Below, piece by piece: positions 1-64,000 of a DNA stretch of 64,000 bases. A model generated the notes under the pieces. It was not told where the DNA came from, did no database searches, and saw nothing but the letters and a program-made list of their open reading frames with translations. The position numbers and the translations under genes were made by a program. Origin of the DNA: Streptococcus devriesei DSM 19639 (lineage in GTDB: Bacteria; Bacillota; Bacilli; Lactobacillales; Streptococcaceae). Positions within the stretch are counted from its first letter, which is position 1. Every line of letters starts with the position of its first letter. The DNA is taken from NCBI RefSeq assembly GCF_000423725.1, contig NZ_KE384084.1, forward strand, positions 570,222-634,221. Reading direction: 5' to 3'.

Positions 1-1
1 T

Positions 2-235
2 TCTTGGGGAAGTGTTTCCTTTATCTTTGATGATGAAGAAGCTGTTTTTTCCGGTGATGCCCTCTTTAGAGAAACAATCGGCCGTACTGATTTGCCGACC
101 GGTGATTTTGATGAACTCATTAACAGCATTAAAGAAAAGCTCTTTACCCTGCCCAATCACTTTCATGTCTTTCCCGGACATGGATCTGAAACTCATATCG
201 GCCATGAAAAGAATTTTAATCCCTTCTTTCACTGA
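2..235 (+). CDS. MBL-fold metallo-hydrolase, C-terminal part (partial)
   Basis: The gene is cut by the window edge; only the last 77 codons are present, in the frame starting at base 2. The visible protein reads FSGDALFRETIGRTDLP early on and FPGHGSETHIGHEKNFNPFF at the end. These are the conserved late motifs of the glyoxalase II-like metallo-beta-lactamase fold: the metal-bridging Asp in SGD-LF, the GRTDLP loop and the last metal-binding His in PGHG. Such proteins hydrolyse thioesters or related substrates in the cytoplasm. The substrate cannot be told from this fragment. Its TGA stop overlaps the ATG of the next gene, so the two are probably translationally coupled. Confidence 0.85.
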   Translation, partial: SWGSVSFIFDDEEAVFSGDALFRETIGRTDLPTGDFDELINSIKEKLFTLPNHFHVFPGHGSETHIGHEKNFNPFFH

Positions 236-969
236 TGAAACCAGTTAAAAAGATTTTTCTCAGATGCTTGATGTTTTGCTGTTTTCTGGCAGCCTTGGCC
301 TTTTTTTCTATCCGCCATCTGACCTACCAGCCCAGCAGACAGGCCCAAAAGATTCTTCAAAGCAGCCGTCATCATGAGACAGCTGACTATGAGTTTTTTG
401 CCTCACAGGGAAAGAAAAAGGCCACACTTCTCTTCTACAATGGTGCCTTAGTTGATGAAAAGAGCTACGCCTTATTAGCTGAAGGGCTATCAGACAGAGG
501 TTATGACGTTTATCTTATAAAAGCACCGCTCAATCTTCCGATTTTAGCTCAGAAAAAAGCGGCAGCTATCATCAAAAGCCAAAAACTGAAGGCTTATTAC
601 CTTGCAGGGCATTCTCTCGGCGGTGTTACTGCAGCTATGAATGCTCAGACACGGCTCTCTGATAGTCATTTCAAGGGGCTTATTTTTCTGGCCAGCTACC
701 CCGGACAAAAGACTAATTTCAGGCAGACAGAATTAGCCGTTTTATCGATTACTGCCAGCAAAGACCGTATCCTCAACTGGAAAAATTACCAAAAAGCAAA
801 AAAGCAGCTTCCGCAAAAGACACACTATGTAACCATTAAAGGCGGCAACCACAGCGGTTTTGGCCTATATGGTCAGCAAAGAAAAGACGGCACCGCAACG
901 ATAAGTGCCAAAAAACAGCAGCTGCGCATCATTCAGCTGATTGATCAATTTATAAGCAAAACGAATTAA
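235..969 (+). CDS. Membrane-anchored alpha/beta hydrolase
   Basis: The product has 244 residues. An N-terminal hydrophobic segment (about residues 8-25) follows basic residues and is probably a membrane anchor or uncleaved signal. The body is an alpha/beta hydrolase: the nucleophile elbow GHSLGG is at 125-130 (Ser127), and a late GGNHSGFG motif supplies the catalytic His. This resembles the dienelactone-hydrolase-like Abhydrolase_5 group. The substrate is unknown. The start overlaps the stop of the upstream hydrolase gene (TGATG), so it is likely read by coupling. A short GC-rich hairpin with a T-run follows. Confidence 0.85.
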   Translation: MKPVKKIFLRCLMFCCFLAALAFFSIRHLTYQPSRQAQKILQSSRHHETADYEFFASQGKKKATLLFYNGALVDEKSYALLAEGLSDRGYDVYLIKAPLNLPILAQKKAAAIIKSQKLKAYYLAGHSLGGVTAAMNAQTRLSDSHFKGLIFLASYPGQKTNFRQTELAVLSITASKDRILNWKNYQKAKKQLPQKTHYVTIKGGNHSGFGLYGQQRKDGTATISAKKQQLRIIQLIDQFISKTN

Positions 970-1024
970 AGCTGCTATTATTTTCTTTATCAGCTGTTTT
1001 TTAATACGTATTGCCATAACAAAA

Positions 1025-1047
1025 AAGCCTTGCAGGCTTTTTTTGTT
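1025..1047 (+). terminator. Intrinsic terminator, also left copy of a direct repeat
   Basis: A short inverted repeat, AAGCCTTGCAGGCTT, is followed by a T-run downstream of the alpha/beta hydrolase gene. The same 23 bases recur exactly at 1427-1449, on the other side of repeat copy 1. Confidence 0.65.
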
Positions 1048-1055
1048 CAGGTTGT

Positions 1056-1427
1056 AGACAAACTCCCAAAACTAAATTCTCTCTCAAATTTTATCATAGA
1101 ATAATATTACTTTTCATTTTTATAAAATGATATAGAAACGATCAAAGCCTAACCTGATACTTTCCAATGTAGCAAAAGAGGCAGAAACTCACTGTTTCTG
1201 CCTCTCGGAGATTTTGAGACCTAGGCTCAAAATCTAGATATGGAATTCCGAAGGAAGTCGCTGCGACGATTGCCATTAGAAATCGATACTATTTCTAATG
1301 GCAATCTAATGCAAAACCTAGTCAAAAGCTATAGCGTTGGCGTTTGGTTTTGCCGTCCGCGCTACCTAAGGAAAGTATCATAACAAAATATTACTTTTTG
1401 AGAAAATAGACTTTTTCTTCAGTCTGA
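1056..1427 (+). repeat. Hairpin-rich intergenic repeat, copy 1
   Basis: About 372 bases are repeated in inverted orientation at 5590-6079, with high identity over most of the length. The copy holds three strong stem-loops: 1177-1205 (AGAGGCAGAAAC stem), 1209-1235 (AGATTTTGAG stem) and 1268-1306 (16-bp stem GATTGCCATTAGAAAT). No open reading frame of note is present. It sits between two exact 23-base direct repeats (1025-1047 and 1427-1449). It could be a MITE-like element or a non-coding RNA gene. I do not recognise a named family. Confidence 0.75.
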
Positions 1428-1449
1428 AGCCTTGCAGGCTTTTTTTGTT
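1427..1449 (+). repeat. Right copy of 23-base direct repeat flanking repeat copy 1
   Basis: Identical to 1025-1047 and including the same terminator-like hairpin. Its end overlaps the stop codon of ftsX. Two exact copies around an inserted element suggest a duplicated target, or duplication by recombination. Confidence 0.7.
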
Positions 1450-2383
1450 ATATCTTTAAGAAACGTCTCATTGACAGAACCGAACCGATAGATCCAATGA
1501 TAATACCGATGACAAACATTGCGCCAATCAGGTAAAAGGCAAATGGATTAGGCTCATAAAGAGACAGGTTTTGGGTGGCTAAGTTAGGGTTAAACTGGTC
1601 AAAAGCAAATTGATACAGGTAATAGACAATCAACGACGGAACAATAGCTCCGAGCAGTCCGACCCAAGCTCCTTCAAAGAAGAAAGGCATTCTGATATAA
1701 CCGTTTTTAGCACCAACCAGACGCATGATTTGAATTTCATTGCGGCGGGAAAGGATAGTGATTCGAATGGTATTAGAAATCAGGAAGATAGCAACTAGGA
1801 CCAAAAGAGCTGTTCCGACAAGCCCCCAAGTCCGAATGAAGCTGGCAAGCCCAAAGATACGGTCTGTATCAGTACCGCCGTAAGCTACTGAATCAACACC
1901 TGAAATTTTATTGATGGCCTTGGCTACTGTTTTAACCTTGCGAGGTGAGGTTGTCTGCACAATGTAAACATCGTACAAGGGATTGGAATCCCCGTCAAAC
2001 AAGGTCCAGTCATCACCCATTGTTTTCTTTAATTTTTCTAATTGCTCATCCTTGCTCGAAAAGGTAATCGTTTTAACATTTTTGAGCTTTTTGATCTGAT
2101 CATAAACCTTGTGGTAATCAGGGTTATTAATTTTTTTGTTTGAATTGTTCGGGTCAACATAAGACTGCACATTATCTTTAGAATCGACCTGCAAATAAGT
2201 GTTAATCTGAACATTTTTTTCAATACCGGATGCTAATTTTTCGGTATTCAAGAGAAAAGCTGCAAAGATGCCGACCAAAGTCAGGGTAATCGCTACAGAA
2301 GTGATGGCTGCAATAGACATCCAGCCATTGCGCTTGATATTTTTAATGGACTGCCATAAGTGACGGAAAAATCTTCTAATCAT
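1448..2383 (-). CDS. ftsX: Cell-division ABC transporter permease FtsX
   Basis: The product has 311 residues. It starts MIRRFFRHLWQSIKNIKRNG, followed by one membrane segment (about 25-47), a large extracellular domain, then three membrane segments toward the C-terminus. This is the four-span FtsX plan. FtsX pairs with the ATPase FtsE and, in streptococci, activates the peptidoglycan hydrolase PcsB at the septum. An in-frame upstream start at 2446 exists, but the ATG at 2383 has a good AGGAG sequence and matches the family N-terminus. It overlaps the end of ftsE by 8 bases, as expected for a coupled pair. Confidence 0.95.
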   Translation of the reverse strand: MIRRFFRHLWQSIKNIKRNGWMSIAAITSVAITLTLVGIFAAFLLNTEKLASGIEKNVQINTYLQVDSKDNVQSYVDPNNSNKKINNPDYHKVYDQIKKLKNVKTITFSSKDEQLEKLKKTMGDDWTLFDGDSNPLYDVYIVQTTSPRKVKTVAKAINKISGVDSVAYGGTDTDRIFGLASFIRTWGLVGTALLVLVAIFLISNTIRITILSRRNEIQIMRLVGAKNGYIRMPFFFEGAWVGLLGAIVPSLIVYYLYQFAFDQFNPNLATQNLSLYEPNPFAFYLIGAMFVIGIIIGSIGSVLSMRRFLKI

Positions 2384-3068
2384 TATATCCGTAATCTCCT
2401 TCCTCTTCGTCGCGGACAATGCGGCCGTCTTCAATGGCAACCACACGGTGGCGAAGTGTATCTACAATCTGGCGGTTATGGGTTGCCATCAAAACAGTCG
2501 TTCCTTGAAGATTGATGCGTTCCAGCAACTGCATGATTTCCCATGAAATTTCAGGGTCCAGATTTCCTGTCGGTTCGTCAGCAATCAGAACCTGAGGATT
2601 ATTGACAATAGCTCTGGCAATTGCAACCCGCTGCTGTTCCCCGCCTGAGAGCTGATCAGGAAAAGAACGCATTTTATGCTTGAGTCCTACCAAATCAAGG
2701 ACTTCCGTTACACGTTTTTTAATCACACGCGGCTTTTCACCGATAACTTCCATCGCAAAAGCAATGTTTTCAAACACTGTTTTATTGGGCAAAAGTTTAT
2801 AGTCCTGAAAGACGACGCCGATGCTGCGGCGCAAAATAGGAACTTCCCGCTTTTTCATTTTGGCCAGATTAAATTTACCGACCTTAAGAGAGCCCTTGGT
2901 TGTTCTTTCTTCCCGGTAGAGCAGTCTGATGAGAGTTGATTTCCCCGCGCCTGACGGGCCTACCAGATAGACAAATTCACCTCGATTGACAGAAAGTGAA
3001 ATATTCCTCAAGGCAGTTGTACTGCGGTGATACTTTTTTGTAACACCCTTCATTTGAATTAATGCCAT
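2376..3068 (-). CDS. ftsE: Cell-division ATP-binding protein FtsE
   Basis: The product is a 230-residue ABC ATPase. Walker A GPSGAGKST is at 37-45, the Q-loop FQD near 88, the signature LSGGEQQ at 140-146, and Walker B ending in D164-E165. The length and the sequence around the signature fit FtsE. It works at the inner face of the membrane with FtsX to couple ATP hydrolysis to septal wall hydrolysis. It lies just upstream of and overlaps ftsX, and 66 bases downstream of prfB. Confidence 0.96.
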   Translation of the reverse strand: MALIQMKGVTKKYHRSTTALRNISLSVNRGEFVYLVGPSGAGKSTLIRLLYREERTTKGSLKVGKFNLAKMKKREVPILRRSIGVVFQDYKLLPNKTVFENIAFAMEVIGEKPRVIKKRVTEVLDLVGLKHKMRSFPDQLSGGEQQRVAIARAIVNNPQVLIADEPTGNLDPEISWEIMQLLERINLQGTTVLMATHNRQIVDTLRHRVVAIEDGRIVRDEEEGDYGYND

Positions 3069-3134
3069 GTCTTGCGTTTCCTTTTCTTTAATAATATCTT
3101 TGGAGAATAGCTCTCCTTTGTAAAAACCAGTTTT

Positions 3135-4230
3135 CTACTCCATACGCCATTTCAAAAAGGCATCAATAAAGCCATCCAAGTCACCGTCCATAACCTTGTC
3201 AACCTGCGCAACTTCATAGCCTGTGCGGTGGTCTTTCACCATGGTATAGGGGGTGAAAACATAAGAGCGGATCTGACTGCCCCAAGTAATTTCTTTTTTA
3301 TCACCTTTAAGGGCATCTACTTCCTGAGCCTTCTTTTCCTGCTCCAGCTGATAAAGTTTAGCCTGCAGCATTTTCATGGCCCGGTCACGGTTGCCGTATT
3401 GCGTACGGTCAACTGTCGAAGCCACCACGATACCAGTCGGTATATGAGTCAGACGGACACCTGTTGACACCTTATTGACATTTTGCCCGCCGGCGCCGCC
3501 GGAACGAAAGGTATCCATTTTGATATCTTCATCCCGAATATCTACTTCAATCGTATCATCCAGTTCAGGCATGACTTCAACAGAGGCAAAGGAGGTGTGA
3601 CGGCGTTTAGCCGAGTCAAACGGTGAGATTCTTACCAAACGGTGAACCCCCATTTCTGACTTCAAAAGACCATAAGCATTAGGCCCTTCAAAGGACAGGG
3701 TTACAGATTTAATGCCGGCTTCATCGCCCGCTTGATAATCTAAGACTTCGACTTTGAAATTTTTGCTGTTGCCAAAACGGGTATACATCCGCAGCAGCAT
3801 GTCTCCCCAGTCCTGAGCTTCTGTGCCGCCGGAACCCGGGTGAATTTCCAAGATAGCATTATTTGCATCATAGGGTTCTGATAAAAGAAGCGTCATTTCA
3901 TAGCTGGTCATCATCTTGTCCAGCTTTTCCAAACTTTCTTCCAAGTCAGCCTGCATTGAGGGCTCTTCTTCTGCTAATTCATATAAAATCTCAGCTTCGT
4001 CGGATAAATTCTCCATGTTATGAAAAGTGTCATACTTGAGTTTTAAGTCGCTTAGCTCTTGTGAAGTCTTTTGAGCAGCATTATTGTCATCCCAAAAGTC
4101 AGGTTCGGTCATCCGATTTTCTAAGAGAGCAATCTCTTCTTCCAAGCGATCTAAGTCAAAGAGACCTCCGAAAGCCAGTCAGCTTCTCTTTATTTTCTGC
4201 TAATTTTTGGCGCATTTCTGCCATATCCAT
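3135..4230 (-). CDS. prfB: Peptide chain release factor 2, with programmed +1 frameshift
   Basis: The product recognises UGA and UAA stop codons and triggers peptide release; the GGQ motif is present ([11 protein letters not shown]). The gene is in two frames. The first 24 codons run from the ATG at 4230 (GAGGT ribosome site just upstream) to an in-frame TGA at 4158-4156. A +1 shift at CTT-TGA-C (4161-4155) joins the long second frame, giving about 364 residues, the normal RF2 length. An AGG-rich sequence just before the slip site is the usual internal Shine-Dalgarno stimulator. The frameshift is the known autoregulatory switch of prfB: low RF2 favours the shift. Confidence 0.96.
4155..4172 (-). 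promoter_or_regulatory. Programmed +1 ribosomal frameshift site of prfB
   Basis: On the minus strand the sequence reads CGGAGGTCTCTTTGAC. The ribosome slips on CTT, skips the T and reads GAC. This is the classic RF2 autoregulation signal, with an AGG Shine-Dalgarno-like stretch upstream. Confidence 0.93.
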
Positions 4231-4278
4231 ATTTCATACCTCATTTTCCAGTATCTGTTTTATTCTAACATAGTTCAT

Positions 4279-5397
4279 TTAAAATTGCCATCTATTAATC
4301 AGGGCATTTCTTTCTTTTATGATATCGTCATTTTCTGAATCAATGCTTAAAATAAAGTCCCGCAATTCTTCTGTCGGTTTTTTGACAATCTCTCCCAAAG
4401 CCCAGATGGCTGTTGCCCGATGAATAGGATTTTGGCTGCTGTCAATGATTTCCAGAAGCTTCACGACGGCACTTTTATCATAGGCATTAGCCAGAGCAAT
4501 GATGGCGTTGCGCTGCAAAATATTCTTTCCCCGCCAGGAACCGGCAATCCTGCCGAATTTTTTCGTAAACTGACTGTTAGATAAATTTAAAAAAGGAATT
4601 AATTCTGGTTCTGCCAAATCAGGATCGATAGGACTGGCCAAGGAGTTATTGAGCCCTTTATTATAGGGGCAGCAAATCTGGCAAATATCACAGCCATAAA
4701 TGACTGTCTTAATTTTCTTTCTGAATTCCAGATCCATCATGCCCTTATCCTGTGTCTGAAAGGAAAGACAGCGCTTAGCGTTCATGCTGCCATCCCCCAG
4801 CAAACAGGACGTCGGACAGGCATCCAGACAGCGGCGGCAGTCACCGCAGGCATAATCTACAGGACTGTCCGGCTCGATCTCCAGATTGGTGATCAATTCT
4901 CCCAGATACATGTAGGAACCGAATTCTTTAGAAATGACCAAGCCGTTTTTGCCGATAAAACCAATGCCGGCCCGCTGAGCCACGGCCGTATCAACAAGCG
5001 CTCCGGTGTCCACCATTCCTTTATACTCAAAATTTTCAGTCAGCTTTTCGATGCCTTCTGCCAAACGTTTGAGCTTATCCTGCAAAACATAGTGATAGTC
5101 CAGACCCCAGCTGTTAGGAGTAATCTTGCCGCGCCGGTACTGTGTTTTAGGCGGTTTCACAGGCAGCCTGTGCGGATAGGCCACAGCAATGGAAATGATT
5201 GTTTTGGCACTTGCCAAAGAGAGTTTAGGTTTAATCCGCTCCTCAATATTTTTATGTTCAAAACCTGAAGAACGCCCTTCCTCAACAGAAGCGCGCAGCG
5301 ATTTTTCCAAGTAAGCAAAATCATCGGCAGTTGTAAAACCGATTTTTGAAATTCCGATTTCCTGGGCCAGCTTTTGGATTTCTTCTTTAATGTTCAT
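4279..5397 (-). CDS. queG: Epoxyqueuosine reductase QueG
   Basis: The product has 372 residues. It carries two 4Fe-4S binding motifs: Cys184, 187, 190 and 194 (CGDCRRCLDACP), and a second set including Cys236, 239 and 243 (CDICQICCP). The N-terminal half is the cobalamin-binding reductase domain and the C-terminus is HEAT-repeat-like. QueG performs the last step of queuosine biosynthesis in tRNA, reducing epoxyqueuosine with cobalamin. The start has no clear Shine-Dalgarno sequence; a promoter -10 element ends 6 bases before the ATG (see the promoter entry). Confidence 0.9.
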   Translation of the reverse strand: MNIKEEIQKLAQEIGISKIGFTTADDFAYLEKSLRASVEEGRSSGFEHKNIEERIKPKLSLASAKTIISIAVAYPHRLPVKPPKTQYRRGKITPNSWGLDYHYVLQDKLKRLAEGIEKLTENFEYKGMVDTGALVDTAVAQRAGIGFIGKNGLVISKEFGSYMYLGELITNLEIEPDSPVDYACGDCRRCLDACPTSCLLGDGSMNAKRCLSFQTQDKGMMDLEFRKKIKTVIYGCDICQICCPYNKGLNNSLASPIDPDLAEPELIPFLNLSNSQFTKKFGRIAGSWRGKNILQRNAIIALANAYDKSAVVKLLEIIDSSQNPIHRATAIWALGEIVKKPTEELRDFILSIDSENDDIIKERNALINRWQF

Positions 5398-5403
5398 AAG
5401 TCT

Positions 5404-5432
5404 ATCTTAATGGATTTTTAAACAGAGAGCAA
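5404..5432 (-). promoter_or_regulatory. Promoter abutting queG start (leaderless candidate)
   Basis: On the minus strand TTGCTC (5432-5427) and TAAGAT (5409-5404) are separated by 17 bases. Six bases then precede the ATG at 5397, so transcription would begin at or within a base or two of the start codon. Confidence 0.55.
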
Positions 5433-5557
5433 GTCACAAATAAAAAATGACTGTAGCTAAACCAGCAGACTGCAATACGATCAGCAGCTAAAAAACCTGC
5501 AATGAGAAAACACTGCTCAATCAAAAACGGCCCGATACCAGAACACATGAAATAAGA

Positions 5558-5591
5558 GAGCAGACAGGCACTCATGAGTCCCTGTCTGCTC
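5558..5591. other. Strong hairpin next to repeat copy 2
   Basis: GAGCAGACAGG and CCTGTCTGCTC form an 11-bp stem with a 12-base loop. There is only a weak T-run on the minus strand, so a terminator role upstream of queG is uncertain. Confidence 0.5.
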
Positions 5592-6079
5592 AGACTGAAG
5601 AAAAAGTCTATTTTCTCAAAAAGTAATATTTTATTATGATACTTTCCTTAGGTAGCACGGACGGCAAAACCAAACGCCAAGGCTATAGCTCTTGACTAGG
5701 TTTTGCATTAGATTGCCGTTAGAAATAATATCGATTTCTAACGGCAATCGTCGCAGCGACTTCCTTCGGAATTCCATACCTAAGTTCAAGATACAAAGGG
5801 CGTCTGCGGATAAAGGCAAAATAGGGAGTTCGACGCGGAATCGTTAAGATTCTAGGCGGACTTATCTTTTTGCCACAATCCGCAGCCCGTGTTCAATTAA
5901 GATTTTGAGCCTAGGTCTCAAAATCTCCGAGAGGCAGAAACTCAATGTTTCTGCCTCTTTTGCTACATCGGAAAGTATCGGGTTAGGTTTTGATCGTTTC
6001 TATATCATTTTACAAAAATGGGAAGTGATACTATTCTATGATGAAATTTTAGAGAGAATTTAGTTTTGGGAGTTTGTCT
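5590..6079 (-). repeat. Hairpin-rich intergenic repeat, copy 2 (inverted, with extra module)
   Basis: This is the inverted counterpart of 1056-1427. It has an extra module of about 120 bases (about 5777-5900) that copy 1 lacks and that resembles 13001-13138. All three stem-loops of copy 1 are kept. In the 16-bp stem, one A-T pair of copy 1 is a G-C pair here, changed on both arms. The copy is flanked by TGTCTGCT on each side (5583-5590 and 6075-6082). Confidence 0.75.
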
Positions 6080-6135
6080 GCTCTCTCTGCCTGCGCTGAT
6101 TACGGCAGTCTTTAAGATTTCTTAGAATCAGCATT

Positions 6136-8058
6136 TTAATACTTATCAAAATGCTGATAAAGGTACTCTAAATGCTTGATTTCATCGCAAATACGATGGC
6201 CGATATTGGTATCTTTGACTAAAATACGGCGGCTGGACTCTTCAACTAAACGTCTGGTCGAAAGGATATCGTACTTGCCCATTAAAACGTCCTGACTGTT
6301 GGTAAAAGGCTGATGAGCCACCAGCAGCATGCCGTAGCTGTTAAAAACTAGGGTATAGCCTGCAAGGCCTGTTTTCTTTTGGTAGGCTTTGGCAAAACCG
6401 CCGTCAATGACAAGCATTTTACCGCCTGCCTTAACAGGGTTTTCACCGTCTTTTTCCTTCACAGGCGTGTGACCGTTGATAATATGCCCCTCCTCATTCA
6501 GGCCGAATTCTTTCAAGATATCCCGGCAGACACTCTCTTTATTTCGCAGGCGATAATAAGGATTTTTGATTTCTTCATGTGTGGCCTTATCCTCGATAAA
6601 ATACCGCTCAAACGTTGTCATGGCTTTTTTGCCGAAAAGAGAGGAGTTTTCACCTATCCAGAGATACCAAAACAGATCCGTCGAAAAATCCTCATGTTTA
6701 TTGGGATGCCGATAAGACTGGCGAATTTCTTTCTCATAAAAATCCAAAAGTGCCTTGCCGGAATAGCTGCTGTCCTTGATTTTCAGTGATTTAAAATCAC
6801 CGTTTTCATGCAGAGGAATGCAGCCGTGAAAAAGCAGATTGCCATTGTACTGCAAATACATGGAACCTTTTTCAAATAAAAAATCAACATGGCGCTTCAA
6901 GCCTTCTGATGTCTGAAAAGCATGCATCAGCTGCTGCAGAAGTTTCTCTTCTTCTGCATCTAGTGCATAGGGCTTGTCAGGCACAATCCGGCTGCTGTTA
7001 AAATCCGACAGGGCATAGGTTTTGCCATTTAGGCAAATTGTCTTATTCGCATAGTCTATCATGTCCAAAACCTGACGGTGTTCCAGCTGAAAATCCGGCC
7101 GGCGGTGAATTAAGCGGCTTTCCAATTTAAATTGCAGGATAGCCGCAGCCTGCCGAACAAGATTTAGTAAGTCACTATCTTCCTGAGACAGCCGTCCTTC
7201 ATCTAAAATAGGATCAAAGGCTGCTACAGGCTGGTAATACTTGCGGCTGTAGTCAACCAGTTTTCTCAGATTGATGCCGTAGCGGTCTTCAATCAAAGTT
7301 AAATTATTATACCTGGCAGCAATGCGAATGACATTGATCATACAGACATAAGAGCCCGAAACAGCGCCCATCCAGGTAATGTCATGGTTGCCCCATTGAA
7401 TATCAACATTGGGCAGTTTTTCAAGACGGTCCAAAATAATATCAGGGTATTTGCCGCGGTCATAAATATCACCGACAACATGCAAGACATCCACAGCCAA
7501 ACGCTGAATGACATAGGACAGAGCAATGACGAGCTCCTCCAACTGGTTAAGTTCGGTAATCTTGTCAATGATTGCATCAAAGTAGCTTTCCTTATCAGGG
7601 TTTCTTTCAATTTCTGCCAAGAGTTCTTCAATAATATAAGCAAAATTAGCCGGCAGGCTTTTGCGAACCTTGGAGCGCGTGTACTTGTTGCCAAGGTATT
7701 TAAGCACCTGGATCTGAATAGGCAGCAAGGCAATCAGTTTTTCCTGCAGAGCATCGTGGGAAAGATCCTCTTTATCAAACGCTATTTTTTGTTCGGGATA
7801 GTAAACAAAGAGGCAGAACTCTTGAGCGTTTATGGCAGACAGCTGATAGAGGTCAAAACATTCCTGAATTTTAGATTTAATAGAACCCGAGCAGGTTCTT
7901 AAAATATAGTCAAAAGCAGGATATTCCCCGTGTAAGTCGCTGACAAAATGTTCAGTTCCTTTAGGCAGATGGCAGATCGCTTCCAGATTGATAATTTCAG
8001 TCAGAATATCTGCTCTGGTGGGAAATTTTTCCTTAAGTAATTGATAAAAGGCCTTCAT
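6136..8058 (-). CDS. fbp: Class III fructose-1,6-bisphosphatase
   Basis: The product has 640 residues, typical for the class III Firmicute enzyme. It contains the metallophosphoesterase motifs VSDLHGEYPAFD near the N-terminus, VGDIYDRG and QWGNHDITWMG in the middle, and INGHTP toward the C-terminus. It hydrolyses fructose-1,6-bisphosphate to fructose-6-phosphate, allowing gluconeogenic flow. An AGGAG sequence lies just upstream of the ATG. It is a single-gene unit between the repeat region and the gat/lac operon, on the same strand as that operon. Confidence 0.95.
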   Translation of the reverse strand: MKAFYQLLKEKFPTRADILTEIINLEAICHLPKGTEHFVSDLHGEYPAFDYILRTCSGSIKSKIQECFDLYQLSAINAQEFCLFVYYPEQKIAFDKEDLSHDALQEKLIALLPIQIQVLKYLGNKYTRSKVRKSLPANFAYIIEELLAEIERNPDKESYFDAIIDKITELNQLEELVIALSYVIQRLAVDVLHVVGDIYDRGKYPDIILDRLEKLPNVDIQWGNHDITWMGAVSGSYVCMINVIRIAARYNNLTLIEDRYGINLRKLVDYSRKYYQPVAAFDPILDEGRLSQEDSDLLNLVRQAAAILQFKLESRLIHRRPDFQLEHRQVLDMIDYANKTICLNGKTYALSDFNSSRIVPDKPYALDAEEEKLLQQLMHAFQTSEGLKRHVDFLFEKGSMYLQYNGNLLFHGCIPLHENGDFKSLKIKDSSYSGKALLDFYEKEIRQSYRHPNKHEDFSTDLFWYLWIGENSSLFGKKAMTTFERYFIEDKATHEEIKNPYYRLRNKESVCRDILKEFGLNEEGHIINGHTPVKEKDGENPVKAGGKMLVIDGGFAKAYQKKTGLAGYTLVFNSYGMLLVAHQPFTNSQDVLMGKYDILSTRRLVEESSRRILVKDTNIGHRICDEIKHLEYLYQHFDKY

Positions 8059-8233
8059 GTAATCTCCTTTAACGCTACAGCAGGAATGGATGACAATACT
8101 AAAAAGCTTCTGCAGTAAACAGCAGCTGCATAAAGATTATAAAGCTTTTTGGCAGCGCTGTCAATTAGTGACAAATGGTTCTGGCATTCCTCATAAACCT
8201 TGTCAAAAATTCAAAAAATCCCTGTCGAATCTG

Positions 8234-9169
8234 CTAAACATCCAAAATTTCTACTTGAACTTCCTGATAAATCCAGTCCAAATCTTCCTGCTTGAAATCA
8301 CCTGTACTTGGCGACAAAGCATTGGCTGTTCCTGCTGCCACAGCATAACGCAGACAGTCTTTAGGAGTCTTATTTTTTTCAAGGCCGACAGCAAAAGCAC
8401 CAACCATCGCATCACCGCAGCCGACTGTATTTACAGGATCAATCTGAGGCGCAGCCGCCCGATAAACAATGCCTTGATGAATAAGAAGAGCACCATCACT
8501 TCCTAAGGATACAGCCACATAATCAATGCCGATTGCCGCTAATTTTTTAGCATATTTGACTATCTCTTCAAAACTGCTAAGTTTGACATTGAAAAAGGCT
8601 TCAAGCTCATCTTTATTTGGTTTTACCAAAGTTGGTTTAGCCATTAGCCCTTTTTTAAAGGAAGAACCGCTGCTATCCAAAATCACTTTCTTATGTGACT
8701 TTTTAGCAAGTTCAATTAATACTGCATAAATCGCATCATCAGCCCCTTTGGGAATACTTCCCGAAATGACAACAACATCTGATTTACTTAGAAGTCTTCG
8801 ATAAGTCATCATAAAATCAACCATTTCAGACTCTAATACCTCACAGCCTTCTTCCAAAAATTCTGTTGAACCGTAAGCTGATTCAAGAATATTGATACAG
8901 CTCCTCGTTTCGCCGGCAATTTCAGTAAATTCAAAAGGAATATGAGCCTTTTGCAATAGATCTTCCAGATAATGACCGTTGAAACCTCCTATCAGGCCTG
9001 TTGCCGTCACGGAGTTCCCGCATAGTTTAATAATCTTAGCAACATTCAGACCCTTACCGCCAGCAGTATTGATGGTCTTTTTAACCCGCATGACACTGCC
9101 GGGAATCAGCGGCTTATCCAGATAATAAGCTTTATCAATTGAAGCGTTCAAGGTAACCGTTGTAATCAT
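8234..9169 (-). CDS. lacC: Tagatose-6-phosphate kinase (PfkB family)
   Basis: The product is a 311-residue PfkB/ribokinase-family sugar kinase. GGKGLNVAK lies near residue 37, and the catalytic and anion-hole motif NTVGCGDAMVGAF lies near 250. It phosphorylates tagatose-6-phosphate to tagatose-1,6-bisphosphate. 1-Phosphofructokinases look similar, but the neighbour lacD and the galactitol uptake genes point to tagatose-6-phosphate. A strong AAGGAGA site precedes the start. It is the last gene of the gat operon. Confidence 0.88.
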   Translation of the reverse strand: MITTVTLNASIDKAYYLDKPLIPGSVMRVKKTINTAGGKGLNVAKIIKLCGNSVTATGLIGGFNGHYLEDLLQKAHIPFEFTEIAGETRSCINILESAYGSTEFLEEGCEVLESEMVDFMMTYRRLLSKSDVVVISGSIPKGADDAIYAVLIELAKKSHKKVILDSSGSSFKKGLMAKPTLVKPNKDELEAFFNVKLSSFEEIVKYAKKLAAIGIDYVAVSLGSDGALLIHQGIVYRAAAPQIDPVNTVGCGDAMVGAFAVGLEKNKTPKDCLRYAVAAGTANALSPSTGDFKQEDLDWIYQEVQVEILDV

Positions 9170-9229
9170 ATCATATCTCCTTCTTTATTAATAAAGAGAG
9201 CCCAGCTCATAAAAAGCCAGGCTGCTTGT

Positions 9230-10159
9230 CTATTTTATGGGTGTCGCTAGATTCTCAACTAAATGTGCCAACTCAGTAATATTTGACTTGCCTCTTGTTT
9301 GAAGCCAATCGGCAGCCTTATCACTTCCGGCTTCTTTATAGACTGCTGCTGCACCTGCCCAGGTTGCACGCCCGCAGAGAACACCATTAAAAGTTGAACC
9401 GCTCTCTTTAGCAAAACGAAGAGTGTCACGAAACATCTGAGCACTAACGCCGGCGCTTAGGAAGATAAAAGGAAGATCAGTCGCCTCAGCCTGTTCTTTA
9501 TAAAATGCTGCCGCTTCTTTTTTAGTATAGACCGCATCAGCTCCAAAGCCTTCAACAAAATTCATATCTACCGGAACTTCAACCTTTAGAACAGATATAT
9601 TATAGCGCGGATCTGCATAGACTTTCATGGCTTCAATCACCTTATGAGGCTTGATTTTAGCGTATTCTTTTTTATCAGAAATGTCGTCATCATAGGTGAC
9701 AATTTCAAGAAAAAGCGGCAGATCTTCTGCGGCACACTCAGATCCTACACGTTCGACAAAGGCCTTTTTCTGATCATTAATAACTTCATTTTCATCAACA
9801 TCCACATAAACTAAAAGCTTCACGGCATCAGCTCCTTGTTCTTTGAGGCGTTTAACACTTTCATTGTCAATCAGATCCGGCAGGCGGCCCGGTGCTGCTG
9901 CATCATAGCCTGTTTTTTCATAGGCCATAAGAAGACCGCACATCTTATCTTTTTTGGCAGCAGCAGGCAGACCAAACTCCGGATCAAGTAAAATGGAACT
10001 GGCATAAGGCGTCAGATTTTCTGATACCAAAATTTTAAAAGTCTCTAATGCTTCTTGAGAAGCATCTTCACCGAGCATCCGGCGAAGAGCACCTCGCTGA
10101 TCAATAGCCAGAGCCGAAATGACACCGCTTGAAGTTGTTAGCTTTTTCAAGTCGCTCAT
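9230..10159 (-). CDS. lacD: Tagatose-1,6-bisphosphate aldolase
   Basis: The product has 309 residues and belongs to the LacD class I aldolase family. It has the ALAIDQRGALRRML start region, the KLLVYVD strand and the VLKVEVPVD stretch that carries the Schiff-base lysine. It splits tagatose-1,6-bisphosphate into dihydroxyacetone phosphate and glyceraldehyde-3-phosphate. It is somewhat shorter than the roughly 325-residue LacD of lactose operons, so it may be the gat-type paralogue. It follows gatD directly and has a GGGGGG ribosome site. Confidence 0.92.
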   Translation of the reverse strand: MSDLKKLTTSSGVISALAIDQRGALRRMLGEDASQEALETFKILVSENLTPYASSILLDPEFGLPAAAKKDKMCGLLMAYEKTGYDAAAPGRLPDLIDNESVKRLKEQGADAVKLLVYVDVDENEVINDQKKAFVERVGSECAAEDLPLFLEIVTYDDDISDKKEYAKIKPHKVIEAMKVYADPRYNISVLKVEVPVDMNFVEGFGADAVYTKKEAAAFYKEQAEATDLPFIFLSAGVSAQMFRDTLRFAKESGSTFNGVLCGRATWAGAAAVYKEAGSDKAADWLQTRGKSNITELAHLVENLATPIK

Positions 10160-11196
10160 TAATTTCCCCCCTTTACTGTAATAAAAATTTTTCCATCAAT
10201 TTTGTGTTCACGGTAATCTGCAAAGATCTCAGGGAAAGTTTCAAGACTGACTTCTGCTGCAATCAAAGGATTAATCTTGATAGCCTCCTTTTGAAAGAGC
10301 TCTACGGCTTCAGTCCATTCCTCACCGGGCCATGGAGCTGAATAGTTCATCCACGAACCACGCGCAGTCAATTCTTTACGGTTAATCAATTCAAAAGTCT
10401 GAAAATCAATCGTCAGATCCTTGTGCGGTGTTCCAATATATAAAATATTGCCTTTCTTGGCAGCTAACTTATTGACAATATAATAGCTTTGATTAGCCCC
10501 AGACGTTTCAATAACAAAGTCAAATTGATTATAGGCAGCTTCTAATTCTTCCTTATTGCGGGTATTGACAATAGCCTTAGCACCTAGCTGCCGCGATAAA
10601 GCAAGTTTATCATCACTAATGTCAAAGGCTGTTACATCATAGCCGTAACTCACCAAGACCTGAAGAGCTAAAAGTCCGATACTGCCCATACCAATGAGAG
10701 CTGCTTTTTTGACCATTAAATCTTTAAGGCCGGCAACTTTAAAGCCATGGAGACTGACAGTCAATGGTTCAATAAAAGCCGCTGTGCGAAGGTCAATATT
10801 TTCTGGAATAGGCACGAGGTTTTCTTCCGGAATAACAGTATACTCCTGTAAGCCGCCGTTTTCGCGAGAACCAATAAAACCATAGTTTTCACTCAGAGAA
10901 TAATTGCCTTTTTTGCTTTGTTCATCTTCAAAATCCGGTTTCAAAGGAATAATTGCTACTTTGTCGCCTGCACGGTAATTAGCAGAATTGCTCGCTTCCA
11001 CAATACCTGAAAATTCATGAGTCAAAATAATCGGATAAAATTTAGCTTGATTTTCAAAGAAACGAACATAGTCTGATCCGCAAATACCCGTATAGGCAAC
11101 TCTTACTAAGACGTCTCCTTTGTTTTTAAGGATTGGTTTATCAATGTCTTGTATCTCAATCTTATTGTTCTCCACCAAAACTGCTGCCTTCATCAT
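10159..11196 (-). CDS. gatD: Galactitol-1-phosphate 5-dehydrogenase
   Basis: The product is about 345 residues, a zinc-dependent medium-chain alcohol dehydrogenase. CGSD and the GHE-like THEFSG motif lie near the N-terminus, and a Rossmann GMGSIG motif lies near 170. The late SWMNYSAPWPGEEW motif is typical of GatD. It oxidises galactitol-1-phosphate to tagatose-6-phosphate, feeding lacC and lacD. The four cysteines of the usual structural zinc lobe are missing, which fits this subfamily. The ATG at 11196 was chosen; a TTG one codon earlier is also possible. Confidence 0.88.
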   Translation of the reverse strand: MMKAAVLVENNKIEIQDIDKPILKNKGDVLVRVAYTGICGSDYVRFFENQAKFYPIILTHEFSGIVEASNSANYRAGDKVAIIPLKPDFEDEQSKKGNYSLSENYGFIGSRENGGLQEYTVIPEENLVPIPENIDLRTAAFIEPLTVSLHGFKVAGLKDLMVKKAALIGMGSIGLLALQVLVSYGYDVTAFDISDDKLALSRQLGAKAIVNTRNKEELEAAYNQFDFVIETSGANQSYYIVNKLAAKKGNILYIGTPHKDLTIDFQTFELINRKELTARGSWMNYSAPWPGEEWTEAVELFQKEAIKINPLIAAEVSLETFPEIFADYREHKIDGKIFITVKGGN

Positions 11197-11230
11197 CAAT
11201 CATCTTCTTTCCATTAATCTTTTGTACGTT

Positions 11231-12574
11231 TTACTTACTTTCTCTAGCTTTTTGTAATTTTTTAAAGCGAGCCCAGGTCATATACAGTCCGATTGCATAA
11301 ATCACAGCAATGATGGCAAATCCCAAAGCATTTGTCATGTGGAACAGCTGCGTAAAGATGTAAGTAATCGGTGAGCCTCCTTGGTCAAGCGCTGCAACTT
11401 TACCGCCTGAATCAGATAGGGTCCCTGTCGTTTGTGCCAGCTTAGTTGTCAGACCAACAGACTGATTCGCAATCCAAACGGTAATATACATAATAACCGA
11501 GCCAGAAATTAAGGTTCTAAACAAATTCCCATGATGCACCGCAACCCCCATGGCAATAAAGAAACCAATGGTTGCCAAGTCCCCAAATGGCAAAACTTGG
11601 TTGCCCGGTACAAGAAGCGCGATAACGATGCTGAGCGGAATAAAAATCAAACCTGCAGAAACCACGGTAGGATCACCAAGCAAAATCGCCGGATCCAAGC
11701 CGATAAGAAATTCACTGCCCTTAAACCGTTTGGAAAGTCTTTCCTTGACAACTTCTGAAATGGGCATCAAGCCTTCCATAATTGGTTTGATAACCTTAGG
11801 CATCAATGAAATGACAGCAGCAACTTTGATCGCCAACTGAAGGATGGCCTTAACATCATAGCCGGCTAAAATCCCAATAATGATACCTAGGAAAAAGGCT
11901 ACAATAACGGGCTGTCCAAAGATTCCCAAACGTTTTTCAATTTTGTCACTGTCAATAGTAATCTTATTAAGTCCCGGAATTTTACTGATTAAGGCATCCA
12001 CCATCACTGCAAATGGTGCCATATAAGCCGATGTTCCGTGCGGTACCGCAATACCTTCCAGTCCAAAATACTCTTCAGTATCATAGCGGAACCAGTCACC
12101 AAATTTATAAGCAAGGGCAGCGTGAACAATAACACCAAGAATCCCAATCCAATAGTTACCCGTCGCTACATAGGCAATAGCTCCGGTAAAAGTCATGTGC
12201 CATACATTCCAGATATCAACATTGACCACACGAGTCATCTTTAAAAGCAGCATGACAATATTGACTAAAATGGCAATTGGAATAGCAATTAAAGCAATCT
12301 TACTTGCCCAGGTAATTGGTGACATACCCGGCCAGCCGACGTCTACAACCTTGAGACTTAATCCGAAATTTTCAGCCATTGCTTTAGCTGCAGGACCAAT
12401 GCTGGCTTGCATAAAGTCAACGATAATACCTATACCGACAAAACCTATCCCAATTGAAATGGCAGAATAAAAAGCTTTGCCGACTTTAATTCCAAAACAA
12501 ACGGCGATGATAAAAATAACCAGCGGCAGCATGACAGATGCCCCTAAGTCAATAATGTATTGTAAAAATGCCAT
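11231..12574 (-). CDS. gatC: PTS galactitol transporter subunit IIC
   Basis: The product has 447 residues and is strongly hydrophobic, with about ten membrane segments. It matches the Gat family IIC (EIIC-GAT), with GYDVKAILQLAIK and FGDLATIGFF stretches. It transports galactitol across the membrane with phosphorylation by GatB. It lies between gatB and gatD in the operon, with an AGAGGG ribosome site. Confidence 0.93.
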   Translation of the reverse strand: MAFLQYIIDLGASVMLPLVIFIIAVCFGIKVGKAFYSAISIGIGFVGIGIIVDFMQASIGPAAKAMAENFGLSLKVVDVGWPGMSPITWASKIALIAIPIAILVNIVMLLLKMTRVVNVDIWNVWHMTFTGAIAYVATGNYWIGILGVIVHAALAYKFGDWFRYDTEEYFGLEGIAVPHGTSAYMAPFAVMVDALISKIPGLNKITIDSDKIEKRLGIFGQPVIVAFFLGIIIGILAGYDVKAILQLAIKVAAVISLMPKVIKPIMEGLMPISEVVKERLSKRFKGSEFLIGLDPAILLGDPTVVSAGLIFIPLSIVIALLVPGNQVLPFGDLATIGFFIAMGVAVHHGNLFRTLISGSVIMYITVWIANQSVGLTTKLAQTTGTLSDSGGKVAALDQGGSPITYIFTQLFHMTNALGFAIIAVIYAIGLYMTWARFKKLQKARESK

Positions 12575-12592
12575 GAGTTAACCCTCTTTCTT

Positions 12593-12606
12593 TTAAAACG
12601 CTTACA
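12593..12606 (-). promoter_or_regulatory. Possible cre (CcpA) site
   Basis: On the minus strand the sequence is TGTAAGCGTTTTAA, one mismatch from the consensus TGWAARCGYTWNCW. It lies just past gatB, before gatC, so a role as an internal roadblock or operator for catabolite control is possible but not certain. Confidence 0.35.
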
Positions 12607-12608
12607 TT

Positions 12609-12887
12609 TTACTGTAAATAGTTCAAGATATCCTCTTCCAGCTTTTCCTCGTTGATACCCGAAATAAAGCCCATAACGGTTAAAACCGGAATGTCTCCAT
12701 AGGTCTTCTTAACACGCATGGTGGTGCAAATCAGGTCTGTTCCCGACAAATGCGATTCAATTTCACTGATGCGGCACTGCACCAAGTCAAGATCAATGCC
12801 GTTCTTATCGCAAAGTTCTTTAATTCTGTTTGCTGCCACTGTTGAGGTTGCGACAGCTCCGCCGCAGGCTACAATAACTTTTTTCAT
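12609..12887 (-). CDS. gatB: PTS galactitol transporter subunit IIB
   Basis: The product has 92 residues. It starts MKKVIVACGGAVATSTVAAN, with the phosphorylated Cys8 in the PTS IIB loop followed by the Ser/Thr-rich turn. It accepts phosphate from GatA and passes it to galactitol bound by GatC. An AAAGGAG site precedes it. It is separated from gatA by about 300 bases that hold repeat DNA. Confidence 0.92.
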   Translation of the reverse strand: MKKVIVACGGAVATSTVAANRIKELCDKNGIDLDLVQCRISEIESHLSGTDLICTTMRVKKTYGDIPVLTVMGFISGINEEKLEEDILNYLQ

Positions 12888-13194
12888 GATGCTTCTCCTT
12901 TATTTAAGATATTAAGGGCGTTAAGAAAGCGAGAAGAAAATAGGAGCCTAACGCTGTGCGCTGGCGCACAAGGCAGGCTGTCTTTTTCTCGACGCTTTTA
13001 GCCCGTGTTCAGTTACATAAGATACAAAGAGCTTAGGCGAGCAAAGGCAAAATAGCAGGTTCGACGAAGTGTCACAGGACTCTAGGAGAAGCTGTCTTTT
13101 TGGCACAGCTCGCAGCTCGTGTTCAGTTACATAAGATACTAAGGGCGTTTCAAGTCCCTATAAAAATAGGAAACTGACGCCGTATCATCCATTA
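12888..13194. repeat. Repeat-rich insert between gatA and gatB
   Basis: No gene is seen here. A near-exact direct repeat of about 25 bases (core CGTGTTCAGTTACATAAG) lies at 13001-13025 and 13114-13138. The unit between them aligns with the extra module in 5777-5900. The stretch interrupts an operon that is otherwise packed tightly. Confidence 0.7.
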
Positions 13195-13653
13195 TTATTG
13201 TTTGTTGATAAATTGCTGTAGTGTTTTTACGATATCCGTTTTATCTGTCGCAGTCAGCAGATAATTAAGCAGCTCCTCACTCTGGAACAATTTCATCAGC
13301 TTAGTCAAAAAAATGACCTGATTTTTAGGATTTTTAACAACAATATTGAAAATCAGCCGTGTTTTGACCTCTTCATCAGGGTCAACCATGTGCCGAAAGG
13401 TTACCTCGTTTTTTAAGCGTATAAAGACCACCCCTTCTTTTTCAGCATATTTTGTTTCTGTATGCGGCATGGCAATATGAATACCCGCATGCGTCATCAA
13501 TCCTGTCGCAAATTCTTTTTCTCTTTTCAAAATGGACGCAAGATAGCCTTCCTGTACATAGCCCAGGCGTCTTAATTGATTGAAACTAAAGGTCAGCACT
13601 TCTGTACTTGTTGCCAATGACTCATCAAGAAAGATAAGATCTTCTGTAAACAT
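13195..13653 (-). CDS. gatA: PTS galactitol transporter subunit IIA
   Basis: The product is a 152-residue EIIA of the fructose/mannitol-type fold. The active His lies in IAMPHTETKYA, near residue 50. It accepts phosphate from HPr and passes it to GatB. It begins 6 bases after the end of the regulator gene, with a GGAGG ribosome site, so the two are co-transcribed. Confidence 0.9.
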   Translation of the reverse strand: MFTEDLIFLDESLATSTEVLTFSFNQLRRLGYVQEGYLASILKREKEFATGLMTHAGIHIAMPHTETKYAEKEGVVFIRLKNEVTFRHMVDPDEEVKTRLIFNIVVKNPKNQVIFLTKLMKLFQSEELLNYLLTATDKTDIVKTLQQFINKQ

Positions 13654-13659
13654 ATACTA

Positions 13660-15726
13660 TTACCTCCTTAACTCCAGCAGTCTTTCCCTTTCATAAATGA
13701 GATTATGGATTTCTTGTGCTGTATGGCAAGAATCCATTTTTTCTCTAAAGTCTTTATCCTTTAAAAGATTAAAAAGGTTGAAAATTGCCCTGAGATGCTT
13801 ACGTCTGTCAGTAATAGACAGCATACAGACATATTTGACCGGCATAGTAGCAATATCTCTGGGATTATCATGCTCCTCGTCATCAAAATAAATAGTATTT
13901 TTAAGCCTTATCAAACTCATTGAAGTCTTCTTGTTATAATCTCCAAACGGTGCATGGGGAAAGGCAAAGCCCGGTGAAATAACCACATAAGGGCCGTTCT
14001 CCTTGATATTGCTGATAACTACTTTTAAATAGTCCTCAGTAATATCCCCTCTGGCGATCAACTGCTCACCTACCTTGTAGATAGAATCCTGCCAGTCAAC
14101 CACTTCGACATCCAGCTCAATGCGATCAGGTGTTAAAAATTCATAAAGTGCTGTGTCAGACTTCATTGCTGTATGGCTGATATGTGTGAAAATCTTAGCT
14201 TTAATCCGTCTTTTCAACTCTTGTTTATCTTTAAAGGGACTGTCAACCTCTTCTGCCACCATTTGATAGATCTGTGAAGCAGTTTCTTTGTCAAAAGTCA
14301 GCTGACTGAATTCCTTGTCTTTCACAATACGGTTAATATGATTGGCAATCAAAAGATAATCTTCATCAGAAATATAAGGGGAAATTTGAATATAGGCCTT
14401 GTTGGGAACTGGCGTTGTCGTTAAGATCAGGTCATATTTGCCTTGAATCGTATCATCAATAGAATAAATGTCTAAGCTAAATGAAAACTGATTTAACAGC
14501 TTGCTTTCAATAAAGAAGGCTTCTGTTGCCTTTTGCTCAGTAAGAACAGCGACCCTTAAATTGCTGCCAAGCCGTTTTTTACGCTCAATAGCTGCATAAA
14601 CATAGATGATAATATAATCAATTTCAACCGGGGACGCCTTACGCCCAACATTTTTTTCAATGATATAAAGATTATCTAAAATAACCTGTTTGATTCTTGG
14701 GTTGCTTTTAATAACATCACTGATATCTAAAGGATCACCCTCTATTATTTCCTTGCGCATCATTCTCAGCAAATGTGCTGAGAAATTTTCATAAAAAATA
14801 TAATCGTCCTTAAAATCAATCTGCAAATCCTTAGATATTTTTTCAATAAAAGCCATGGCAATCACTTGAATGCTGAGGGTTTCCTTATTGATCTCTGCAT
14901 CGAGTATCTGATGAGGTGTCCCTTCTAAAATCTGATTGAAAATAAAGGCAATATCTTTTGCATCCAAATAAGGATAGCGGTACTCCGATAAAAGCTTTTG
15001 AAATACCTCAAGCAGACGGGCCGGACAAGAAAAGTCCGCTGTCAGAGTAAATCCCTTATAATGCCGGTAGCTGCAAATAATAGAATAGGTTAAGAGACTG
15101 TTGAGATTTTTCTCGGACAGCTTCAGCTGCTCACGGCTGACCGTTACAATTTTTTGCAAAAGAGGAAGATTGATCTCCTGATAATAGCCTTCTTCAAAAA
15201 TGACAGGTTCTAAAGTTGTAAAATTATCCTGACTGATAACACTGTAAATAAACGAGCGGCTGTCTTCCTCCTTGGCGTCAACTTTATATCCCTTGTTGGC
15301 CTTGGAAATAATTTCTAAATGATGTTTAGAGGCTAACTTTCGCATAGACTTGACATCATTGACTATGGTTGATCGGCTGGCAAGCAGCTTTTCAGATAAT
15401 TGGCTTAGCGTCACATAACCATGACTTCCTAACAAAATAAGTAAGCAAATCAAACTTCTTTCATTGCTGCTGAATTTATACTCATAAACATCAAACTTAT
15501 TGATATCATCGCAAATACGTTTTTTACTAACATCCAGATGCAACGTTATTTGCTTATTTTTAACGGTGACATTTCCAAATGATAAATTTCGCAGATAGTC
15601 ATTCAAACTGGCAATATCATTTCTGATTGTCCGCTCTGAAACATCATGCATTTCAGATAATTCTTGCAGTGAACTATGATTCTTATCAATGAGAAAATGT
15701 AAAATTTCCTTGCTTCTTTGATTCAT
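13660..15726 (-). CDS. PRD-containing transcriptional regulator (BglG/MtlR type)
   Basis: The product has 688 residues. Two N-terminal helix-turn-helix domains (roughly 1-75 and 85-150) are followed by two PRD domains (about 190-400), a GatB-like IIB domain (about 405-490) and a C-terminal EIIA-like domain with the phosphorylatable FPHAP His near 585. This is the plan of MtlR/LicR-type PTS-controlled activators. It heads the gat operon and very likely activates it when galactitol flows through the PTS. The IIB-like domain lacks an obvious Cys in the usual loop. The start has an AGGAGG site. Confidence 0.85.
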   Translation of the reverse strand: MNQRSKEILHFLIDKNHSSLQELSEMHDVSERTIRNDIASLNDYLRNLSFGNVTVKNKQITLHLDVSKKRICDDINKFDVYEYKFSSNERSLICLLILLGSHGYVTLSQLSEKLLASRSTIVNDVKSMRKLASKHHLEIISKANKGYKVDAKEEDSRSFIYSVISQDNFTTLEPVIFEEGYYQEINLPLLQKIVTVSREQLKLSEKNLNSLLTYSIICSYRHYKGFTLTADFSCPARLLEVFQKLLSEYRYPYLDAKDIAFIFNQILEGTPHQILDAEINKETLSIQVIAMAFIEKISKDLQIDFKDDYIFYENFSAHLLRMMRKEIIEGDPLDISDVIKSNPRIKQVILDNLYIIEKNVGRKASPVEIDYIIIYVYAAIERKKRLGSNLRVAVLTEQKATEAFFIESKLLNQFSFSLDIYSIDDTIQGKYDLILTTTPVPNKAYIQISPYISDEDYLLIANHINRIVKDKEFSQLTFDKETASQIYQMVAEEVDSPFKDKQELKRRIKAKIFTHISHTAMKSDTALYEFLTPDRIELDVEVVDWQDSIYKVGEQLIARGDITEDYLKVVISNIKENGPYVVISPGFAFPHAPFGDYNKKTSMSLIRLKNTIYFDDEEHDNPRDIATMPVKYVCMLSITDRRKHLRAIFNLFNLLKDKDFREKMDSCHTAQEIHNLIYERERLLELRR

Positions 15727-15766
15727 CCTGTAAGCGCCTCCTTTCTCTATAGTCTATTGTAGAACG

Positions 15767-15904
15767 CCTCTTGCAAAAACAAAATAACAAAGTCTTTCAT
15801 CTCTTGGGAAATTTTTTGTATCAAACAATTTCTTGCAAGAATTTCTGCAATCGTGACTATTTTTGTTGGAATCATAGTATCTTCGTTATCATTCTTGCAA
15901 AAAG
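15767..15904 (-). promoter_or_regulatory. Three TCTTGCAARA boxes at exact 62-base spacing
   Basis: TTGCAA cores begin at 15771, 15833 and 15895, each within TCTTGCAARA; the middle one is the full palindrome TTCTTGCAAGAA. The spacing is 62 bases twice, close to six helical turns. They lie between the divergent PRD regulator and metallophosphoesterase genes and may be operator sites. Confidence 0.45.
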
Positions 15905-15946
15905 CTGCCATCTCAATCTTTCTGTCCCTCTCTTTCTGGAAAATCA

Positions 15947-15955
15947 TGGTACAAT
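15947..15955 (+). promoter_or_regulatory. Extended -10 abutting metallophosphoesterase start
   Basis: TGG-TACAAT ends 6 bases before the ATG at 15962. No Shine-Dalgarno sequence is visible, so a leaderless transcript is likely. Confidence 0.5.
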
Positions 15956-15961
15956 ACTCTT

Positions 15962-16819
15962 ATGACAAAACTTGCTATTATGAGCGATCTCCATATTGAT
16001 CTCAATCATTTTGGAGCTTTTGAGATAGAAACTCTGAAACAATTGCTGCAGGCACAGCATATTGACCATCTTCATCTGGCAGGAGATATTTCCAATCATT
16101 TTTACAGCCACACCCTTCCTTTTATTGACGAATTGCAGAAGGATCTGACAGTCACCTACAATCTGGGCAATCATGACATGCTGGATTTAGATGAGCGCCG
16201 CATTCAAGCCTTTGATTTCCAGACGCATCAGGTAGGTGAGGCGTCTTTGCTGGCTCTTCACGCTTGGTATGATTATTCCTTTTCTGCCCAAGATCCTGCT
16301 AAAATCGAACGTCTGAAAAAAATCTTTTGGTTCGACCGGCGCTTGCAGCGTTTAAAAAACGACCCCGCTATTGCTCAGGAATCATTGACAAAGCTGAATC
16401 AAACCTTGACTTCTTTACAAGATCAAAAGCTGATTGTTGCCATGCATTTTGTTCCTCATCAGCATTTTATTATGACGCATCCGCGCTTTGCACCGTTTAA
16501 TGCTTTTTTGGGCAGCCAGAAATTCCATGACCTTTTTGTTCAGCACCAGATCAAGGACGTTACTTTTGGTCATGCTCACAGGAGCTTCGGCGATGTCTCT
16601 CTCGATGGTGTCACTTACCATTCAAGGCCTCTCGGCTATATCCGGGAATGGGATTTGACCATTGATTTTGTCAATCAGCACCCTGAATACAATCCCAGCG
16701 GCAGCTGGAATCTCAGCAAACGCTACAACGCAGTCAAGCATCTGCCAGCTTTTCAAGAGTATAAAAACAAACACTTGGCTGAAGAATTTCTTCATTCCAT
16801 GACTATATTTGAACTTTAA
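15962..16819 (+). CDS. Metallophosphoesterase
   Basis: The product has 285 residues and carries the calcineurin-like phosphoesterase motifs: MSDLHIDLN at the N-terminus, LAGDIS, a GNHDM motif near 70, MHFVPH and GHAH. It should bind two metals and hydrolyse phosphoesters. The substrate is unknown. The gene lacks a ribosome site and has an extended -10 element ending 6 bases before the ATG. It is divergent from the PRD regulator gene. Confidence 0.88.
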   Translation: MTKLAIMSDLHIDLNHFGAFEIETLKQLLQAQHIDHLHLAGDISNHFYSHTLPFIDELQKDLTVTYNLGNHDMLDLDERRIQAFDFQTHQVGEASLLALHAWYDYSFSAQDPAKIERLKKIFWFDRRLQRLKNDPAIAQESLTKLNQTLTSLQDQKLIVAMHFVPHQHFIMTHPRFAPFNAFLGSQKFHDLFVQHQIKDVTFGHAHRSFGDVSLDGVTYHSRPLGYIREWDLTIDFVNQHPEYNPSGSWNLSKRYNAVKHLPAFQEYKNKHLAEEFLHSMTIFEL

Positions 16820-16867
16820 AACCGATAGCAGCCAAATTGTCTGATTAAGGCACCTGCAGTTACCAAA

Positions 16868-16908
16868 AAGAAGCTGAGGCATTAAGATGTCTCAGCTTCT
16901 TTTTTTAA
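16868..16908. terminator. Bidirectional intrinsic terminator
   Basis: AAGAAGCTGAGGC and its partner before a run of seven T form a long stem. It separates the convergent metallophosphoesterase and glycerophosphodiesterase genes and works on either strand. Confidence 0.8.
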
Positions 16909-16931
16909 TTTGTCTTAGCTGTTATCTTTTT

Positions 16932-17663
16932 TCACATTGACAGGGATTTTCTGACTTTAACTGCTTCTTCCGGCTTATCAGTGATGATGCCCCTGACATT
17001 AGCCAAATAAGCCTTTTTCATATCACTGCTTTTATTGACAGTCCAGAGCCTGAGCGGTTTTTGTGTTCCCTTTTGGGGCTTACTGCCCAAAAAGAAGGAT
17101 CGGTGGCAGTGCACAGTCTCAATAAACTTTAAATGCCTGCCCAGCCAGTAATAAAAAGGTTTCAGTTTTACCAAAAAAGCTCGTTCAGCCTTGGGATCGT
17201 GCTTTTTCATTAAAAACAGGCTAAAAAAGTTGAAACTGGAATACATGTGGGAAAAAGAACGTTTTTTAGCAAGCATCAACTCCGCAATCTGCTTTTCAAT
17301 TTTAGGATAAGGATACCTGTTAGTTTTCAGCTCGATATTTAAAACACCTGTAAAATGCTGCTCCTCTAAAAATTGTAAAACCTCTTCCAGAGTTGCTATC
17401 TTCTCACGAAAATAAGACGGATGAAACCAAGATCCGGCATCAAACATTTTAATTTGCTGCAACGTTAAATGCCGCACAAGGCCAAAGCCGTTTGTGGTAC
17501 GGTTAACCGTTTCATCATGAATAACAACCAGCTGATTATCTTTGGTTCGGTGAACATCGAGTTCAATACCGTCGCTGCCGACATGCACCGCCTCAGCAAA
17601 AGCAGCCAGAGTGTTTTCCGGACGGTTGGATTTACTTCCTCTATGAGCAAAAATTTGAGTCAT
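16932..17663 (-). CDS. Glycerophosphodiester phosphodiesterase
   Basis: The product has 243 residues of the GDPD TIM-barrel family. AHRGSKSNRPENT near the N-terminus carries the catalytic His/Arg and the Glu, followed by ELDVHRTKDNQLVVIHDE with the metal ligands and second His. There is no signal peptide, so it acts in the cytoplasm on glycerophosphodiesters. The residues WTVNKSSDMK and GIITDKPE near the C-terminus are also family-typical. Confidence 0.93.
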   Translation of the reverse strand: MTQIFAHRGSKSNRPENTLAAFAEAVHVGSDGIELDVHRTKDNQLVVIHDETVNRTTNGFGLVRHLTLQQIKMFDAGSWFHPSYFREKIATLEEVLQFLEEQHFTGVLNIELKTNRYPYPKIEKQIAELMLAKKRSFSHMYSSFNFFSLFLMKKHDPKAERAFLVKLKPFYYWLGRHLKFIETVHCHRSFFLGSKPQKGTQKPLRLWTVNKSSDMKKAYLANVRGIITDKPEEAVKVRKSLSM

Positions 17664-17777
17664 TGCTTTCTTTCTAAATTACATAAAAGTATCCCTATTT
17701 TACCATAAATTTTTGCCGAGAACACTTATTCAGCCTAAAAGTGATAGTCTGATTAGAATTCTTTAAACTACGGCCAG

Positions 17778-17806
17778 ATAAAAAGGAAAGCACTGCAGCT
17801 TTCCTT
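17778..17806 (-). terminator. Terminator of the P-type ATPase gene
   Basis: On the minus strand AAGGAAAGC and GCTTTCCTT form a stem followed by TTTTTAT, just past the end of the ATPase gene. Confidence 0.75.
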
Positions 17807-17830
17807 AAATGGACTTTAGACGCCCAACGT

Positions 17831-20512
17831 TTAAATAGCTTTTTGATCTTGTCCCAATGCCCGCTGAACAGCTTTGACTATTTCAACAATAACCAGCATG
17901 AGCAGGCTTCCGGTAATAACAGCCAGCCACTGAGTAACACTTAAATGTGCTACGTGGAAGAACTTATTGAAGCCCGGAACAACGATGGTAACCATGAGGA
18001 TAATGAAGGCCAAAGGAATGGACCAGTTGAAGAGCTTATTGCGGAAAAGTCCGACCTTAAAGACAGACTGGTAAACAGACTTGACATTATAAGCATGAAC
18101 AAGCTGGATTAAGCCCAAAGTAGCAAAGGCCATCGTTAAGGCATCTTCATGGATATCCCGCATGGCTGAATGTTCCGGATAAAGCAGAGACCATCCGTAG
18201 ACACCAAGTACCAGCAAGGTTTGCAGGAGACCTTGATAAATAATGGCTCCCATAACGCCGCCTGAGAAGAAACTTGATTTGCGCCCGCGCGGCTTATGTT
18301 TCATGACACCGGGCTCAGCAGGTTCAACCCCAAGCGCAATAGCTGGCAGTGTATCAGTTACCAGATTAATCCACAGCAAGTGAACAGGTTCAAGTACATC
18401 CCAGCCAAACAGCGTAGCAAAGAAGATGGTGAAGACTTCGGCCATATTAGCTGACAGCAAGTATTGGATAGATTTTTGGATGTTGGAGAAGACCTTGCGA
18501 CCTTCTTCCACAGCAACGATAATCGTTGCGAAGTTATCATCGGCAAGAACCATGTCAGAAGCACCTTTAGACACTTCCGTACCGGTAATTCCCATACCAA
18601 TACCAATATCAGCTGTCTTCAGAGACGGCGCATCATTAACCCCGTCACCCGTCATGGCAACAACCTTGCCTTCATTTTGCCAAGCCTTGACAATACGAAC
18701 CTTGTGTTCCGGCGAAACACGCGCATAAACAGAGTATTGCTTGAAGACCTTTTGGAAGTCCTCGTCAGAAATCTCATTGAGTTCTGCACCTGTAAATACA
18801 TGGTCAACGCCGTCATCATCAATGATACCCAGACGTTTAGCAATTGCTTCTGCTGTATCTTGGTGATCTCCGGTAATCATAATCGGGCGAATGCCGGCTT
18901 CCTTGGCTACACGAACAGCGTCTGCAGCTTCCGGACGTTCCGGGTCAATCATTCCCACCAAACCTGCAAAAATCAGATTGTTTTCAACAATTTCTGTTTC
19001 CAAAGTCGGAATCTGATCATCGTACTTATAGGCCATCATGAGAACGCGGAGAGCTTGTTTAGCAAGCGATTTGTTGGTTGCAAGAATGGTCTTTTTGTCG
19101 TCTTCAGTAATTGGACGAACTGTTCCGTTTTCCTCAATCTGTGTGATGCGTTTAAGAAGCTGATCAGGCGCTCCTTTTACCGCAATGAGGTACTTGCTTT
19201 GATCTATTTTATGAATAGTTGACATCAGTTTGCGGTCAGAATCAAAGGGCAGTTCTGCCACACGCGGCTCAGCTTTGAGAACATCGCGAATATCAAAATT
19301 ATGATCCAAACCGTACTGCACAAGAGCGGTTTCGGTAGGGTCGCCCAGTAATTTCCCATTGACATCGAGTTTGCTGTCATTGGCAAAATTCATGACCCGC
19401 AGTGCCATATTGTCAGTATCAATATCATCATTGGCATCGACCAGCTGACCGCTGTAGTAAAGCTTTTCAACAGTCATTTGGTTCATGGTCAGCGTACCGG
19501 TCTTATCTGAAGCAATGATTTCAGTTGATCCGAGAGTCTCAACGGCTGGGAGTTTACGCACAATAGACTTGCGTTTAGCCAGCGTCTGAGTGCCCAGAGA
19601 AAGCACAACAGTAACAATCGCCGGAAGGCCTTCAGGAATAGCCGCCACGGCCAAAGCAACCGCAGTCATCAAGCCCTTAAGAGGCGGTTCATGACGGACA
19701 AAGACACCGACAACAAAGGTAATAACTGCAATCGCCACAACCAAATAAGTCAAAACTTTGGAAAGCTGATTGAGGTTTTGTTTCAGCGGTGTGTCTGTTT
19801 CATCTGCATTTGCCAGCATACCTGCAATGTGACCAACTTCGGTATACATCCCAGTATTGGTAACTACACCCATACCACGGCCATAAGTCACATTGGAATT
19901 TTGATAGGCCATGTTTAAACGGTCACCAATTCCAGCATCTTCAGCAATTTCAACTGCCAAATCTTTTTCAACAGGAACAGATTCACCCGTTAGAGCTGCT
20001 TCTTCGATCTTCAGCGAAGCTGCTTCCAGCAGCCGCATATCAGCCGGTACAACATCTCCTGCTTCCAGCAGGACGACATCTCCGGGAACCAATTCTTTAG
20101 AATCAACCTCAGTCACATGCCCGTCACGGCGGACACGTGCCAAAGGACTGGACATTGATTTGAGAGCTTCAATAGCTGCCTCTGCCTGCCCTTCTTGATA
20201 CACCCCAAAGGCTGCATTGAGGACAACAACGACAAGAATAATAACAGCATCTGTCAGACCCTCCATCCCTTCAGTGATTACTGAAAGCACAGCAGCCACA
20301 AGCAAAATGATAATCATTAAGTCTTTGAATTGGTCAAGGAACTTAGCGAATATTGAACGCTTTTCATCCTCATCCAATTCATTGTGGCCGTAGTCAGCCA
20401 GACGCTGTTTAGCCTCGGCAGTTGTCAGACCTTTTTTAGAGGTCTCCAAACTGGATAAGACAGCTTTTTCGTCTTGGACATAGAAAGCTTCTTTTCTTTG
20501 TTCTTTCGGCAA
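17831..20512 (-). CDS. P2-type cation-transporting ATPase (Mn/Ca exporter type)
   Basis: The product has 893 residues with a cation ATPase N-domain, TGES loop, SDKTGTLTMNQ phosphorylation site (Asp near 337), TGD and GDGVNDAP motifs, and about ten membrane segments. It is of the P2A calcium/manganese pump type. The start is a TTG codon (MPKEQRKEAF) preceded by GAAGGAG; homologues I recall start at the same point. A yybP-ykoY-type riboswitch sits in its leader, which is known to control Mn2+ exporters (S. pneumoniae MgtA, L. lactis YoaB). That supports Mn2+ or Ca2+ efflux. An annotation as a generic calcium pump is possible. Confidence 0.9.
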   Translation of the reverse strand: MPKEQRKEAFYVQDEKAVLSSLETSKKGLTTAEAKQRLADYGHNELDEDEKRSIFAKFLDQFKDLMIIILLVAAVLSVITEGMEGLTDAVIILVVVVLNAAFGVYQEGQAEAAIEALKSMSSPLARVRRDGHVTEVDSKELVPGDVVLLEAGDVVPADMRLLEAASLKIEEAALTGESVPVEKDLAVEIAEDAGIGDRLNMAYQNSNVTYGRGMGVVTNTGMYTEVGHIAGMLANADETDTPLKQNLNQLSKVLTYLVVAIAVITFVVGVFVRHEPPLKGLMTAVALAVAAIPEGLPAIVTVVLSLGTQTLAKRKSIVRKLPAVETLGSTEIIASDKTGTLTMNQMTVEKLYYSGQLVDANDDIDTDNMALRVMNFANDSKLDVNGKLLGDPTETALVQYGLDHNFDIRDVLKAEPRVAELPFDSDRKLMSTIHKIDQSKYLIAVKGAPDQLLKRITQIEENGTVRPITEDDKKTILATNKSLAKQALRVLMMAYKYDDQIPTLETEIVENNLIFAGLVGMIDPERPEAADAVRVAKEAGIRPIMITGDHQDTAEAIAKRLGIIDDDGVDHVFTGAELNEISDEDFQKVFKQYSVYARVSPEHKVRIVKAWQNEGKVVAMTGDGVNDAPSLKTADIGIGMGITGTEVSKGASDMVLADDNFATIIVAVEEGRKVFSNIQKSIQYLLSANMAEVFTIFFATLFGWDVLEPVHLLWINLVTDTLPAIALGVEPAEPGVMKHKPRGRKSSFFSGGVMGAIIYQGLLQTLLVLGVYGWSLLYPEHSAMRDIHEDALTMAFATLGLIQLVHAYNVKSVYQSVFKVGLFRNKLFNWSIPLAFIILMVTIVVPGFNKFFHVAHLSVTQWLAVITGSLLMLVIVEIVKAVQRALGQDQKAI

Positions 20513-20534
20513 AATATTTCTCCTTCTCGGTCTT

Positions 20535-20571
20535 TAAAAGAAAAAGACCTGTTTATTTGATAAACAAGTCT
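20535..20571 (-). terminator. Riboswitch expression-platform terminator
   Basis: On the minus strand GACTTGTTTA and TAAACAGGTC form a stem followed by a T-rich run, between the aptamer and the ATPase gene. Metal binding would decide whether it forms. Confidence 0.75.
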
Positions 20572-20572
20572 C

Positions 20573-20650
20573 GCTATTTAATATGTTGCCGGAAAACAGT
20601 TTCGGATTGACGACAACATCACGGCAAAACCGCTAGCTACTCCCTTGATA
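20573..20650 (-). promoter_or_regulatory. yybP-ykoY manganese riboswitch
   Basis: The minus-strand leader carries GGGAGTAGC, a GTTGTCGTCAAT segment and a TTCCGGCAACAT segment, the signature of the yybP-ykoY aptamer. It is placed between a clear promoter and a terminator hairpin just before the cation ATPase gene. Mn2+ binding is known to allow read-through in this family. Confidence 0.85.
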
Positions 20651-20656
20651 ACTTTC

Positions 20657-20684
20657 ATTATACCATAAATAAAAGCCTTTTCAA
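20657..20684 (-). promoter_or_regulatory. Promoter of the P-type ATPase
   Basis: On the minus strand TTGAAA (20684-20679) and TATAAT (20662-20657) are separated by 16 bases. Transcription would begin just before the riboswitch aptamer. Confidence 0.7.
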
Positions 20685-20831
20685 TATTTAAAAAAATAAA
20701 AACGTTTTATTTCAGCAGATTTAAGAAAGTCAAATCTTTTCATTTTTTAACACCTTCACCTGAAGTTGGGTTGTAAACAGCGTCTGCTTCTCTTTTTTCT
20801 CTCTAATAAATGAACTCAGAGCAGCGTTTTT

Positions 20832-21224
20832 CTAATACCATTTCAATTCCAGCTGATACTCAGCAAAAACGGCTTGCGACTCTGGGTCTTGATCTTTCAA
20901 TACATAATCAATCCGGATAGACTGCTGGGTTTGATCCATTCTAAATAGACTGGTTTCTGTGACAAAGTGCTGAACTCCCATAGGAGTAGGCAGGCTGACC
21001 AGTGCCCTCTTGTCTTTATGAAAACGCATGACGGACTTAGGACTTGAAAAACGGGTCATGACAAGTTCTTCGTCACTGCACTTGATGATGACTTTTTCAT
21101 CTTCTTCATTAACAAATACCAAGTAATGAAAGCCATTTTTTTCTGTCACATCAACAGGATAAGACTCTTCAATGACTTCAATGTCACCGTCCAAATCAAT
21201 TTCATTTCGTAAATGAAGCTGCAT
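20832..21224 (-). CDS. DUF1934 domain protein (YwiB-like)
   Basis: The product has 130 residues with the beta-barrel pattern of DUF1934, a lipocalin-like fold seen in YwiB of Bacillus. The function is unknown. I chose the ATG at 21224 because an AGGAG site lies 7 bases upstream; an in-frame ATG at 21254 exists but lacks a good site. The gene is downstream of the TSUP transporter on the same strand and may share its transcript. Confidence 0.75.
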   Translation of the reverse strand: MQLHLRNEIDLDGDIEVIEESYPVDVTEKNGFHYLVFVNEEDEKVIIKCSDEELVMTRFSSPKSVMRFHKDKRALVSLPTPMGVQHFVTETSLFRMDQTQQSIRIDYVLKDQDPESQAVFAEYQLELKWY

Positions 21225-21269
21225 ACTGTCTCCTATCTTTTGACTTTCTTTCATTGCTTTTTTGCCAGC

Positions 21270-22148
21270 TTATCTTTTGATAATGGAAGAGCGCAGCAGG
21301 GTTCCCCCGGTAAACAGAGCAATGAAAATAACCAGAACCTTAAGATTATTAATATCTAAGCTGCTGAGGAAAAAGGCTGCGGTCAAAACGCCGAGAATTC
21401 CGCCTATAATAATTCCCAGTGTTCCCGGCCAATGCACGCGGTCAGACTTGATGAACTCTAAGGAACTGGCAGTCAGAATCATCGCCGCATCCAGCATCAT
21501 CACCGGCAGAGCAATGGAAGGGTTGATTCCCATTAACGAAAAGAAAATCAGCTCGGGCGCATAGTTGCCAAGACCCATAGTCATCAGCATACCGATGACA
21601 AAGTCAAAGATAATCCCCACCAGAAGCCAGATACCTGTTAAACCGCGGACATCAGATGAGATGCCGGCTCCCGGATTAGTCAGCATCCGGTAGACCATCA
21701 CCAAAGCCGCAATAATCAGCAGAATCCCCAGCACACGCTGTACCTGCCGGGTATTCCAGTTTTTGGTAATACGGCTGCCAACAAAGGCGCCGGTAAAGGA
21801 AGCTGCAGCCATACAGACCAACGTTGTAATATCGACCTTGACAATCGTTACAAAACAAAGTGCCTCTACCAAAACAGGGATCACATGAGCCGTTGACATG
21901 GTGGCTGGTATTTGTCGGTCGTCTTCGACTAATTTTGTTGCTTTAAACAGAGTTGTTGTCGTAGCAAAGGTACCGATTCCCAAAGTATCAAGAAGATCAG
22001 TCAGATAGCCAATCCAAAAGCCTGTTAAAAATTTCTCTTTTAAATTAATTCGATGTTTTTTGGCATGTAATAAAATAGTTCCCATAATTCCGATAATCAG
22101 GGTAAACAGGAGCAGCTGAATGACATGCAGTATTAAATTGTTTGTCAT
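21270..22148 (-). CDS. TSUP (TauE/SafE) family membrane transporter
   Basis: The product has 292 residues and is hydrophobic, with about eight membrane segments in two repeats, typical of the sulfite exporter TauE/SafE family. Members export or import sulfur-containing anions or related substrates; the substrate here is unknown. The start lacks a ribosome site. A TATAAT element ends 6 bases before the ATG. It is divergent from the HD-hydrolase gene. Confidence 0.85.
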   Translation of the reverse strand: MTNNLILHVIQLLLFTLIIGIMGTILLHAKKHRINLKEKFLTGFWIGYLTDLLDTLGIGTFATTTTLFKATKLVEDDRQIPATMSTAHVIPVLVEALCFVTIVKVDITTLVCMAAASFTGAFVGSRITKNWNTRQVQRVLGILLIIAALVMVYRMLTNPGAGISSDVRGLTGIWLLVGIIFDFVIGMLMTMGLGNYAPELIFFSLMGINPSIALPVMMLDAAMILTASSLEFIKSDRVHWPGTLGIIIGGILGVLTAAFFLSSLDINNLKVLVIFIALFTGGTLLRSSIIKR

Positions 22149-22154
22149 TCATTC

Positions 22155-22183
22155 ATTATAATGCAAATTGAGAAATCCGTAAA
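22155..22183 (-). promoter_or_regulatory. Promoter abutting TSUP transporter start (leaderless candidate)
   Basis: On the minus strand TTTACG (22183-22178), 17 bases, then TATAAT (22160-22155). Six bases then precede the ATG at 22148. Confidence 0.6.
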
Positions 22184-22242
22184 TACAAAAAGAAATTTTT
22201 TCTATTGCTGATACCCAGAAAACAGGCATTCTAAACAATTTT

Positions 22243-22251
22243 TGTTATAAT
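22243..22251 (+). promoter_or_regulatory. Extended -10 abutting HD hydrolase start (leaderless candidate)
   Basis: TGT-TATAAT ends 6 bases before the ATG at 22258. No Shine-Dalgarno sequence is present. It is back-to-back with the TSUP promoter. Confidence 0.6.
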
Positions 22252-22257
22252 GGAAGT

Positions 22258-23568
22258 ATGAATGAAAAAGTATTTCGCGATCCTGTTCATAATTATATTC
22301 CTGTCGAAGACGAGGTCATTTATGATCTCATCAACAGCAAAGAATTTCAACGGCTGCGCCGCATCAAACAGCTCGGTTCTTCCAGCTTTACTTTCCACGG
22401 TGCCGAACACAGCCGTTTTTCGCATTGTCTGGGAGTTTATTATCTGGCCAGACGCGTCACGAATATTTTTGACAAGAAATATCCTGAGACCTGGGATAAG
22501 GGTGAATCGCTCTTGACCATGACGGCGGCCCTTCTTCATGATATTGGCCACGGGGCTTATTCGCATACCTTTGAAAGACTTTTTGACACCGATCACGAAG
22601 CCATTACCCAGCAGATTATATTGAGTCCGGAAACAGAAATCAACCATATTTTACGTGGTGTTTCCCTTGATTTTCCTGATAAGGTGGCCAGTGTTATCAA
22701 CCACACCTACCCGAATAAACAGGTAGAGCAGCTGATTTCCAGTCAAATTGATGTTGACCGTATGGATTATTTACTGCGGGATTCCTACTTTACCGGTGCC
22801 AGTTACGGTGCCTTTGATTTGACCCGAATCCTGCGGGTTATCCGGCCGATGGAAAATGGTATTGCCTTTTCAAGAGACGGCATGCACGCTGTTGAAGATT
22901 ACATCATCAGCCGTTACCAGATGTATATGCAGGTTTACTTTCATCCGGCCAGCCGAGCTATGGAAGTGCTGCTGCAAAATCTCCTCAAGCGCGCTAAATA
23001 TCTCTATCCGAGAGAAAAAGAATTCTTTACTATCACATCGCCCCATCTCGTTCCTTTTTTTGAAAATACCGTTACTCTGGAGGACTACCTCAGCTTGGAT
23101 GACGGCGTTATGAACACTTATTTTCAGACCTGGATGAACAGCGGTGATAAGATCTTGGCCGATCTGGCCGGCCGCTTTGTTAATCGCAAGGTCTTCAAAT
23201 CCATTACTTTTGATGAGGACAAGCTGTCTGAACTGGATAAACTGAGAAACATTGTCCGCTCACTTGGTTTTGATCCCGATTACTACACTGCCGTCCACCT
23301 TAATTTTGATCTGCCTTATGATGTTTACAAGCCGGATGTCAAAAATCCACGGACCCAAATTGAAATGCTGCAGGAAGACGGATCCATTGCCGAGCTGTCA
23401 ACGCTGTCTCCGCTTGTTCGTACCCTGTCGGGGACAATACACGGTGATCGGCGCTTCTATTTCCCAAAAGAGATGCTGATCAAAGATGATTTGTTTGCCG
23501 AAGCCAAAGAAACCTTTGCCAGCTACATCAAAAACAAGCACCTGACCATACCTGACAGACCAAACTAG
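22258..23568 (+). CDS. HD-domain phosphohydrolase (YwfO-like)
   Basis: The product has 436 residues. HSRFSHCLG and LLHDIGHGAYSH supply the metal-binding HD motif, and DVDRMDYLLRD gives the later Asp. It resembles the dGTPase/SAMHD1-like proteins of Firmicutes (YwfO), which hydrolyse nucleotides; the exact substrate is not settled here. The gene has no visible ribosome site and a TATAAT ends 6 bases before its ATG. Confidence 0.88.
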   Translation: MNEKVFRDPVHNYIPVEDEVIYDLINSKEFQRLRRIKQLGSSSFTFHGAEHSRFSHCLGVYYLARRVTNIFDKKYPETWDKGESLLTMTAALLHDIGHGAYSHTFERLFDTDHEAITQQIILSPETEINHILRGVSLDFPDKVASVINHTYPNKQVEQLISSQIDVDRMDYLLRDSYFTGASYGAFDLTRILRVIRPMENGIAFSRDGMHAVEDYIISRYQMYMQVYFHPASRAMEVLLQNLLKRAKYLYPREKEFFTITSPHLVPFFENTVTLEDYLSLDDGVMNTYFQTWMNSGDKILADLAGRFVNRKVFKSITFDEDKLSELDKLRNIVRSLGFDPDYYTAVHLNFDLPYDVYKPDVKNPRTQIEMLQEDGSIAELSTLSPLVRTLSGTIHGDRRFYFPKEMLIKDDLFAEAKETFASYIKNKHLTIPDRPN

Positions 23569-23606
23569 CCGAAAGCTTTCGCTTCCCTTACACTTTGCTG
23601 CCAGTT

Positions 23607-23638
23607 TAAACAGATAAAGCCAGCGGTGTCTGTTTTTT
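23607..23638 (+). terminator. Intrinsic terminator after HD hydrolase
   Basis: AAACAGA pairs with TCTGTTT and is followed by a T-run, before the HAD phosphatase gene. Confidence 0.6.
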
Positions 23639-23739
23639 CTTGTCCATCCTGAAGATTAATTCTTCTCATCAGCATGACAAAAAGCGTGATTTTTAGTAAG
23701 ATAGTCTGTAGAAATTGTATTTAGAAATTAGGAAAACTT

Positions 23740-24549
23740 ATGTCAATTAAATTAGTTGCTGTTGATATTGACGGCACCCTGCTTAATAACAAACAAGAAG
23801 TGACACCGGAGGTCTTTTCAGCCATTCAGGACGCTAAGAAAAAAGGGGTCAAAATTGTTATCGCTACCGGCCGTCCTATCGCCGGTGTCACAGGACTTTT
23901 AGAAGAACTCAATCTCAGAAACCAAGGCGATTACGTTATTACCTTTAACGGCGGTTTGGTACAGGATACGACTACAGGTGAGGTTTTGGTCAAAGAACCT
24001 CTGGCTTATGAGGACTATCTTGATATTGAGCTGCTCAGCCGTAAATTAGGCGTACACATGCATGCTATCACCAAAGAAGGCATCTATACAGCCAACCGCA
24101 ATATCGGCAAATATACTGTCCGTGAGGCCAGCTTGGTCAATATGCCGGTCTATTACCGTACGCCTGAAGAGATGACTGACAAAGAAATTGTCAAAATCAT
24201 GATGATTGATGAGCCTGATGTTTTAGCCGCAGCCATTGCCAAGATTCCGGCCAGCTTTTACCAGCATTATACCATCGTTAAATCACGTCCTTTTTACTTA
24301 GAATTTATGAATAAAAAGGTCAGCAAGGGAACTGCTGTCAATCAATTAGCACAAAAACTGGGGCTCAGCAAAGATGAAACCATGGCAATCGGTGATGAAG
24401 AAAATGACCGCCCCATGCTTGAAGCTGTTGGTAACCCTGTTGTTATGGAAAATGGTATCCCTGAACTTAAAAAAATAGCTAAGTATATCACTAAATCAAA
24501 TAACGAAAGCGGCGTTGCCTACGCCCTTAGAGAGTGGGTTTTAAACTAA
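23740..24549 (+). CDS. HAD-superfamily sugar phosphatase (Cof type)
   Basis: The product has 269 residues with the HAD motifs DIDGTLLN (nucleophile Asp9), ATGRP and GDEENDRPML, and a C2 cap in the middle. This matches the Cof-type HAD-IIB group that dephosphorylates sugar phosphates or flavin precursors. The exact substrate is unknown. Its TAA overlaps the ATG of murM, so the three genes form an operon. Confidence 0.92.
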   Translation: MSIKLVAVDIDGTLLNNKQEVTPEVFSAIQDAKKKGVKIVIATGRPIAGVTGLLEELNLRNQGDYVITFNGGLVQDTTTGEVLVKEPLAYEDYLDIELLSRKLGVHMHAITKEGIYTANRNIGKYTVREASLVNMPVYYRTPEEMTDKEIVKIMMIDEPDVLAAAIAKIPASFYQHYTIVKSRPFYLEFMNKKVSKGTAVNQLAQKLGLSKDETMAIGDEENDRPMLEAVGNPVVMENGIPELKKIAKYITKSNNESGVAYALREWVLN

Positions 24550-25763
24550 TGTACACTTATAAAATCGGTATCCCGGCTGAAGAACATGACCGTTTTGTTC
24601 AGGAGAGCCCGCAGACTAACTTGCTGCAAAGTGCCAGCTGGGCCCATGTTAAAGATAACTGGAAAAGCGAGCGCATCGGTTTTTACGAAGACGGTAAACT
24701 TCTATCTGCTGCTGCTATCCTCATCAAGCCTTTGCCCATGGGCATGTCCATGCTTTACATCCCCCGCGGACCGATTATGGACTATGAGGACACGGCATTG
24801 CTGAGCTTTGTATTAAGCTCCCTGAAAAAATACGCTAAAACTAAGCGGGCTCTTTTTATCAAGTTTGATCCTTTTATTTTGCTGAATCATCATCCTGTTG
24901 ATGAAGAGCCTGTCAGCAATCCTCAGGCTCAGGGTATTATCAAAAATCTTGAAAAACTGGGCTGTGAGTGGCTGGGACAGACAGCTGATATGGGAGAGAC
25001 CATTCAGCCGCGCTTTCAGGCCAATATCTATGCCAAAGATTTTGCTGAGAGCAATCTGTCCAAAAAAATCCGCCAGTCTATTCGCACGGCCAAAAATAAA
25101 GGGGTTGCCATCCAGTTCGGCGATTATGACCTTTTGGAAGACTTTGCCTTTCTTATGAAAAAAACGGAAGACCGCAAAAGTATCCACCTCAGAGGAATTG
25201 ACTACTATAAAAAGCTTCTGGACACCTACCCCAACCAGTCTTACATTACCTTAGCAACACTGGATCTAAAAGAGCGTCTAAACGAGCTGGAAGACCAAAA
25301 GAACAAGGCTGAGCAGACCCTAGCCAATTATGGTGACAAGGTTAAGCCCGGCAAGGTTGAAAATACCAAAAAAGAAATCGAGCGTTTAGCAGATGAGACA
25401 GCTTTCTTGAAAGAGCAATTAAAGGATGGTAAGGACAGGGTTCCGCTGTCCGGCACCCTGTCTCTTGAATTCGGCGGTACTTCTGAAAATGTCTATGCCG
25501 GCATGGATGAAACCTTCCGCCGCTATCAGGCAGCTATCTACACTTGGTTTTCAACTGCCCAGCATGCCTTTGAAAGAGGCAATGACTGGCAGAACATGGG
25601 CGGTATCGAAAACGACCTCTCCGGCGGACTGTACAGTTTCAAGTCAAAATTCAAACCTGAAATTGAGGAGTTTATCGGTGAGTTTAATTTACCGGTCAGT
25701 CCTCTCTATAAATTAGCTAATGCTGCCTATACACTGCGCAAAAAACGAAGGAGCAAGCACTGA
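24549..25763 (+). CDS. murM: Peptidoglycan branch-forming aminoacyltransferase MurM-like
   Basis: The product has 404 residues of the FemABX family. It has the two GNAT-like lobes, with a coiled-coil arm (about 240-290) between the parts of lobe two. It adds the first amino acid of the peptidoglycan cross-bridge using aminoacyl-tRNA, acting on lipid II at the membrane. The ATG at 24549 overlaps the previous stop; the upstream in-frame ATG at 24534 lies within the HAD gene. It is followed directly by murN. Confidence 0.9.
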   Translation: MYTYKIGIPAEEHDRFVQESPQTNLLQSASWAHVKDNWKSERIGFYEDGKLLSAAAILIKPLPMGMSMLYIPRGPIMDYEDTALLSFVLSSLKKYAKTKRALFIKFDPFILLNHHPVDEEPVSNPQAQGIIKNLEKLGCEWLGQTADMGETIQPRFQANIYAKDFAESNLSKKIRQSIRTAKNKGVAIQFGDYDLLEDFAFLMKKTEDRKSIHLRGIDYYKKLLDTYPNQSYITLATLDLKERLNELEDQKNKAEQTLANYGDKVKPGKVENTKKEIERLADETAFLKEQLKDGKDRVPLSGTLSLEFGGTSENVYAGMDETFRRYQAAIYTWFSTAQHAFERGNDWQNMGGIENDLSGGLYSFKSKFKPEIEEFIGEFNLPVSPLYKLANAAYTLRKKRRSKH

Positions 25764-26995
25764 TGTCCTTACAAAGCATTTCAAAAGATGAATTTGCAGA
25801 CCATATTCAACAAGCCCAGCAAAAATCGTTCATGCAGACCTTGGAAATGGCTGAGCTTCTTGCTAAAAGAGGCTATGATATTGACTATATCGCCTGGAAA
25901 GAGCAGGAAAACATTGAAATCTCTGCTATTTTATACAGCATGCCCATGACCGGCGGCCGTTATTTTGAAATTAACTGCGGTCCTGTCATCACTGCTCATG
26001 ACCATCTGAGTGATTTTTACCGAGATTTAAAAGATTATGTCAAAAAAAGAGGTGCTTTAGAGTTCCTCATCAAACCCTATGATACCTATCAAAGTTTCGA
26101 CAGCAACGGCCAGGCAACAGAAGCTGAGAAAAAAGAACTCATCACGCAACTAACTGACCTTGGCTATGATTTTGACGGACTTCAGACAGGCTATCCCGGC
26201 GGTGAAGGCAACTGGCACTATGTCAAAGATTTATCAGGTCTAAGTGAACAGACCCTCCTCAAATCCTTCAGCAAAAAGGGACGCCCCTTAGTCAAAAAAG
26301 CTAAGACTTTCGGTACCAAACTTCGAAAATTAAAGCGTGAGGAGCTCCACCTCTTTAAGGACATCACTTCTGCCACCTCTGATCGCCGCGACTACACAGA
26401 TAAGGAGCTGAGCTACTATCAGGACTTCTATGACAGTTTTGGCGATCAGGCTGAATTCATGGTGGCCAGTCTTAATTTTCAAGACTACTTTGACCATCTC
26501 CAGCAAAGTCAAGATAAATTAGGAACCAAAATAGCTAAGCTCAAGGCTGACCTTGAAAAAAATCCTCACTCCGAGAAAAAGCACAATCAGCTGCGTGAAT
26601 TCTCCAGTCAATTTGACACCTTCACAACCCGCAAAAAAGAAGCTCAGGAACTTCTTGATAAGTATGGCGATGAAGATGTTATTCTAGCCGGCAGCCTCTT
26701 TGTCTACACTCCTCAGGAAGCGGTCTACCTCTTTTCAGGATCTTATCCGGAATTTAATAAATTTTATGCTCCTGCACTTCTGCAGGAACACGTCATGCTG
26801 GAAGCTCTTAAACGCGGTATCACCTTCTATAACCTTTTAGGTATTATGGGAATTTTTGACGGTTCTGACGGTGTCCTGCGATTTAAACAGAATTTCAACG
26901 GCTACATCGTCCGTAAGATGGGAACTTTTCGCTACTATCCAAAACCGCTGAAATATAAGATCTTAAACACAATCAAAAAAATCTTAAGACGATAA
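25763..26995 (+). CDS. murN: Peptidoglycan branch-forming aminoacyltransferase MurN-like
   Basis: The product has 410 residues and is a second FemABX protein with the same lobe and coiled-coil plan as MurM (coiled region about 240-300). It should add the second cross-bridge residue. An AAGGAG site lies just before the ATG, which overlaps the murM stop. The pair lies next to tpiA and tuf as in the mutans group. Confidence 0.9.
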   Translation: MSLQSISKDEFADHIQQAQQKSFMQTLEMAELLAKRGYDIDYIAWKEQENIEISAILYSMPMTGGRYFEINCGPVITAHDHLSDFYRDLKDYVKKRGALEFLIKPYDTYQSFDSNGQATEAEKKELITQLTDLGYDFDGLQTGYPGGEGNWHYVKDLSGLSEQTLLKSFSKKGRPLVKKAKTFGTKLRKLKREELHLFKDITSATSDRRDYTDKELSYYQDFYDSFGDQAEFMVASLNFQDYFDHLQQSQDKLGTKIAKLKADLEKNPHSEKKHNQLREFSSQFDTFTTRKKEAQELLDKYGDEDVILAGSLFVYTPQEAVYLFSGSYPEFNKFYAPALLQEHVMLEALKRGITFYNLLGIMGIFDGSDGVLRFKQNFNGYIVRKMGTFRYYPKPLKYKILNTIKKILRR

Positions 26996-27046
26996 AAAAT
27001 GGAGCCAAGTACGCTCTTGAGAGGTGTACTTGACCCCATTTTTTTA
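26994..27046 (+). terminator. Intrinsic terminator after murN
   Basis: A long stem (AAAAATGG and CCATTTTTTT at the base, with CAAGTAC and GTACTTG inside) ends in a T-run. Confidence 0.75.
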
Positions 27047-27092
27047 AGTTTGATGAGAAAAAGCATCAGTGCAAAGTCCGCTTTTCTATATT

Positions 27093-27121
27093 AAAAAAAC
27101 AGCTCCTTGAAGCTGTTTTTT
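27093..27121 (-). terminator. Intrinsic terminator after tpiA
   Basis: On the minus strand AAAAAACAGCT and AGCTGTTTTTTT form the stem and T-run, 24 bases past the tpiA stop. Confidence 0.8.
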
Positions 27122-27144
27122 AGATTAACGAATTTAATCAAAGC

Positions 27145-27903
27145 TTATTTTACAAAGTCAAGAAGAGCAAGGAAACTGTCAGCCTGCAGAGATGCACCGC
27201 CGACAAGAGCTCCGTCAACGTTTTCTTTTGCCATGTATTCTGCAACGTTTTCAGGTTTTACAGAACCGCCGTATTGGATACGAACAGCCTCAGCTACTTC
27301 TTTGCCGTAAAGTTTTTCGACAGTTGCACGAACAACACCGCAGATTTCATCAGCAATGTTAGCGTCAGCTGATTTACCAGTACCGATAGCCCAGATTGGT
27401 TCGTAAGCGATAACCAAGTTAGACACTTGCTCAGCAGTCAAATCTTTAAGGTCAGCTGTAATTTGACCTTCAATCCATTCAGCTGTCTTACCAGCTTCAT
27501 AGGTTTCGAGAGACTCACCGCAGCAAAGGATTGGAGTCATGTTATGGTTGAAGATAGCATGAGCTTTTTTGTTGATTTCTTCATCTGTTTCATGGAAGTA
27601 CTCACGGCGTTCTGAGTGACCGATGATAACATATTCTACACCGAGAGCTTCAAGAGCTGCCGGACTTGTTTCACCGGTGAAAGCACCGAAATCTTCCCAG
27701 TAGCAGTTTTGAGCAGCTACTTGCAATTCAGTGTCTCTGACACCTTTTTTCATCCCTTCAAGGAACAATGCAGGTGCACCGACAACGGTATCAACAAGCT
27801 CATTTGAAGGAATATTGTTTTTAACAGCATCAACAAATTCACGAGCTTCAGCAGCTGTCTTGTTCATTTTCCAGTTTCCGGCAATAATTGGTTTACGTGA
27901 CAT
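27145..27903 (-). CDS. tpiA: Triose-phosphate isomerase
   Basis: The product has 252 residues. It has the TIM-barrel motifs GNWKMN (Asn/Lys near 10-13), [17 protein letters not shown] with the catalytic Glu, and [10 protein letters not shown]. It interconverts dihydroxyacetone phosphate and glyceraldehyde-3-phosphate in glycolysis. I chose the ATG at 27903, preceded by GAGG, which matches the family start [11 protein letters not shown]. Confidence 0.97.
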
Positions 27904-28022
27904 TTCACATACCTCTTCCATTTTTTATTTACATTGTCTATTTTACCATAAATTCAGGGTGATTGAAAGATTAAGAAAGTATTTTACAAAACTCTTGACT
28001 GCTGCTGTCTATTAAGAACACC

Positions 28023-28051
28023 AAAAAAAGAGTCTCCTACGAGACTCTTTT
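28023..28051 (-). terminator. Intrinsic terminator after tuf
   Basis: On the minus strand AAAGAGTCTC and GAGACTCTTT form a stem followed by T residues. Confidence 0.8.
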
Positions 28052-28106
28052 ACAAGATAAGTTGTCTGACTTAAATTGTTATCTGGGAAAACTTAATTGC
28101 TTTTGA

Positions 28107-29303
<1,197 letters not shown>

Positions 29304-29375
29304 TTTGGGAAAAGCCTCCAATAAAATATATTTTATAGATAGACGGTAGGCAATACAGTCTAACTTTACCTTATT

Positions 29376-29403
29376 ATTTTAACAAATTACACTGAAAATG
29401 CAA
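29376..29403 (-). promoter_or_regulatory. Promoter of tuf
   Basis: On the minus strand TTGCAT and TGT-TAAAAT (extended -10) are separated by 16 bases between the hexamers. Confidence 0.65.
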
Positions 29404-29536
29404 GCATTTTATATGTATGTCTCTATCTTTTTTTCTGAAGAATGCTAAAATCAGCCTTAAGCAGGTAAAAAACAGGCAACTCCTTCTTTTCCTGGCTTGA
29501 CATTTTTGCCGCTGCTCAATGGTGCACAAAAAATAA

Positions 29537-29578
29537 AGAGGATTGGCCTGTTTTTGCACATTGCAAATCCAATCCTCT
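29537..29578 (-). terminator. Intrinsic terminator after ftsW
   Basis: On the minus strand AGAGGATTGG and CCAATCCTCT form a 10-bp stem followed by TTATTTTTT. Confidence 0.75.
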
Positions 29579-29601
29579 GTTTAAATTGTTCATCCGGCAG
29601 C

Positions 29602-30885
29602 TCACTCATTATAGAGCTCTTCGTAGATTTCTTCCTGAGACGCGACAAAAACATCATCAGTATTTCGCTCTGCCTCTGCTACTTCCCGATAAATTTCTTC
29701 TCGCTTCTCGTTGGCATCAATATTTAAAACAAAGCCGATAGCCACTGAGAGAACCAAGAGGCTGTTCCCGCCCTGCGACAGGAAAGGAAAGGTAACTCCC
29801 GTTGAAGGAATGAGACCGGATATACCGCCGATATTGACAAAGACCTGCATGAGCATCATGCCGCCAACACCCAGAGCAATCATTGAATTGAAGGGACTTT
29901 TAGCTTTGATACCGACCAAAAGAATTCTCAAAATCAAAAAGAAAATCAAGGCCAGAATCAAGCTGGCACCAATCAGTCCTAATTCTTCAATAACAATAGA
30001 AAACACAAAGTCTGTCTGCGCTTCCGGCAGGTAGCCGCGTTTTTCAATGGAATTTCCCAAGCCGCGGCCCAGCCAGCCGCCATTGCTCATCGCATAATAA
30101 GAATTAGCCAGCTGGTGCCCTGAGTCGGTAACATCCTGAAAGGGATTGAAAAAGGCACTGAAGCGTTTAGCCACATAGCCAAAAACAGGGACCCTGCTCA
30201 TGGTTTTGACACCAACCATATTGATGATGCCCAAAAAAACGGCCGATAAGGCAATAATTCCGGTCAGCAGAGCCGAAAACCAACGGTAGCCGACACCGCT
30301 GACTGAATACATCACAACAGCTGTCAAAACAATAATCGTTGCATTTCCCAAGTCCGGCTGCGCTGCCACTAAAAAGATTAAGACCAAAGAATAAAAGCGC
30401 CAATCTTTCAAATCACTCAGCTGTTTGGGCAGCCATTTACGCTTAGTCAAGGCCTGATAATCATAGACTTCAATGGTTTGCTGGCGTCTGGCAAAGGTAA
30501 AGGCCAGGAACCAAACCATAATGATTTTTAAATACTCCGCCGGCTGGAAACTGATTGGTCCCAGAACGATCCAGCCGTGCGCTCCGTTGACCTCCTGAGT
30601 CCAGAAACGGGCGATAATCAGCAGTAGGGCTTCTATCAGCATCACAATGGTCAAAACACCGCTGTTTTTTAAGAAATTTAATTTCAGCCGGTAAATAAAA
30701 AGAATGGCGAGCAGGCTAATAATCCAAAAAACACCTTGGTTTATAACCGAGCGAAAGGGATTCAAGCCATTCTGAATTAAGTTGGCACTAGTCGTTGAAT
30801 AGACAATAATCAGTCCCAAAACTGATAAAATCAAATAGGGTAGCAGTATCGAATAATTCAGCAGGTGCCGCTTATCAATTTTCAT
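29602..30885 (-). CDS. ftsW: Septal peptidoglycan polymerase FtsW
   Basis: The product has 427 residues of the SEDS family with about ten membrane segments. The conserved AAQPDLGNA and STGVTFPFLSQGG motifs are present. It makes glycan strands at the division site with a class B penicillin-binding protein. It lies between ppc and tuf, as in other streptococci. RodA is the close alternative, but the gene context favours FtsW. A GAGGA site precedes the start. Confidence 0.9.
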   Translation of the reverse strand: MKIDKRHLLNYSILLPYLILSVLGLIIVYSTTSANLIQNGLNPFRSVINQGVFWIISLLAILFIYRLKLNFLKNSGVLTIVMLIEALLLIIARFWTQEVNGAHGWIVLGPISFQPAEYLKIIMVWFLAFTFARRQQTIEVYDYQALTKRKWLPKQLSDLKDWRFYSLVLIFLVAAQPDLGNATIIVLTAVVMYSVSGVGYRWFSALLTGIIALSAVFLGIINMVGVKTMSRVPVFGYVAKRFSAFFNPFQDVTDSGHQLANSYYAMSNGGWLGRGLGNSIEKRGYLPEAQTDFVFSIVIEELGLIGASLILALIFFLILRILLVGIKAKSPFNSMIALGVGGMMLMQVFVNIGGISGLIPSTGVTFPFLSQGGNSLLVLSVAIGFVLNIDANEKREEIYREVAEAERNTDDVFVASQEEIYEELYNE

Positions 30886-31013
30886 ACGTTTTCCTCAAAA
30901 TATCTTACAAATCTAACATTAGCATTATACCATCTTTTGGATTTAAAACAAAGAAGAGAGCCAAACAAAAATTAACAGACAGCAAAGCAATTTTACCCCG
31001 GCACTTACCTGCA

Positions 31014-31062
31014 TAGAAAAAACACCCCAATCGTTAGATTTTAGGCCTAACGTTTGAGGTGC
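31014..31062 (-). terminator. Intrinsic terminator after ppc
   Basis: On the minus strand CACCTCAAACGTTAG pairs with CTAACGATTGGGGTG and is followed by TTTTTTC. Confidence 0.8.
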
Positions 31063-31113
31063 GGTTCATTTTCAGTAAAATTTTAATTTTGACTGTCTGC
31101 TACAGGGCGCTGA

Positions 31114-33849
31114 TTAACCGGAATTGCGCAGACCGGTCGCAACACCGTTGATGGTGATATGAATCAGATTTTCTAAATTTTCACCCAGCTCACCGCGGCG
31201 CTGACGCTTAATCAATTCAATTTGAATATAGTTTAAGACATTGAAATAAGGCAGGCGGGAATCAAGACTGGCTTGCAGATAGCTGTTGTCCTCCAAAAGA
31301 TGTTCGTGATTTTCGATAGCTAAAATAATATTCTTTGTCAGCTGCCATTCATCCAAAATCGTGTTAAAGACTTCTTTTGTTTCTTCATCCTGACAAAGTT
31401 TGGCATACTCAAAGGCGATGTTCATATTTGATTTTGACAGAACCATGTCAACATTAGACAAAAGAGAATGGAAGAACGGCCAGGATCGATACATTTCCTG
31501 CAGCGTAGCCAGATTTTTTTCATCTTTATCAATGAAATGTTTGAAAGCCGAGCCTACACCGTACCATCCGGGAAACATAATCCGATTTTGCGACCATGAG
31601 AAGACCCAAGGAATGGCACGTAAACCGCTGATTTCTGTAATTGTTTTACGGGCTGCAGGACGTGAGCCGATATTTAAACTGGAAACTTCCCGAATCGGAC
31701 TGGCTGCAAAGAAATAATCATAGAAATGCTCATTGCCAAAAACAAGGTCGCGGTAAATCGCATTGCTGTCTGCCACAACTTCGTCCATAATCTGACGGTA
31801 GCCGACCAGATTTTCAGCATCAACAATTCTCCTTGTCACGATGCGATCCAGAGTTGCTGACACCAGCATCTCCAAGTTATAATAGGCGACATCTTTGTTG
31901 CCGTACTTGTTGCCGATGACTTCACCTTGTTCTGTCAGGCGGATACGATCTTTAATAGAGCCAAAAGGCTGTGACGTAATCGCTTCGTAAGAAGGTCCGC
32001 CCCCGCGGCCGACTGTTCCGCCGCGGCCATGGAAGAAAGTGATTTTCACACCCTTATCCAGACCGATTTCTGTCAGTTCATTTTGGGCCTTGTACAAGGT
32101 CCAGCCGGAAGACAGGTAGCCGCCGTCCTTGTTAGAATCAGAATAGCCCAGCATAATTTCTTGGTAGCCATTATTGGCAGCAATCCATTTTTTGACAATA
32201 GCATAATCCAGATACTGCTTCATAATATCCCGCGAATTATCCAAATCCTCAATCGTTTCAAACAGAGGAACAATCTGAACACGCGCTTTTTCCGTGTCAA
32301 CCAGACCGACTTCCTTAAGCATGACTGCCAGTTCAAACATATCGGAAATACTTTCGGTATGCGAAATGATGTGCTGCTTAATGACGTCTTCACCGAGAGC
32401 ATCTTTCAGCTGTCTGGCTGTTTTAAAGATAGCCAACTCTTTTTGCAGAAGCTCCGATTTTTCAACATGAGTAGCCGAAAGAATCCGAGGATCTTCTAAG
32501 AGCTGATGAAGCAAAACCTGACATTTTTCGTCTTCAGACAGACTGCTGTAGTCCTTCACAATGTTAGCCGAAGCCAGCAGCTCTGCCACACAGGCTTCGT
32601 GGACACTCGAATCCTGACGCATATCAATGGAGGCCAAAAAGAAACCAAACACATCAACGGCCTGAATCACTTCGGTCAGATCACCGGTAACCAAAGCAGA
32701 GTCATTATTTTCCAAGAGAGATTTCTTGATGAGCTCTAAGTCATCCCGAAATTCCTGAGCTGTTTGATAAGGACGAATCTGTTGATTTTCAGCAACTTCT
32801 AAATCAGGCTCCTCTTTAGAAAAGTCCCCTTTTTTCAAGTAAGCCAAGGTTTCCTGCAATCTTGACTGGATGTAGTGAAAAGCTTTACGGTAAGGCTCTT
32901 TTTCACGGTAAATGGAAACATCTGTCGAACGAGCCGCCATCTCTTTGACAGCCTCGCTGATCGTAGAAAGACTGGTAGACAGAGAAAACGTCCGATAGAG
33001 GTCTGACAGTTTGCTGATATAGTAATTCAAAATGACTTCACTTTGAACCAGAGCGGATATTTTTAAGGTTTCAGCCGTTACGTAAGGATTGCCATCACGG
33101 TCACCGCCGATCCACATTCCCATGGTAATCGGTTTTGCGCCATCCAGATCAATCCCTTTTTGCTGAGCCAGCTGTTTGTATTGAGTGCTGAATTTAGTAA
33201 CAGCCTTGATCAAAGAGGAATTGTAGTATTCCATGACATTAGTGATTTCATTGGTAACTTTGAGTTTTTTCTCGCGGATAATATCTGTCTGCATAATCAG
33301 CTCAACATAGCGGCGCAGGTCATCATACCATTTTGCCTTGTTGATCGAACCAAGCTTAACGTCGCGATACTTGCGCAAAAGCTCATGAATTTGATTGGTC
33401 AAATCCAGCATGGTCTTGCGCTGCACCTGAGTCGGATGGGCTGTTAAAACCGGTACGACATTGACATTTTCTAAAATTTCCTGAGCATTGTCCTGTTCAG
33501 AAACCAGATCAATCGTTGCAGATATCTTGCCAAGATAGTCAATATCATTGTTGTTTTGATAATTGACCTCATAAGCCAAATTAACATCTTCAGAGATATT
33601 AATCAAAAGCGGCAAAATTGCAAAATAACGTGAAACCACAACCATCTCGTCATTATTGAGCTGCTTGATGGCTTGCTCTAAATCCTGATGCTTTCCTTCA
33701 GCGGATAATGTTTTTAAGAGAGTAATCTTATCAAAACTATCCTTTCCTATCATTTTCTTGGTAACATCATCCAATAATTCAGTAAGAATGCTGATTTCTT
33801 CGGCGATGGCCTCTTTATCATTTCTGCTCTCTAATTTACTGACTGTCAC
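31114..33849 (-). CDS. ppc: Phosphoenolpyruvate carboxylase
   Basis: The product has 911 residues, the normal length for bacterial PEP carboxylase. [13 protein letters not shown] carries a catalytic His, GGDRDGNP and [14 protein letters not shown] are the active-site loops, and the QNR-containing C-terminus ends in TGLRNSG. It makes oxaloacetate from PEP and bicarbonate. I chose the GTG at 33849, which sits about 10 bases after AAGGGA. A TTG at 33858 is possible but too close to that site. Confidence 0.95.
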
Positions 33850-33960
33850 GAAATGCAATTCCCTTCTTTAAATTGTTATTTTCTATCATATCACTTTTAT
33901 CAAAAAAGTAAATGAATTCTCTGGTATTGGTGCGCTTTCATAGTCAAAAGCACAGCTGCT

Positions 33961-34347
33961 TCACTTTTTGTCTTTGTAAACTTTCTGGTAAAATTCAATT
34001 TTATCGCCGTCTTTGACCTTAATCTTATCAGCAGATTTAGAGGCTAATTTATTGTTTACATCAAACATCCAGTAACGTCCGGTTTTCTTATCCTGGGACA
34101 GGCCGTCAATGGCTGTGATGAAGCCGCCCTTTTCTTTCACTTTGTAGTTAGCTTTCAGCACGTCCATCACTGTGTCTCCCTTTTTAAAGGAAACTTTTTC
34201 GTCAGTTTTATCCGAACCGGTCTTAACAATCAGCCTGACCTGAAAGTCTTCAGACGTCTTGGCTCTGCTGTTACTTTCGCTGTCGCTGCAAGCTGCTAGA
34301 AAGAGAACGATTCCGGTTAAGACTAAAAATTCATATAGTTTTTTCAT
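33961..34347 (-). CDS. DUF4430 lipoprotein
   Basis: The product has 128 residues with a lipoprotein signal (LFLAACSDSE; lipobox LAAC near residue 20) followed by a DUF4430-like domain. DUF4430 is related to the cobalamin-binding domain of intrinsic factor and transcobalamin. It would be tethered to the outer membrane face and bind a small molecule or peptide. The start at 34347 has an AGGAG site. It follows the ECF substrate protein gene directly, which suggests a shared transport task. Confidence 0.82.
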   Translation of the reverse strand: MKKLYEFLVLTGIVLFLAACSDSESNSRAKTSEDFQVRLIVKTGSDKTDEKVSFKKGDTVMDVLKANYKVKEKGGFITAIDGLSQDKKTGRYWMFDVNNKLASKSADKIKVKDGDKIEFYQKVYKDKK

Positions 34348-34846
34348 TGGATAATAATCTCCTAAAAATGGATAAAATAATGGGATAAAAGAGTACCGTT
34401 GACACAGCATGCATCAGATTGAACGTCATGCCAGCCAAAATATAAGCAAGGAGTGGAGCTGCAAACAGTAAGGCTGAGTAAGCATCAATAACGATACCGT
34501 AGATAACGCTCAGCAGACCTGCCAAAACAGCCTGCAGAATTATCTGATTTATGCTGCCAAGCCGCAAAGACTTTGTCAGGGGATAACAAATGAATTTCCA
34601 TAAGAATAAGATGCTGCCAAAACCAATAATCTGTCCTAAAACCCAAGGGCCGAAGCCCAGCAGAAAACTGGTAACCAGCATTGTTACAGACATAATCAAA
34701 AAGCTTTCCCAAAATCCGTAAAAAACTGCGCATACTAAAAAGATGGCAGTTATCGGCTGAATATTGGGCAGACCGGCAAAAGCGATTCGCAAAACAATCG
34801 CTAATGCTGACAAAATCGCAACGCGGCTAATTTTTTGAAGCGGCAT
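34331..34846 (-). CDS. ECF transporter substrate-binding (S) component
   Basis: The product has about 171 residues and is hydrophobic, with five or six membrane segments and the short N-terminal helix typical of ECF S-components. The substrate is unknown; the neighbouring lipoprotein and MetE-like gene suggest a cobalamin- or methionine-related compound. Its ATG at 34846 lies one base after the stop of the upstream gene, with GGGGATA as ribosome site. It overlaps the lipoprotein gene by 17 bases. Confidence 0.78.
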   Translation of the reverse strand: MPLQKISRVAILSALAIVLRIAFAGLPNIQPITAIFLVCAVFYGFWESFLIMSVTMLVTSFLLGFGPWVLGQIIGFGSILFLWKFICYPLTKSLRLGSINQIILQAVLAGLLSVIYGIVIDAYSALLFAAPLLAYILAGMTFNLMHAVSTVLFYPIILSIFRRLLSNEKTI

Positions 34847-34847
34847 A

Positions 34848-35978
34848 TTATCCCCAAACGTCATCAATAATTTCTTTTACAAGTTCTAATTTAGCCCATT
34901 GATCTTCCTCTGTCAAGATATTTCCTTCTTCTGTTGAGGCAAACCCGCACTGTGTGGACAGCCAAAGCTGATCCAGCGGCAAATACTGGCTGGCCTCTTT
35001 AAGACGGGCAATGACAGCCTCTTTATCTTCAAGTTTAGCATCCTTTGACGTAATCAAGCCAAGGACAGCCACCTTATCCGGATCCCTGAAATCTGCTAAC
35101 GGTTCAAAACCGCCTGCACGCTCGCTGTCAAATTCTAAAAAGTAAGTTTTTGCTGCTTCTTCGCCAAACAGTTCATGCGCAACCGGACCGTATCCGCCTG
35201 ATGAAGCCCATGTTGAATGATAGTTGCCTCGGCAGACATGAGTATTGACCTGCAAACCGTCCGGAACATTTTGATAGACATCATTATTTAAGGTCAGAAA
35301 AATATCTGCCAATTCATCTCTGACTTGTTTAGAGCTTTTATCCTGCGGAGCACCCCAAGCTGTCAAAAAGGCTTCGTCAACCAAGGTTCCCCAGGTGCAG
35401 TCATCTACCTGAAGCGTCCTCAGACCAGCCTTATATAGATCTTCTATGACTGTCAGGTAAGCTTTTTTGATATCCTGCCTCAATGCAGCAAAATCAGGAT
35501 AAACTTCCTTTAATTTTGCGACATGCTCAGCATCGCGGATCAATTCAAAATAGAACTGTGCCGGTGCCGGAATTGTGTATTTGGCTTCGACACCTTCCTT
35601 ATCAGCAAGGAGATCATATAAGAACTTATAATCGGCAACAAAAGGATGGTTTTCTCCGCTTATCTTTCCGGCAATCAGGGCCGAATCAGCCTTGGTTGTC
35701 TCATCATGAAAGTGGTAGCCTTCTGCCGCCTGAACATGGTCAATTCCTTGAAAGCCCCAGAAAAAATCTAAGTGCCAGTAAGCACGGCGGAATTCACCAT
35801 CAGTTACCTTCTCAAGTCCCGCTGCTATCTCCTTATCAACCAATTCTTTGATCAGCCGATCTTCAACGGCCCGCAGTTCTTCTTTGGAAATTTTTCCAGC
35901 TTCAAATTCTTCCCGTGCTTTTTTCAGAGCTTCTGGGCGTAAAAAGCTGCCAACGTGTTCAAAATATTTTTTTGTCAT
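34848..35978 (-). CDS. Core-MetE type methionine synthase family protein
   Basis: The product has 376 residues, only the C-terminal (catalytic) half of cobalamin-independent methionine synthase. It has FLRPEALKKAR near the start, the zinc-site motif NTHVCRGNY near 230 and STQCGFAST near 340. Family members (YxjG/YxjH, MesA-D) transfer a methyl group to homocysteine from non-folate donors. The ATG at 35978 has an AGGAGC site. It heads a cluster with the ECF and DUF4430 genes. Confidence 0.85.
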   Translation of the reverse strand: MTKKYFEHVGSFLRPEALKKAREEFEAGKISKEELRAVEDRLIKELVDKEIAAGLEKVTDGEFRRAYWHLDFFWGFQGIDHVQAAEGYHFHDETTKADSALIAGKISGENHPFVADYKFLYDLLADKEGVEAKYTIPAPAQFYFELIRDAEHVAKLKEVYPDFAALRQDIKKAYLTVIEDLYKAGLRTLQVDDCTWGTLVDEAFLTAWGAPQDKSSKQVRDELADIFLTLNNDVYQNVPDGLQVNTHVCRGNYHSTWASSGGYGPVAHELFGEEAAKTYFLEFDSERAGGFEPLADFRDPDKVAVLGLITSKDAKLEDKEAVIARLKEASQYLPLDQLWLSTQCGFASTEEGNILTEEDQWAKLELVKEIIDDVWG

Positions 35979-36111
35979 TTTTTGCTCCTTATCAAATAGA
36001 TAGAAATGATTATCTCTCATTTTATCATCTGTTCCTATAGCTGTAAAATATAAATATATTATGATTTTCTATAACTAATAACTATACCTCGTGCTCTAAA
36101 GCAGACATATT

Positions 36112-36140
36112 TTGCTTTTTTCCAAACTTTACGTTAAAAT
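36112..36140 (+). promoter_or_regulatory. Promoter abutting GH25 gene start (leaderless candidate)
   Basis: TTGCTT (36112-36117), 17 bases, TAAAAT (36135-36140). Seven bases then precede the ATG at 36148. The sequence between is purine-rich but too close to the start for a normal ribosome site. Confidence 0.6.
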
Positions 36141-36147
36141 AAGGGAG

Positions 36148-36993
36148 ATGAGAAGAAGAATTAAGCCTGTCTTTGTTCTAGCTTTCTTCAGTTTGTTCGG
36201 TTTATTGTTAATTTTGGGCAATATTCGTTCGGAAAATGCGCGGCAAAAAGAATTAGCCGCTGCTAAAAAATCAATCCCTGAAATTGAACAAACTGCAAAG
36301 AAGCCAAAAACAAATGCAGATGGAGACACTTTTACTCTTAATCCGATTATTGATATCTCCGGCTGGCAGCTGCCCAGCGAAATTGATTATGACACCCTGT
36401 CTAATAACATATCGGGTGCCATTATCCGTGTTCAGGGAGGCTCAGGTATTGCTAAAAAGAACAATGCTGCTCACAGTTCCGGAGTTGATAAATCGTTTAA
36501 GACACATATTGAAGAATTCCAAAAACGAGGCATTCCTGTAGCTGTCTACGCCTATGTCCGCGGGTCTAATGTCAAGAAGATGAAAGCTGAAGCTAAAACT
36601 TTCTATAAAAATGCTTCGCCTTACAATCCGACTTTCTACTGGCTTGATGTTGAAGAAAAAACCATGTCCGACATGAATAAAGGTGTTAAAGCTTTCCGTG
36701 ATGAATTGAAACGCCTCGGTGCCGAAAATGTAGGCATCTATATCGGTACTTATTTCATGGAAGAGCACAGCATTTCCACCAAAGGCTTTGATGCTATCTG
36801 GATACCGACTTACGGCACAGACTCAGGCTACTTTGAGGCTGTTCCAAAGACCAAATTAAACTATGACTTGCATCAATACACTTCTCAGGGACAGCTGCAA
36901 GGGTTTAAACACACGCTGGATCTCAATCAAATTGCCGTCAACAAAGACACAAAAGCAACTTATGAAAAATTATTCGGGCCGCTTAATGAATAA
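36148..36993 (+). CDS. Glycoside hydrolase family 25 (lysozyme-like), membrane-anchored
   Basis: The product has 281 residues. A short hydrophobic N-terminal segment (about 8-28) may be a signal or anchor. The domain has DISGWQ (catalytic Asp) and a WLDVEEK motif typical of GH25 muramidases, which cut the MurNAc-GlcNAc bond. Its role is wall remodelling or lysis, or defence. Choose ATG 36148: the TTG at 36112 has no ribosome site and coincides with the -35. The transcript appears to begin at the start codon. Confidence 0.85.
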   Translation: MRRRIKPVFVLAFFSLFGLLLILGNIRSENARQKELAAAKKSIPEIEQTAKKPKTNADGDTFTLNPIIDISGWQLPSEIDYDTLSNNISGAIIRVQGGSGIAKKNNAAHSSGVDKSFKTHIEEFQKRGIPVAVYAYVRGSNVKKMKAEAKTFYKNASPYNPTFYWLDVEEKTMSDMNKGVKAFRDELKRLGAENVGIYIGTYFMEEHSISTKGFDAIWIPTYGTDSGYFEAVPKTKLNYDLHQYTSQGQLQGFKHTLDLNQIAVNKDTKATYEKLFGPLNE

Positions 36994-37040
36994 GCTTGAC
37001 AGCTGCTAGGTTCCGTCATATAATGTAGTTAATAGAATAT

Positions 37041-37122
37041 CACAAGGAGTGCTTCTTAGCTGAGATTGCCTTTTGCAAAATCCTATGGACCTGATCTAGT
37101 TAATACTAGCGTGGGGATGTGA
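37041..37122 (+). promoter_or_regulatory. TPP (thiamine pyrophosphate) riboswitch
   Basis: The element has the THI-box features CTGAGA, TGGACCTGATCTAGTTAATACTAGCG-like segment and a closing CACA...TGTG pairing. It lies just upstream of thiT and controls thiamine uptake. Confidence 0.9.
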
Positions 37123-37146
37123 CTAATTGATGAAATTAACACATGC

Positions 37147-37170
37147 AGACTCCTTGAATGAAGGGGGTCT
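37147..37170 (+). terminator. TPP riboswitch expression hairpin over the thiT ribosome site
   Basis: AGACTCCTT pairs with AAGGGGGTCT, followed by TTTTT. The hairpin contains the AAGGGGG ribosome site, so it can act as a terminator or block translation. Confidence 0.7.
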
Positions 37171-37174
37171 TTTT

Positions 37175-37744
37175 ATGTCCAAAAATTCAGTCATTCTGGT
37201 TGAAGCGGCTCTGGCTGCTGCTTTAGCTATGGTCCTGTCACTCCTGCCTGATTTTGCCAGTTGGTTTACACCATCTTTTGGAGCCATTCCGCTCATCATC
37301 TTCGCCTTAAGAAGAGGAGCTAAGTACGGGATTTTATCCGGCCTGCTCTGGGGACTGCTGCATTTTCTTTTGGCAAAGGTCTACTATCTAAGTTTTTCTC
37401 AGGTCATTCTGGAATATCTCCTTGCTTTTCTGTGCATGGGTTTTGCCGGATTTATGCAAGCTCCTTTTCAACAGGCTCTTAACAAAGGAAAGAAGACAAA
37501 AGCGCTGTCTTATGCCATTATCGGTGCTTTTATCGCTACCCTCAGTCGGTATATCTGCCATTACATCGCCGGGTTCATCTTTTGGGGAAGTTACGCACCC
37601 AAAGGAATGTCTCCTTTTTGGTACTCTTTTACTGTCAATGGCAGTGCGGGACTGTTTACCTTCCTAGTGGTTATTTTGGTTTTGCTTGTCCTCGTGCCAA
37701 GTCAGCCGCAGTTCTTTTTGCCTAAGACTAAGAACAAGAGCTGA
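37175..37744 (+). CDS. thiT: ECF transporter S component ThiT (thiamine)
   Basis: The product has 189 residues with six membrane segments. It has the thiamine-binding ThiT pattern, including WGLLHFLLAKVYY. It binds thiamine and works with the EcfAAT energising module. The ATG at 37175 lies 7 bases after AAGGGGG. The upstream TPP riboswitch confirms the substrate class. Confidence 0.9.
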   Translation: MSKNSVILVEAALAAALAMVLSLLPDFASWFTPSFGAIPLIIFALRRGAKYGILSGLLWGLLHFLLAKVYYLSFSQVILEYLLAFLCMGFAGFMQAPFQQALNKGKKTKALSYAIIGAFIATLSRYICHYIAGFIFWGSYAPKGMSPFWYSFTVNGSAGLFTFLVVILVLLVLVPSQPQFFLPKTKNKS

Positions 37745-37803
37745 AAAACATCAGATAACAAATGGCTAAAATGTAAAAATACAAAGTCTGGAACAAATAA
37801 TCT

Positions 37804-37866
37804 ACTCCCCTCACAGCGGACGGTGACAAACAAAATTTCACCGGAAACGAGTAAGGGGAGTTTTTC
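37804..37866 (+). terminator. Nested terminator after thiT
   Basis: ACTCCCCT pairs with AGGGGAGT and a T-run follows; an inner hairpin (CGGTGA and TCACCG) sits in the loop. Confidence 0.6.
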
Positions 37867-37944
37867 TATGCCAAAAAGAAGCACTGCTCTTTGACTATAA
37901 ATAGTCATGCCTCACTTTTTTATAGCTATTTTTTAAGGCAATCG

Positions 37945-37953
37945 TGCTATTAT
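37945..37953 (+). promoter_or_regulatory. Extended -10 abutting amidase gene start (leaderless candidate)
   Basis: TGC-TATTAT ends 6 bases before the ATG at 37960, with no ribosome site. An alternative reading of the -10 (TATAAT at 37951-37956) is also close to the start. Confidence 0.45.
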
Positions 37954-37959
37954 AATGAT

Positions 37960-38943
37960 ATGGCTAAAAAACGAAAAAGCAAAAAACATCCTGCAGTGAA
38001 ACGCCGGCGCAGTCGGCAGCAAAAAAAGAAAAAGCAGATTAAATACCTTATCCTTGCAAGCACTTTACTTGTTTTTCTGGGACTTGGTCTTTTTCTTTAC
38101 CAGCATCGCTTTCATGTCTCTGCCTCTTATGAAGTCAAGCAGACAGCCATTGTTGCAGCCGACTCTTCGCCGGCTCTCTATCCTTATTTATTCGATCTGG
38201 GTGCTGACAAATTGGAGCAAAGTGCTACCGTACAGGTGGAAGGCTATTTTCTGACAAACTTCAAAGGCAGGCAGGTCACTCTGGCTAAGATAAAATTAAA
38301 GGGACGCAGCTACTACCTTGATGCTAAAAACCTTTACATTCAGCAGACCAATGCTATCAATCAATACATCACCAGTTTAAATTACCCTCATGCCGAAGTC
38401 ACCAAAGATATCTACTCACAGTTTGCTAAGAAGACTTATTTTGGCGCATCCGGCCGGCCAAAGGGCATTATTATCCACGATACCGGCAATGACAGCTCAT
38501 CTATTCAGAGTGAGGTTTCTTACATGGAAGAAAATTACAAATCAGCCGGTGTTTTTGTTCACAGTTTTATTGACAAAGACAGTATTTTTCAGATTGCCGA
38601 TGATCGCTATATGGCTCAGGGTGCCGGTCCTAAAGGCAACCCTTATTACCTGCAGTTTGAAATGATTCGCGAGCACAGCCAAGATGATTTCGCCAGACAG
38701 CTGGCTAATGCGGCTTATTATACAGCCCTTATGTTGAAGAAATATCACTTGCCGGTGACGCTGGGACAAAAGGATGCATCAGGAAGTGTCTGGACACACC
38801 AGATGATATCCAGCTATCTAGGCGGGACAGACCACCAAGATCCAGATGTCTATTGGAATACGGCAGCGGCAGAATTTTTTGACAGCGATTACTCCGTAAA
38901 AAACTTTTTAGATTTGATTCAAGCCTACTATAATCAGCTTTAA
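37960..38943 (+). CDS. N-acetylmuramoyl-L-alanine amidase (Amidase_2)
   Basis: The product has 327 residues. A very basic N-terminus is followed by one membrane segment (about 28-48). A linker and SH3-like region lead to the amidase domain, with zinc ligands in IIIHDTGN, VFVHSF and the WTHQ...DPDVYW region. It cuts the bond between MurNAc and the stem peptide. The start at 37960 (MAKKRKSKKH) is chosen over 37891. Mutans-group relatives are annotated as autolysins. Confidence 0.87.
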   Translation: MAKKRKSKKHPAVKRRRSRQQKKKKQIKYLILASTLLVFLGLGLFLYQHRFHVSASYEVKQTAIVAADSSPALYPYLFDLGADKLEQSATVQVEGYFLTNFKGRQVTLAKIKLKGRSYYLDAKNLYIQQTNAINQYITSLNYPHAEVTKDIYSQFAKKTYFGASGRPKGIIIHDTGNDSSSIQSEVSYMEENYKSAGVFVHSFIDKDSIFQIADDRYMAQGAGPKGNPYYLQFEMIREHSQDDFARQLANAAYYTALMLKKYHLPVTLGQKDASGSVWTHQMISSYLGGTDHQDPDVYWNTAAAEFFDSDYSVKNFLDLIQAYYNQL

Positions 38944-38986
38944 AATGATATAATGGGAAAGTATATTATTTATTTTGGAGGAAATC

Positions 38987-39829
38987 ATGATTTCTTGGAT
39001 AGCAAGATTAATCAAAGGGGTTATCATTGCCTTAGGCTTTATTCTGCCCGGTGTATCCGGCGGAGTATTGGCATCTATTTTAGGACTGTATGAACGTATT
39101 ATTTCATTTCTGGCACACTTATCAAAAGATTTTGTCAAAAATGTTCTCTTCTTCATTCCTGTAGGAATCGGCGGTATTCTGGGAATAGCTCTTTTTTCTG
39201 CACCTTTAGAATACCTGCTGGAAAATTACCAAGTCCCTGTTCTTTGGGCCTTTACGGGGACCATTGTCGGTACTCTGCCAACTCTGTTCGCTGAATCCAC
39301 GCAAAAGTCTAAACGTGACAGAACAGATTGGGCATGGCTTCTGGGAACGTTTTTGATTTCCGGTCTCCTGCTCTACTTCTTAAATGACTTAGTCGGTACC
39401 ATTCCAGCCAATTTTGCAAGCTTTATCCTTGCCGGTGTTCTTATCGCCCTTGGGGTTCTGGTGCCGGGACTCAGCCCGTCCAATCTTCTTTTAATCATGG
39501 GACTGTACTCACCCATGCTGACCGGCTTTAAAAATCTTGATTTGCCGGGCGTTTTCCTACCGATTGCTATCGGCGGTATGGCAGCTGTCCTGCTCTTTTC
39601 AAAAGCTATGGATTACGCCTTAAATCACTACCATTCCCGCGTTTATCACTTTATCCTAGGACTTGTCATTTCAAGCACACTTTTGATTATCATCCCAAAT
39701 CCAAGAAATACTGAGAGTATCTCTTATGCAGGCAGCAGCTGGCTGACCTTCTTAGGAGCTGCTTTGTGCTTTGCTGCCGGTATTGCTTTGGGTCTTTGGA
39801 TGAGCAAACTTGAGGAAAAATACAAATGA
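38987..39829 (+). CDS. DUF368 family protein (PopT-type undecaprenyl phosphate translocase)
   Basis: The product has 280 residues and about eight membrane segments. The family motif FILPGVSGG is at the N-terminus and VPGLSPSNLL in the second half. DUF368 proteins (PopT) were recently shown to recycle undecaprenyl phosphate across the membrane in other bacteria. The ATG at 38987 has a GGAGG site. Its stop overlaps the ATG of the next gene (ATGA). Confidence 0.88.
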   Translation: MISWIARLIKGVIIALGFILPGVSGGVLASILGLYERIISFLAHLSKDFVKNVLFFIPVGIGGILGIALFSAPLEYLLENYQVPVLWAFTGTIVGTLPTLFAESTQKSKRDRTDWAWLLGTFLISGLLLYFLNDLVGTIPANFASFILAGVLIALGVLVPGLSPSNLLLIMGLYSPMLTGFKNLDLPGVFLPIAIGGMAAVLLFSKAMDYALNHYHSRVYHFILGLVISSTLLIIIPNPRNTESISYAGSSWLTFLGAALCFAAGIALGLWMSKLEEKYK

Positions 39830-40299
39830 GCAAGAAGCACAAGCTGAAAAAAACACTGGTTGATCAGATTTTGGATAAGGCTCAGATAGAGCATGACAGT
39901 TTAGCACTCAATGCCTTGAAAGGCAATTTGCCGGAGGACATCAAAAAAGAAGATATTTTTAAAACGCTGGCTCTGACAGGTGACAAGACAGGAACTATTA
40001 TTGGAATCATCCCTATCACAGAACACCTGTCCGAAAAAAAGCTGGCTAAAATATCTGGCAATAAAAAAGTCAGCATGATTCCGCAAAAAGAATTGCAAAA
40101 AACAACCGGCTACGTTCACGGTGCTAATAACCCTGTCGGCATCAGGCAAAAGCATCACTTTCCTATCTATATTGACCGCATCGCCCTTGAAAAAGGAAAA
40201 ATGATTGTATCAGCCGGTGAAATCGGCCGGTCTATTCGTATTGACAGTCAGGTTCTGGCTAAATTTGTCAATGCTGAATTTGCTGATATTAAGGAGTAA
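39826..40299 (+). CDS. YbaK/EbsC family aminoacyl-tRNA deacylase
   Basis: The product is a 157-residue YbaK/ProX-like domain. It carries the substrate-binding Lys-Lys region and the KELQKTTGYVHGANNPVG motif with the active Gly-X-X-Pro. It hydrolyses mis-charged Cys-tRNA(Pro) or a related aminoacyl-tRNA. It overlaps DUF368 by 4 bases, and the next gene starts 3 bases after its stop. Confidence 0.9.
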   Translation: MSKKHKLKKTLVDQILDKAQIEHDSLALNALKGNLPEDIKKEDIFKTLALTGDKTGTIIGIIPITEHLSEKKLAKISGNKKVSMIPQKELQKTTGYVHGANNPVGIRQKHHFPIYIDRIALEKGKMIVSAGEIGRSIRIDSQVLAKFVNAEFADIKE

Positions 40300-40301
40300 G
40301 C

Positions 40302-40664
40302 ATGCGTATACTTGGAAACATTATTTGGTTCTTTTGTTCCGGACTTTGGGCTGCTGTTGCCTGGTATGCTGTGGGGTTATTGCTCTGTGTCACTATTATT
40401 GGTATTCCTTTTGGATTGCAGTGCTTTAAAATCGGTTCTTTCGGCCTTTTTCCCTTTGGCAAGACGATCATTTTTTCAGATCGTTTTTCCAGTCTCTTAG
40501 GGAATGTCATCTGGATTTTACTGGTCGGCTGGGAACTTGCTCTGCTGCATCTGGCCAGTGCTGCTGTGCTTTGCCTGACCATTATCGGAATTCCCTTTGC
40601 CCTGCAATCGGTCAAGATGGCCGGTATCAGTCTCTTTCCTTTTGGTGTTGAAATTATTGATTAG
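40302..40664 (+). CDS. YccF domain inner-membrane protein
   Basis: The product has 120 residues. Two copies of the YccF membrane-helix repeat are present (TIIGIPFGLQ.FKIG near 45 and TIIGIPFALQSVKMA near 95), with IIGIPF as the hallmark. The function is unknown. It lies in a short operon with ebsC and the phosphoglycerate-mutase-like gene, with an AAGGAG site. Confidence 0.85.
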   Translation: MRILGNIIWFFCSGLWAAVAWYAVGLLLCVTIIGIPFGLQCFKIGSFGLFPFGKTIIFSDRFSSLLGNVIWILLVGWELALLHLASAAVLCLTIIGIPFALQSVKMAGISLFPFGVEIID

Positions 40665-40683
40665 ATTTAGGAGTATAAGAATT

Positions 40684-41325
40684 GTGAAACTGTATTTTGT
40701 CAGACATGGAAAAACTGAGTGGAACTTAGAAGGACGCTTTCAGGGTGCCGGCGGAGACTCACCGCTTTTAACAAGTTCTATTAAGGAATTAGAGCTCCTG
40801 GGCCGCCATTTGAAAGATATCAAATTTGACAGAGTCTACTCCAGCGATCTCAAACGGGCTAAGCTGACCAGCCAGATTATCACCAAGGAAAACCTTTATC
40901 CGACAGAAATCAACTATACTAAAACCCTGCGGGAATGGAATCTGGGCCGGCTGGAAGGCCAAAAGATCAGCTTGGTCAGCTCTATCTATCCTAAACAAAT
41001 GAAGGCTTTCCGCCACAATCTGGCACAGTTCAACCATTCCATTTTTGACGCCGAGTCTGTTTATCGTGTGACCCACCGCGTCTCCAACTTTGTTAAATCG
41101 CTTAAAGATCTGCAGGCGCAAAATATTTTACTAGTGGGCCACGGCGCTACACTGACAGCGGCCATTCAGTCACTCTTGGGCAGTGAGCCTGCTCAGTTTC
41201 GCCGCGACGGCGGCCTGGATAATGCCAGTGTCACCGTTTTAGAAACAGCAGACTTCAAACATTTTGAGCTGATTACTTGGAACGATACGTCTTATAAAAA
41301 AGCAGTTTTAAAACAAAGCATTTGA
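40684..41325 (+). CDS. Histidine phosphatase family protein
   Basis: The product has 213 residues starting at GTG 40684 with a TTAGGAG site. VRHGKTEWN supplies the catalytic RHG at residues 7-9, and a later VGHGAT motif supplies the second His. It belongs to the phosphoglycerate mutase/GpmB-like family and most likely acts as a phosphatase. The longer in-frame reading from 40597 runs through the previous gene and is not used. Confidence 0.9.
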   Translation: MKLYFVRHGKTEWNLEGRFQGAGGDSPLLTSSIKELELLGRHLKDIKFDRVYSSDLKRAKLTSQIITKENLYPTEINYTKTLREWNLGRLEGQKISLVSSIYPKQMKAFRHNLAQFNHSIFDAESVYRVTHRVSNFVKSLKDLQAQNILLVGHGATLTAAIQSLLGSEPAQFRRDGGLDNASVTVLETADFKHFELITWNDTSYKKAVLKQSI

Positions 41326-41452
41326 TACCTTTTCAAAAAGAGGGAGTGGAAGTAACCCAAAAATTGAAAATTTTGGTTCTCATCAGGTCCTGATTTTAAG
41401 GCGGTGACCTGAAACAGTCCAGTGGTTTATTTCAGACCGAACAGCTTAAAAT

Positions 41453-41508
41453 AAGAGAGTGGGCAGAAATCAATCATTCAAAAATTGATTTCTGCCCACT
41501 CTCTTTTT
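41453..41508. terminator. Strong intrinsic terminator (20-bp stem)
   Basis: AGAGAGTGGGCAGAAATCAA pairs with its inverted copy and is followed by TTTTT. It stands between two convergent genes and probably ends transcription in both directions. Confidence 0.85.
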
Positions 41509-41560
41509 AGTTTTATCAAACTGTATTTCATACTAAGCAGACTGCATGCTTCAGCAGCCT

Positions 41561-42463
41561 CTACTTAGCATATTTCAGACGCAGCACCTTTTCTTGGTTC
41601 TTATCCAGTCTAAGCAGAATAACAACCTTGTCAATACTGATATTGCTTTCTAATAGTCGTTCGGCAGCCATCATAAGACCGTTATTAATTCCCAGCTGTA
41701 AGACAGGATTACTGCGGTCATTTGTATCAAAAATAAATTTGTGGCTGGGCAGGTCAAACAAAACTTTTACCGCTCCATAGAGCTGCTCAAAGGAATCGAT
41801 CTGCAAATCAAAAACAGGCTTTGTCCCGGCCTTTAAGCGGCGGCCCCGGTGATTAAACCACATAGAATGCCAGCCGCTGTTATGAGCACCAATGATATCA
41901 TTATCATAAGAGTCGCCCACATACAGAGTCGTATCAGGATTCATATCAAACTGCTCAGCAGCCAAATTAAAGATTTCTTTCTGCGGTTTTTGAAAGCCTG
42001 TGGCCTGACTGACCAACACCCGTTTAGGGGCGACATAATCATATAATCCTAACTTTTTCACTTTTTTCAGCTGATGTTCCGTCGGACCGTTGGTGATAAC
42101 ACCCATGGGAATATTTTTTTCTTTCAGAAAATCCAGTGTCAGACGCATTTCATCCAGCATGGTAATCTGATCCAGTTCCTGTTCATAAACTTCCTGAAAA
42201 TGATTTCCCTCATCTTCGCTGATCTGCCGGTAGCCAAACTCTAAGAGGGTCTGCTCACAGCGCCAGAAACGGAAATATTCCGTGGTCCATTCCCCGGCCA
42301 TTACCCGCGGAAAACCGGTGTCGGAATAATGGCGAAAACGAATATAAGCCTGATTGATCTGAGTCATATCAAAATCAGGAAAACATTTTTCCACAGCAAT
42401 TCGGTAGGGGGCCTGCTGATCATAAATAGTGTCATCAACATCAAAAACAATAGCACTAATCAT
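41561..42463 (-). CDS. HAD-family hydrolase
   Basis: The product has 300 residues. It has the HAD motif DVDDTIYD at the N-terminus, a middle NGPT motif, and VGDSYDNDIIGA near 180. The extra C-terminal 70 residues are not a standard HAD part. The substrate is unknown. It lies just before the hypothetical membrane protein on the minus strand. Confidence 0.88.
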   Translation of the reverse strand: MISAIVFDVDDTIYDQQAPYRIAVEKCFPDFDMTQINQAYIRFRHYSDTGFPRVMAGEWTTEYFRFWRCEQTLLEFGYRQISEDEGNHFQEVYEQELDQITMLDEMRLTLDFLKEKNIPMGVITNGPTEHQLKKVKKLGLYDYVAPKRVLVSQATGFQKPQKEIFNLAAEQFDMNPDTTLYVGDSYDNDIIGAHNSGWHSMWFNHRGRRLKAGTKPVFDLQIDSFEQLYGAVKVLFDLPSHKFIFDTNDRSNPVLQLGINNGLMMAAERLLESNISIDKVVILLRLDKNQEKVLRLKYAK

Positions 42464-42636
42464 AAGTCATTCTTTCTAAATCTTAATTCTAAAAAATTAT
42501 ACTATTTTTCCAGTGTTTTTTCAAAATCTTTGTCAGCTATTCCTTCATTTTGCACTCAGCCATCCTCTGGCAGAGCTTCAGCTGAAATAAGGAGAAAAAC
42601 CGGCAGGCTTTCTTCTGTCTAAAAATTCCGGACACT

Positions 42637-42674
42637 TAAAAAGGCCTAGTTCAGCTGTTTGCAGAACTAGGCCC
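42637..42674 (-). terminator. Intrinsic terminator after hypothetical membrane protein
   Basis: On the minus strand GGCCTAGTTC pairs with GAACTAGGCC and is followed by TTTTTAAG. Confidence 0.8.
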
Positions 42675-42733
42675 CTTTAATGATTTATTTCACAGTCAGA
42701 ATAATGCAAAATAAATCTCTCTTTTCATGATTG

Positions 42734-43216
42734 CTAATCAATTTGTTCAAAGCGCATCTTTTGCTTTACTTGCCCTTGGCCGGCTTCGGAAATCTGATAA
42801 GTAAAACTGCCTGAAGTGAAGTGCTTGCCAAAAGCTAATACGCTGTTATACTGCCACTGAGACAGCTTGTTATCTTCGACTTTTCCTAAAGTCACTCTAT
42901 TGCCGTTTGCCTTATATTTCCAAGATGCACTTGTACTTTGATCCTTATAAACTTTTTCAAACTGCCTGTCGCTCTGGGCAGCTTTTAAAGCAGCTGCCTT
43001 ATTTCGGGTAACAATGGCTTTATCACTAGTGCCGGAAAAAGCAACATACATTACACGGTCATTTTTCTCTCCTTTAAGGACACTTGAATATTTATAGGCA
43101 TGCCCCGGAATCATTTTCGCTACATGATGGCTGGCATAGTAATAAAATCCGCCGCCGATAACGATAAGACCAAGAAGAGCTGCAGCAATAATAGTTATGA
43201 GCTTGCGTTTAGTCAT
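42734..43216 (-). CDS. Hypothetical membrane-anchored extracellular protein
   Basis: The product has 160 residues. An N-terminal membrane segment (about 5-25) follows basic residues, and the rest is likely outside the cell. It has no recognised domain. It starts 12 bases after the stop of the LysM gene, with a GAGGGA site at its ATG (43216), so the two are probably co-expressed and act at the cell surface. Confidence 0.7.
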   Translation of the reverse strand: MTKRKLITIIAAALLGLIVIGGGFYYYASHHVAKMIPGHAYKYSSVLKGEKNDRVMYVAFSGTSDKAIVTRNKAAALKAAQSDRQFEKVYKDQSTSASWKYKANGNRVTLGKVEDNKLSQWQYNSVLAFGKHFTSGSFTYQISEAGQGQVKQKMRFEQID

Positions 43217-43227
43217 TATTTCCCTCA

Positions 43228-44463
43228 CTATTCTAGATTATCATAGGACTCGTCAGCCGCTTCTGTTACAGCCTCTGTTGTGTCTTCTTCCTCATAAGGC
43301 TCTGCTGCTGTTGTATAGTCATCCGTATCATTATTATACGGAGTATCCGCAGCATCGCTGTTATCGTTGCTATTACTATCCGCCGTGCCACTGCTTCTAT
43401 CAGTATCTGCATTCGGAACATCACTTTCATCATCGCTGGAAGTGTCGCTTGGCTCTGTTTCCTCAGGCTTATTATAAAGACTTAGATTGAAGCTGAGCTC
43501 CGTTTTACTTTCCGCCGAAACATCCAGCTGGACCGCCTGAGCATCCGTCAAGTCTTGCAGATGGCCGTCAGTCTTTAATTGTTCGTAAATAGCTTTGGCA
43601 GCTTCTTTAGCCGCTTTTTGCGTTTGAGCAGTGCTGTTTACCTCAATGATTTGAGCCTGTTGGTATAAGCTTTCTTTTTCCAAATCTTCGACTTGAGCAT
43701 CAGCTGATTTTTCCTCATCATGGGAGATAAAGCTGATTTTTTCGGACGATTCTTCCATCATAAGTTTATTCATTTCGTCTTGAACAGTATCCTGATAAAC
43801 TTCAGTCTCTAATGTTTTTTCTTTAGCTTTTGGCTTGGTCTTCTTTTTAGTATCAGTACTTGATTGATCGGTGTCATCTTCATTTGAAGAACGATCTGTA
43901 CTCTCTTTAGTCATTTTATCAGAAGATGATGAACTGTCGTCTTGATCATCAATAGCAGGATAATTGTGCTCAATATGATTATCTTCATAATAAGAGGTGT
44001 TGTTAACAATAATCACAGTATCATTATCGCTGTAGAAATTAATATTGATTGAGGTATGGGCACAATAGCGTCCGCTTCCTTTATAGGTATAAGATGCAGG
44101 CACCTTGCCATCGCGGTTCAGAATAAGTACGTCCCCTGCATAAATCAAGTCTACATTGGCAATGTTATTGTCATAGGCGAGCTTTTGGATAGAGATACCA
44201 GTTGCCTGCGAAATCCCCCAAAGGGTATCACCCCACTGAATAATGTAACGTTCACCGTTTAAATGATTCAAATTAATATTTTGAGATGATATGTTGCTGC
44301 TGATCTGGTCCGGAGTGCTGGCAACCCAATTGGTAATATCAGCACGCTGAGCATTGGTTTGATCAGCATAAAAATCATTTGCTGCTACTTTTGCTTGCAC
44401 AAGCATCGGCAAGACAAGAGCACCCAGCATCATAGCACTGCTAAAAAGCTGTTTCTTTTTCAT
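43228..44463 (-). CDS. LysM-domain secreted protein with acidic Ser/Asp/Thr-rich tail
   Basis: The product has 411 residues. A signal peptide (about 1-28) is followed by one LysM domain (about 72-115, with QWGDTLWGISQATG) that binds peptidoglycan. A long low-complexity region rich in Ser, Asp, Glu and Lys follows. The middle has a predicted coiled segment. It is a surface protein, possibly an adhesin or wall organiser. The promoter is a textbook sigma-A type with a possible VicR box. The Glu/Asp-rich tail is an odd feature. Confidence 0.85.
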   Translation of the reverse strand: MKKKQLFSSAMMLGALVLPMLVQAKVAANDFYADQTNAQRADITNWVASTPDQISSNISSQNINLNHLNGERYIIQWGDTLWGISQATGISIQKLAYDNNIANVDLIYAGDVLILNRDGKVPASYTYKGSGRYCAHTSININFYSDNDTVIIVNNTSYYEDNHIEHNYPAIDDQDDSSSSSDKMTKESTDRSSNEDDTDQSSTDTKKKTKPKAKEKTLETEVYQDTVQDEMNKLMMEESSEKISFISHDEEKSADAQVEDLEKESLYQQAQIIEVNSTAQTQKAAKEAAKAIYEQLKTDGHLQDLTDAQAVQLDVSAESKTELSFNLSLYNKPEETEPSDTSSDDESDVPNADTDRSSGTADSNSNDNSDAADTPYNNDTDDYTTAAEPYEEEDTTEAVTEAADESYDNLE

Positions 44464-44539
44464 TGGTCATCCTCCCAGAAATCCGCCATTAACCATTGAT
44501 GATGGTTAAATCAAAAAATTAACATTAGTTTGCAAAAAT

Positions 44540-44556
44540 ATTACTATTTCTTTACA
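44540..44556 (-). promoter_or_regulatory. Possible VicR/WalR box
   Basis: On the minus strand TGTAAA-N5-AGTAAT follows the -10. The second half-site has one mismatch to the TGTWAH-N5-TGTWAH consensus. Confidence 0.4.
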
Positions 44557-44559
44557 TCT

Positions 44560-44589
44560 ATTATATTCTTTCTGCTGCCTTGCTGTCAA
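44560..44589 (-). promoter_or_regulatory. Promoter of LysM gene
   Basis: On the minus strand TTGACA (44589-44584), 18 bases, TATAAT (44565-44560). This is close to consensus. Confidence 0.8.
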
Positions 44590-44689
44590 CTGATTTTAAA
44601 ATTTTTCACAAGCAAATCGATTCTTTAACCCTCTTTCTCTCCAGCAAAGCATTTTCGCAGATTTTCCTATATCACATGTCCTTATTTTA

Positions 44690-44698
44690 TGGTAAAAT
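44690..44698 (+). promoter_or_regulatory. Extended -10 of lysS
   Basis: TGG-TAAAAT, 27 bases before the lysS ATG. Confidence 0.6.
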
Positions 44699-44704
44699 AA
44701 ATAG

Positions 44705-46216
<1,512 letters not shown>

Positions 46217-46261
46217 TTGGCTCTAAAAGCGTTGTTTTTGCGGGATTTCTGAATAGAAAAC

Positions 46262-46286
46262 TTACCAACTTACCAAAAATTTACCA
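46262..46286 (+). other. TTACCA repeats (possible integrase arm sites)
   Basis: TTACCA occurs at 46262-46267, 46270-46275 and 46281-46286, close to attL. Short direct repeats here resemble arm-type integrase-binding sites of Tn916-like elements. Confidence 0.45.
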
Positions 46287-46324
46287 GAAATTCTTTACAG
46301 GGTTGCAAAACTGTATAAAGACTT

Positions 46325-46352
46325 ACACTTCTCTTGGACTTTTCCAAGGGAA
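46325..46352 (+). terminator. Terminator past lysS
   Basis: ACTTCTCTTGGA pairs with TCCAAGGGAAGT and is followed by TTTTT. It ends lysS transcription inside the island edge. Confidence 0.7.
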
Positions 46353-46374
46353 GTTTTTTGCTTTTGAGACAAGA

Positions 46375-46405
46375 AAACTGACAGCAGATTTTCTACTGTC
46401 AGTTT
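46375..46405. terminator. Bidirectional hairpin terminator
   Basis: AAACTGACAG and CTGTCAGTTT form a 10-bp stem past the small remnant on the minus strand. Confidence 0.6.
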
Positions 46406-46410
46406 GTGAT

Positions 46411-46600
46411 TTAGTTAGACATTTCTTTAAATGCGTCCAGGTGTCGTGACAAAACAAAACCTGCAATTTCATCAATACTATCTTGATTAGCACTAACAAC
46501 CTCTTCTTGTCTTTTTGAGACTACTAAATTCTTTTTTGATTTTACATCTATTTTCTTCCTCTTTAATAACCAACTTTCCGAAAAAGAGACATTCCTGACA
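46411..46600 (-). pseudogene. Remnant of a small ICE-type gene
   Basis: The minus strand encodes about 60 residues ending LSRHLDAFKEMSN with no clear start codon or ribosome site. The sequence resembles small proteins found at the ends of streptococcal integrative elements. It is probably a 5'-truncated relic. Confidence 0.5.
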
Positions 46601-46620
46601 AATATGCAAACTTATCACCT

Positions 46621-47529
46621 TTATTGTGTTGCTATTCTACCAATGAAACAGAAATACAATAACTCTTTAAACTCTATTTGCTCAATAGTGTTAGACAAAT
46701 ATGTATCTAGATTTTTTGATTGATAATATTTCGAGGCATCTTCAAATGTTCTATATATACCACCCGAAGCCAATTTTACACGAGGATTTCGTATTTTTGT
46801 ACTAAGTAATCCGAATGCATTGTTGAATTTTCTTAATTCAAATGGTAGTTCGCCCTCACGAAAATCTTCATTATATTCTATTATTTCTTCCTCTGTAGGA
46901 TAATGCATTGCAGAAATTTCATCTTTATTGCTAATTAACCAACAATATGCTGATTCCCAACTCCTACTTTTTACTAAGGATAACAAATATTTATCTATCA
47001 ACATAACATTGTCAAAGCCTTTTATATCCAATAATTTTTGTAAAGTACGAAATCTTATCTCAGGTGGCAGTTGAGAGAACAGTGATAATACGTTCTTATC
47101 TGACTTTAAACTCAAATTATATTTCAAAAAATATTGAATAAATAGGAAAGAAAATAAATCCCAAATTAAATTTTCAGTTTCCAGAAATTCTTCCATACTA
47201 GCCGTCATGTGATTTTGTGTATGAGAATACTTATTACCAATTTCTCTAAGATTATTTACTGTAGCTTCAAAGTCTTCACGTAATATGTCATCTACAGAAT
47301 TAAGTCTTTCAGTCGTTTTATATCTTGGATTTTTAACTGAAGTAGTAATATCTCCTAATTCCATTTTTTCACTTTTACCCAAATTTAAAAATCTGCGAGT
47401 AATTAATTCAGTCAATTTACGCAGTAAGACAATCTTACTACTTATACTGATATTAGAATAATATATATCTGCAATTAAGTCTGAAATCAATACTTCATAA
47501 TCACTATTATCAAAGGGGGTTATTGCCAT
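46621..47529 (-). CDS. DUF4145-like protein of the defence operon
   Basis: The product has 302 residues with no confident family match. Residues about 90-105 contain LREIGNKYSHT, similar to the R-x-IGN-x-x-H signature of DUF4145 domains, which occur in restriction-modification proteins. It is rich in Ile, Lys and Asn and has no membrane segment. It lies downstream of the 34-residue peptide gene and a terminator hairpin, with a clear AGGAG site. It is probably a third part of the Type ISP/SIR2/HerA defence operon, as a sensor, effector or regulator. Confidence 0.7.
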   Translation of the reverse strand: MAITPFDNSDYEVLISDLIADIYYSNISISSKIVLLRKLTELITRRFLNLGKSEKMELGDITTSVKNPRYKTTERLNSVDDILREDFEATVNNLREIGNKYSHTQNHMTASMEEFLETENLIWDLFSFLFIQYFLKYNLSLKSDKNVLSLFSQLPPEIRFRTLQKLLDIKGFDNVMLIDKYLLSLVKSRSWESAYCWLISNKDEISAMHYPTEEEIIEYNEDFREGELPFELRKFNNAFGLLSTKIRNPRVKLASGGIYRTFEDASKYYQSKNLDTYLSNTIEQIEFKELLYFCFIGRIATQ

Positions 47530-47540
47530 ATTTTTACTCC

Positions 47541-47574
47541 TAAAAAAGCATACGAAACTACAGTTCCATATGCT
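47541..47574 (-). terminator. Terminator/attenuator between 34-aa peptide and 302-aa gene
   Basis: On the minus strand AGCATATGGAAC and GTTTCGTATGCT form a 12-bp stem with loop TGTA, then TTTTTT. It could reduce expression of the 302-residue gene. Confidence 0.75.
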
Positions 47575-47595
47575 TGACAGTTACTCACTAGAAAC

Positions 47596-47700
47596 CTAAT
47601 CATTTGCAAGTTGTGCAAGAGCGATTTCTTTATATGAAGTAACAACTTCCGATGCTAGTCCAATAAGGGCTAGAATAATTTTTGTCAAATCGACTTCCAT
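47596..47700 (-). CDS. 34-residue hydrophobic peptide in the defence operon
   Basis: A short open reading frame of 34 codons from ATG 47700 to TAG, with a very strong AAGGAGG site. The sequence begins MEVDLTKIILALIGLASEVV, is hydrophobic and helical, and ends in acidic residues. It is not a shadow of a longer gene. It may be a small membrane peptide, toxin or regulator. It sits between herA and the 302-residue gene. Confidence 0.6.
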   Translation of the reverse strand: MEVDLTKIILALIGLASEVVTSYKEIALAQLAND

Positions 47701-47807
47701 TATTTCTTCCTCCTTCTAGACACTTCCTGTGCCAAAAACCGAGGACTAACATCAATATAATTTTATATTTGAAAAAGTACTTTGTCAACTCATTTTTATG
47801 TCAAACT

Positions 47808-49436
47808 TTATAGTAGACTAGGGGTATCATTATGGTGCGGTCGACTACATTTATCTACTTTTATGTAAAGGTCTTTAAGAAGATTGATACTTGTTAAAAC
47901 TGCTTCACCAGTATTTAATTTCTTAAGTTGATTTAACTGATTTTCAGATAGATGATTTTGAACCGCTTTTAATTCATCAGATGCTGTTAATCTATGTAAC
48001 ACCATTGTTCCGATTTGACCAAGTAATATTTTATCTACGTCATTTGGATTCTGAGTGGTTAAAAACAGAAAAATCCCCTTCTTTCGTCCCTCCCTAGCGA
48101 TACTATTTAAACCTGTATAGAAAGAAACACCATCATTAGTCAATGATTTCGTATATCGGTGAATTTCATCTACAAAAATTATGAATGGATTTATTCTATC
48201 CTTTGCAATATTGATGAGAAAGTTCGTTATCAAGTCGACAATCATTCCACCGATTTCATCAGTAGTTCCTATTTTTGAGGCATCTATGTACAGTGATTTT
48301 TTTGTATCACTCATCGTCCACTCTTCAATAATATTTAGCAATCCTTGATGACTGGAGTCAAAAAAATTTAGAAAGCTTGTGTTTGATAATTTGTAATCTA
48401 TCTTTTGGACTAAATATTGATTAGAATTAAAGTTAAAATCATCATAAATAAAATATGACAGTTTCCCTCTTCTTTCTCGTTTTATAGCTTCATTTGACAC
48501 TTGTTCAGACAGTAACTGAATTTCAAAATCCTTATCACTTGGAGATAGGGAAGCTATGTTACTAATTACTTCATCCACCCTTTTTTCAATTTTAATGTAT
48601 ACGCTTGATTGATTAATCTTTTTCTGGTATCTCAATGAATTTATAGCAGCAGCTAAAACTGCTGGCTGAGTTCCGTCATTAGTTTCAAATAATATAGACC
48701 ATTGTTGCATAGAAAGTGCTGAGACTGAAATAAAGGCATCTTCGCCTAAGACATACTTATCCACCTCATCATCAGTAAATGAATCAGAATATTCCCCTGT
48801 TGGATCTATTATCAATGTTCTTATGCCATCATTAACTAACTTATCTAAAATACTCAAAGCTGAGGTGGATTTCCCACTATTTGTGGTACCGACAGTCATC
48901 AAATGTCGATTAAATAGGGTTTTAGGCTGTAATTTTATAGGGTATTCTTGGGAACTAAATGCAAGATTAGCGAAAGAGGATAGTTTTTTCTCACTATCAG
49001 GATTCACCTCTATTGATTTGATAAACAGTTCCACAGCTTTCTCATTCGCAATATACACCTTGTCAGTAATACCAACAGTATTGGTTCCGTTTAATTTAAA
49101 ATATTTTTCACCCAACGGTATATATCCAAGTATATCTATGTTTATTTCTGGAAATATTTTTTCTTGCTGTCCTTTTGTTAACATTTCATGAACACTATCG
49201 GAATTTGGCACTTTAGATTGAAATATCTCCCCAAAGAATAAGCCATTGCTTGAATCGACCAAGACATAGAAATTTATAGTATTAGGTGCAAGAATATCTG
49301 TCCTTAACTTTCTATATGAAAAGAGCGATAAATTTTCTATCTGAATTGTCGAATAGGAACGGTTGACTTGGGAAATCATTCCAAGATAATAGTTACTCTT
49401 ATCAGCCACTTTATAAAAACTATCAATAATCGTCAT
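47808..49436 (-). CDS. HerA-like ATPase (DUF87 family)
   Basis: The product has 542 residues. Walker A GTTNSGKST is at 183-191 and Walker B IIFVDEIHR at 419-427, with SIAREGRKKG downstream (a likely arginine finger). It belongs to the HerA/FtsK ATPases that form hexamers on DNA. In SIR2-HerA systems (Nezha) the pair forms a large complex that depletes NAD+ on phage infection. Its start overlaps the SIR2 gene by 14 bases, so the two are translated together. Confidence 0.88.
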   Translation of the reverse strand: MTIIDSFYKVADKSNYYLGMISQVNRSYSTIQIENLSLFSYRKLRTDILAPNTINFYVLVDSSNGLFFGEIFQSKVPNSDSVHEMLTKGQQEKIFPEINIDILGYIPLGEKYFKLNGTNTVGITDKVYIANEKAVELFIKSIEVNPDSEKKLSSFANLAFSSQEYPIKLQPKTLFNRHLMTVGTTNSGKSTSALSILDKLVNDGIRTLIIDPTGEYSDSFTDDEVDKYVLGEDAFISVSALSMQQWSILFETNDGTQPAVLAAAINSLRYQKKINQSSVYIKIEKRVDEVISNIASLSPSDKDFEIQLLSEQVSNEAIKRERRGKLSYFIYDDFNFNSNQYLVQKIDYKLSNTSFLNFFDSSHQGLLNIIEEWTMSDTKKSLYIDASKIGTTDEIGGMIVDLITNFLINIAKDRINPFIIFVDEIHRYTKSLTNDGVSFYTGLNSIAREGRKKGIFLFLTTQNPNDVDKILLGQIGTMVLHRLTASDELKAVQNHLSENQLNQLKKLNTGEAVLTSINLLKDLYIKVDKCSRPHHNDTPSLL

Positions 49437-50799
49437 TTAAATACCTTCCACTCAAGTAATCAACTAAATCGCTATTCATAGTTGCCTTTAAAAATGATAT
49501 AGGATATCCTTCTTCCATCATTCGCACAAGTTCAGCCCAATTTTGATTATATTTAGCATCAGTTTCTCCAATCTCAATATATTCATTATTATCACTACTC
49601 CATTCTCTATTCGGATCAATATTATAGTCAGTGACCAATAGCTTTAGGCTTGAGTTGTTCTTTAAAGCTTGGGTAATCATTTTAGAAATATGGTCATCCG
49701 CAAAACTAAATCCAGACGAAATTAACAGAGTATTTGGCCGCTTAATAAGTTCTTGGAATTTGGTAAACAGTTCAAAATACGGTTCTTGATAACTTTGAGC
49801 AAATTTATCAGAACTAGGAAAGACCATTACCATCTTATCTGTATCTGTAATACTATCCTTATTTTTTCTCAAAATATCGCCATTGTCTTGCTTTTCCCAA
49901 GTCAACGAACCATGGATTTTGACAAGATTAAAAGTCTTATCTTTAAATTCAACTTCTCTAGTATTGACGTTCTGAACCTCTTTTATAAGATTCCATTCAA
50001 ACATATTACTGTCAAATTTAGGGCGTGGGGTAAAATTAAATCCATCAAAAATAACAAAATTATTTTCCGCCGCAGCCTCCTCTATCAATGCATCATAATT
50101 GGTTGTGATAATAGAAAATTTATTTCCATCTTTTCCTGATAAGCCTGATAAAAGATTTAATAATGCCCCGTGTTTCAACACTTTATTATTATAAGAATAA
50201 TTAGTATTTTCCTTGATTAGTTGTAGGATTTTTTCAACTGTTCGATTGAATTGTTCTTTGTCTTCTATTGGAACATATGGACGATAATGAAACAATGTAG
50301 ATAGAAAGTCTTCTAAATTAAAACCATCATCTAATTTGGGAGTATTGGGTTGCTCAGAATCGGTAGAATCTAATATTACACCATCTCTATATCTACATTT
50401 ATCAGCCAATTCTTCTAATGTGTATAAGTCATCTGACTCATGTAATTTCTCAAACACATCATCAGCAATCATTTTGACTGTTTTTCCATATTCGGGGTTT
50501 AAATCAGGGGTTACTGAAGCCCCAGCTCCTGCTAGAAAAACAATATTTGAGTATTTCTCGCCATAAATGGTTTTACGAATTTTTTCGCTAATTAAGTGCC
50601 TGAAATCCTTCTCTTGGAATAGATTTTGGTCTTCACCTTTCGGATTTTGTTTTTCAAGTAATCCGTTCGAATCGTAAAATTCATTACCATTATTTTTATC
50701 AATCCCATATGAAATTGAATTTGATAAATAGTGTAATTCTATTTGATTATCTTTTGGTTTATTCTCATCGTCAAAAAAGAAGAAAAACATAAAACTCAC
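49423..50799 (-). CDS. SIR2-domain protein
   Basis: The product has 458 residues. The SIR2-family NAD-binding motifs are intact: GAGAS at 91-95, TTNYD at 232-236 (Asn234) and KIHGS at 294-298 (His296). Such proteins hydrolyse NAD+ as abortive effectors. N-terminal residues 1-80 are divergent. It follows the Type ISP gene after 2 bases, with a GGAGTGAG site, and is followed by herA. The motifs and gene order match SIR2-HerA anti-phage systems. Confidence 0.88.
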   Translation of the reverse strand: MSFMFFFFFDDENKPKDNQIELHYLSNSISYGIDKNNGNEFYDSNGLLEKQNPKGEDQNLFQEKDFRHLISEKIRKTIYGEKYSNIVFLAGAGASVTPDLNPEYGKTVKMIADDVFEKLHESDDLYTLEELADKCRYRDGVILDSTDSEQPNTPKLDDGFNLEDFLSTLFHYRPYVPIEDKEQFNRTVEKILQLIKENTNYSYNNKVLKHGALLNLLSGLSGKDGNKFSIITTNYDALIEEAAAENNFVIFDGFNFTPRPKFDSNMFEWNLIKEVQNVNTREVEFKDKTFNLVKIHGSLTWEKQDNGDILRKNKDSITDTDKMVMVFPSSDKFAQSYQEPYFELFTKFQELIKRPNTLLISSGFSFADDHISKMITQALKNNSSLKLLVTDYNIDPNREWSSDNNEYIEIGETDAKYNQNWAELVRMMEEGYPISFLKATMNSDLVDYLSGRYLNDDY

Positions 50800-50801
50800 T
50801 C

Positions 50802-53800
50802 CTACTCCTCCACTTCAAATTTCGGCAAACTATTGACCAAATCAACAGTCTGCATTGACACATTGATGATTCTCAGCAAGAGATTAAAGATATACTTTTC
50901 ATCTGTACTGTAGTCATTTGGGTCATCAGTGATGCCAGATTTTTTATCCGTTTTAACCTGATATTGGTCCATAATCCACTCAATAGCTGAACGACCATTG
51001 ACCATGTACTCATAAGCTTTCTCAGGAATACTCTTGATAGTGATATCGTTATTATAGACAATCGCAGAGCGATCCCCTTTTTTGATGAATTTCATCTTCG
51101 TAACCTTGTAAGAAGGCCAAGCTGATAACTGAATTTCTACATCATCATAGACAGGGACTTCCTCATAGTTGAGGTGCAAGTCCATCAAGGCTTTACCGAC
51201 TTCGACATACTTTTCCTTATGCTTAGCTATCGGAATCCGAGCCAAATCCTTCTTCAAATCATTGGCATACCTTTCTTGATAATCACGAGAATTAAGCAAA
51301 CCATAGACATAGGCAAACGTGTCATCCAAACTCAATCCAAGTTTATCCGCAAAAGCCTGATTCATATTATCATGAGATTGGAAAAGCGCTGTTTCATCCA
51401 CTTCGTTATCGTAACGCATGAAACTTTGAGCTTTTTCCAGACTATCCATGTTAGGTATTAAATTTGTTATCAATGGAGAAAAATCACGAGATACACCTCT
51501 ACCTGTTGTTAAGATAACAAGATTTCCTTCACCAAATTTCTTATACCATTGACCAGGACGTTCTACGACATCATTACCGTAATAGAGATTTTTCTTTGTA
51601 AATGGACGATATAATGATTTAATAATCTTATCCTTATTAAATTGGATTTTTTTAGATTTCAAAATTGAATCTTCCAGTTTTACAGACCACTTTATAAAAT
51701 TATCATCTCGATTCAATAGCGATTTCCGTTCATCAATTTGTACCGAATTTAATCTCTCTAATTCAGAATTATAATTAGAGATTAGCTTATGGCTATTTTG
51801 CTCTACATTTTGTTTTGAAAAATTATATACCCAGCTATCACGATTAGTTGAAACACCTATAATATTTTGAGTAAACACCGAATCCTGCTCTCCAGCCATG
51901 ACAGCATACTTCTGGTAATTCGGGTCTCGTTGGTTGAGCCAGTCATTATTATCATCAGGTGTAATATCTTGCCATTCAATTGCTGAAATGTCACCGAAGT
52001 CAGAAATGATATTTAGCTTTTCTTTTTGCGATAGATAATCACCAATATCATGGTAATGAATTTCATGACTATCTGAGCCATCCTTGACTAAGATCGAAAT
52101 AGCAACTGTTGTTCGTGTCCCTCCGCCAAAGACATTTCCTCCTTCCTTTTTACGGAGTTCTCCAAGTCCAAGGGCATTCCCACGCATATTAAAAATATAA
52201 AGGTGATTAAAATCTTCATAAAGTCCCGCTCGCAAACCGTCTGTTGAATTTGAATTTAGGAAACCACCATTAGTCACAAACCCAATCACACCTTTGTCTT
52301 TGAGACGGTCAGATGCCCAGCGAAAAGCTTTTACATAAGAATCGTAAAGCCCTTTTGTCAATCCTGCATTTGATTTTTCAACATAAGTTTCTGCCAAGCG
52401 TTTATCTAATTTCGGATAAGAAATATTTTGGTTATTGTCGTTTTGACTACCTTGTCCGATAGAGTACGGCGGATTGCCAATAATAGCGGTAATTGGCTTT
52501 TCTTGCTGGCGCTTGAGACGCTTATCATTTGTACCAAAGAAGGAGTCATCTAGCGTATCTTCATTCTCCGTGGATTCAAAGGTATCAGTCAGGACAATGC
52601 CTTCAAATGGAAGATAAGCTTCTTCTCCGTTAATGTCATCAAAGACTGCTTCAATGTTGATAGCAGCAATATAATAGCTGAGCAGGACGATTTCATTGGC
52701 ATGGAGTTCTTGCGTGTATTTTCTGAGCAAGTCTGCATAGGTAATTTCTCCCTTATCCATGAGAGATTTGAGGTAGTGGAGGGTTCTGGTGATAAAGGTA
52801 CCCGTACCTGTAAATGGATCAAGAATATGGACATTTTCACTGGCTAAAGTCTTGCCAAAATGCTTCCTCAAGACAACATCAACTGACTTGACGATAAAGT
52901 CCACAACCTCAACAGGCGTAAAGACGATACCTAGACGCTCTGTGGTTGTTTTGAAACCAGTTGAGAAAAACTTATCATACAACGTGATGATGATTTTCTG
53001 CTTGGCTTGGGCATTATCAATCCCTTCTGCACGTAGTCTTACAGAGTCATAGAAAGGCTGCAATTCTTGCTGTTCTTTTTCAAAGCCATATTGAGACAGT
53101 TCGGCTACGATTTGCTCCATGGCAGAGCTGACAGGGTTGTTTTTGATAAAGCCATACTCACCAAATAGAGCGTCAAAGATGGGCAAGGTAATCAGATGCT
53201 GAGCCAACATTTCAATAGCTTGATTTTGGTCAATAGATTCATTGATATTATGCTGTAAGCTATGCAAGAAGCGTTCAAAAGCTTTTCGACTATCAGGATT
53301 TTGGTCAAGAATGATATTGATGCCTTGGACATGACGTCGTGCAATATCTGCCACATCTTTTGACCAATCTTCCAGATAGCGTCTATCTCCCACTTTTTGA
53401 ACGATTTTACCGTAGATAGCGCCCTCAACAGCTTCCCATTCTAATTCAAGTTCAGTCTGATAGCCTACTGTTGGTTCATCTACAAATCCACCACCAAAAT
53501 TCGGATCATCAGGAGCACCACCTACACCAATCACTTGAATATTCTTTGGTTTTTTCTTATTCAATTCAAGTTTGTTGATCGTTGCTTCAAACCGTTCATC
53601 GACAGAACGAAGGGCATTTAAAACTTGCCAAACCACATCGTAAGACTTGTTATTATCTAAAATTGTTTCAGGTGTTTCACCTGCTGGTACAACGATAGGC
53701 AAAATGATATAGCCGTAATCTTTTCCTTCAAATTTACGAATAATCCGACCAACCGCTTGGACAATATCCACCTGTGATTTACGAGGAGATAGGAAAATAA

Positions 53801-55478
53801 TAGCATCTAAGTTTGGAACATCAATGCCTTCTGTCAAAAATCGTACATTTGACAGGATACGAGCAGAATCCTCTGGAATATCATCACTTCCCAACCAATC
53901 TAAAGCTTCATTTTTCTCAAGTGCATTCATCCCACCGTCAACATGACGGACATTAACGGAATAACCTTCTTCGCTATTAAGATAATCATTAACAACATTT
54001 TCAAACTGTTCTGAAAGCCGCTTACTATCTTTGATTGTCCTTGAGAATGCGATGGCGCGTTTCATTGGCTCCCCTGAAACCTTATCTGAGAAACTCTCAC
54101 GCTTAATCATACCATTCCAAACACCGATAATACGTCCGACATCATCAATATTTAGACCATTTTCAGGGTCAGACAGCGATTTTTGCATATCTTTTTGTAC
54201 AACTTTTTCATCAACTGCCAAGACCATTAGTTTATAGTCAGTCAGAATATCATGACTAATGGCATCTCCAAAGCCAAGACGATAAAAGACTTTACCGTAT
54301 AGACTTTCATCGTCCATACTAGATATGAGGATAGAGTTGCTTTCAGCTTTCTTTTTGGCCTCTGTTCCGTACAATTTAGGCGTTGCCGTTTGATAAAGAC
54401 GTTTGTGACCTTTAACATTTGAGTTCCTATGGACTTTGGTAAAGGATGAATCATCATCACCTAAAGCTTTTGCACCAGTCGTTCGGTGAGCTTCATCAGC
54501 AATAATCAAGTCAAAGTCTGGAAAACCATTTTGTTGTGCTTTCCCCAGAACATCAATAGATTGATAGGTACCAAAGACAACTAACAACTCTTTTTTAGGA
54601 TGCTCCATCAACTCTTGGTAGTTTTCAACGACTTTTTTAGACGATGTAGTCGCAGGGTAACCAATATCACTAGCTTTTATAGTAATATTTGACTCATCTT
54701 GTTTAACACTTCCACGGCTGGCATTTCTATCACTAGTAACTGCCATTGAAGACATGCTCATATCTGTATCATTATTCCAGCCACGCAAGGTCTGAGTGAG
54801 GAGCTGAATACTTGGAACAAGATAAAGCACCGTAAATTGTTCTTTACCAGCTTCTTTTGCCATAGCTTCTGCAACTTTCAAACTCGTAAATGTTTTTCCC
54901 GTTCCAGGAGCCATAATGAGCTGACCACGATCATTTCCTTTGAAATACTCTAAGGCTGACTTGATAACATCTCTTTGGTAATACCTAGGTTGCTTCTTCG
55001 CTTTTACTTGGACTTCATCTGGTCGTTCGAAAGAAAATTTCGTCCAATCAATTCTAGAATTTCTTAAGTCCGATAACCCCACACGGACAATATCACTTCT
55101 ATCCGCCAATGCTTTTTCAGCATTTTTTCCCCACTTATCAGTAGAAGCTACAATAATACCAGATTCATAGTAGCTCTTCCCTAACTCACTCAAAAAGGAA
55201 TCAATATTAGACTTTTGTATAGCATGATTGTAGAACTTAGCTTGAATCGCTACCAGTTCACCAGTGTGCTTTTCAGCAACTAAATCCACACCAATATCAG
55301 CTTTAGGAATCCTGAACTCCTCTGGAACTTCTGATAGCATCCAGACGTTTTTAAATTCATTTTGATAGGTTGGTTCATTTTGAAAATAAGCACGAACGAG
55401 ATATTCAAAATAGGTTCCTCTATCTCGCTGTGATTCCGCTATCTTATTAATTTGTGCAACTAAGTTATCAAAAGACAT
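50802..55478 (-). CDS. Type ISP restriction-modification enzyme (single chain)
   Basis: The product has 1558 residues in the LlaGI/LlaBIII plan. It has an N-terminal Mrr-like nuclease (E25, D65, Q79-A-K81), then a superfamily 2 helicase (APGTGKT 190-196, DEAH 328-331, SAT-like motif QTATP), a coupler, an N6-adenine methyltransferase (DPFTGTGTF near 888, NPPY near 1003) and a target-recognition C-terminus. It cuts unmethylated foreign DNA after translocation and methylates host DNA. A GGAGG site precedes the ATG. It heads the defence operon. Confidence 0.9.
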   Translation of the reverse strand: MSFDNLVAQINKIAESQRDRGTYFEYLVRAYFQNEPTYQNEFKNVWMLSEVPEEFRIPKADIGVDLVAEKHTGELVAIQAKFYNHAIQKSNIDSFLSELGKSYYESGIIVASTDKWGKNAEKALADRSDIVRVGLSDLRNSRIDWTKFSFERPDEVQVKAKKQPRYYQRDVIKSALEYFKGNDRGQLIMAPGTGKTFTSLKVAEAMAKEAGKEQFTVLYLVPSIQLLTQTLRGWNNDTDMSMSSMAVTSDRNASRGSVKQDESNITIKASDIGYPATTSSKKVVENYQELMEHPKKELLVVFGTYQSIDVLGKAQQNGFPDFDLIIADEAHRTTGAKALGDDDSSFTKVHRNSNVKGHKRLYQTATPKLYGTEAKKKAESNSILISSMDDESLYGKVFYRLGFGDAISHDILTDYKLMVLAVDEKVVQKDMQKSLSDPENGLNIDDVGRIIGVWNGMIKRESFSDKVSGEPMKRAIAFSRTIKDSKRLSEQFENVVNDYLNSEEGYSVNVRHVDGGMNALEKNEALDWLGSDDIPEDSARILSNVRFLTEGIDVPNLDAIIFLSPRKSQVDIVQAVGRIIRKFEGKDYGYIILPIVVPAGETPETILDNNKSYDVVWQVLNALRSVDERFEATINKLELNKKKPKNIQVIGVGGAPDDPNFGGGFVDEPTVGYQTELELEWEAVEGAIYGKIVQKVGDRRYLEDWSKDVADIARRHVQGINIILDQNPDSRKAFERFLHSLQHNINESIDQNQAIEMLAQHLITLPIFDALFGEYGFIKNNPVSSAMEQIVAELSQYGFEKEQQELQPFYDSVRLRAEGIDNAQAKQKIIITLYDKFFSTGFKTTTERLGIVFTPVEVVDFIVKSVDVVLRKHFGKTLASENVHILDPFTGTGTFITRTLHYLKSLMDKGEITYADLLRKYTQELHANEIVLLSYYIAAINIEAVFDDINGEEAYLPFEGIVLTDTFESTENEDTLDDSFFGTNDKRLKRQQEKPITAIIGNPPYSIGQGSQNDNNQNISYPKLDKRLAETYVEKSNAGLTKGLYDSYVKAFRWASDRLKDKGVIGFVTNGGFLNSNSTDGLRAGLYEDFNHLYIFNMRGNALGLGELRKKEGGNVFGGGTRTTVAISILVKDGSDSHEIHYHDIGDYLSQKEKLNIISDFGDISAIEWQDITPDDNNDWLNQRDPNYQKYAVMAGEQDSVFTQNIIGVSTNRDSWVYNFSKQNVEQNSHKLISNYNSELERLNSVQIDERKSLLNRDDNFIKWSVKLEDSILKSKKIQFNKDKIIKSLYRPFTKKNLYYGNDVVERPGQWYKKFGEGNLVILTTGRGVSRDFSPLITNLIPNMDSLEKAQSFMRYDNEVDETALFQSHDNMNQAFADKLGLSLDDTFAYVYGLLNSRDYQERYANDLKKDLARIPIAKHKEKYVEVGKALMDLHLNYEEVPVYDDVEIQLSAWPSYKVTKMKFIKKGDRSAIVYNNDITIKSIPEKAYEYMVNGRSAIEWIMDQYQVKTDKKSGITDDPNDYSTDEKYIFNLLLRIINVSMQTVDLVNSLPKFEVEE

Positions 55479-55534
55479 AATTCCTCCTTTATCTACTAAC
55501 TAGGTCGTATTGAATTACTGAATATGTCAAAACT

Positions 55535-55540
55535 ATTATA
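55535..55540 (-). promoter_or_regulatory. -10 element of the defence operon
   Basis: TATAAT on the minus strand, about 57 bases before the Type ISP ATG. The -35 is poorly defined. Confidence 0.45.
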
Positions 55541-55555
55541 AACTTTTTTGTGTTA

Positions 55556-55592
55556 AAAAAATAGCATCCATCGCATAATGGCGCTATTTTAA
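55556..55592 (-). terminator. Terminator after the small ICE relic gene
   Basis: On the minus strand AATAGCGCCAT pairs with ATGGATGCTATT and is followed by TTTTT, which isolates the defence operon from the upstream transcript. Confidence 0.7.
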
Positions 55593-55850
55593 TCCTGTAT
55601 ACAAATAATTTCTAACAATGCGATTTTCTTGTGTGGTTCCTACCTGAAAATAAAAGCAATACTCCCTCCTATCCTCACTATTCTCCTTATTGAGCTTAAA
55701 ATAGTCTTTATGGCTCATGGCCATTTCTCGAAGAATAACATCTGTTAGCGAAGTAGTGTGTTCAGATAAGAAAAAAACCATCCATTTCATCATGCCTCGG
55801 TCTTGATGCCCCCTTGCGGATTGAAAAGGGAGGTAATTAATTTCTATCAA
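55584..55850 (-). pseudogene. Possible fusion of YolD-like and DUF5960-like ICE genes
   Basis: The reading frame has 88 codons with a TTG start right after the umuC fragment stop. Residues 1-37 (YLPFQSARGHQDRGMMKWM) look like the N-terminus of YolD-like proteins. Residues about 40-88 look like the C-terminus of a DUF5960 protein. In integrative elements these are separate neighbours after umuC, so an internal deletion probably fused them. Confidence 0.5.
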
Positions 55851-56050
55851 TCATCTCAATCCATCTAATCCACCAGCTGGATGTCCACCAATCAATTTGC
55901 TGCGTTCTAAACTACATGAGACTTCTAGTAATGAGGAGCCTTTCTGTATCAGTGTAATTCCAAATTGATTTCTGATAGTATCAATCGCTGATTGAAGCCT
56001 TTCTTCTTTTTCTATTTTATCTACGTCATCAAAAAGGGAAATCAGACCTA
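55851..56050 (-). pseudogene. UmuC-like DNA polymerase, C-terminal fragment
   Basis: About 65 codons remain, with SLFDDVDKIEKEERLQ, AIDTIRNQFG, KGSSLLE and RSKLIGGHPAGGLDGL, typical of the C-terminus of Gram-positive UmuC (ImpB/MucB/SamB) proteins. The rest of the gene is gone; the pezAT promoter region starts near the break. Confidence 0.7.
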
Positions 56051-56079
56051 TGCCGTGGCACCTTAAATCACAGTTTTTT

Positions 56080-56095
56080 GCACCATAAATGGTGC
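56080..56095 (+). promoter_or_regulatory. PezA operator palindrome
   Basis: GCACCATAAATGGTGC, a 7-bp inverted repeat, lies just upstream of an extended -10 (TGT-TATAAT, 56110-56118). It is a likely binding site for PezA autorepression. Confidence 0.65.
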
Positions 56096-56146
56096 ATATT
56101 GATTTTTTATGTTATAATAGTGGCAAATAGGCAGGAGGGTGAGTCA

Positions 56147-56617
56147 ATGATTTCAGAAAATATCCGTCTTCTCCGCAAGACACATGATTTAACGCAAACT
56201 GAATTTGCTAAAATTATCGGCATTTCAAGAAATAGCCTTGTTCGCTACGAGAATGGAACAAGCCCTATTACAACCCAGTTAATTGATACCATTTGCCAAA
56301 AATTCAATGTCGCTTATACCGATATTGTAGGGGAGGAAAAAATGCTGACACCTATTGAAGAATATGACTTAACAGTTAAAATTGAAGTGATTAAGGAAAT
56401 TGGTGCCAATGTCCTTGGCTCACTCTTTCATGTCGTTGAGAAACAAGAAATTGACATTACGGATAAGACGAATCCTTGGATGATTACCATCAATGAAATT
56501 TCAGCGATTATCAATACCAAGCTCTATCAAGTAACTAATCCTGATGAAGCGGAACGCTATCTTGGATATATTCAAGGAACGGAGCGGATGATCCAAGCTG
56601 TGGAATTGGTGGCCTAA
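56147..56617 (+). CDS. pezA: PezA antitoxin / transcriptional repressor
   Basis: The product has 156 residues with an N-terminal helix-turn-helix (ENIRLLRKTHDLTQTEFAKI and RNSLVRYENG) and a C-terminal PezT-binding region. It neutralises PezT and represses its own operon. The start at 56147 has a GGAGGG site; the frame runs on upstream to 56078, but only through the promoter. It is close in length and sequence to pneumococcal PezA. Confidence 0.93.
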   Translation: MISENIRLLRKTHDLTQTEFAKIIGISRNSLVRYENGTSPITTQLIDTICQKFNVAYTDIVGEEKMLTPIEEYDLTVKIEVIKEIGANVLGSLFHVVEKQEIDITDKTNPWMITINEISAIINTKLYQVTNPDEAERYLGYIQGTERMIQAVELVA

Positions 56618-56618
56618 A

Positions 56619-57449
56619 ATGACTCTCGATACATTTACCGAAGAGGCACTCCAGTTCCGTCTACAGTTAAATATCATGACCTTAACGGCTGGGAAAACAC
56701 CTGCTGCTGTCCCAACTGCTATTCTTCTTGGTGGTCAAAGTGGAGCTGGGAAAACAGTGATTCATCGTCTGAAATCTAGTGAGTTTAAGGGAAACATCAT
56801 TGTCATTGATGGTGATAGCTTTCGTAGTCAACACCCAAACTACAAGGAACTTCATGCTCAATTTGGAAAAGATGACGTGGAATACACCAAAGAGTTTGCT
56901 GGGAAAATGGTTGAAGCTCTCATCAATGAACTCAGTCAAAAAGGCTTCAACCTTTTGATTGAAGGGACACTTAGAACTTCCCAAGTTCCTCTAAAGACTG
57001 CTCAATTACTAAAAAGTAGAAACTACCTAGTTCATCTAGCTATCATGGCGACAAAACCTGAACTATCCTACCTCAGTACCTTGGTCAGATATGAGGAAAT
57101 GTTCCTACAATCACCTGACTCTGCACGAAGTACTCCAAAAGACCATCATGATGCCATTGTTCATCACTTACCATCAAACGTTCAAGAACTCCAAGACAGT
57201 ATGATTTTTGACAGCATTCAAATCTATAATCGTCAAAAAGAATTGTTATTTGATAATGATAACACTGCTATTCGTGCTCGTCTAGAAAGCTTATTGTTTG
57301 GTTACTGGACGAGATTTGAAATCACAAATTTCGAAACGTCTCTTGAAAAACTAAATGAGTTAAGTCAACAAAACCACCATGATGATGAGTATGAAGACTA
57401 TCTCATCACTGCACAAAATAAACTAAAGGAATTGAAAAAAGAAAAATGA
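56619..57449 (+). CDS. pezT: PezT zeta-type toxin
   Basis: The product has 276 residues. LLGGQSGAGKT gives the Walker A near 37-47, and VIDGDSFRSQHP and EGTLRT follow as in zeta toxins. It phosphorylates UDP-N-acetylglucosamine and blocks wall synthesis. It starts 1 base after the pezA stop. The C-terminus is longer than pneumococcal PezT by about 20 residues. No frame damage is visible, so it may be active. Confidence 0.93.
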   Translation: MTLDTFTEEALQFRLQLNIMTLTAGKTPAAVPTAILLGGQSGAGKTVIHRLKSSEFKGNIIVIDGDSFRSQHPNYKELHAQFGKDDVEYTKEFAGKMVEALINELSQKGFNLLIEGTLRTSQVPLKTAQLLKSRNYLVHLAIMATKPELSYLSTLVRYEEMFLQSPDSARSTPKDHHDAIVHHLPSNVQELQDSMIFDSIQIYNRQKELLFDNDNTAIRARLESLLFGYWTRFEITNFETSLEKLNELSQQNHHDDEYEDYLITAQNKLKELKKEK

Positions 57450-57527
57450 TATTAAGGGTCGATTAAGCTTACCAGGCTATACTATAGTCAATCCTAAATA
57501 ACTTTTCGTTTTCATAATCTCCTAGAA

Positions 57528-57556
57528 ACAAGCTCAGAAAATGGGCTTGTTTTCTT
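57528..57556 (+). terminator. Terminator after pezT
   Basis: AAACAAGCTCA pairs with TGGGCTTGTTT and is followed by TCTTTT. Confidence 0.7.
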
Positions 57557-57583
57557 TTATCAAGAAATAACGGAAGAACACAC

Positions 57584-57780
57584 ATGAAAAAATAAATTCC
57601 ATTCTGGGAAAAATCAAACCTCACTGTCGAGGAAGCAGCCTCATACTTTAGTATTGGCGTCAATAAGTTATGAGAAATCAGCAATGATGATGATTGTGAC
57701 TTTGTTCTCTGGTGCGGAAGCAAACGTTTGATTAACGTGCTAAGTTTGAAAAATTTCTCGAAAACCAATATTCAATTTAA
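57584..57780 (+). pseudogene. Excisionase (xis), broken
   Basis: Codons for IPFWEKSNLTVEEAASYF match Tn916-type excisionase. In-frame TAA follows the third codon, TGA occurs in the middle, and a frameshift separates the KRLI and AKFEKFLENQY parts. It cannot be made whole. Confidence 0.75.
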
Positions 57781-57792
57781 TAGATAAACCAT

Positions 57793-57829
57793 AGGGCATA
57801 GGCTGTAAAAGCTTATGTCCTCTTTTTTT
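57793..57829 (+). terminator. Terminator between xis and int remnants
   Basis: AGGGCATA pairs with TATGTCCT and is followed by CTTTTTTT. Confidence 0.6.
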
Positions 57830-57846
57830 GCTATAAGGAGGAAAAG

Positions 57847-58950
57847 ATGGCTACAAGAAACGTAAAGATAACAAAAACCGAGTGCTAAAAGATGGTGAAT
57901 ACCAGCGCCCGAACAGTACCTATGAATATCGTTGGTAAGATAATCGACGAAAGACACATAGCATTTATGCTAAATCACTAGTTCAGTTACGGGAAAAAGA
58001 AAAACAAATTTTGAAAGACACTTTAAATGCTCTCAATGTCAGCAAAAATATTACGGTCAATGATTTATATAAAAAATGGAAAATACTCAAAAAGGGATTA
58101 AAAGATAATACCTTTAAAAATTATTAATATCTTTTTGAACACTTTACATTGTATCTGACCAAATTGGAAAATGAATATCCAGAGATTGCAAAAAAAAACG
58201 GATGGTCGATCCTTCTATAACTTTCTAGCAGAAGAAAGACACATGCAAGTTAATACTATTGACAGTATTCACACTGTACTTCATCAAGTTCTTCAAGTTG
58301 TTGTCGATGATGAGTATATTGCCTACAATCCTTCTGACAATGCTCTTAAAGAATTGAAACAATCACGAACAACTGATAAAAAAAGACAGAAAGCATTAAC
58401 ACTACAGGAACAGCAACTTTTTGAAACATTTCTTTCTAAGAGTAATCACTACAAGGGATAGTCACCTGTATTTACTACAATGCTTTGGACTGGTCTTCGG
58501 GTTGGCGAGGTCACTGGTCTAAGATGGCGAGATATCGATTTTGAAAGTAACACCGTCAGCGTCAACCATACTAGTTTATTATGATACTAGAACTAAAAAA
58601 GGTGTCGTCTATGCCATCAATACACCTAAAACAAAAGCAGGTGAACGTACTGTCCCACTCCTTTCCAAAGTCAAAGAGGCTCTAATTCAATAAAAAATCA
58701 CCAAGAAGAACTAGAAATCACTTGTCGAAGCAAAATGGACAGATACACCGATTTTATCTTTCTTAATCGATTTGGAGAAGTATTTCACCAAGGAACATTG
58801 AATAAAGCATTGAAGCGAATCATTCGTGATTGCAATTTTGTTGTGCTTGATGGTAAAATAAAAAAATCAAAACCTTAATTTAACAGGCTTTATGAGCATT
58901 CATGAACTTATAAAATCCACGGTTCCTTTTCCCTACGATGAAATAGGTTA
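57847..58950 (+). pseudogene. Tyrosine integrase (Tn916 type), decayed
   Basis: An intact ribosome site (AAGGAGG) and start are followed by a Tn916-Int-like sequence broken by several stops and frameshifts. Recognisable parts include YKKRKDNKNRVLKDGEYQRP, LWTGLRVGEVTGLRWRDIDF (catalytic Arg region) and TPKTKAGERTVPLLSK. The final His-Arg-Tyr region is deleted. A short tail reads STVPFPYDEIG through the right attachment site. The element cannot excise itself. Confidence 0.8.
58929..58945 (+). repeat. Right attachment site (attR)
   Basis: TTCCCTACGATGAAATA repeats the last lysS codons (46199-46215) with one base change. The island of about 12.7 kb lies between the two. Confidence 0.8.
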
Positions 58951-59034
58951 GACTTATTGGCAAGTAACTACTCCACAACAAGTACCTCCCATTTTAAGAC
59001 TTGAAAAAGCGTAAAACTGGTGCTAAAGCAATAG

Positions 59035-59094
59035 AAAAACCGAACATCTAACCTGGAAAATTGGTTCTAGGATAAGATGTTCGGTTTTTTGAAT
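59035..59094. terminator. Terminator, possibly the old lysS terminator
   Basis: AAAACCGAACATCT pairs with AGATGTTCGGTTTT and a T-run follows. It lies beyond attR, where the native end of lysS transcription would be. Confidence 0.65.
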
Positions 59095-59189
59095 CGTCCA
59101 AATCTAATGACTTTGATATTTTTAAAAATCCTTACACTAATGAGAGTCTCAAAGATAATCTGTTTTATTAGTAACTAACAAAGCAGTTT

Positions 59190-59690
59190 TCAATCAATCT
59201 CTTTTATTGGTACCTTAGCCAAGGCTAAATCAATATGGCAGTAGCCGTTGGGATTTTTCTTGAGGTAGTCTTGGTGATAGTCTTCAGCGTCTATAAAGTG
59301 ACGTAAAGGTTCCAGCTCAACAGCCAGAGGATGGCCATCGTGTTTTTGACTGACGGCTCGCATCATTTCTTGCGCAATTGCCTTGTCACTCTCATCCGTG
59401 TAATAAATACCTGTGCGGTATTGACGGCCCATATCGTTGCCTTGATGATTGATAGAGAAAGGGTTGATAATGCGGAAATAGTGCTGGAGCAGCTCACGCA
59501 GGGTGATGCGTTCCGGGTCGTAAGTGACAGCGACAGTTTCTGCATGATCGGTCGCATCAATCAAGGCATAAGACGTGACTTCAGATTGACCATTGGCATA
59601 GCCCACACGGGTTCCCACAACACCGTCAATCAAGTCAAAATAGCCTTCAACACCCCAAAAGCAACCTCCCGCCAGATAAATTGTTTTCAT
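59190..59690 (-). CDS. msrA: Peptide methionine sulfoxide reductase MsrA
   Basis: The product has 166 residues. GGCFWGVEG at residues 8-16 contains the catalytic Cys10, and the later [14 protein letters not shown] and EDYHQDYL motifs are typical. It reduces the S-form of methionine sulfoxide in proteins. A GGAGG site precedes the start. It is the last gene of the OhrR-led operon. Confidence 0.96.
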
Positions 59691-59720
59691 ATACTTGCCT
59701 CCGTGTTCTAAAATAGGCTC

Positions 59721-60158
59721 TTACTCAACGATAGACATATAATCTGCGTAGCCTTCTTTTTCCATTTCTTCGTAAGGAATAAACTTGAGCGCAGCAGAGT
59801 TGATGCAGTAGCGCAGACCGCCGCGGTCAATAGGACCATCGTTAAAGACATGTCCTAAGTGTGAGTTAGCTTCCTGACTGCGAACTTCGATACGGCGCAT
59901 ACCGAAAGAACGATCTTCGTGGTCGGTCACCCGATGATTGTCAATAGGTTTGGTAAAGGCTGGCCAACCGCAGCCTGAGTCATACTTATCTGTTGATGAA
60001 AACAAGGGCTCGCCACTTACGATATCAACGTAAATGCCCTTTTCAAAAAACTCGTCGTATTCCCCTGTGAAAGCCCGCTCAGTTGCGGCGTTCTGTGTAA
60101 CCTTGTAAGCTAAATCGCCGATACGTTTGCGCAACTCTTCTTTTGTTTCTTCTGTCAT
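59721..60158 (-). CDS. msrB: Peptide methionine sulfoxide reductase MsrB
   Basis: The product has 145 residues. The motifs [19 protein letters not shown] and [11 protein letters not shown] carry the catalytic Cys near the C-terminus. It reduces the R-form of methionine sulfoxide. An AAGGAGG site precedes the ATG. It sits 30 bases from msrA and 42 from the oxidoreductase gene. Confidence 0.96.
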
Positions 60159-60200
60159 ATGTGGTCCTCCTTGTGCTTGGTTACGGATATGTTTTATCAG

Positions 60201-61571
60201 TTATTGTGCTCTTAAAAGTGGTGTTAATGTTGACCAGAGCATATAGGTCTGAGTTGGAAAGGACATAATCATGCTGTTAAGATCCTGTGCAGTCATCTTT
60301 TTCTCGATGATCGGTGTCAGCCAATCCAACCAAGTTCCGGCTTGGCTGGAAATCGCAGCCGCTCCTACCAAGTAGTCTTCCTTATCAAAAATCAGCGCCA
60401 ATTCAGCATCCAGCTCATGGTTGTTGACCCAGTCGCGTCGTTCTCCCCATGGGATTTCGACCAATTTGTATTGGTCAGGATGGGCTTTTGCTTCGTCAAT
60501 GGTGACACCGACTTGACCAATCCGAGGAAGAGTAAAGACAAGGTTCGGGATAACAGGATAAGTGATGGCCGCACCGTCAGAATTTAAGATATCACGAGCG
60601 ATATAATTAGACTCAAACTCAGCAGTTGGTGTTAATTTGGGAATAGTTTTATCAACAACGTCACCTGAGGCGTAGATATTTGGCACAGCGGTACGCATGT
60701 GGTTATCTACCTTGATACCACGGGAGCTTGCTTCGATACCACGGGAGCTTGCTTCGATACCAAGATTTTCGAACCCTAAGTTTTCAATGTTGGCAATACG
60801 TCCTGTCGCATCCAGAACAAAATCACCAGTTGCTGAAAGACCGTCAGCTGTTGCAACACGGAAACCATTGTCCGTCTTTTCGACTTGGGAAACGGCTTGG
60901 CCAAAGTGGAAGACAGCGCCTTGAGCTTCAAATTTAGCGACGATTTTTTGGACATATTTTTCTGGATAAGCCAGCAAAGGACGCTCAGCATACTCAAAGA
61001 AGGTCACTTTCTTGCCTGCCAGTAAGGCCATTGAGGCAAATTCCATTCCAATAATTCCTGCACCAATTACAATCATGTGTTCAGGCAAAGCGTCCAAATC
61101 TAAAAATTCTGTGCTGCCTTGTGTGAATTCTTTGCCTGGAATATTGAGCTTGGCATTGCGGGCGCCAGTTCCGATAACGATATAGTCAGCCGTATAGTGT
61201 TGGCCGCCAACAGAGACCGTGTGGGTATCAACGATAGTTCCCCGTCCGTTGATAATGTCAATCCCTAAGTTTTTGAACCTGGGAGGAAATACCTCTTGAA
61301 AGCCAGCCAGAGTTTTGCGCTTATGAGCCATCATGGCTGCCCAATCAATCTGCACATCCGCTTTCAAGCCCAAATCTTGGTAGTTGTTCAACCCATCTAA
61401 ATACTCAAAAGGGCCATCTAAGAGAATTTTGGCATCGCAGCCATAGTTGGTACAGACACCGCCAAATTTGTCTGCCTCAATCATAGCAACTTTTTTCCCT
61501 GCTGCAGCCAGCAGACCTGCACCGTGGTTGTTGGCATGGCCGCTTCCGATAAAAATAACATCATAGTTCAT
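60201..61571 (-). CDS. Pyridine nucleotide-disulfide oxidoreductase
   Basis: The product has 456 residues. An N-terminal FAD motif is followed by the redox disulfide motif GVCTNYGC (Cys40, Cys45), then an NAD(P)-binding GAGIIGMEFAS motif near 170 and a C-terminal dimer domain. It resembles glutathione reductase and mercuric reductase but lacks a mercury-specific N-terminal domain. A tandem 21-base duplication (60721-60762) repeats seven residues, GIEASSR, twice before GIKVDNHM. The GHANN start of the FAD motif is unusual. Confidence 0.88.
   Translation of the reverse strand: MNYDVIFIGSGHANNHGAGLLAAAGKKVAMIEADKFGGVCTNYGCDAKILLDGPFEYLDGLNNYQDLGLKADVQIDWAAMMAHKRKTLAGFQEVFPPRFKNLGIDIINGRGTIVDTHTVSVGGQHYTADYIVIGTGARNAKLNIPGKEFTQGSTEFLDLDALPEHMIVIGAGIIGMEFASMALLAGKKVTFFEYAERPLLAYPEKYVQKIVAKFEAQGAVFHFGQAVSQVEKTDNGFRVATADGLSATGDFVLDATGRIANIENLGFENLGIEASSRGIEASSRGIKVDNHMRTAVPNIYASGDVVDKTIPKLTPTAEFESNYIARDILNSDGAAITYPVIPNLVFTLPRIGQVGVTIDEAKAHPDQYKLVEIPWGERRDWVNNHELDAELALIFDKEDYLVGAAAISSQAGTWLDWLTPIIEKKMTAQDLNSMIMSFPTQTYMLWSTLTPLLRAQ
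60721..60762 (-). repeat. Tandem 21-base duplication inside the oxidoreductase gene
   Basis: CGGGAGCTTGCTTCGATACC-A occurs twice, exactly, back to back (60721-60741 and 60742-60762). It adds seven residues in frame. Confidence 0.9.
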
Positions 61572-61598
61572 TAGGTTTTCCCCAGCTTTCTTTACGTG

Positions 61599-61907
61599 TT
61601 AGTCAGTTAATACTTTGTAAGTGTTCACTTTGCGTGAGACGTGCTTGCGAACCTCCTGTACTTTGGGGTCTGCATGCCCTTCTTTGTGACCCGGACGGTT
61701 CAGCCACGCCTCAAAATCTGTTTTATAGTTCCATTTTGAGAGCAAGATAAATTCGATACTATCTCCCTTATCTTCGCCTTGCCAGCCTTCAGCTGCCAGA
61801 TTTCCCGGCCAAGCTTTGAGGGAAGCAACATCGCGTTTAATTTTTTCAAGAAATTCTTCTTGGTAATTTTTGTCTACAGTAAATACGGCTGTTTGTACAA
61901 TGGTCAT
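61599..61907 (-). CDS. Antibiotic biosynthesis monooxygenase (ABM) domain protein
   Basis: The product has 102 residues of the ABM/ferredoxin-like fold (ILLSKWNYKTDFEAW is the family pattern). Members are small monooxygenases or haem-related enzymes. The exact role here is unknown; the context is oxidative stress. An AAAGGAG site precedes the start. Confidence 0.8.
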   Translation of the reverse strand: MTIVQTAVFTVDKNYQEEFLEKIKRDVASLKAWPGNLAAEGWQGEDKGDSIEFILLSKWNYKTDFEAWLNRPGHKEGHADPKVQEVRKHVSRKVNTYKVLTD

Positions 61908-61945
61908 AATGTTTTCTCCTTTTATCTGATTAATTTCTTAGTTGG

Positions 61946-62305
61946 TTACAAATTTTCTAAACTTTTAGCCAAGTCCTCGATCTCTTGAGGCGTTCCTAGG
62001 CCGTCTAACTTGGCTAAGATAGGGACCTTGTAAGTCTGGGCAATGTTTTCGGCTCCAAAATTGAAGGTTTCAGCATGTTTTGCCATGGAACCACTCCCAA
62101 CAACGGCCTTGACGCCTGGATTATGCGCTAAAAACTGCTCGACAGCTTTAGGTGTTTTGCCTCTTCCTGTAGAATACGTGAAAATCACATAGTCCCCGTC
62201 AATTGATTCGTCGCCTGTTTCGATTTTTAAGGGATCTGTCACACCCAATTGGTTTACGATTTTCTCAACATGGCCTGTACGGCTTGCATAAACGATTTTT
62301 GTCAT
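61946..62305 (-). CDS. NrdI-family flavodoxin-like protein
   Basis: The product has 119 residues. IVYASRTGHVEK at the N-terminus binds the FMN phosphate, TYSTGRG is the second loop, and GSGSMAKHAETFNFGAENI resembles NrdI proteins that help activate class Ib ribonucleotide reductase. It may be an NrdI paralogue or a general redox flavodoxin. The ATG at 62305 was chosen over a GTG at 62308. Confidence 0.82.
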   Translation of the reverse strand: MTKIVYASRTGHVEKIVNQLGVTDPLKIETGDESIDGDYVIFTYSTGRGKTPKAVEQFLAHNPGVKAVVGSGSMAKHAETFNFGAENIAQTYKVPILAKLDGLGTPQEIEDLAKSLENL

Positions 62306-62311
62306 CACTGT

Positions 62312-62791
62312 TTACCTTCCCTTTCGTTCTTGTCGGAAGGTCTCCATTAATTCTTGGAGTAATTGTAAAAGCGTATCATTGTCCGTACTGCCCTTAAAGT
62401 TTTTGGCAACCTCAGCTTGGACAGCCAAAGCAGCCTGCTTTAGATCTGCGCCTTCCTGAGTGAGGGTGACAATCAAGTCACGGGCATCCGCTTGTGAGCG
62501 CTCCTTACTAACAAACCCTTTTTCCTCTAATTTCTTTAGGACAGGTGTCAGAGTGCCGCTATCTAAGAACACCCTGTCTCGCAGTACACGGGTGACAAGG
62601 CTGCGCTCTTCCCAGAGAACCATCATAATCACATACTGTGTGTAGGTCAGCCCGATATCAGCCAATAAAGGCGTGTAGCGGTTGATAAATTCTCTCGAAG
62701 CTGCATACAAAGAAAAGCAGAGGTTATGCTCCAAAAGTAGAGATGATGGTTGCTCTTGGAGCTTATTACCTATTTTTTGTGTCTGTGTCAC
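62312..62791 (-). CDS. OhrR-like MarR-family regulator
   Basis: The product has 159 residues. A conserved N-terminal Cys lies in HNLCFSLYAASREF, as in OhrR peroxide sensors, followed by a winged helix with the GTLTPVLKKLEEKGF recognition region. It should release DNA when the Cys is oxidised by organic peroxide. GTG 62791 is the start, preceded by AAGGAGG. It heads the operon running to msrA. A 12-bp palindrome lies upstream. Confidence 0.85.
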   Translation of the reverse strand: MTQTQKIGNKLQEQPSSLLLEHNLCFSLYAASREFINRYTPLLADIGLTYTQYVIMMVLWEERSLVTRVLRDRVFLDSGTLTPVLKKLEEKGFVSKERSQADARDLIVTLTQEGADLKQAALAVQAEVAKNFKGSTDNDTLLQLLQELMETFRQERKGR

Positions 62792-62817
62792 TTCAACCTC
62801 CTTAAAATCAATTTCAT

Positions 62818-62829
62818 TCAATCGATTGA
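62818..62829 (-). promoter_or_regulatory. Palindrome, likely OhrR operator
   Basis: TCAATCGATTGA is a perfect 12-base palindrome 26 bases upstream of the GTG start, in the promoter region. Confidence 0.5.
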
Positions 62830-62986
62830 TTAAAATCAGTTTAACAAAATCAAATGAACCTTGCAAAAATTTTGCTCACACCCTTGATTTTTATTCCCTT
62901 GGGTGATCTAACCGAAATCCGCCTTATTTAAGCATCGTTGCCAGAAATTTCGATAAGCTTAAAAAAGCTTTGTCATTTTAGACAGA

Positions 62987-63011
62987 CTAAAAGGGCCAAG
63001 CTGGCCCTTTT
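62987..63011. terminator. Intrinsic terminator
   Basis: AAAAGGGCCA and TGGCCCTTTT form a stem near the quinone-reductase remnant; T-runs occur on both strands. Confidence 0.65.
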
Positions 63012-63046
63012 GGCTGTTTTGTTTCTTCACACTGAAGTTTACCTGA

Positions 63047-63140
63047 TTAATCCATTTTAACAACAAACTTTCCGGCAGTCTGTTCTTTGATGGCATCAGC
63101 AATATCTTCTCTATCATAGTCAACTGCTGCATCAAATCCT
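63047..63140 (-). pseudogene. Quinone oxidoreductase, C-terminal fragment
   Basis: About 30 codons remain, reading DAAVDYDREDIADAIKEQTA and KFVVKMD, like the end of zinc-type quinone reductases. No start or rest of the gene is present. Confidence 0.5.
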
Positions 63141-63346
63141 TACAGGCATTCTTTTCTGTTGCTGGGCACATTAAAAATCCAGTTTAATTAACAAGCTGGA
63201 TTTTTTGATAACATTGCAGGACATTGTCTTATCTCCAATTACTGGTTTCCAGCTGCTTTTCATGGTACAATAAAATCAACGTTTTGTATGATACTGACCC
63301 CTAAAGAAAGGACGTTTGGCCTTCCATTTGCCAATTAATCATTAAC

Positions 63347-63490
63347 ATGAAAAAATATTATATTTCTTTTTTATCCGCTGCTATTTTTATCGCTTACGGA
63401 CTCTTGCAAAAGCATTACATCTTTGTGGTTCTCGGGATTGTTTTTATCCTGATTGGCATTAAGGATATTTTGGATCACAAGAAAGATTAG
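63347..63490 (+). CDS. Small membrane protein (47 residues)
   Basis: The open reading frame starts MKKYYISFLSAAIFIAYGLL and holds two membrane segments, then a charged DHKKD end. No ribosome site is obvious. The composition and length fit a conserved small membrane protein, but I do not recognise a family. It lies upstream of mntH on the same strand. Confidence 0.55.
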   Translation: MKKYYISFLSAAIFIAYGLLQKHYIFVVLGIVFILIGIKDILDHKKD

Positions 63491-63699
63491 CCAGTAAATA
63501 AATTATAATGAGTTTGGAAACGCTGAACAGAAGACACAGCTTAGGTTTTGTACCCACTTGTGAAACTGGTTCATCGTTGTCCAAGCTTTTTATTTTTCTA
63601 TTAAATAAGGCGTGCCTAATTTTTTACTTTGTTATACTTAACTTTTTAAAATTTTTGTGCTATACTTGAGATAAACGTATTTAGAAAAGAGATTTTCAA

Positions 63700-64000
63700 A
63701 TGGAAACTCACCACTTTTCAGCAACTCCTCCTCAAAAACAGTCTCTCAGTGAGGTCAATCAAAGTGTTAAAGTTCCTAAAAACGCTTCTTTCTGGACAAC
63801 TCTGAGAGCTTTTTTAGGTCCGGGAGCTCTTGTTGCCGTCGGTTATATGGATCCCGGCAACTGGATTACCAGCGTTGTCGGCGGAGCCAGTTATAAATAC
63901 CTGCTTTTGTCGGTTGTCCTCATTTCCTCCCTTATTGCCATGCAGCTGCAGCAAATGGCCGGAAAATTGGGCATCGTCACTCGGCAGGACTTGGCTCAGG
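63700..64000 (+). CDS. mntH: Manganese/metal transporter MntH (partial, N-terminal)
   Basis: The gene starts at 63700 and runs out of the window after about 100 codons. The N-terminus leads to [20 protein letters not shown], with the metal-binding DPGN motif of the Nramp family. It imports Mn2+ with protons. A -10 (TATACT) lies about 37 bases upstream. With the Mn-sensing riboswitch at 20573 this window holds both manganese uptake and export genes. Confidence 0.92.

Follow-up and report, generated by a model that had tools for sequence, protein, structure and literature searches.

Why should the gene for a methionine synthase-like enzyme be joined to genes of a predicted vitamin B12 importer, and which enzyme of the cell uses the imported vitamin? 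The question is raised by a cluster in Streptococcus devriesei DSM 19639, found in the 64,000-nucleotide stretch of contig NZ_KE384084.1 that was analyzed here (the window). A preliminary description had recognized three clustered genes in this place. On the minus strand of nt 33961–35978, the genes for a core-MetE, an ECF S-component and a DUF4430 lipoprotein indeed form an overlapping cluster, in which the ATG of the S-component lies 1 nt past the core-MetE stop and the DUF4430 gene overlaps the S-component gene by 17 nt. The features considered are as follows.

34848–35978, minus strand: core-MetE (PF01717; presumably YxjG/YxjH-like, NCBIfam PRK06233/PRK06520), 376 aa, ATG at 35978, first gene of the cluster
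34331–34846, minus strand: 171-aa predicted S-component of a CbrT-type ECF importer of vitamin B12, PF12822, PDB match 6fnp_A
33961–34347, minus strand: DUF4430 lipoprotein (possibly CbrS) with a predicted transcobalamin beta-domain fold, 128 aa, PF14478
36070–36086, minus strand: putative MET box 1 (distal), matching the consensus at 12 of 14 positions
36036–36052, minus strand: putative MET box 2 (proximal), likewise matching at 12 of 14 positions, at a distance of exactly 34 bp from box 1
4279–5397, minus strand: QueG, cobalamin-dependent epoxyqueuosine reductase (TIGR00276, PF08331), the proposed B12 client, outside the operon

Protein families, folds, co-occurrence, MET boxes and gene neighborhoods make it likely, in our view, that the cluster is a methionine-regulated operon for the import of B12, and that QueG is the B12 enzyme whose presence the importer tracks. 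The cargo, its handover, the supply of QueG, co-transcription, regulation and the history of the locus are the parts of this explanation that we infer.

The S-component scores above the cut-off of PF12822, and its sole match in the whole PDB is 6fnp_A, with E 1.3e-16 from the single sequence and 2.9e-27 from a 24-row profile. In the single-sequence search, as in the Pfam and genus-wide searches with this gene, the query was nt 34331–34852, which carries two extra residues ahead of the ATG. This structure, 6FNP, is ECF-CbrT, the vitamin B12 transporter of Lactobacillus delbrueckii (PMC5997447), and the alignment runs nearly end to end (query 4–159). The S-component is accordingly described here as CbrT-like, with vitamin B12 as its predicted cargo. 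S-components of one Pfam family can differ in cargo, and an ECF importer of heme has reportedly been found in Staphylococcus lugdunensis. Import of heme or another tetrapyrrole by the cluster is nevertheless very improbable, since both the profile and the single-sequence search of the PDB return the B12 transporter only, and two B12 enzymes, MetH and QueG, are encoded next to it in some other genomes. In L. delbrueckii the cluster is ordered nrdJ-cbrS-cbrT-pduO, and cbrT is stated to be present in S. pyogenes as well (PMC5997447). The S. devriesei cluster differs in that a core-MetE and a DUF4430 lipoprotein adjoin the S-component, MET boxes lie upstream, and QueG is the B12 enzyme that CbrT tracks; none of NrdJ, PduO and MetH is encoded within it. 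Two matches to the EcfT/CbiQ family PF02361 are found elsewhere in the genome (best E 1.5e-49), and CbrT would dock onto such a shared ECF module of the cell to carry cobalamin inward.

The lipoprotein matches PF14478 (E 6e-25) and has a LAAC lipobox. Its structure model matches 3u7z and the beta domains of transcobalamin, haptocorrin and intrinsic factor at Z 13.0–14.8, among them 5np4, which is the beta domain alone with cyanocobalamin. The next matches reach Z 8.3 at most and include sulfur carriers and toxin-pore domains, other beta-grasp proteins that are taken to share a common arrangement only. The carrier beta domains (5NP4, 5NO0, 4KKI, 2PMV) share the fold of lipoprotein residues ~32–125, with rmsd 1.7–7.4 and 13–24% identity, whereas the protein considered here is a membrane-anchored bacterial lipoprotein without the alpha-barrel domain. 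Anchored outside the membrane, it would hold cobalamin through its transcobalamin-beta-like domain and hand it over to CbrT. It is possibly the equivalent of CbrS, in which case CbrS would itself be a DUF4430 protein. In L. rhamnosus a DUF4430 protein lies beside rtpR, and an existing annotation reads "additional lipoprotein component of putative cobalamin ECF transporter" (PMC9963975). The preliminary description had taken the neighbors of the core-MetE for a transporter and a cobalamin-binding-type lipoprotein; a CbrT-like subunit and a predicted transcobalamin-like fold agree with this, and its corrinoid importer is probably right.

Which enzyme, then, receives the vitamin? The B12-binding domain PF02310 was found in none of 147 Streptococcus genomes (12 of 14 control genomes were positive); class II ribonucleotide reductase, diol dehydratase and ethanolamine lyase are B12 enzymes without this domain. 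The window itself encodes QueG 29 kb from the cluster, with a TIGR00276 match of E 8.7e-113 (376 bits versus a cut-off of 200) and a match to PF08331. Among the 147 genomes, 83 have CbrT, 84 have QueG and 82 have both (Fisher p 6e-38); put otherwise, CbrT is present in 82 of the 84 QueG-bearing genomes versus 1 of the 63 that lack QueG. The three exceptions are G053, which has QueG and an intact core-MetE with no CbrT match, and in which the gap between queG and the gene before it contains no CbrT or DUF4430 gene, unlike G041 with the same gene order; G109, where QueG is partial and CbrT is absent; and G018, which has no QueG and whose S-component is diverged (27% identity). The link persists on two LysS trees (Pagel LR 30.4 and 31.3, p 4e-6 and 3e-6), where it is carried by 6 and 7 Fitch steps only on single-gene trees. 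These trees hold 140 of the 147 genomes; the omitted ones (G106, G108, G128, G129, G134, G137 and G145) all lack both CbrT and QueG.

Each of the 63 genomes without QueG carries the B12-free QueH, each of the 147 carries QueG, QueH or both, and QueT, a predicted family of queuosine-precursor transporters, is present in 146. CbrT therefore follows QueG and not the queuosine pathway as a whole. The tight tracking of QueG could also be expected if the transporter imported a queuosine precursor such as preQ1 or queuine. This idea is disfavored by QueT in 146 of 147 genomes and by the absence of CbrT from 62 of the 63 QueH-only genomes, and by the matches of the two proteins, which are CbrT as the only PDB match of the S-component and cobalamin carriers for the lipoprotein; we give it hardly any credence.

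QueG lies at most 300 bp from CbrT in four genomes (G041, G334, G404, G472), each from a different genus, although it is a close neighbor of CbrT in only 2 of 100 annotated loci. Across 395 genomes of the order, in counts that are not tree-corrected and with the division between strong and weak CbrT matches set by hand, QueG occurs in 180 of 194 genomes with a strong CbrT match (E ~1e-20 or less). Conversely, 78 of 258 QueG genomes have no strong CbrT match, 49 of them none at E 1e-10, so that other importers must exist. QueG is the best-supported client of the imported B12. QueG binds base-off cob(II)alamin. Imported B12 would serve QueG in making queuosine in tRNA, and species with QueH only would do without the importer. 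Among openly searchable papers, none was found that connects CbrT with QueG in streptococci; PMC6593275 and PMC10378866 name both genes, in passages that handle them separately.

The first gene of the cluster had been described as an enzyme without the folate-binding half, and this is borne out by its length of 376 aa, by its PF01717 domain and by a best PF08267 match that covers residues 18–63 only; the full N-terminal folate half is absent. That such an enzyme needs a non-folate methyl donor is a fair inference. The residues S11, E62, D192, H247, C249, E282 and C344 are invariant across 22 aligned core-MetE proteins, and all seven, the zinc residues (H, C, E, C) and those for homocysteine (S, E, D), align with their counterparts in the genome's own full-length MetE, the list being that given for core synthases in section 11 of PMC7857596. 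The genome encodes a second core-MetE besides. The closest solved structure is 1ypx of Listeria (E 2.9e-91; 37% in Foldseek), and the structure model matches both 1ypx and 3rpd, a MesD protein (E 4e-5 to core-MetE). Comparison with the MesA–D families was made by family scores. MesA–MesD likewise consist of a single MetE catalytic domain with conserved zinc and homocysteine residues, but core-MetE fits PRK06233 and PRK06520 far better (378 and 373 bits) than the other methionine synthase models (at most 58 bits), and lies above the cut-off of PRK06520 and below that of PRK06233. The label YxjG/YxjH-like is our assumption from these family models and their usual names. The main text of PMC7857596 makes no mention of YxjG, YxjH, Streptococc-, Listeria or Lactobacillus. 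We propose that the product is a zinc-dependent homocysteine methyltransferase, expressed under methionine shortage. As to the donor, passages in two papers on core-MetE of marine bacteria (PMC12366255, PMC12478193) name none for the YxjG/YxjH-type family, and a mes-like mutant of Phaeobacter inhibens retained its DMSP response (PMC12366255).

Control by methionine is suggested by the cluster promoter, which has two MET boxes in tandem (TATAGTT-n3-AACTATA, the site of the MtaR/CmhR methionine regulon). The 34-bp tandem recurs in 17 of 19 core-MetE/CbrT promoters, and a pair at 29–36 bp spacing arises in 0.7% of simulated promoters; the 19 promoters are related to one another, and the simulation used their own base composition. 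Across the genome, single boxes with at most two mismatches are no more frequent than expected by chance (21 sites versus 30 for a reversed control pattern), so that our reading builds on the conserved pairing at 34 bp. Boxes with at least 12 of 14 positions also precede CbrT in 4 of 36 examined loci without core-MetE, a set made up of 29 of 36 such loci in Streptococcus and 7 of 13 in Lactococcus. A MET box site has been verified in S. pneumoniae (PMC5359408). In S. agalactiae, mutation of mtaR altered 1 of 3 box-bearing loci (PMC2627894), and the presence of a box is hence no proof of regulation. Co-transcription of the three genes from a methionine-regulated promoter is what gene arrangement and boxes would imply. 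An Rfam scan of the window at gathering thresholds found no cobalamin riboswitch; its matches were a TPP riboswitch and SSRC10 only. The TPP riboswitch precedes ThiT, on the strand opposite to the cluster.

Whether the three genes co-occur elsewhere was asked at CbrT loci of other genomes. DUF4430 follows the S gene in all 30 of the best Streptococcus loci that were annotated (of 83 CbrT loci), and the same holds for all 53 named Streptococcus loci. The latter come from the 80 best of 129 matches and include several strains of a single species. In 17 of these 53, core-MetE precedes CbrT and DUF4430 with the same orientation, so that the trio does recur, with three paralogue classes of core-MetE; the identity classes (about 75, 60, 45 and 40%) were assigned by hand. 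The alignments used above hold 24 rows (S-component) and 22 rows (core-MetE) from 30 loci, stop-interrupted ends and near-duplicates having been left out. None of 14 Lactococcus CbrT loci has a DUF4430 match, and in 5 of the 14 MetH flanks CbrT. Lactococcus insecticola has core-MetE, a 225-aa protein, CbrT and MetH consecutively behind a 34-bp MET-box pair; neither the 225-aa protein nor CbrT of this locus matches Pfam at E 0.001, and our guess is that the former is a MetH activation protein.

These neighborhoods can be read in more than one way. The preliminary description suggested that the cluster may import a corrinoid or a methyl donor for methionine synthesis. In a strong form of this idea, the imported corrinoid would be for core-MetE, which would methylate homocysteine with methylcobalamin or a methylated corrinoid, and the operon would be a separate, B12-linked route to methionine. 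Its support comes from the 17 of 53 loci with core-MetE upstream of CbrT, in several orders, with three paralogue classes and often two in tandem, and from the L. insecticola run behind its MET-box pair. Other core synthases accept methylcobalamin in vitro (PMC7857596; PMC7005905). The MET boxes ahead of CbrT in loci without core-MetE point in the same direction, as does G056, which lacks CbrT and QueG and in which core-MetE is interrupted, with two pieces in different frames. However, the presence of core-MetE does not significantly follow that of CbrT on the two trees: p is 0.05 and 0.18 when the three classes are taken together, 0.29 and 0.30 for the class of the window, and 0.79 and 0.78 for any core-MetE. 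The Fisher p of 4e-11 for this link, marginal or gone on the tree, was not used. Furthermore, 24 of 83 CbrT genomes lack any core-MetE, 11 of 70 core-MetE genomes lack CbrT (G053 retains core-MetE without it), no PF02310 protein to re-methylate cobalamin occurs in the 147 genomes, and B12 as a trace vitamin is hardly a stoichiometric donor. The corrinoid cargo of the earlier claim is likely and MET boxes are present, but on the tree CbrT tracks QueG and does not clearly track core-MetE, and we regard this pathway as rather unlikely.

Alternatively, the neighborhood may be history only, in that both genes belong to the methionine regulon, CbrT since the time when it fed MetH, and the donor of core-MetE is an unrelated small molecule imported otherwise. 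MetH beside CbrT in the five Lactococcus loci agrees with this, and so does the tree, on which the loss or retention of core-MetE shows no clear dependence on CbrT. Many Streptococcus loci share one order, GH25/(core-MetE)/CbrT/DUF4430/PPC, whether core-MetE is there or not, as would fit its loss from a single ancestral locus. Similarly, expression of yxjH in L. paracasei, together with luxS, is under methionine control, but through a T-box (PMC6004538); compared with YxjG/YxjH and the Listeria protein 1YPX, the gene considered here has paired MET boxes as its putative control and is joined to predicted B12 import. Three paralogue classes in differing orders (S. entericus L246 versus S. porci L290) suggest repeated association instead, and the loci L246, L257, L261 and L290 show no GH25. 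We give history as the whole account somewhat less than an even chance.

In a methionine-regulated B12 import operon with QueG as the tracked enzyme, CbrT would probably have come under methionine control already when it fed the B12-dependent MetH, as apparently it still does in some Lactococcus. Methionine switching of the supplier of QueG is accounted for by history alone. A further idea, which we find improbable, makes core-MetE a B12-processing enzyme: zinc-bound homocysteine would demethylate imported methylcobalamin and free cobalamin for QueG, with methionine as the by-product. Such an enzyme, directly behind the importer, would correspond in bacteria to the human protein MMACHC, and tRNA queuosine would be tied to methionine status.

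The presence pattern in streptococci that have a B12 importer and no PF02310 domain points to one tRNA-modifying B12 enzyme, QueG, and to the B12-free QueH as the alternative that would let the importer be lost. DUF4430, a domain of unknown function, gains a fold-based role as a predicted bacterial version of the beta domain of the cobalamin carriers. Beside a predicted B12 importer, the methyl donor of the YxjG/YxjH-type core-MetE may be brought within reach of test.

The cluster at window positions 33961–35978 consists of three genes, all on the minus strand:

33961–34347, minus: DUF4430 lipoprotein
34331–34846, minus: ECF S-component
34848–35978, minus: core-MetE, a MetE homologue without the folate-binding half

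The S-component and lipoprotein genes overlap by 17 nt, and 1 nt separates the S-component gene from that of core-MetE. The parts are known and their combination is new. On one side the cluster is flanked by a GH25 gene and ThiT, the latter with a TPP riboswitch, and on the other by genes for PEP carboxylase and an FtsW-like protein (named by reading of its sequence). The riboswitch directly precedes the gene of ThiT, an ECF thiamine S-component (37035–37744, plus), and two vitamin S-components are thus encoded on opposite strands some 2.3 kb from each other. Elsewhere in the window, a Streptococcus sRNA closely precedes the gene of a P-type cation ATPase (again named by reading), and a defence-like island occupies 46621–55478 (minus) with a kinase gene just past it:

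20539–20649, minus: sRNA SSRC10 (Rfam RF02617)
46621–47529, minus: 302-aa protein, no Pfam or PADLOC match
47808–49436, minus: HerA ATPase
49423–50799, minus: SIR2-like protein
50802–55478, minus: type ISP restriction-modification enzyme, 1558 aa
56619–57449, plus: Zeta-toxin-family kinase (PF06414, E 1.8e-52)

Pairs of SIR2 and HerA constitute an anti-phage system.

The S-component has a single match in the whole PDB, 6fnp_A (E 1.3e-16, or 2.9e-27 with a 24-row profile), which is ECF-CbrT, the vitamin B12 transporter of L. delbrueckii. The CbrT paper (PMC5997447) places cbrT in S. pyogenes and proposes the same function for Lactobacillales homologues of 25–60% identity. Among the matches listed, the nearest named relatives of the window's protein are those of S. 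ratti (88% identical) and S. 'caviae' (86%), and a T protein of the ECF module (PF02361) is encoded elsewhere in the genome. Import of a corrinoid, as suggested in the preliminary description, is still the likeliest reading. The lipoprotein model (mean pLDDT 82, with blocks at 93–98 within residues 41–120) gives 19 PDB matches at E ≤0.001, namely 3u7z and otherwise only transcobalamin, haptocorrin and intrinsic factor. 3u7z, a DUF4430 protein, is described as a putative metal-binding protein. In VIA, 3u7z and the cobalamin carriers score Z 13.0–14.8, the next row standing at 8.3. Since 5np4 is titled as a transcobalamin beta domain with bound cyanocobalamin, a domain of such shape does not need the other half to bind B12; the fold shared with the carriers is no proof of binding.

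The zinc residues of core-MetE (H247, C249, E282, C344) and its homocysteine residues (S11, E62, D192), as listed in PMC7857596, are invariant in 22 of 22 aligned proteins and align with those of the full MetE that the same genome encodes. NCBIfam places the enzyme in PRK06233/PRK06520, and the best PDB match of its model is the Listeria protein 1ypx. A second core-MetE (G000:C1:204672–205885, or 6771–7886 of locus L006; 59–60% identical) lies downstream of a gene assigned by reading to formate-THF ligase, at a distance of 1.5 kb, and carries an exact MET box (TATAGTT-n3-AACTATA) with another box 34 bp away.

Two MET boxes, each matching 12 of 14 positions, also lie 34 bp apart upstream of the window's core-MetE; at least two such matches arose in 5 of 100 window shuffles. 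A start-to-start spacing of exactly 34 recurs in 17 of 19 promoters (the window's and 18 related ones), while pairs at 29–36 bp occur in 0.7% of simulated sequences. A box of at least 12/14 precedes the first core-MetE in all 18 named loci, against 0.8% in simulation, and precedes CbrT without core-MetE in 4 of 36 loci examined. In these four (L243, L248, L252, L256; 12–13 of 14) the box may put B12 import directly under methionine control, or it may be left over from a core-MetE that has since disappeared. Among 30 core-MetE loci from the genus search, the best box reaches at least 11 in 28 and at least 12 in 20. In the window's genome boxes also precede metE, metA, metQ-like and MetY-like genes, named from the start of each protein, although sites with up to two mismatches are genome-wide not above control (21 vs 30). 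PMC5359408 reports the box as a verified CmhR activator site in S. pneumoniae, and PMC2627894 that mtaR mutation in S. agalactiae altered only one of three box-bearing loci.

In 17 of 53 named Streptococcus loci (from the best 80 of 129 CbrT matches), core-MetE lies upstream of CbrT and shares its strand, at most 7 kb away and mostly adjoining; these loci hold a single copy, a tandem of two copies that differ in class, or two copies in reversed order. Two classes stand in tandem directly before CbrT in L246 (S. entericus), L257, L261 and L290 (S. porci); the second copy lacks a separate MET box (8–9 of 14), so the pair looks co-transcribed. On two trees the association of core-MetE with CbrT gives p 0.05 and 0.18 with three classes pooled, 0.29 and 0.30 for the window class, and 0.79 and 0.78 for any core-MetE. 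One genome speaks each way: G053 has core-MetE and QueG without CbrT, and in G056, where core-MetE is interrupted, CbrT and QueG are both missing. In G053 (L337, L338, L345) no CbrT or DUF4430 gene lies between the GTPase gene and queG; in G041, with the same gene order, both do.

The preliminary description suggested that the importer may serve methionine synthesis. The promoter boxes and the neighbourhood are the only evidence for this, and the best-supported client is instead QueG, the cobalamin-dependent epoxyqueuosine reductase. Among 147 Streptococcus genomes, 83 have the S-component, 84 QueG, 82 the B12-free QueH, 146 QueT and 70 any core-MetE, and the B12-binding domain PF02310 was found in none. 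CbrT and QueG occur together in 82; the exceptions are G018 (a CbrT-like protein only, 27% identity) and G053 and G109 (QueG only, partial in G109). All 147 have QueG or QueH and 19 have both, 18 of them with CbrT, which is present in 1 of 63 QueH-only genomes. Enzymes with and without a need for B12 replace each other cleanly at the same tRNA step. On two LysS trees of 140 genomes, dependent evolution of CbrT and QueG is preferred over independent (LR 30.4 and 31.3), and S. thermophilus QueG binds base-off cob(II)alamin, according to PMC4646009. Counted match to match, QueG lies within 300 bp of CbrT in four genomes: the two stand head to head in G041, tail to tail in both G334 and G404 and, from coordinates, on the same strand in G472; no QueG was found in 98 of 100 CbrT loci within the stretch examined, G334 and G404 being the remaining two. 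At order level, in raw counts that ignore kinship, 180 of 194 genomes with strong CbrT matches have QueG, and 78 QueG genomes are without one.

Of 14 Lactococcus loci, 5 have MetH and a roughly 225-aa protein on the flanks of CbrT, and the L. insecticola locus holds core-MetE as well as both of these, behind a MET-box pair. Together with the core-MetE/CbrT neighbourhoods, the Lactococcus loci may be read as signs that CbrT once supplied MetH. CbrT would earlier have fed MetH under methionine control; streptococci would then have lost MetH and retained CbrT for QueG, and core-MetE would have remained in the same methionine regulon as CbrT.
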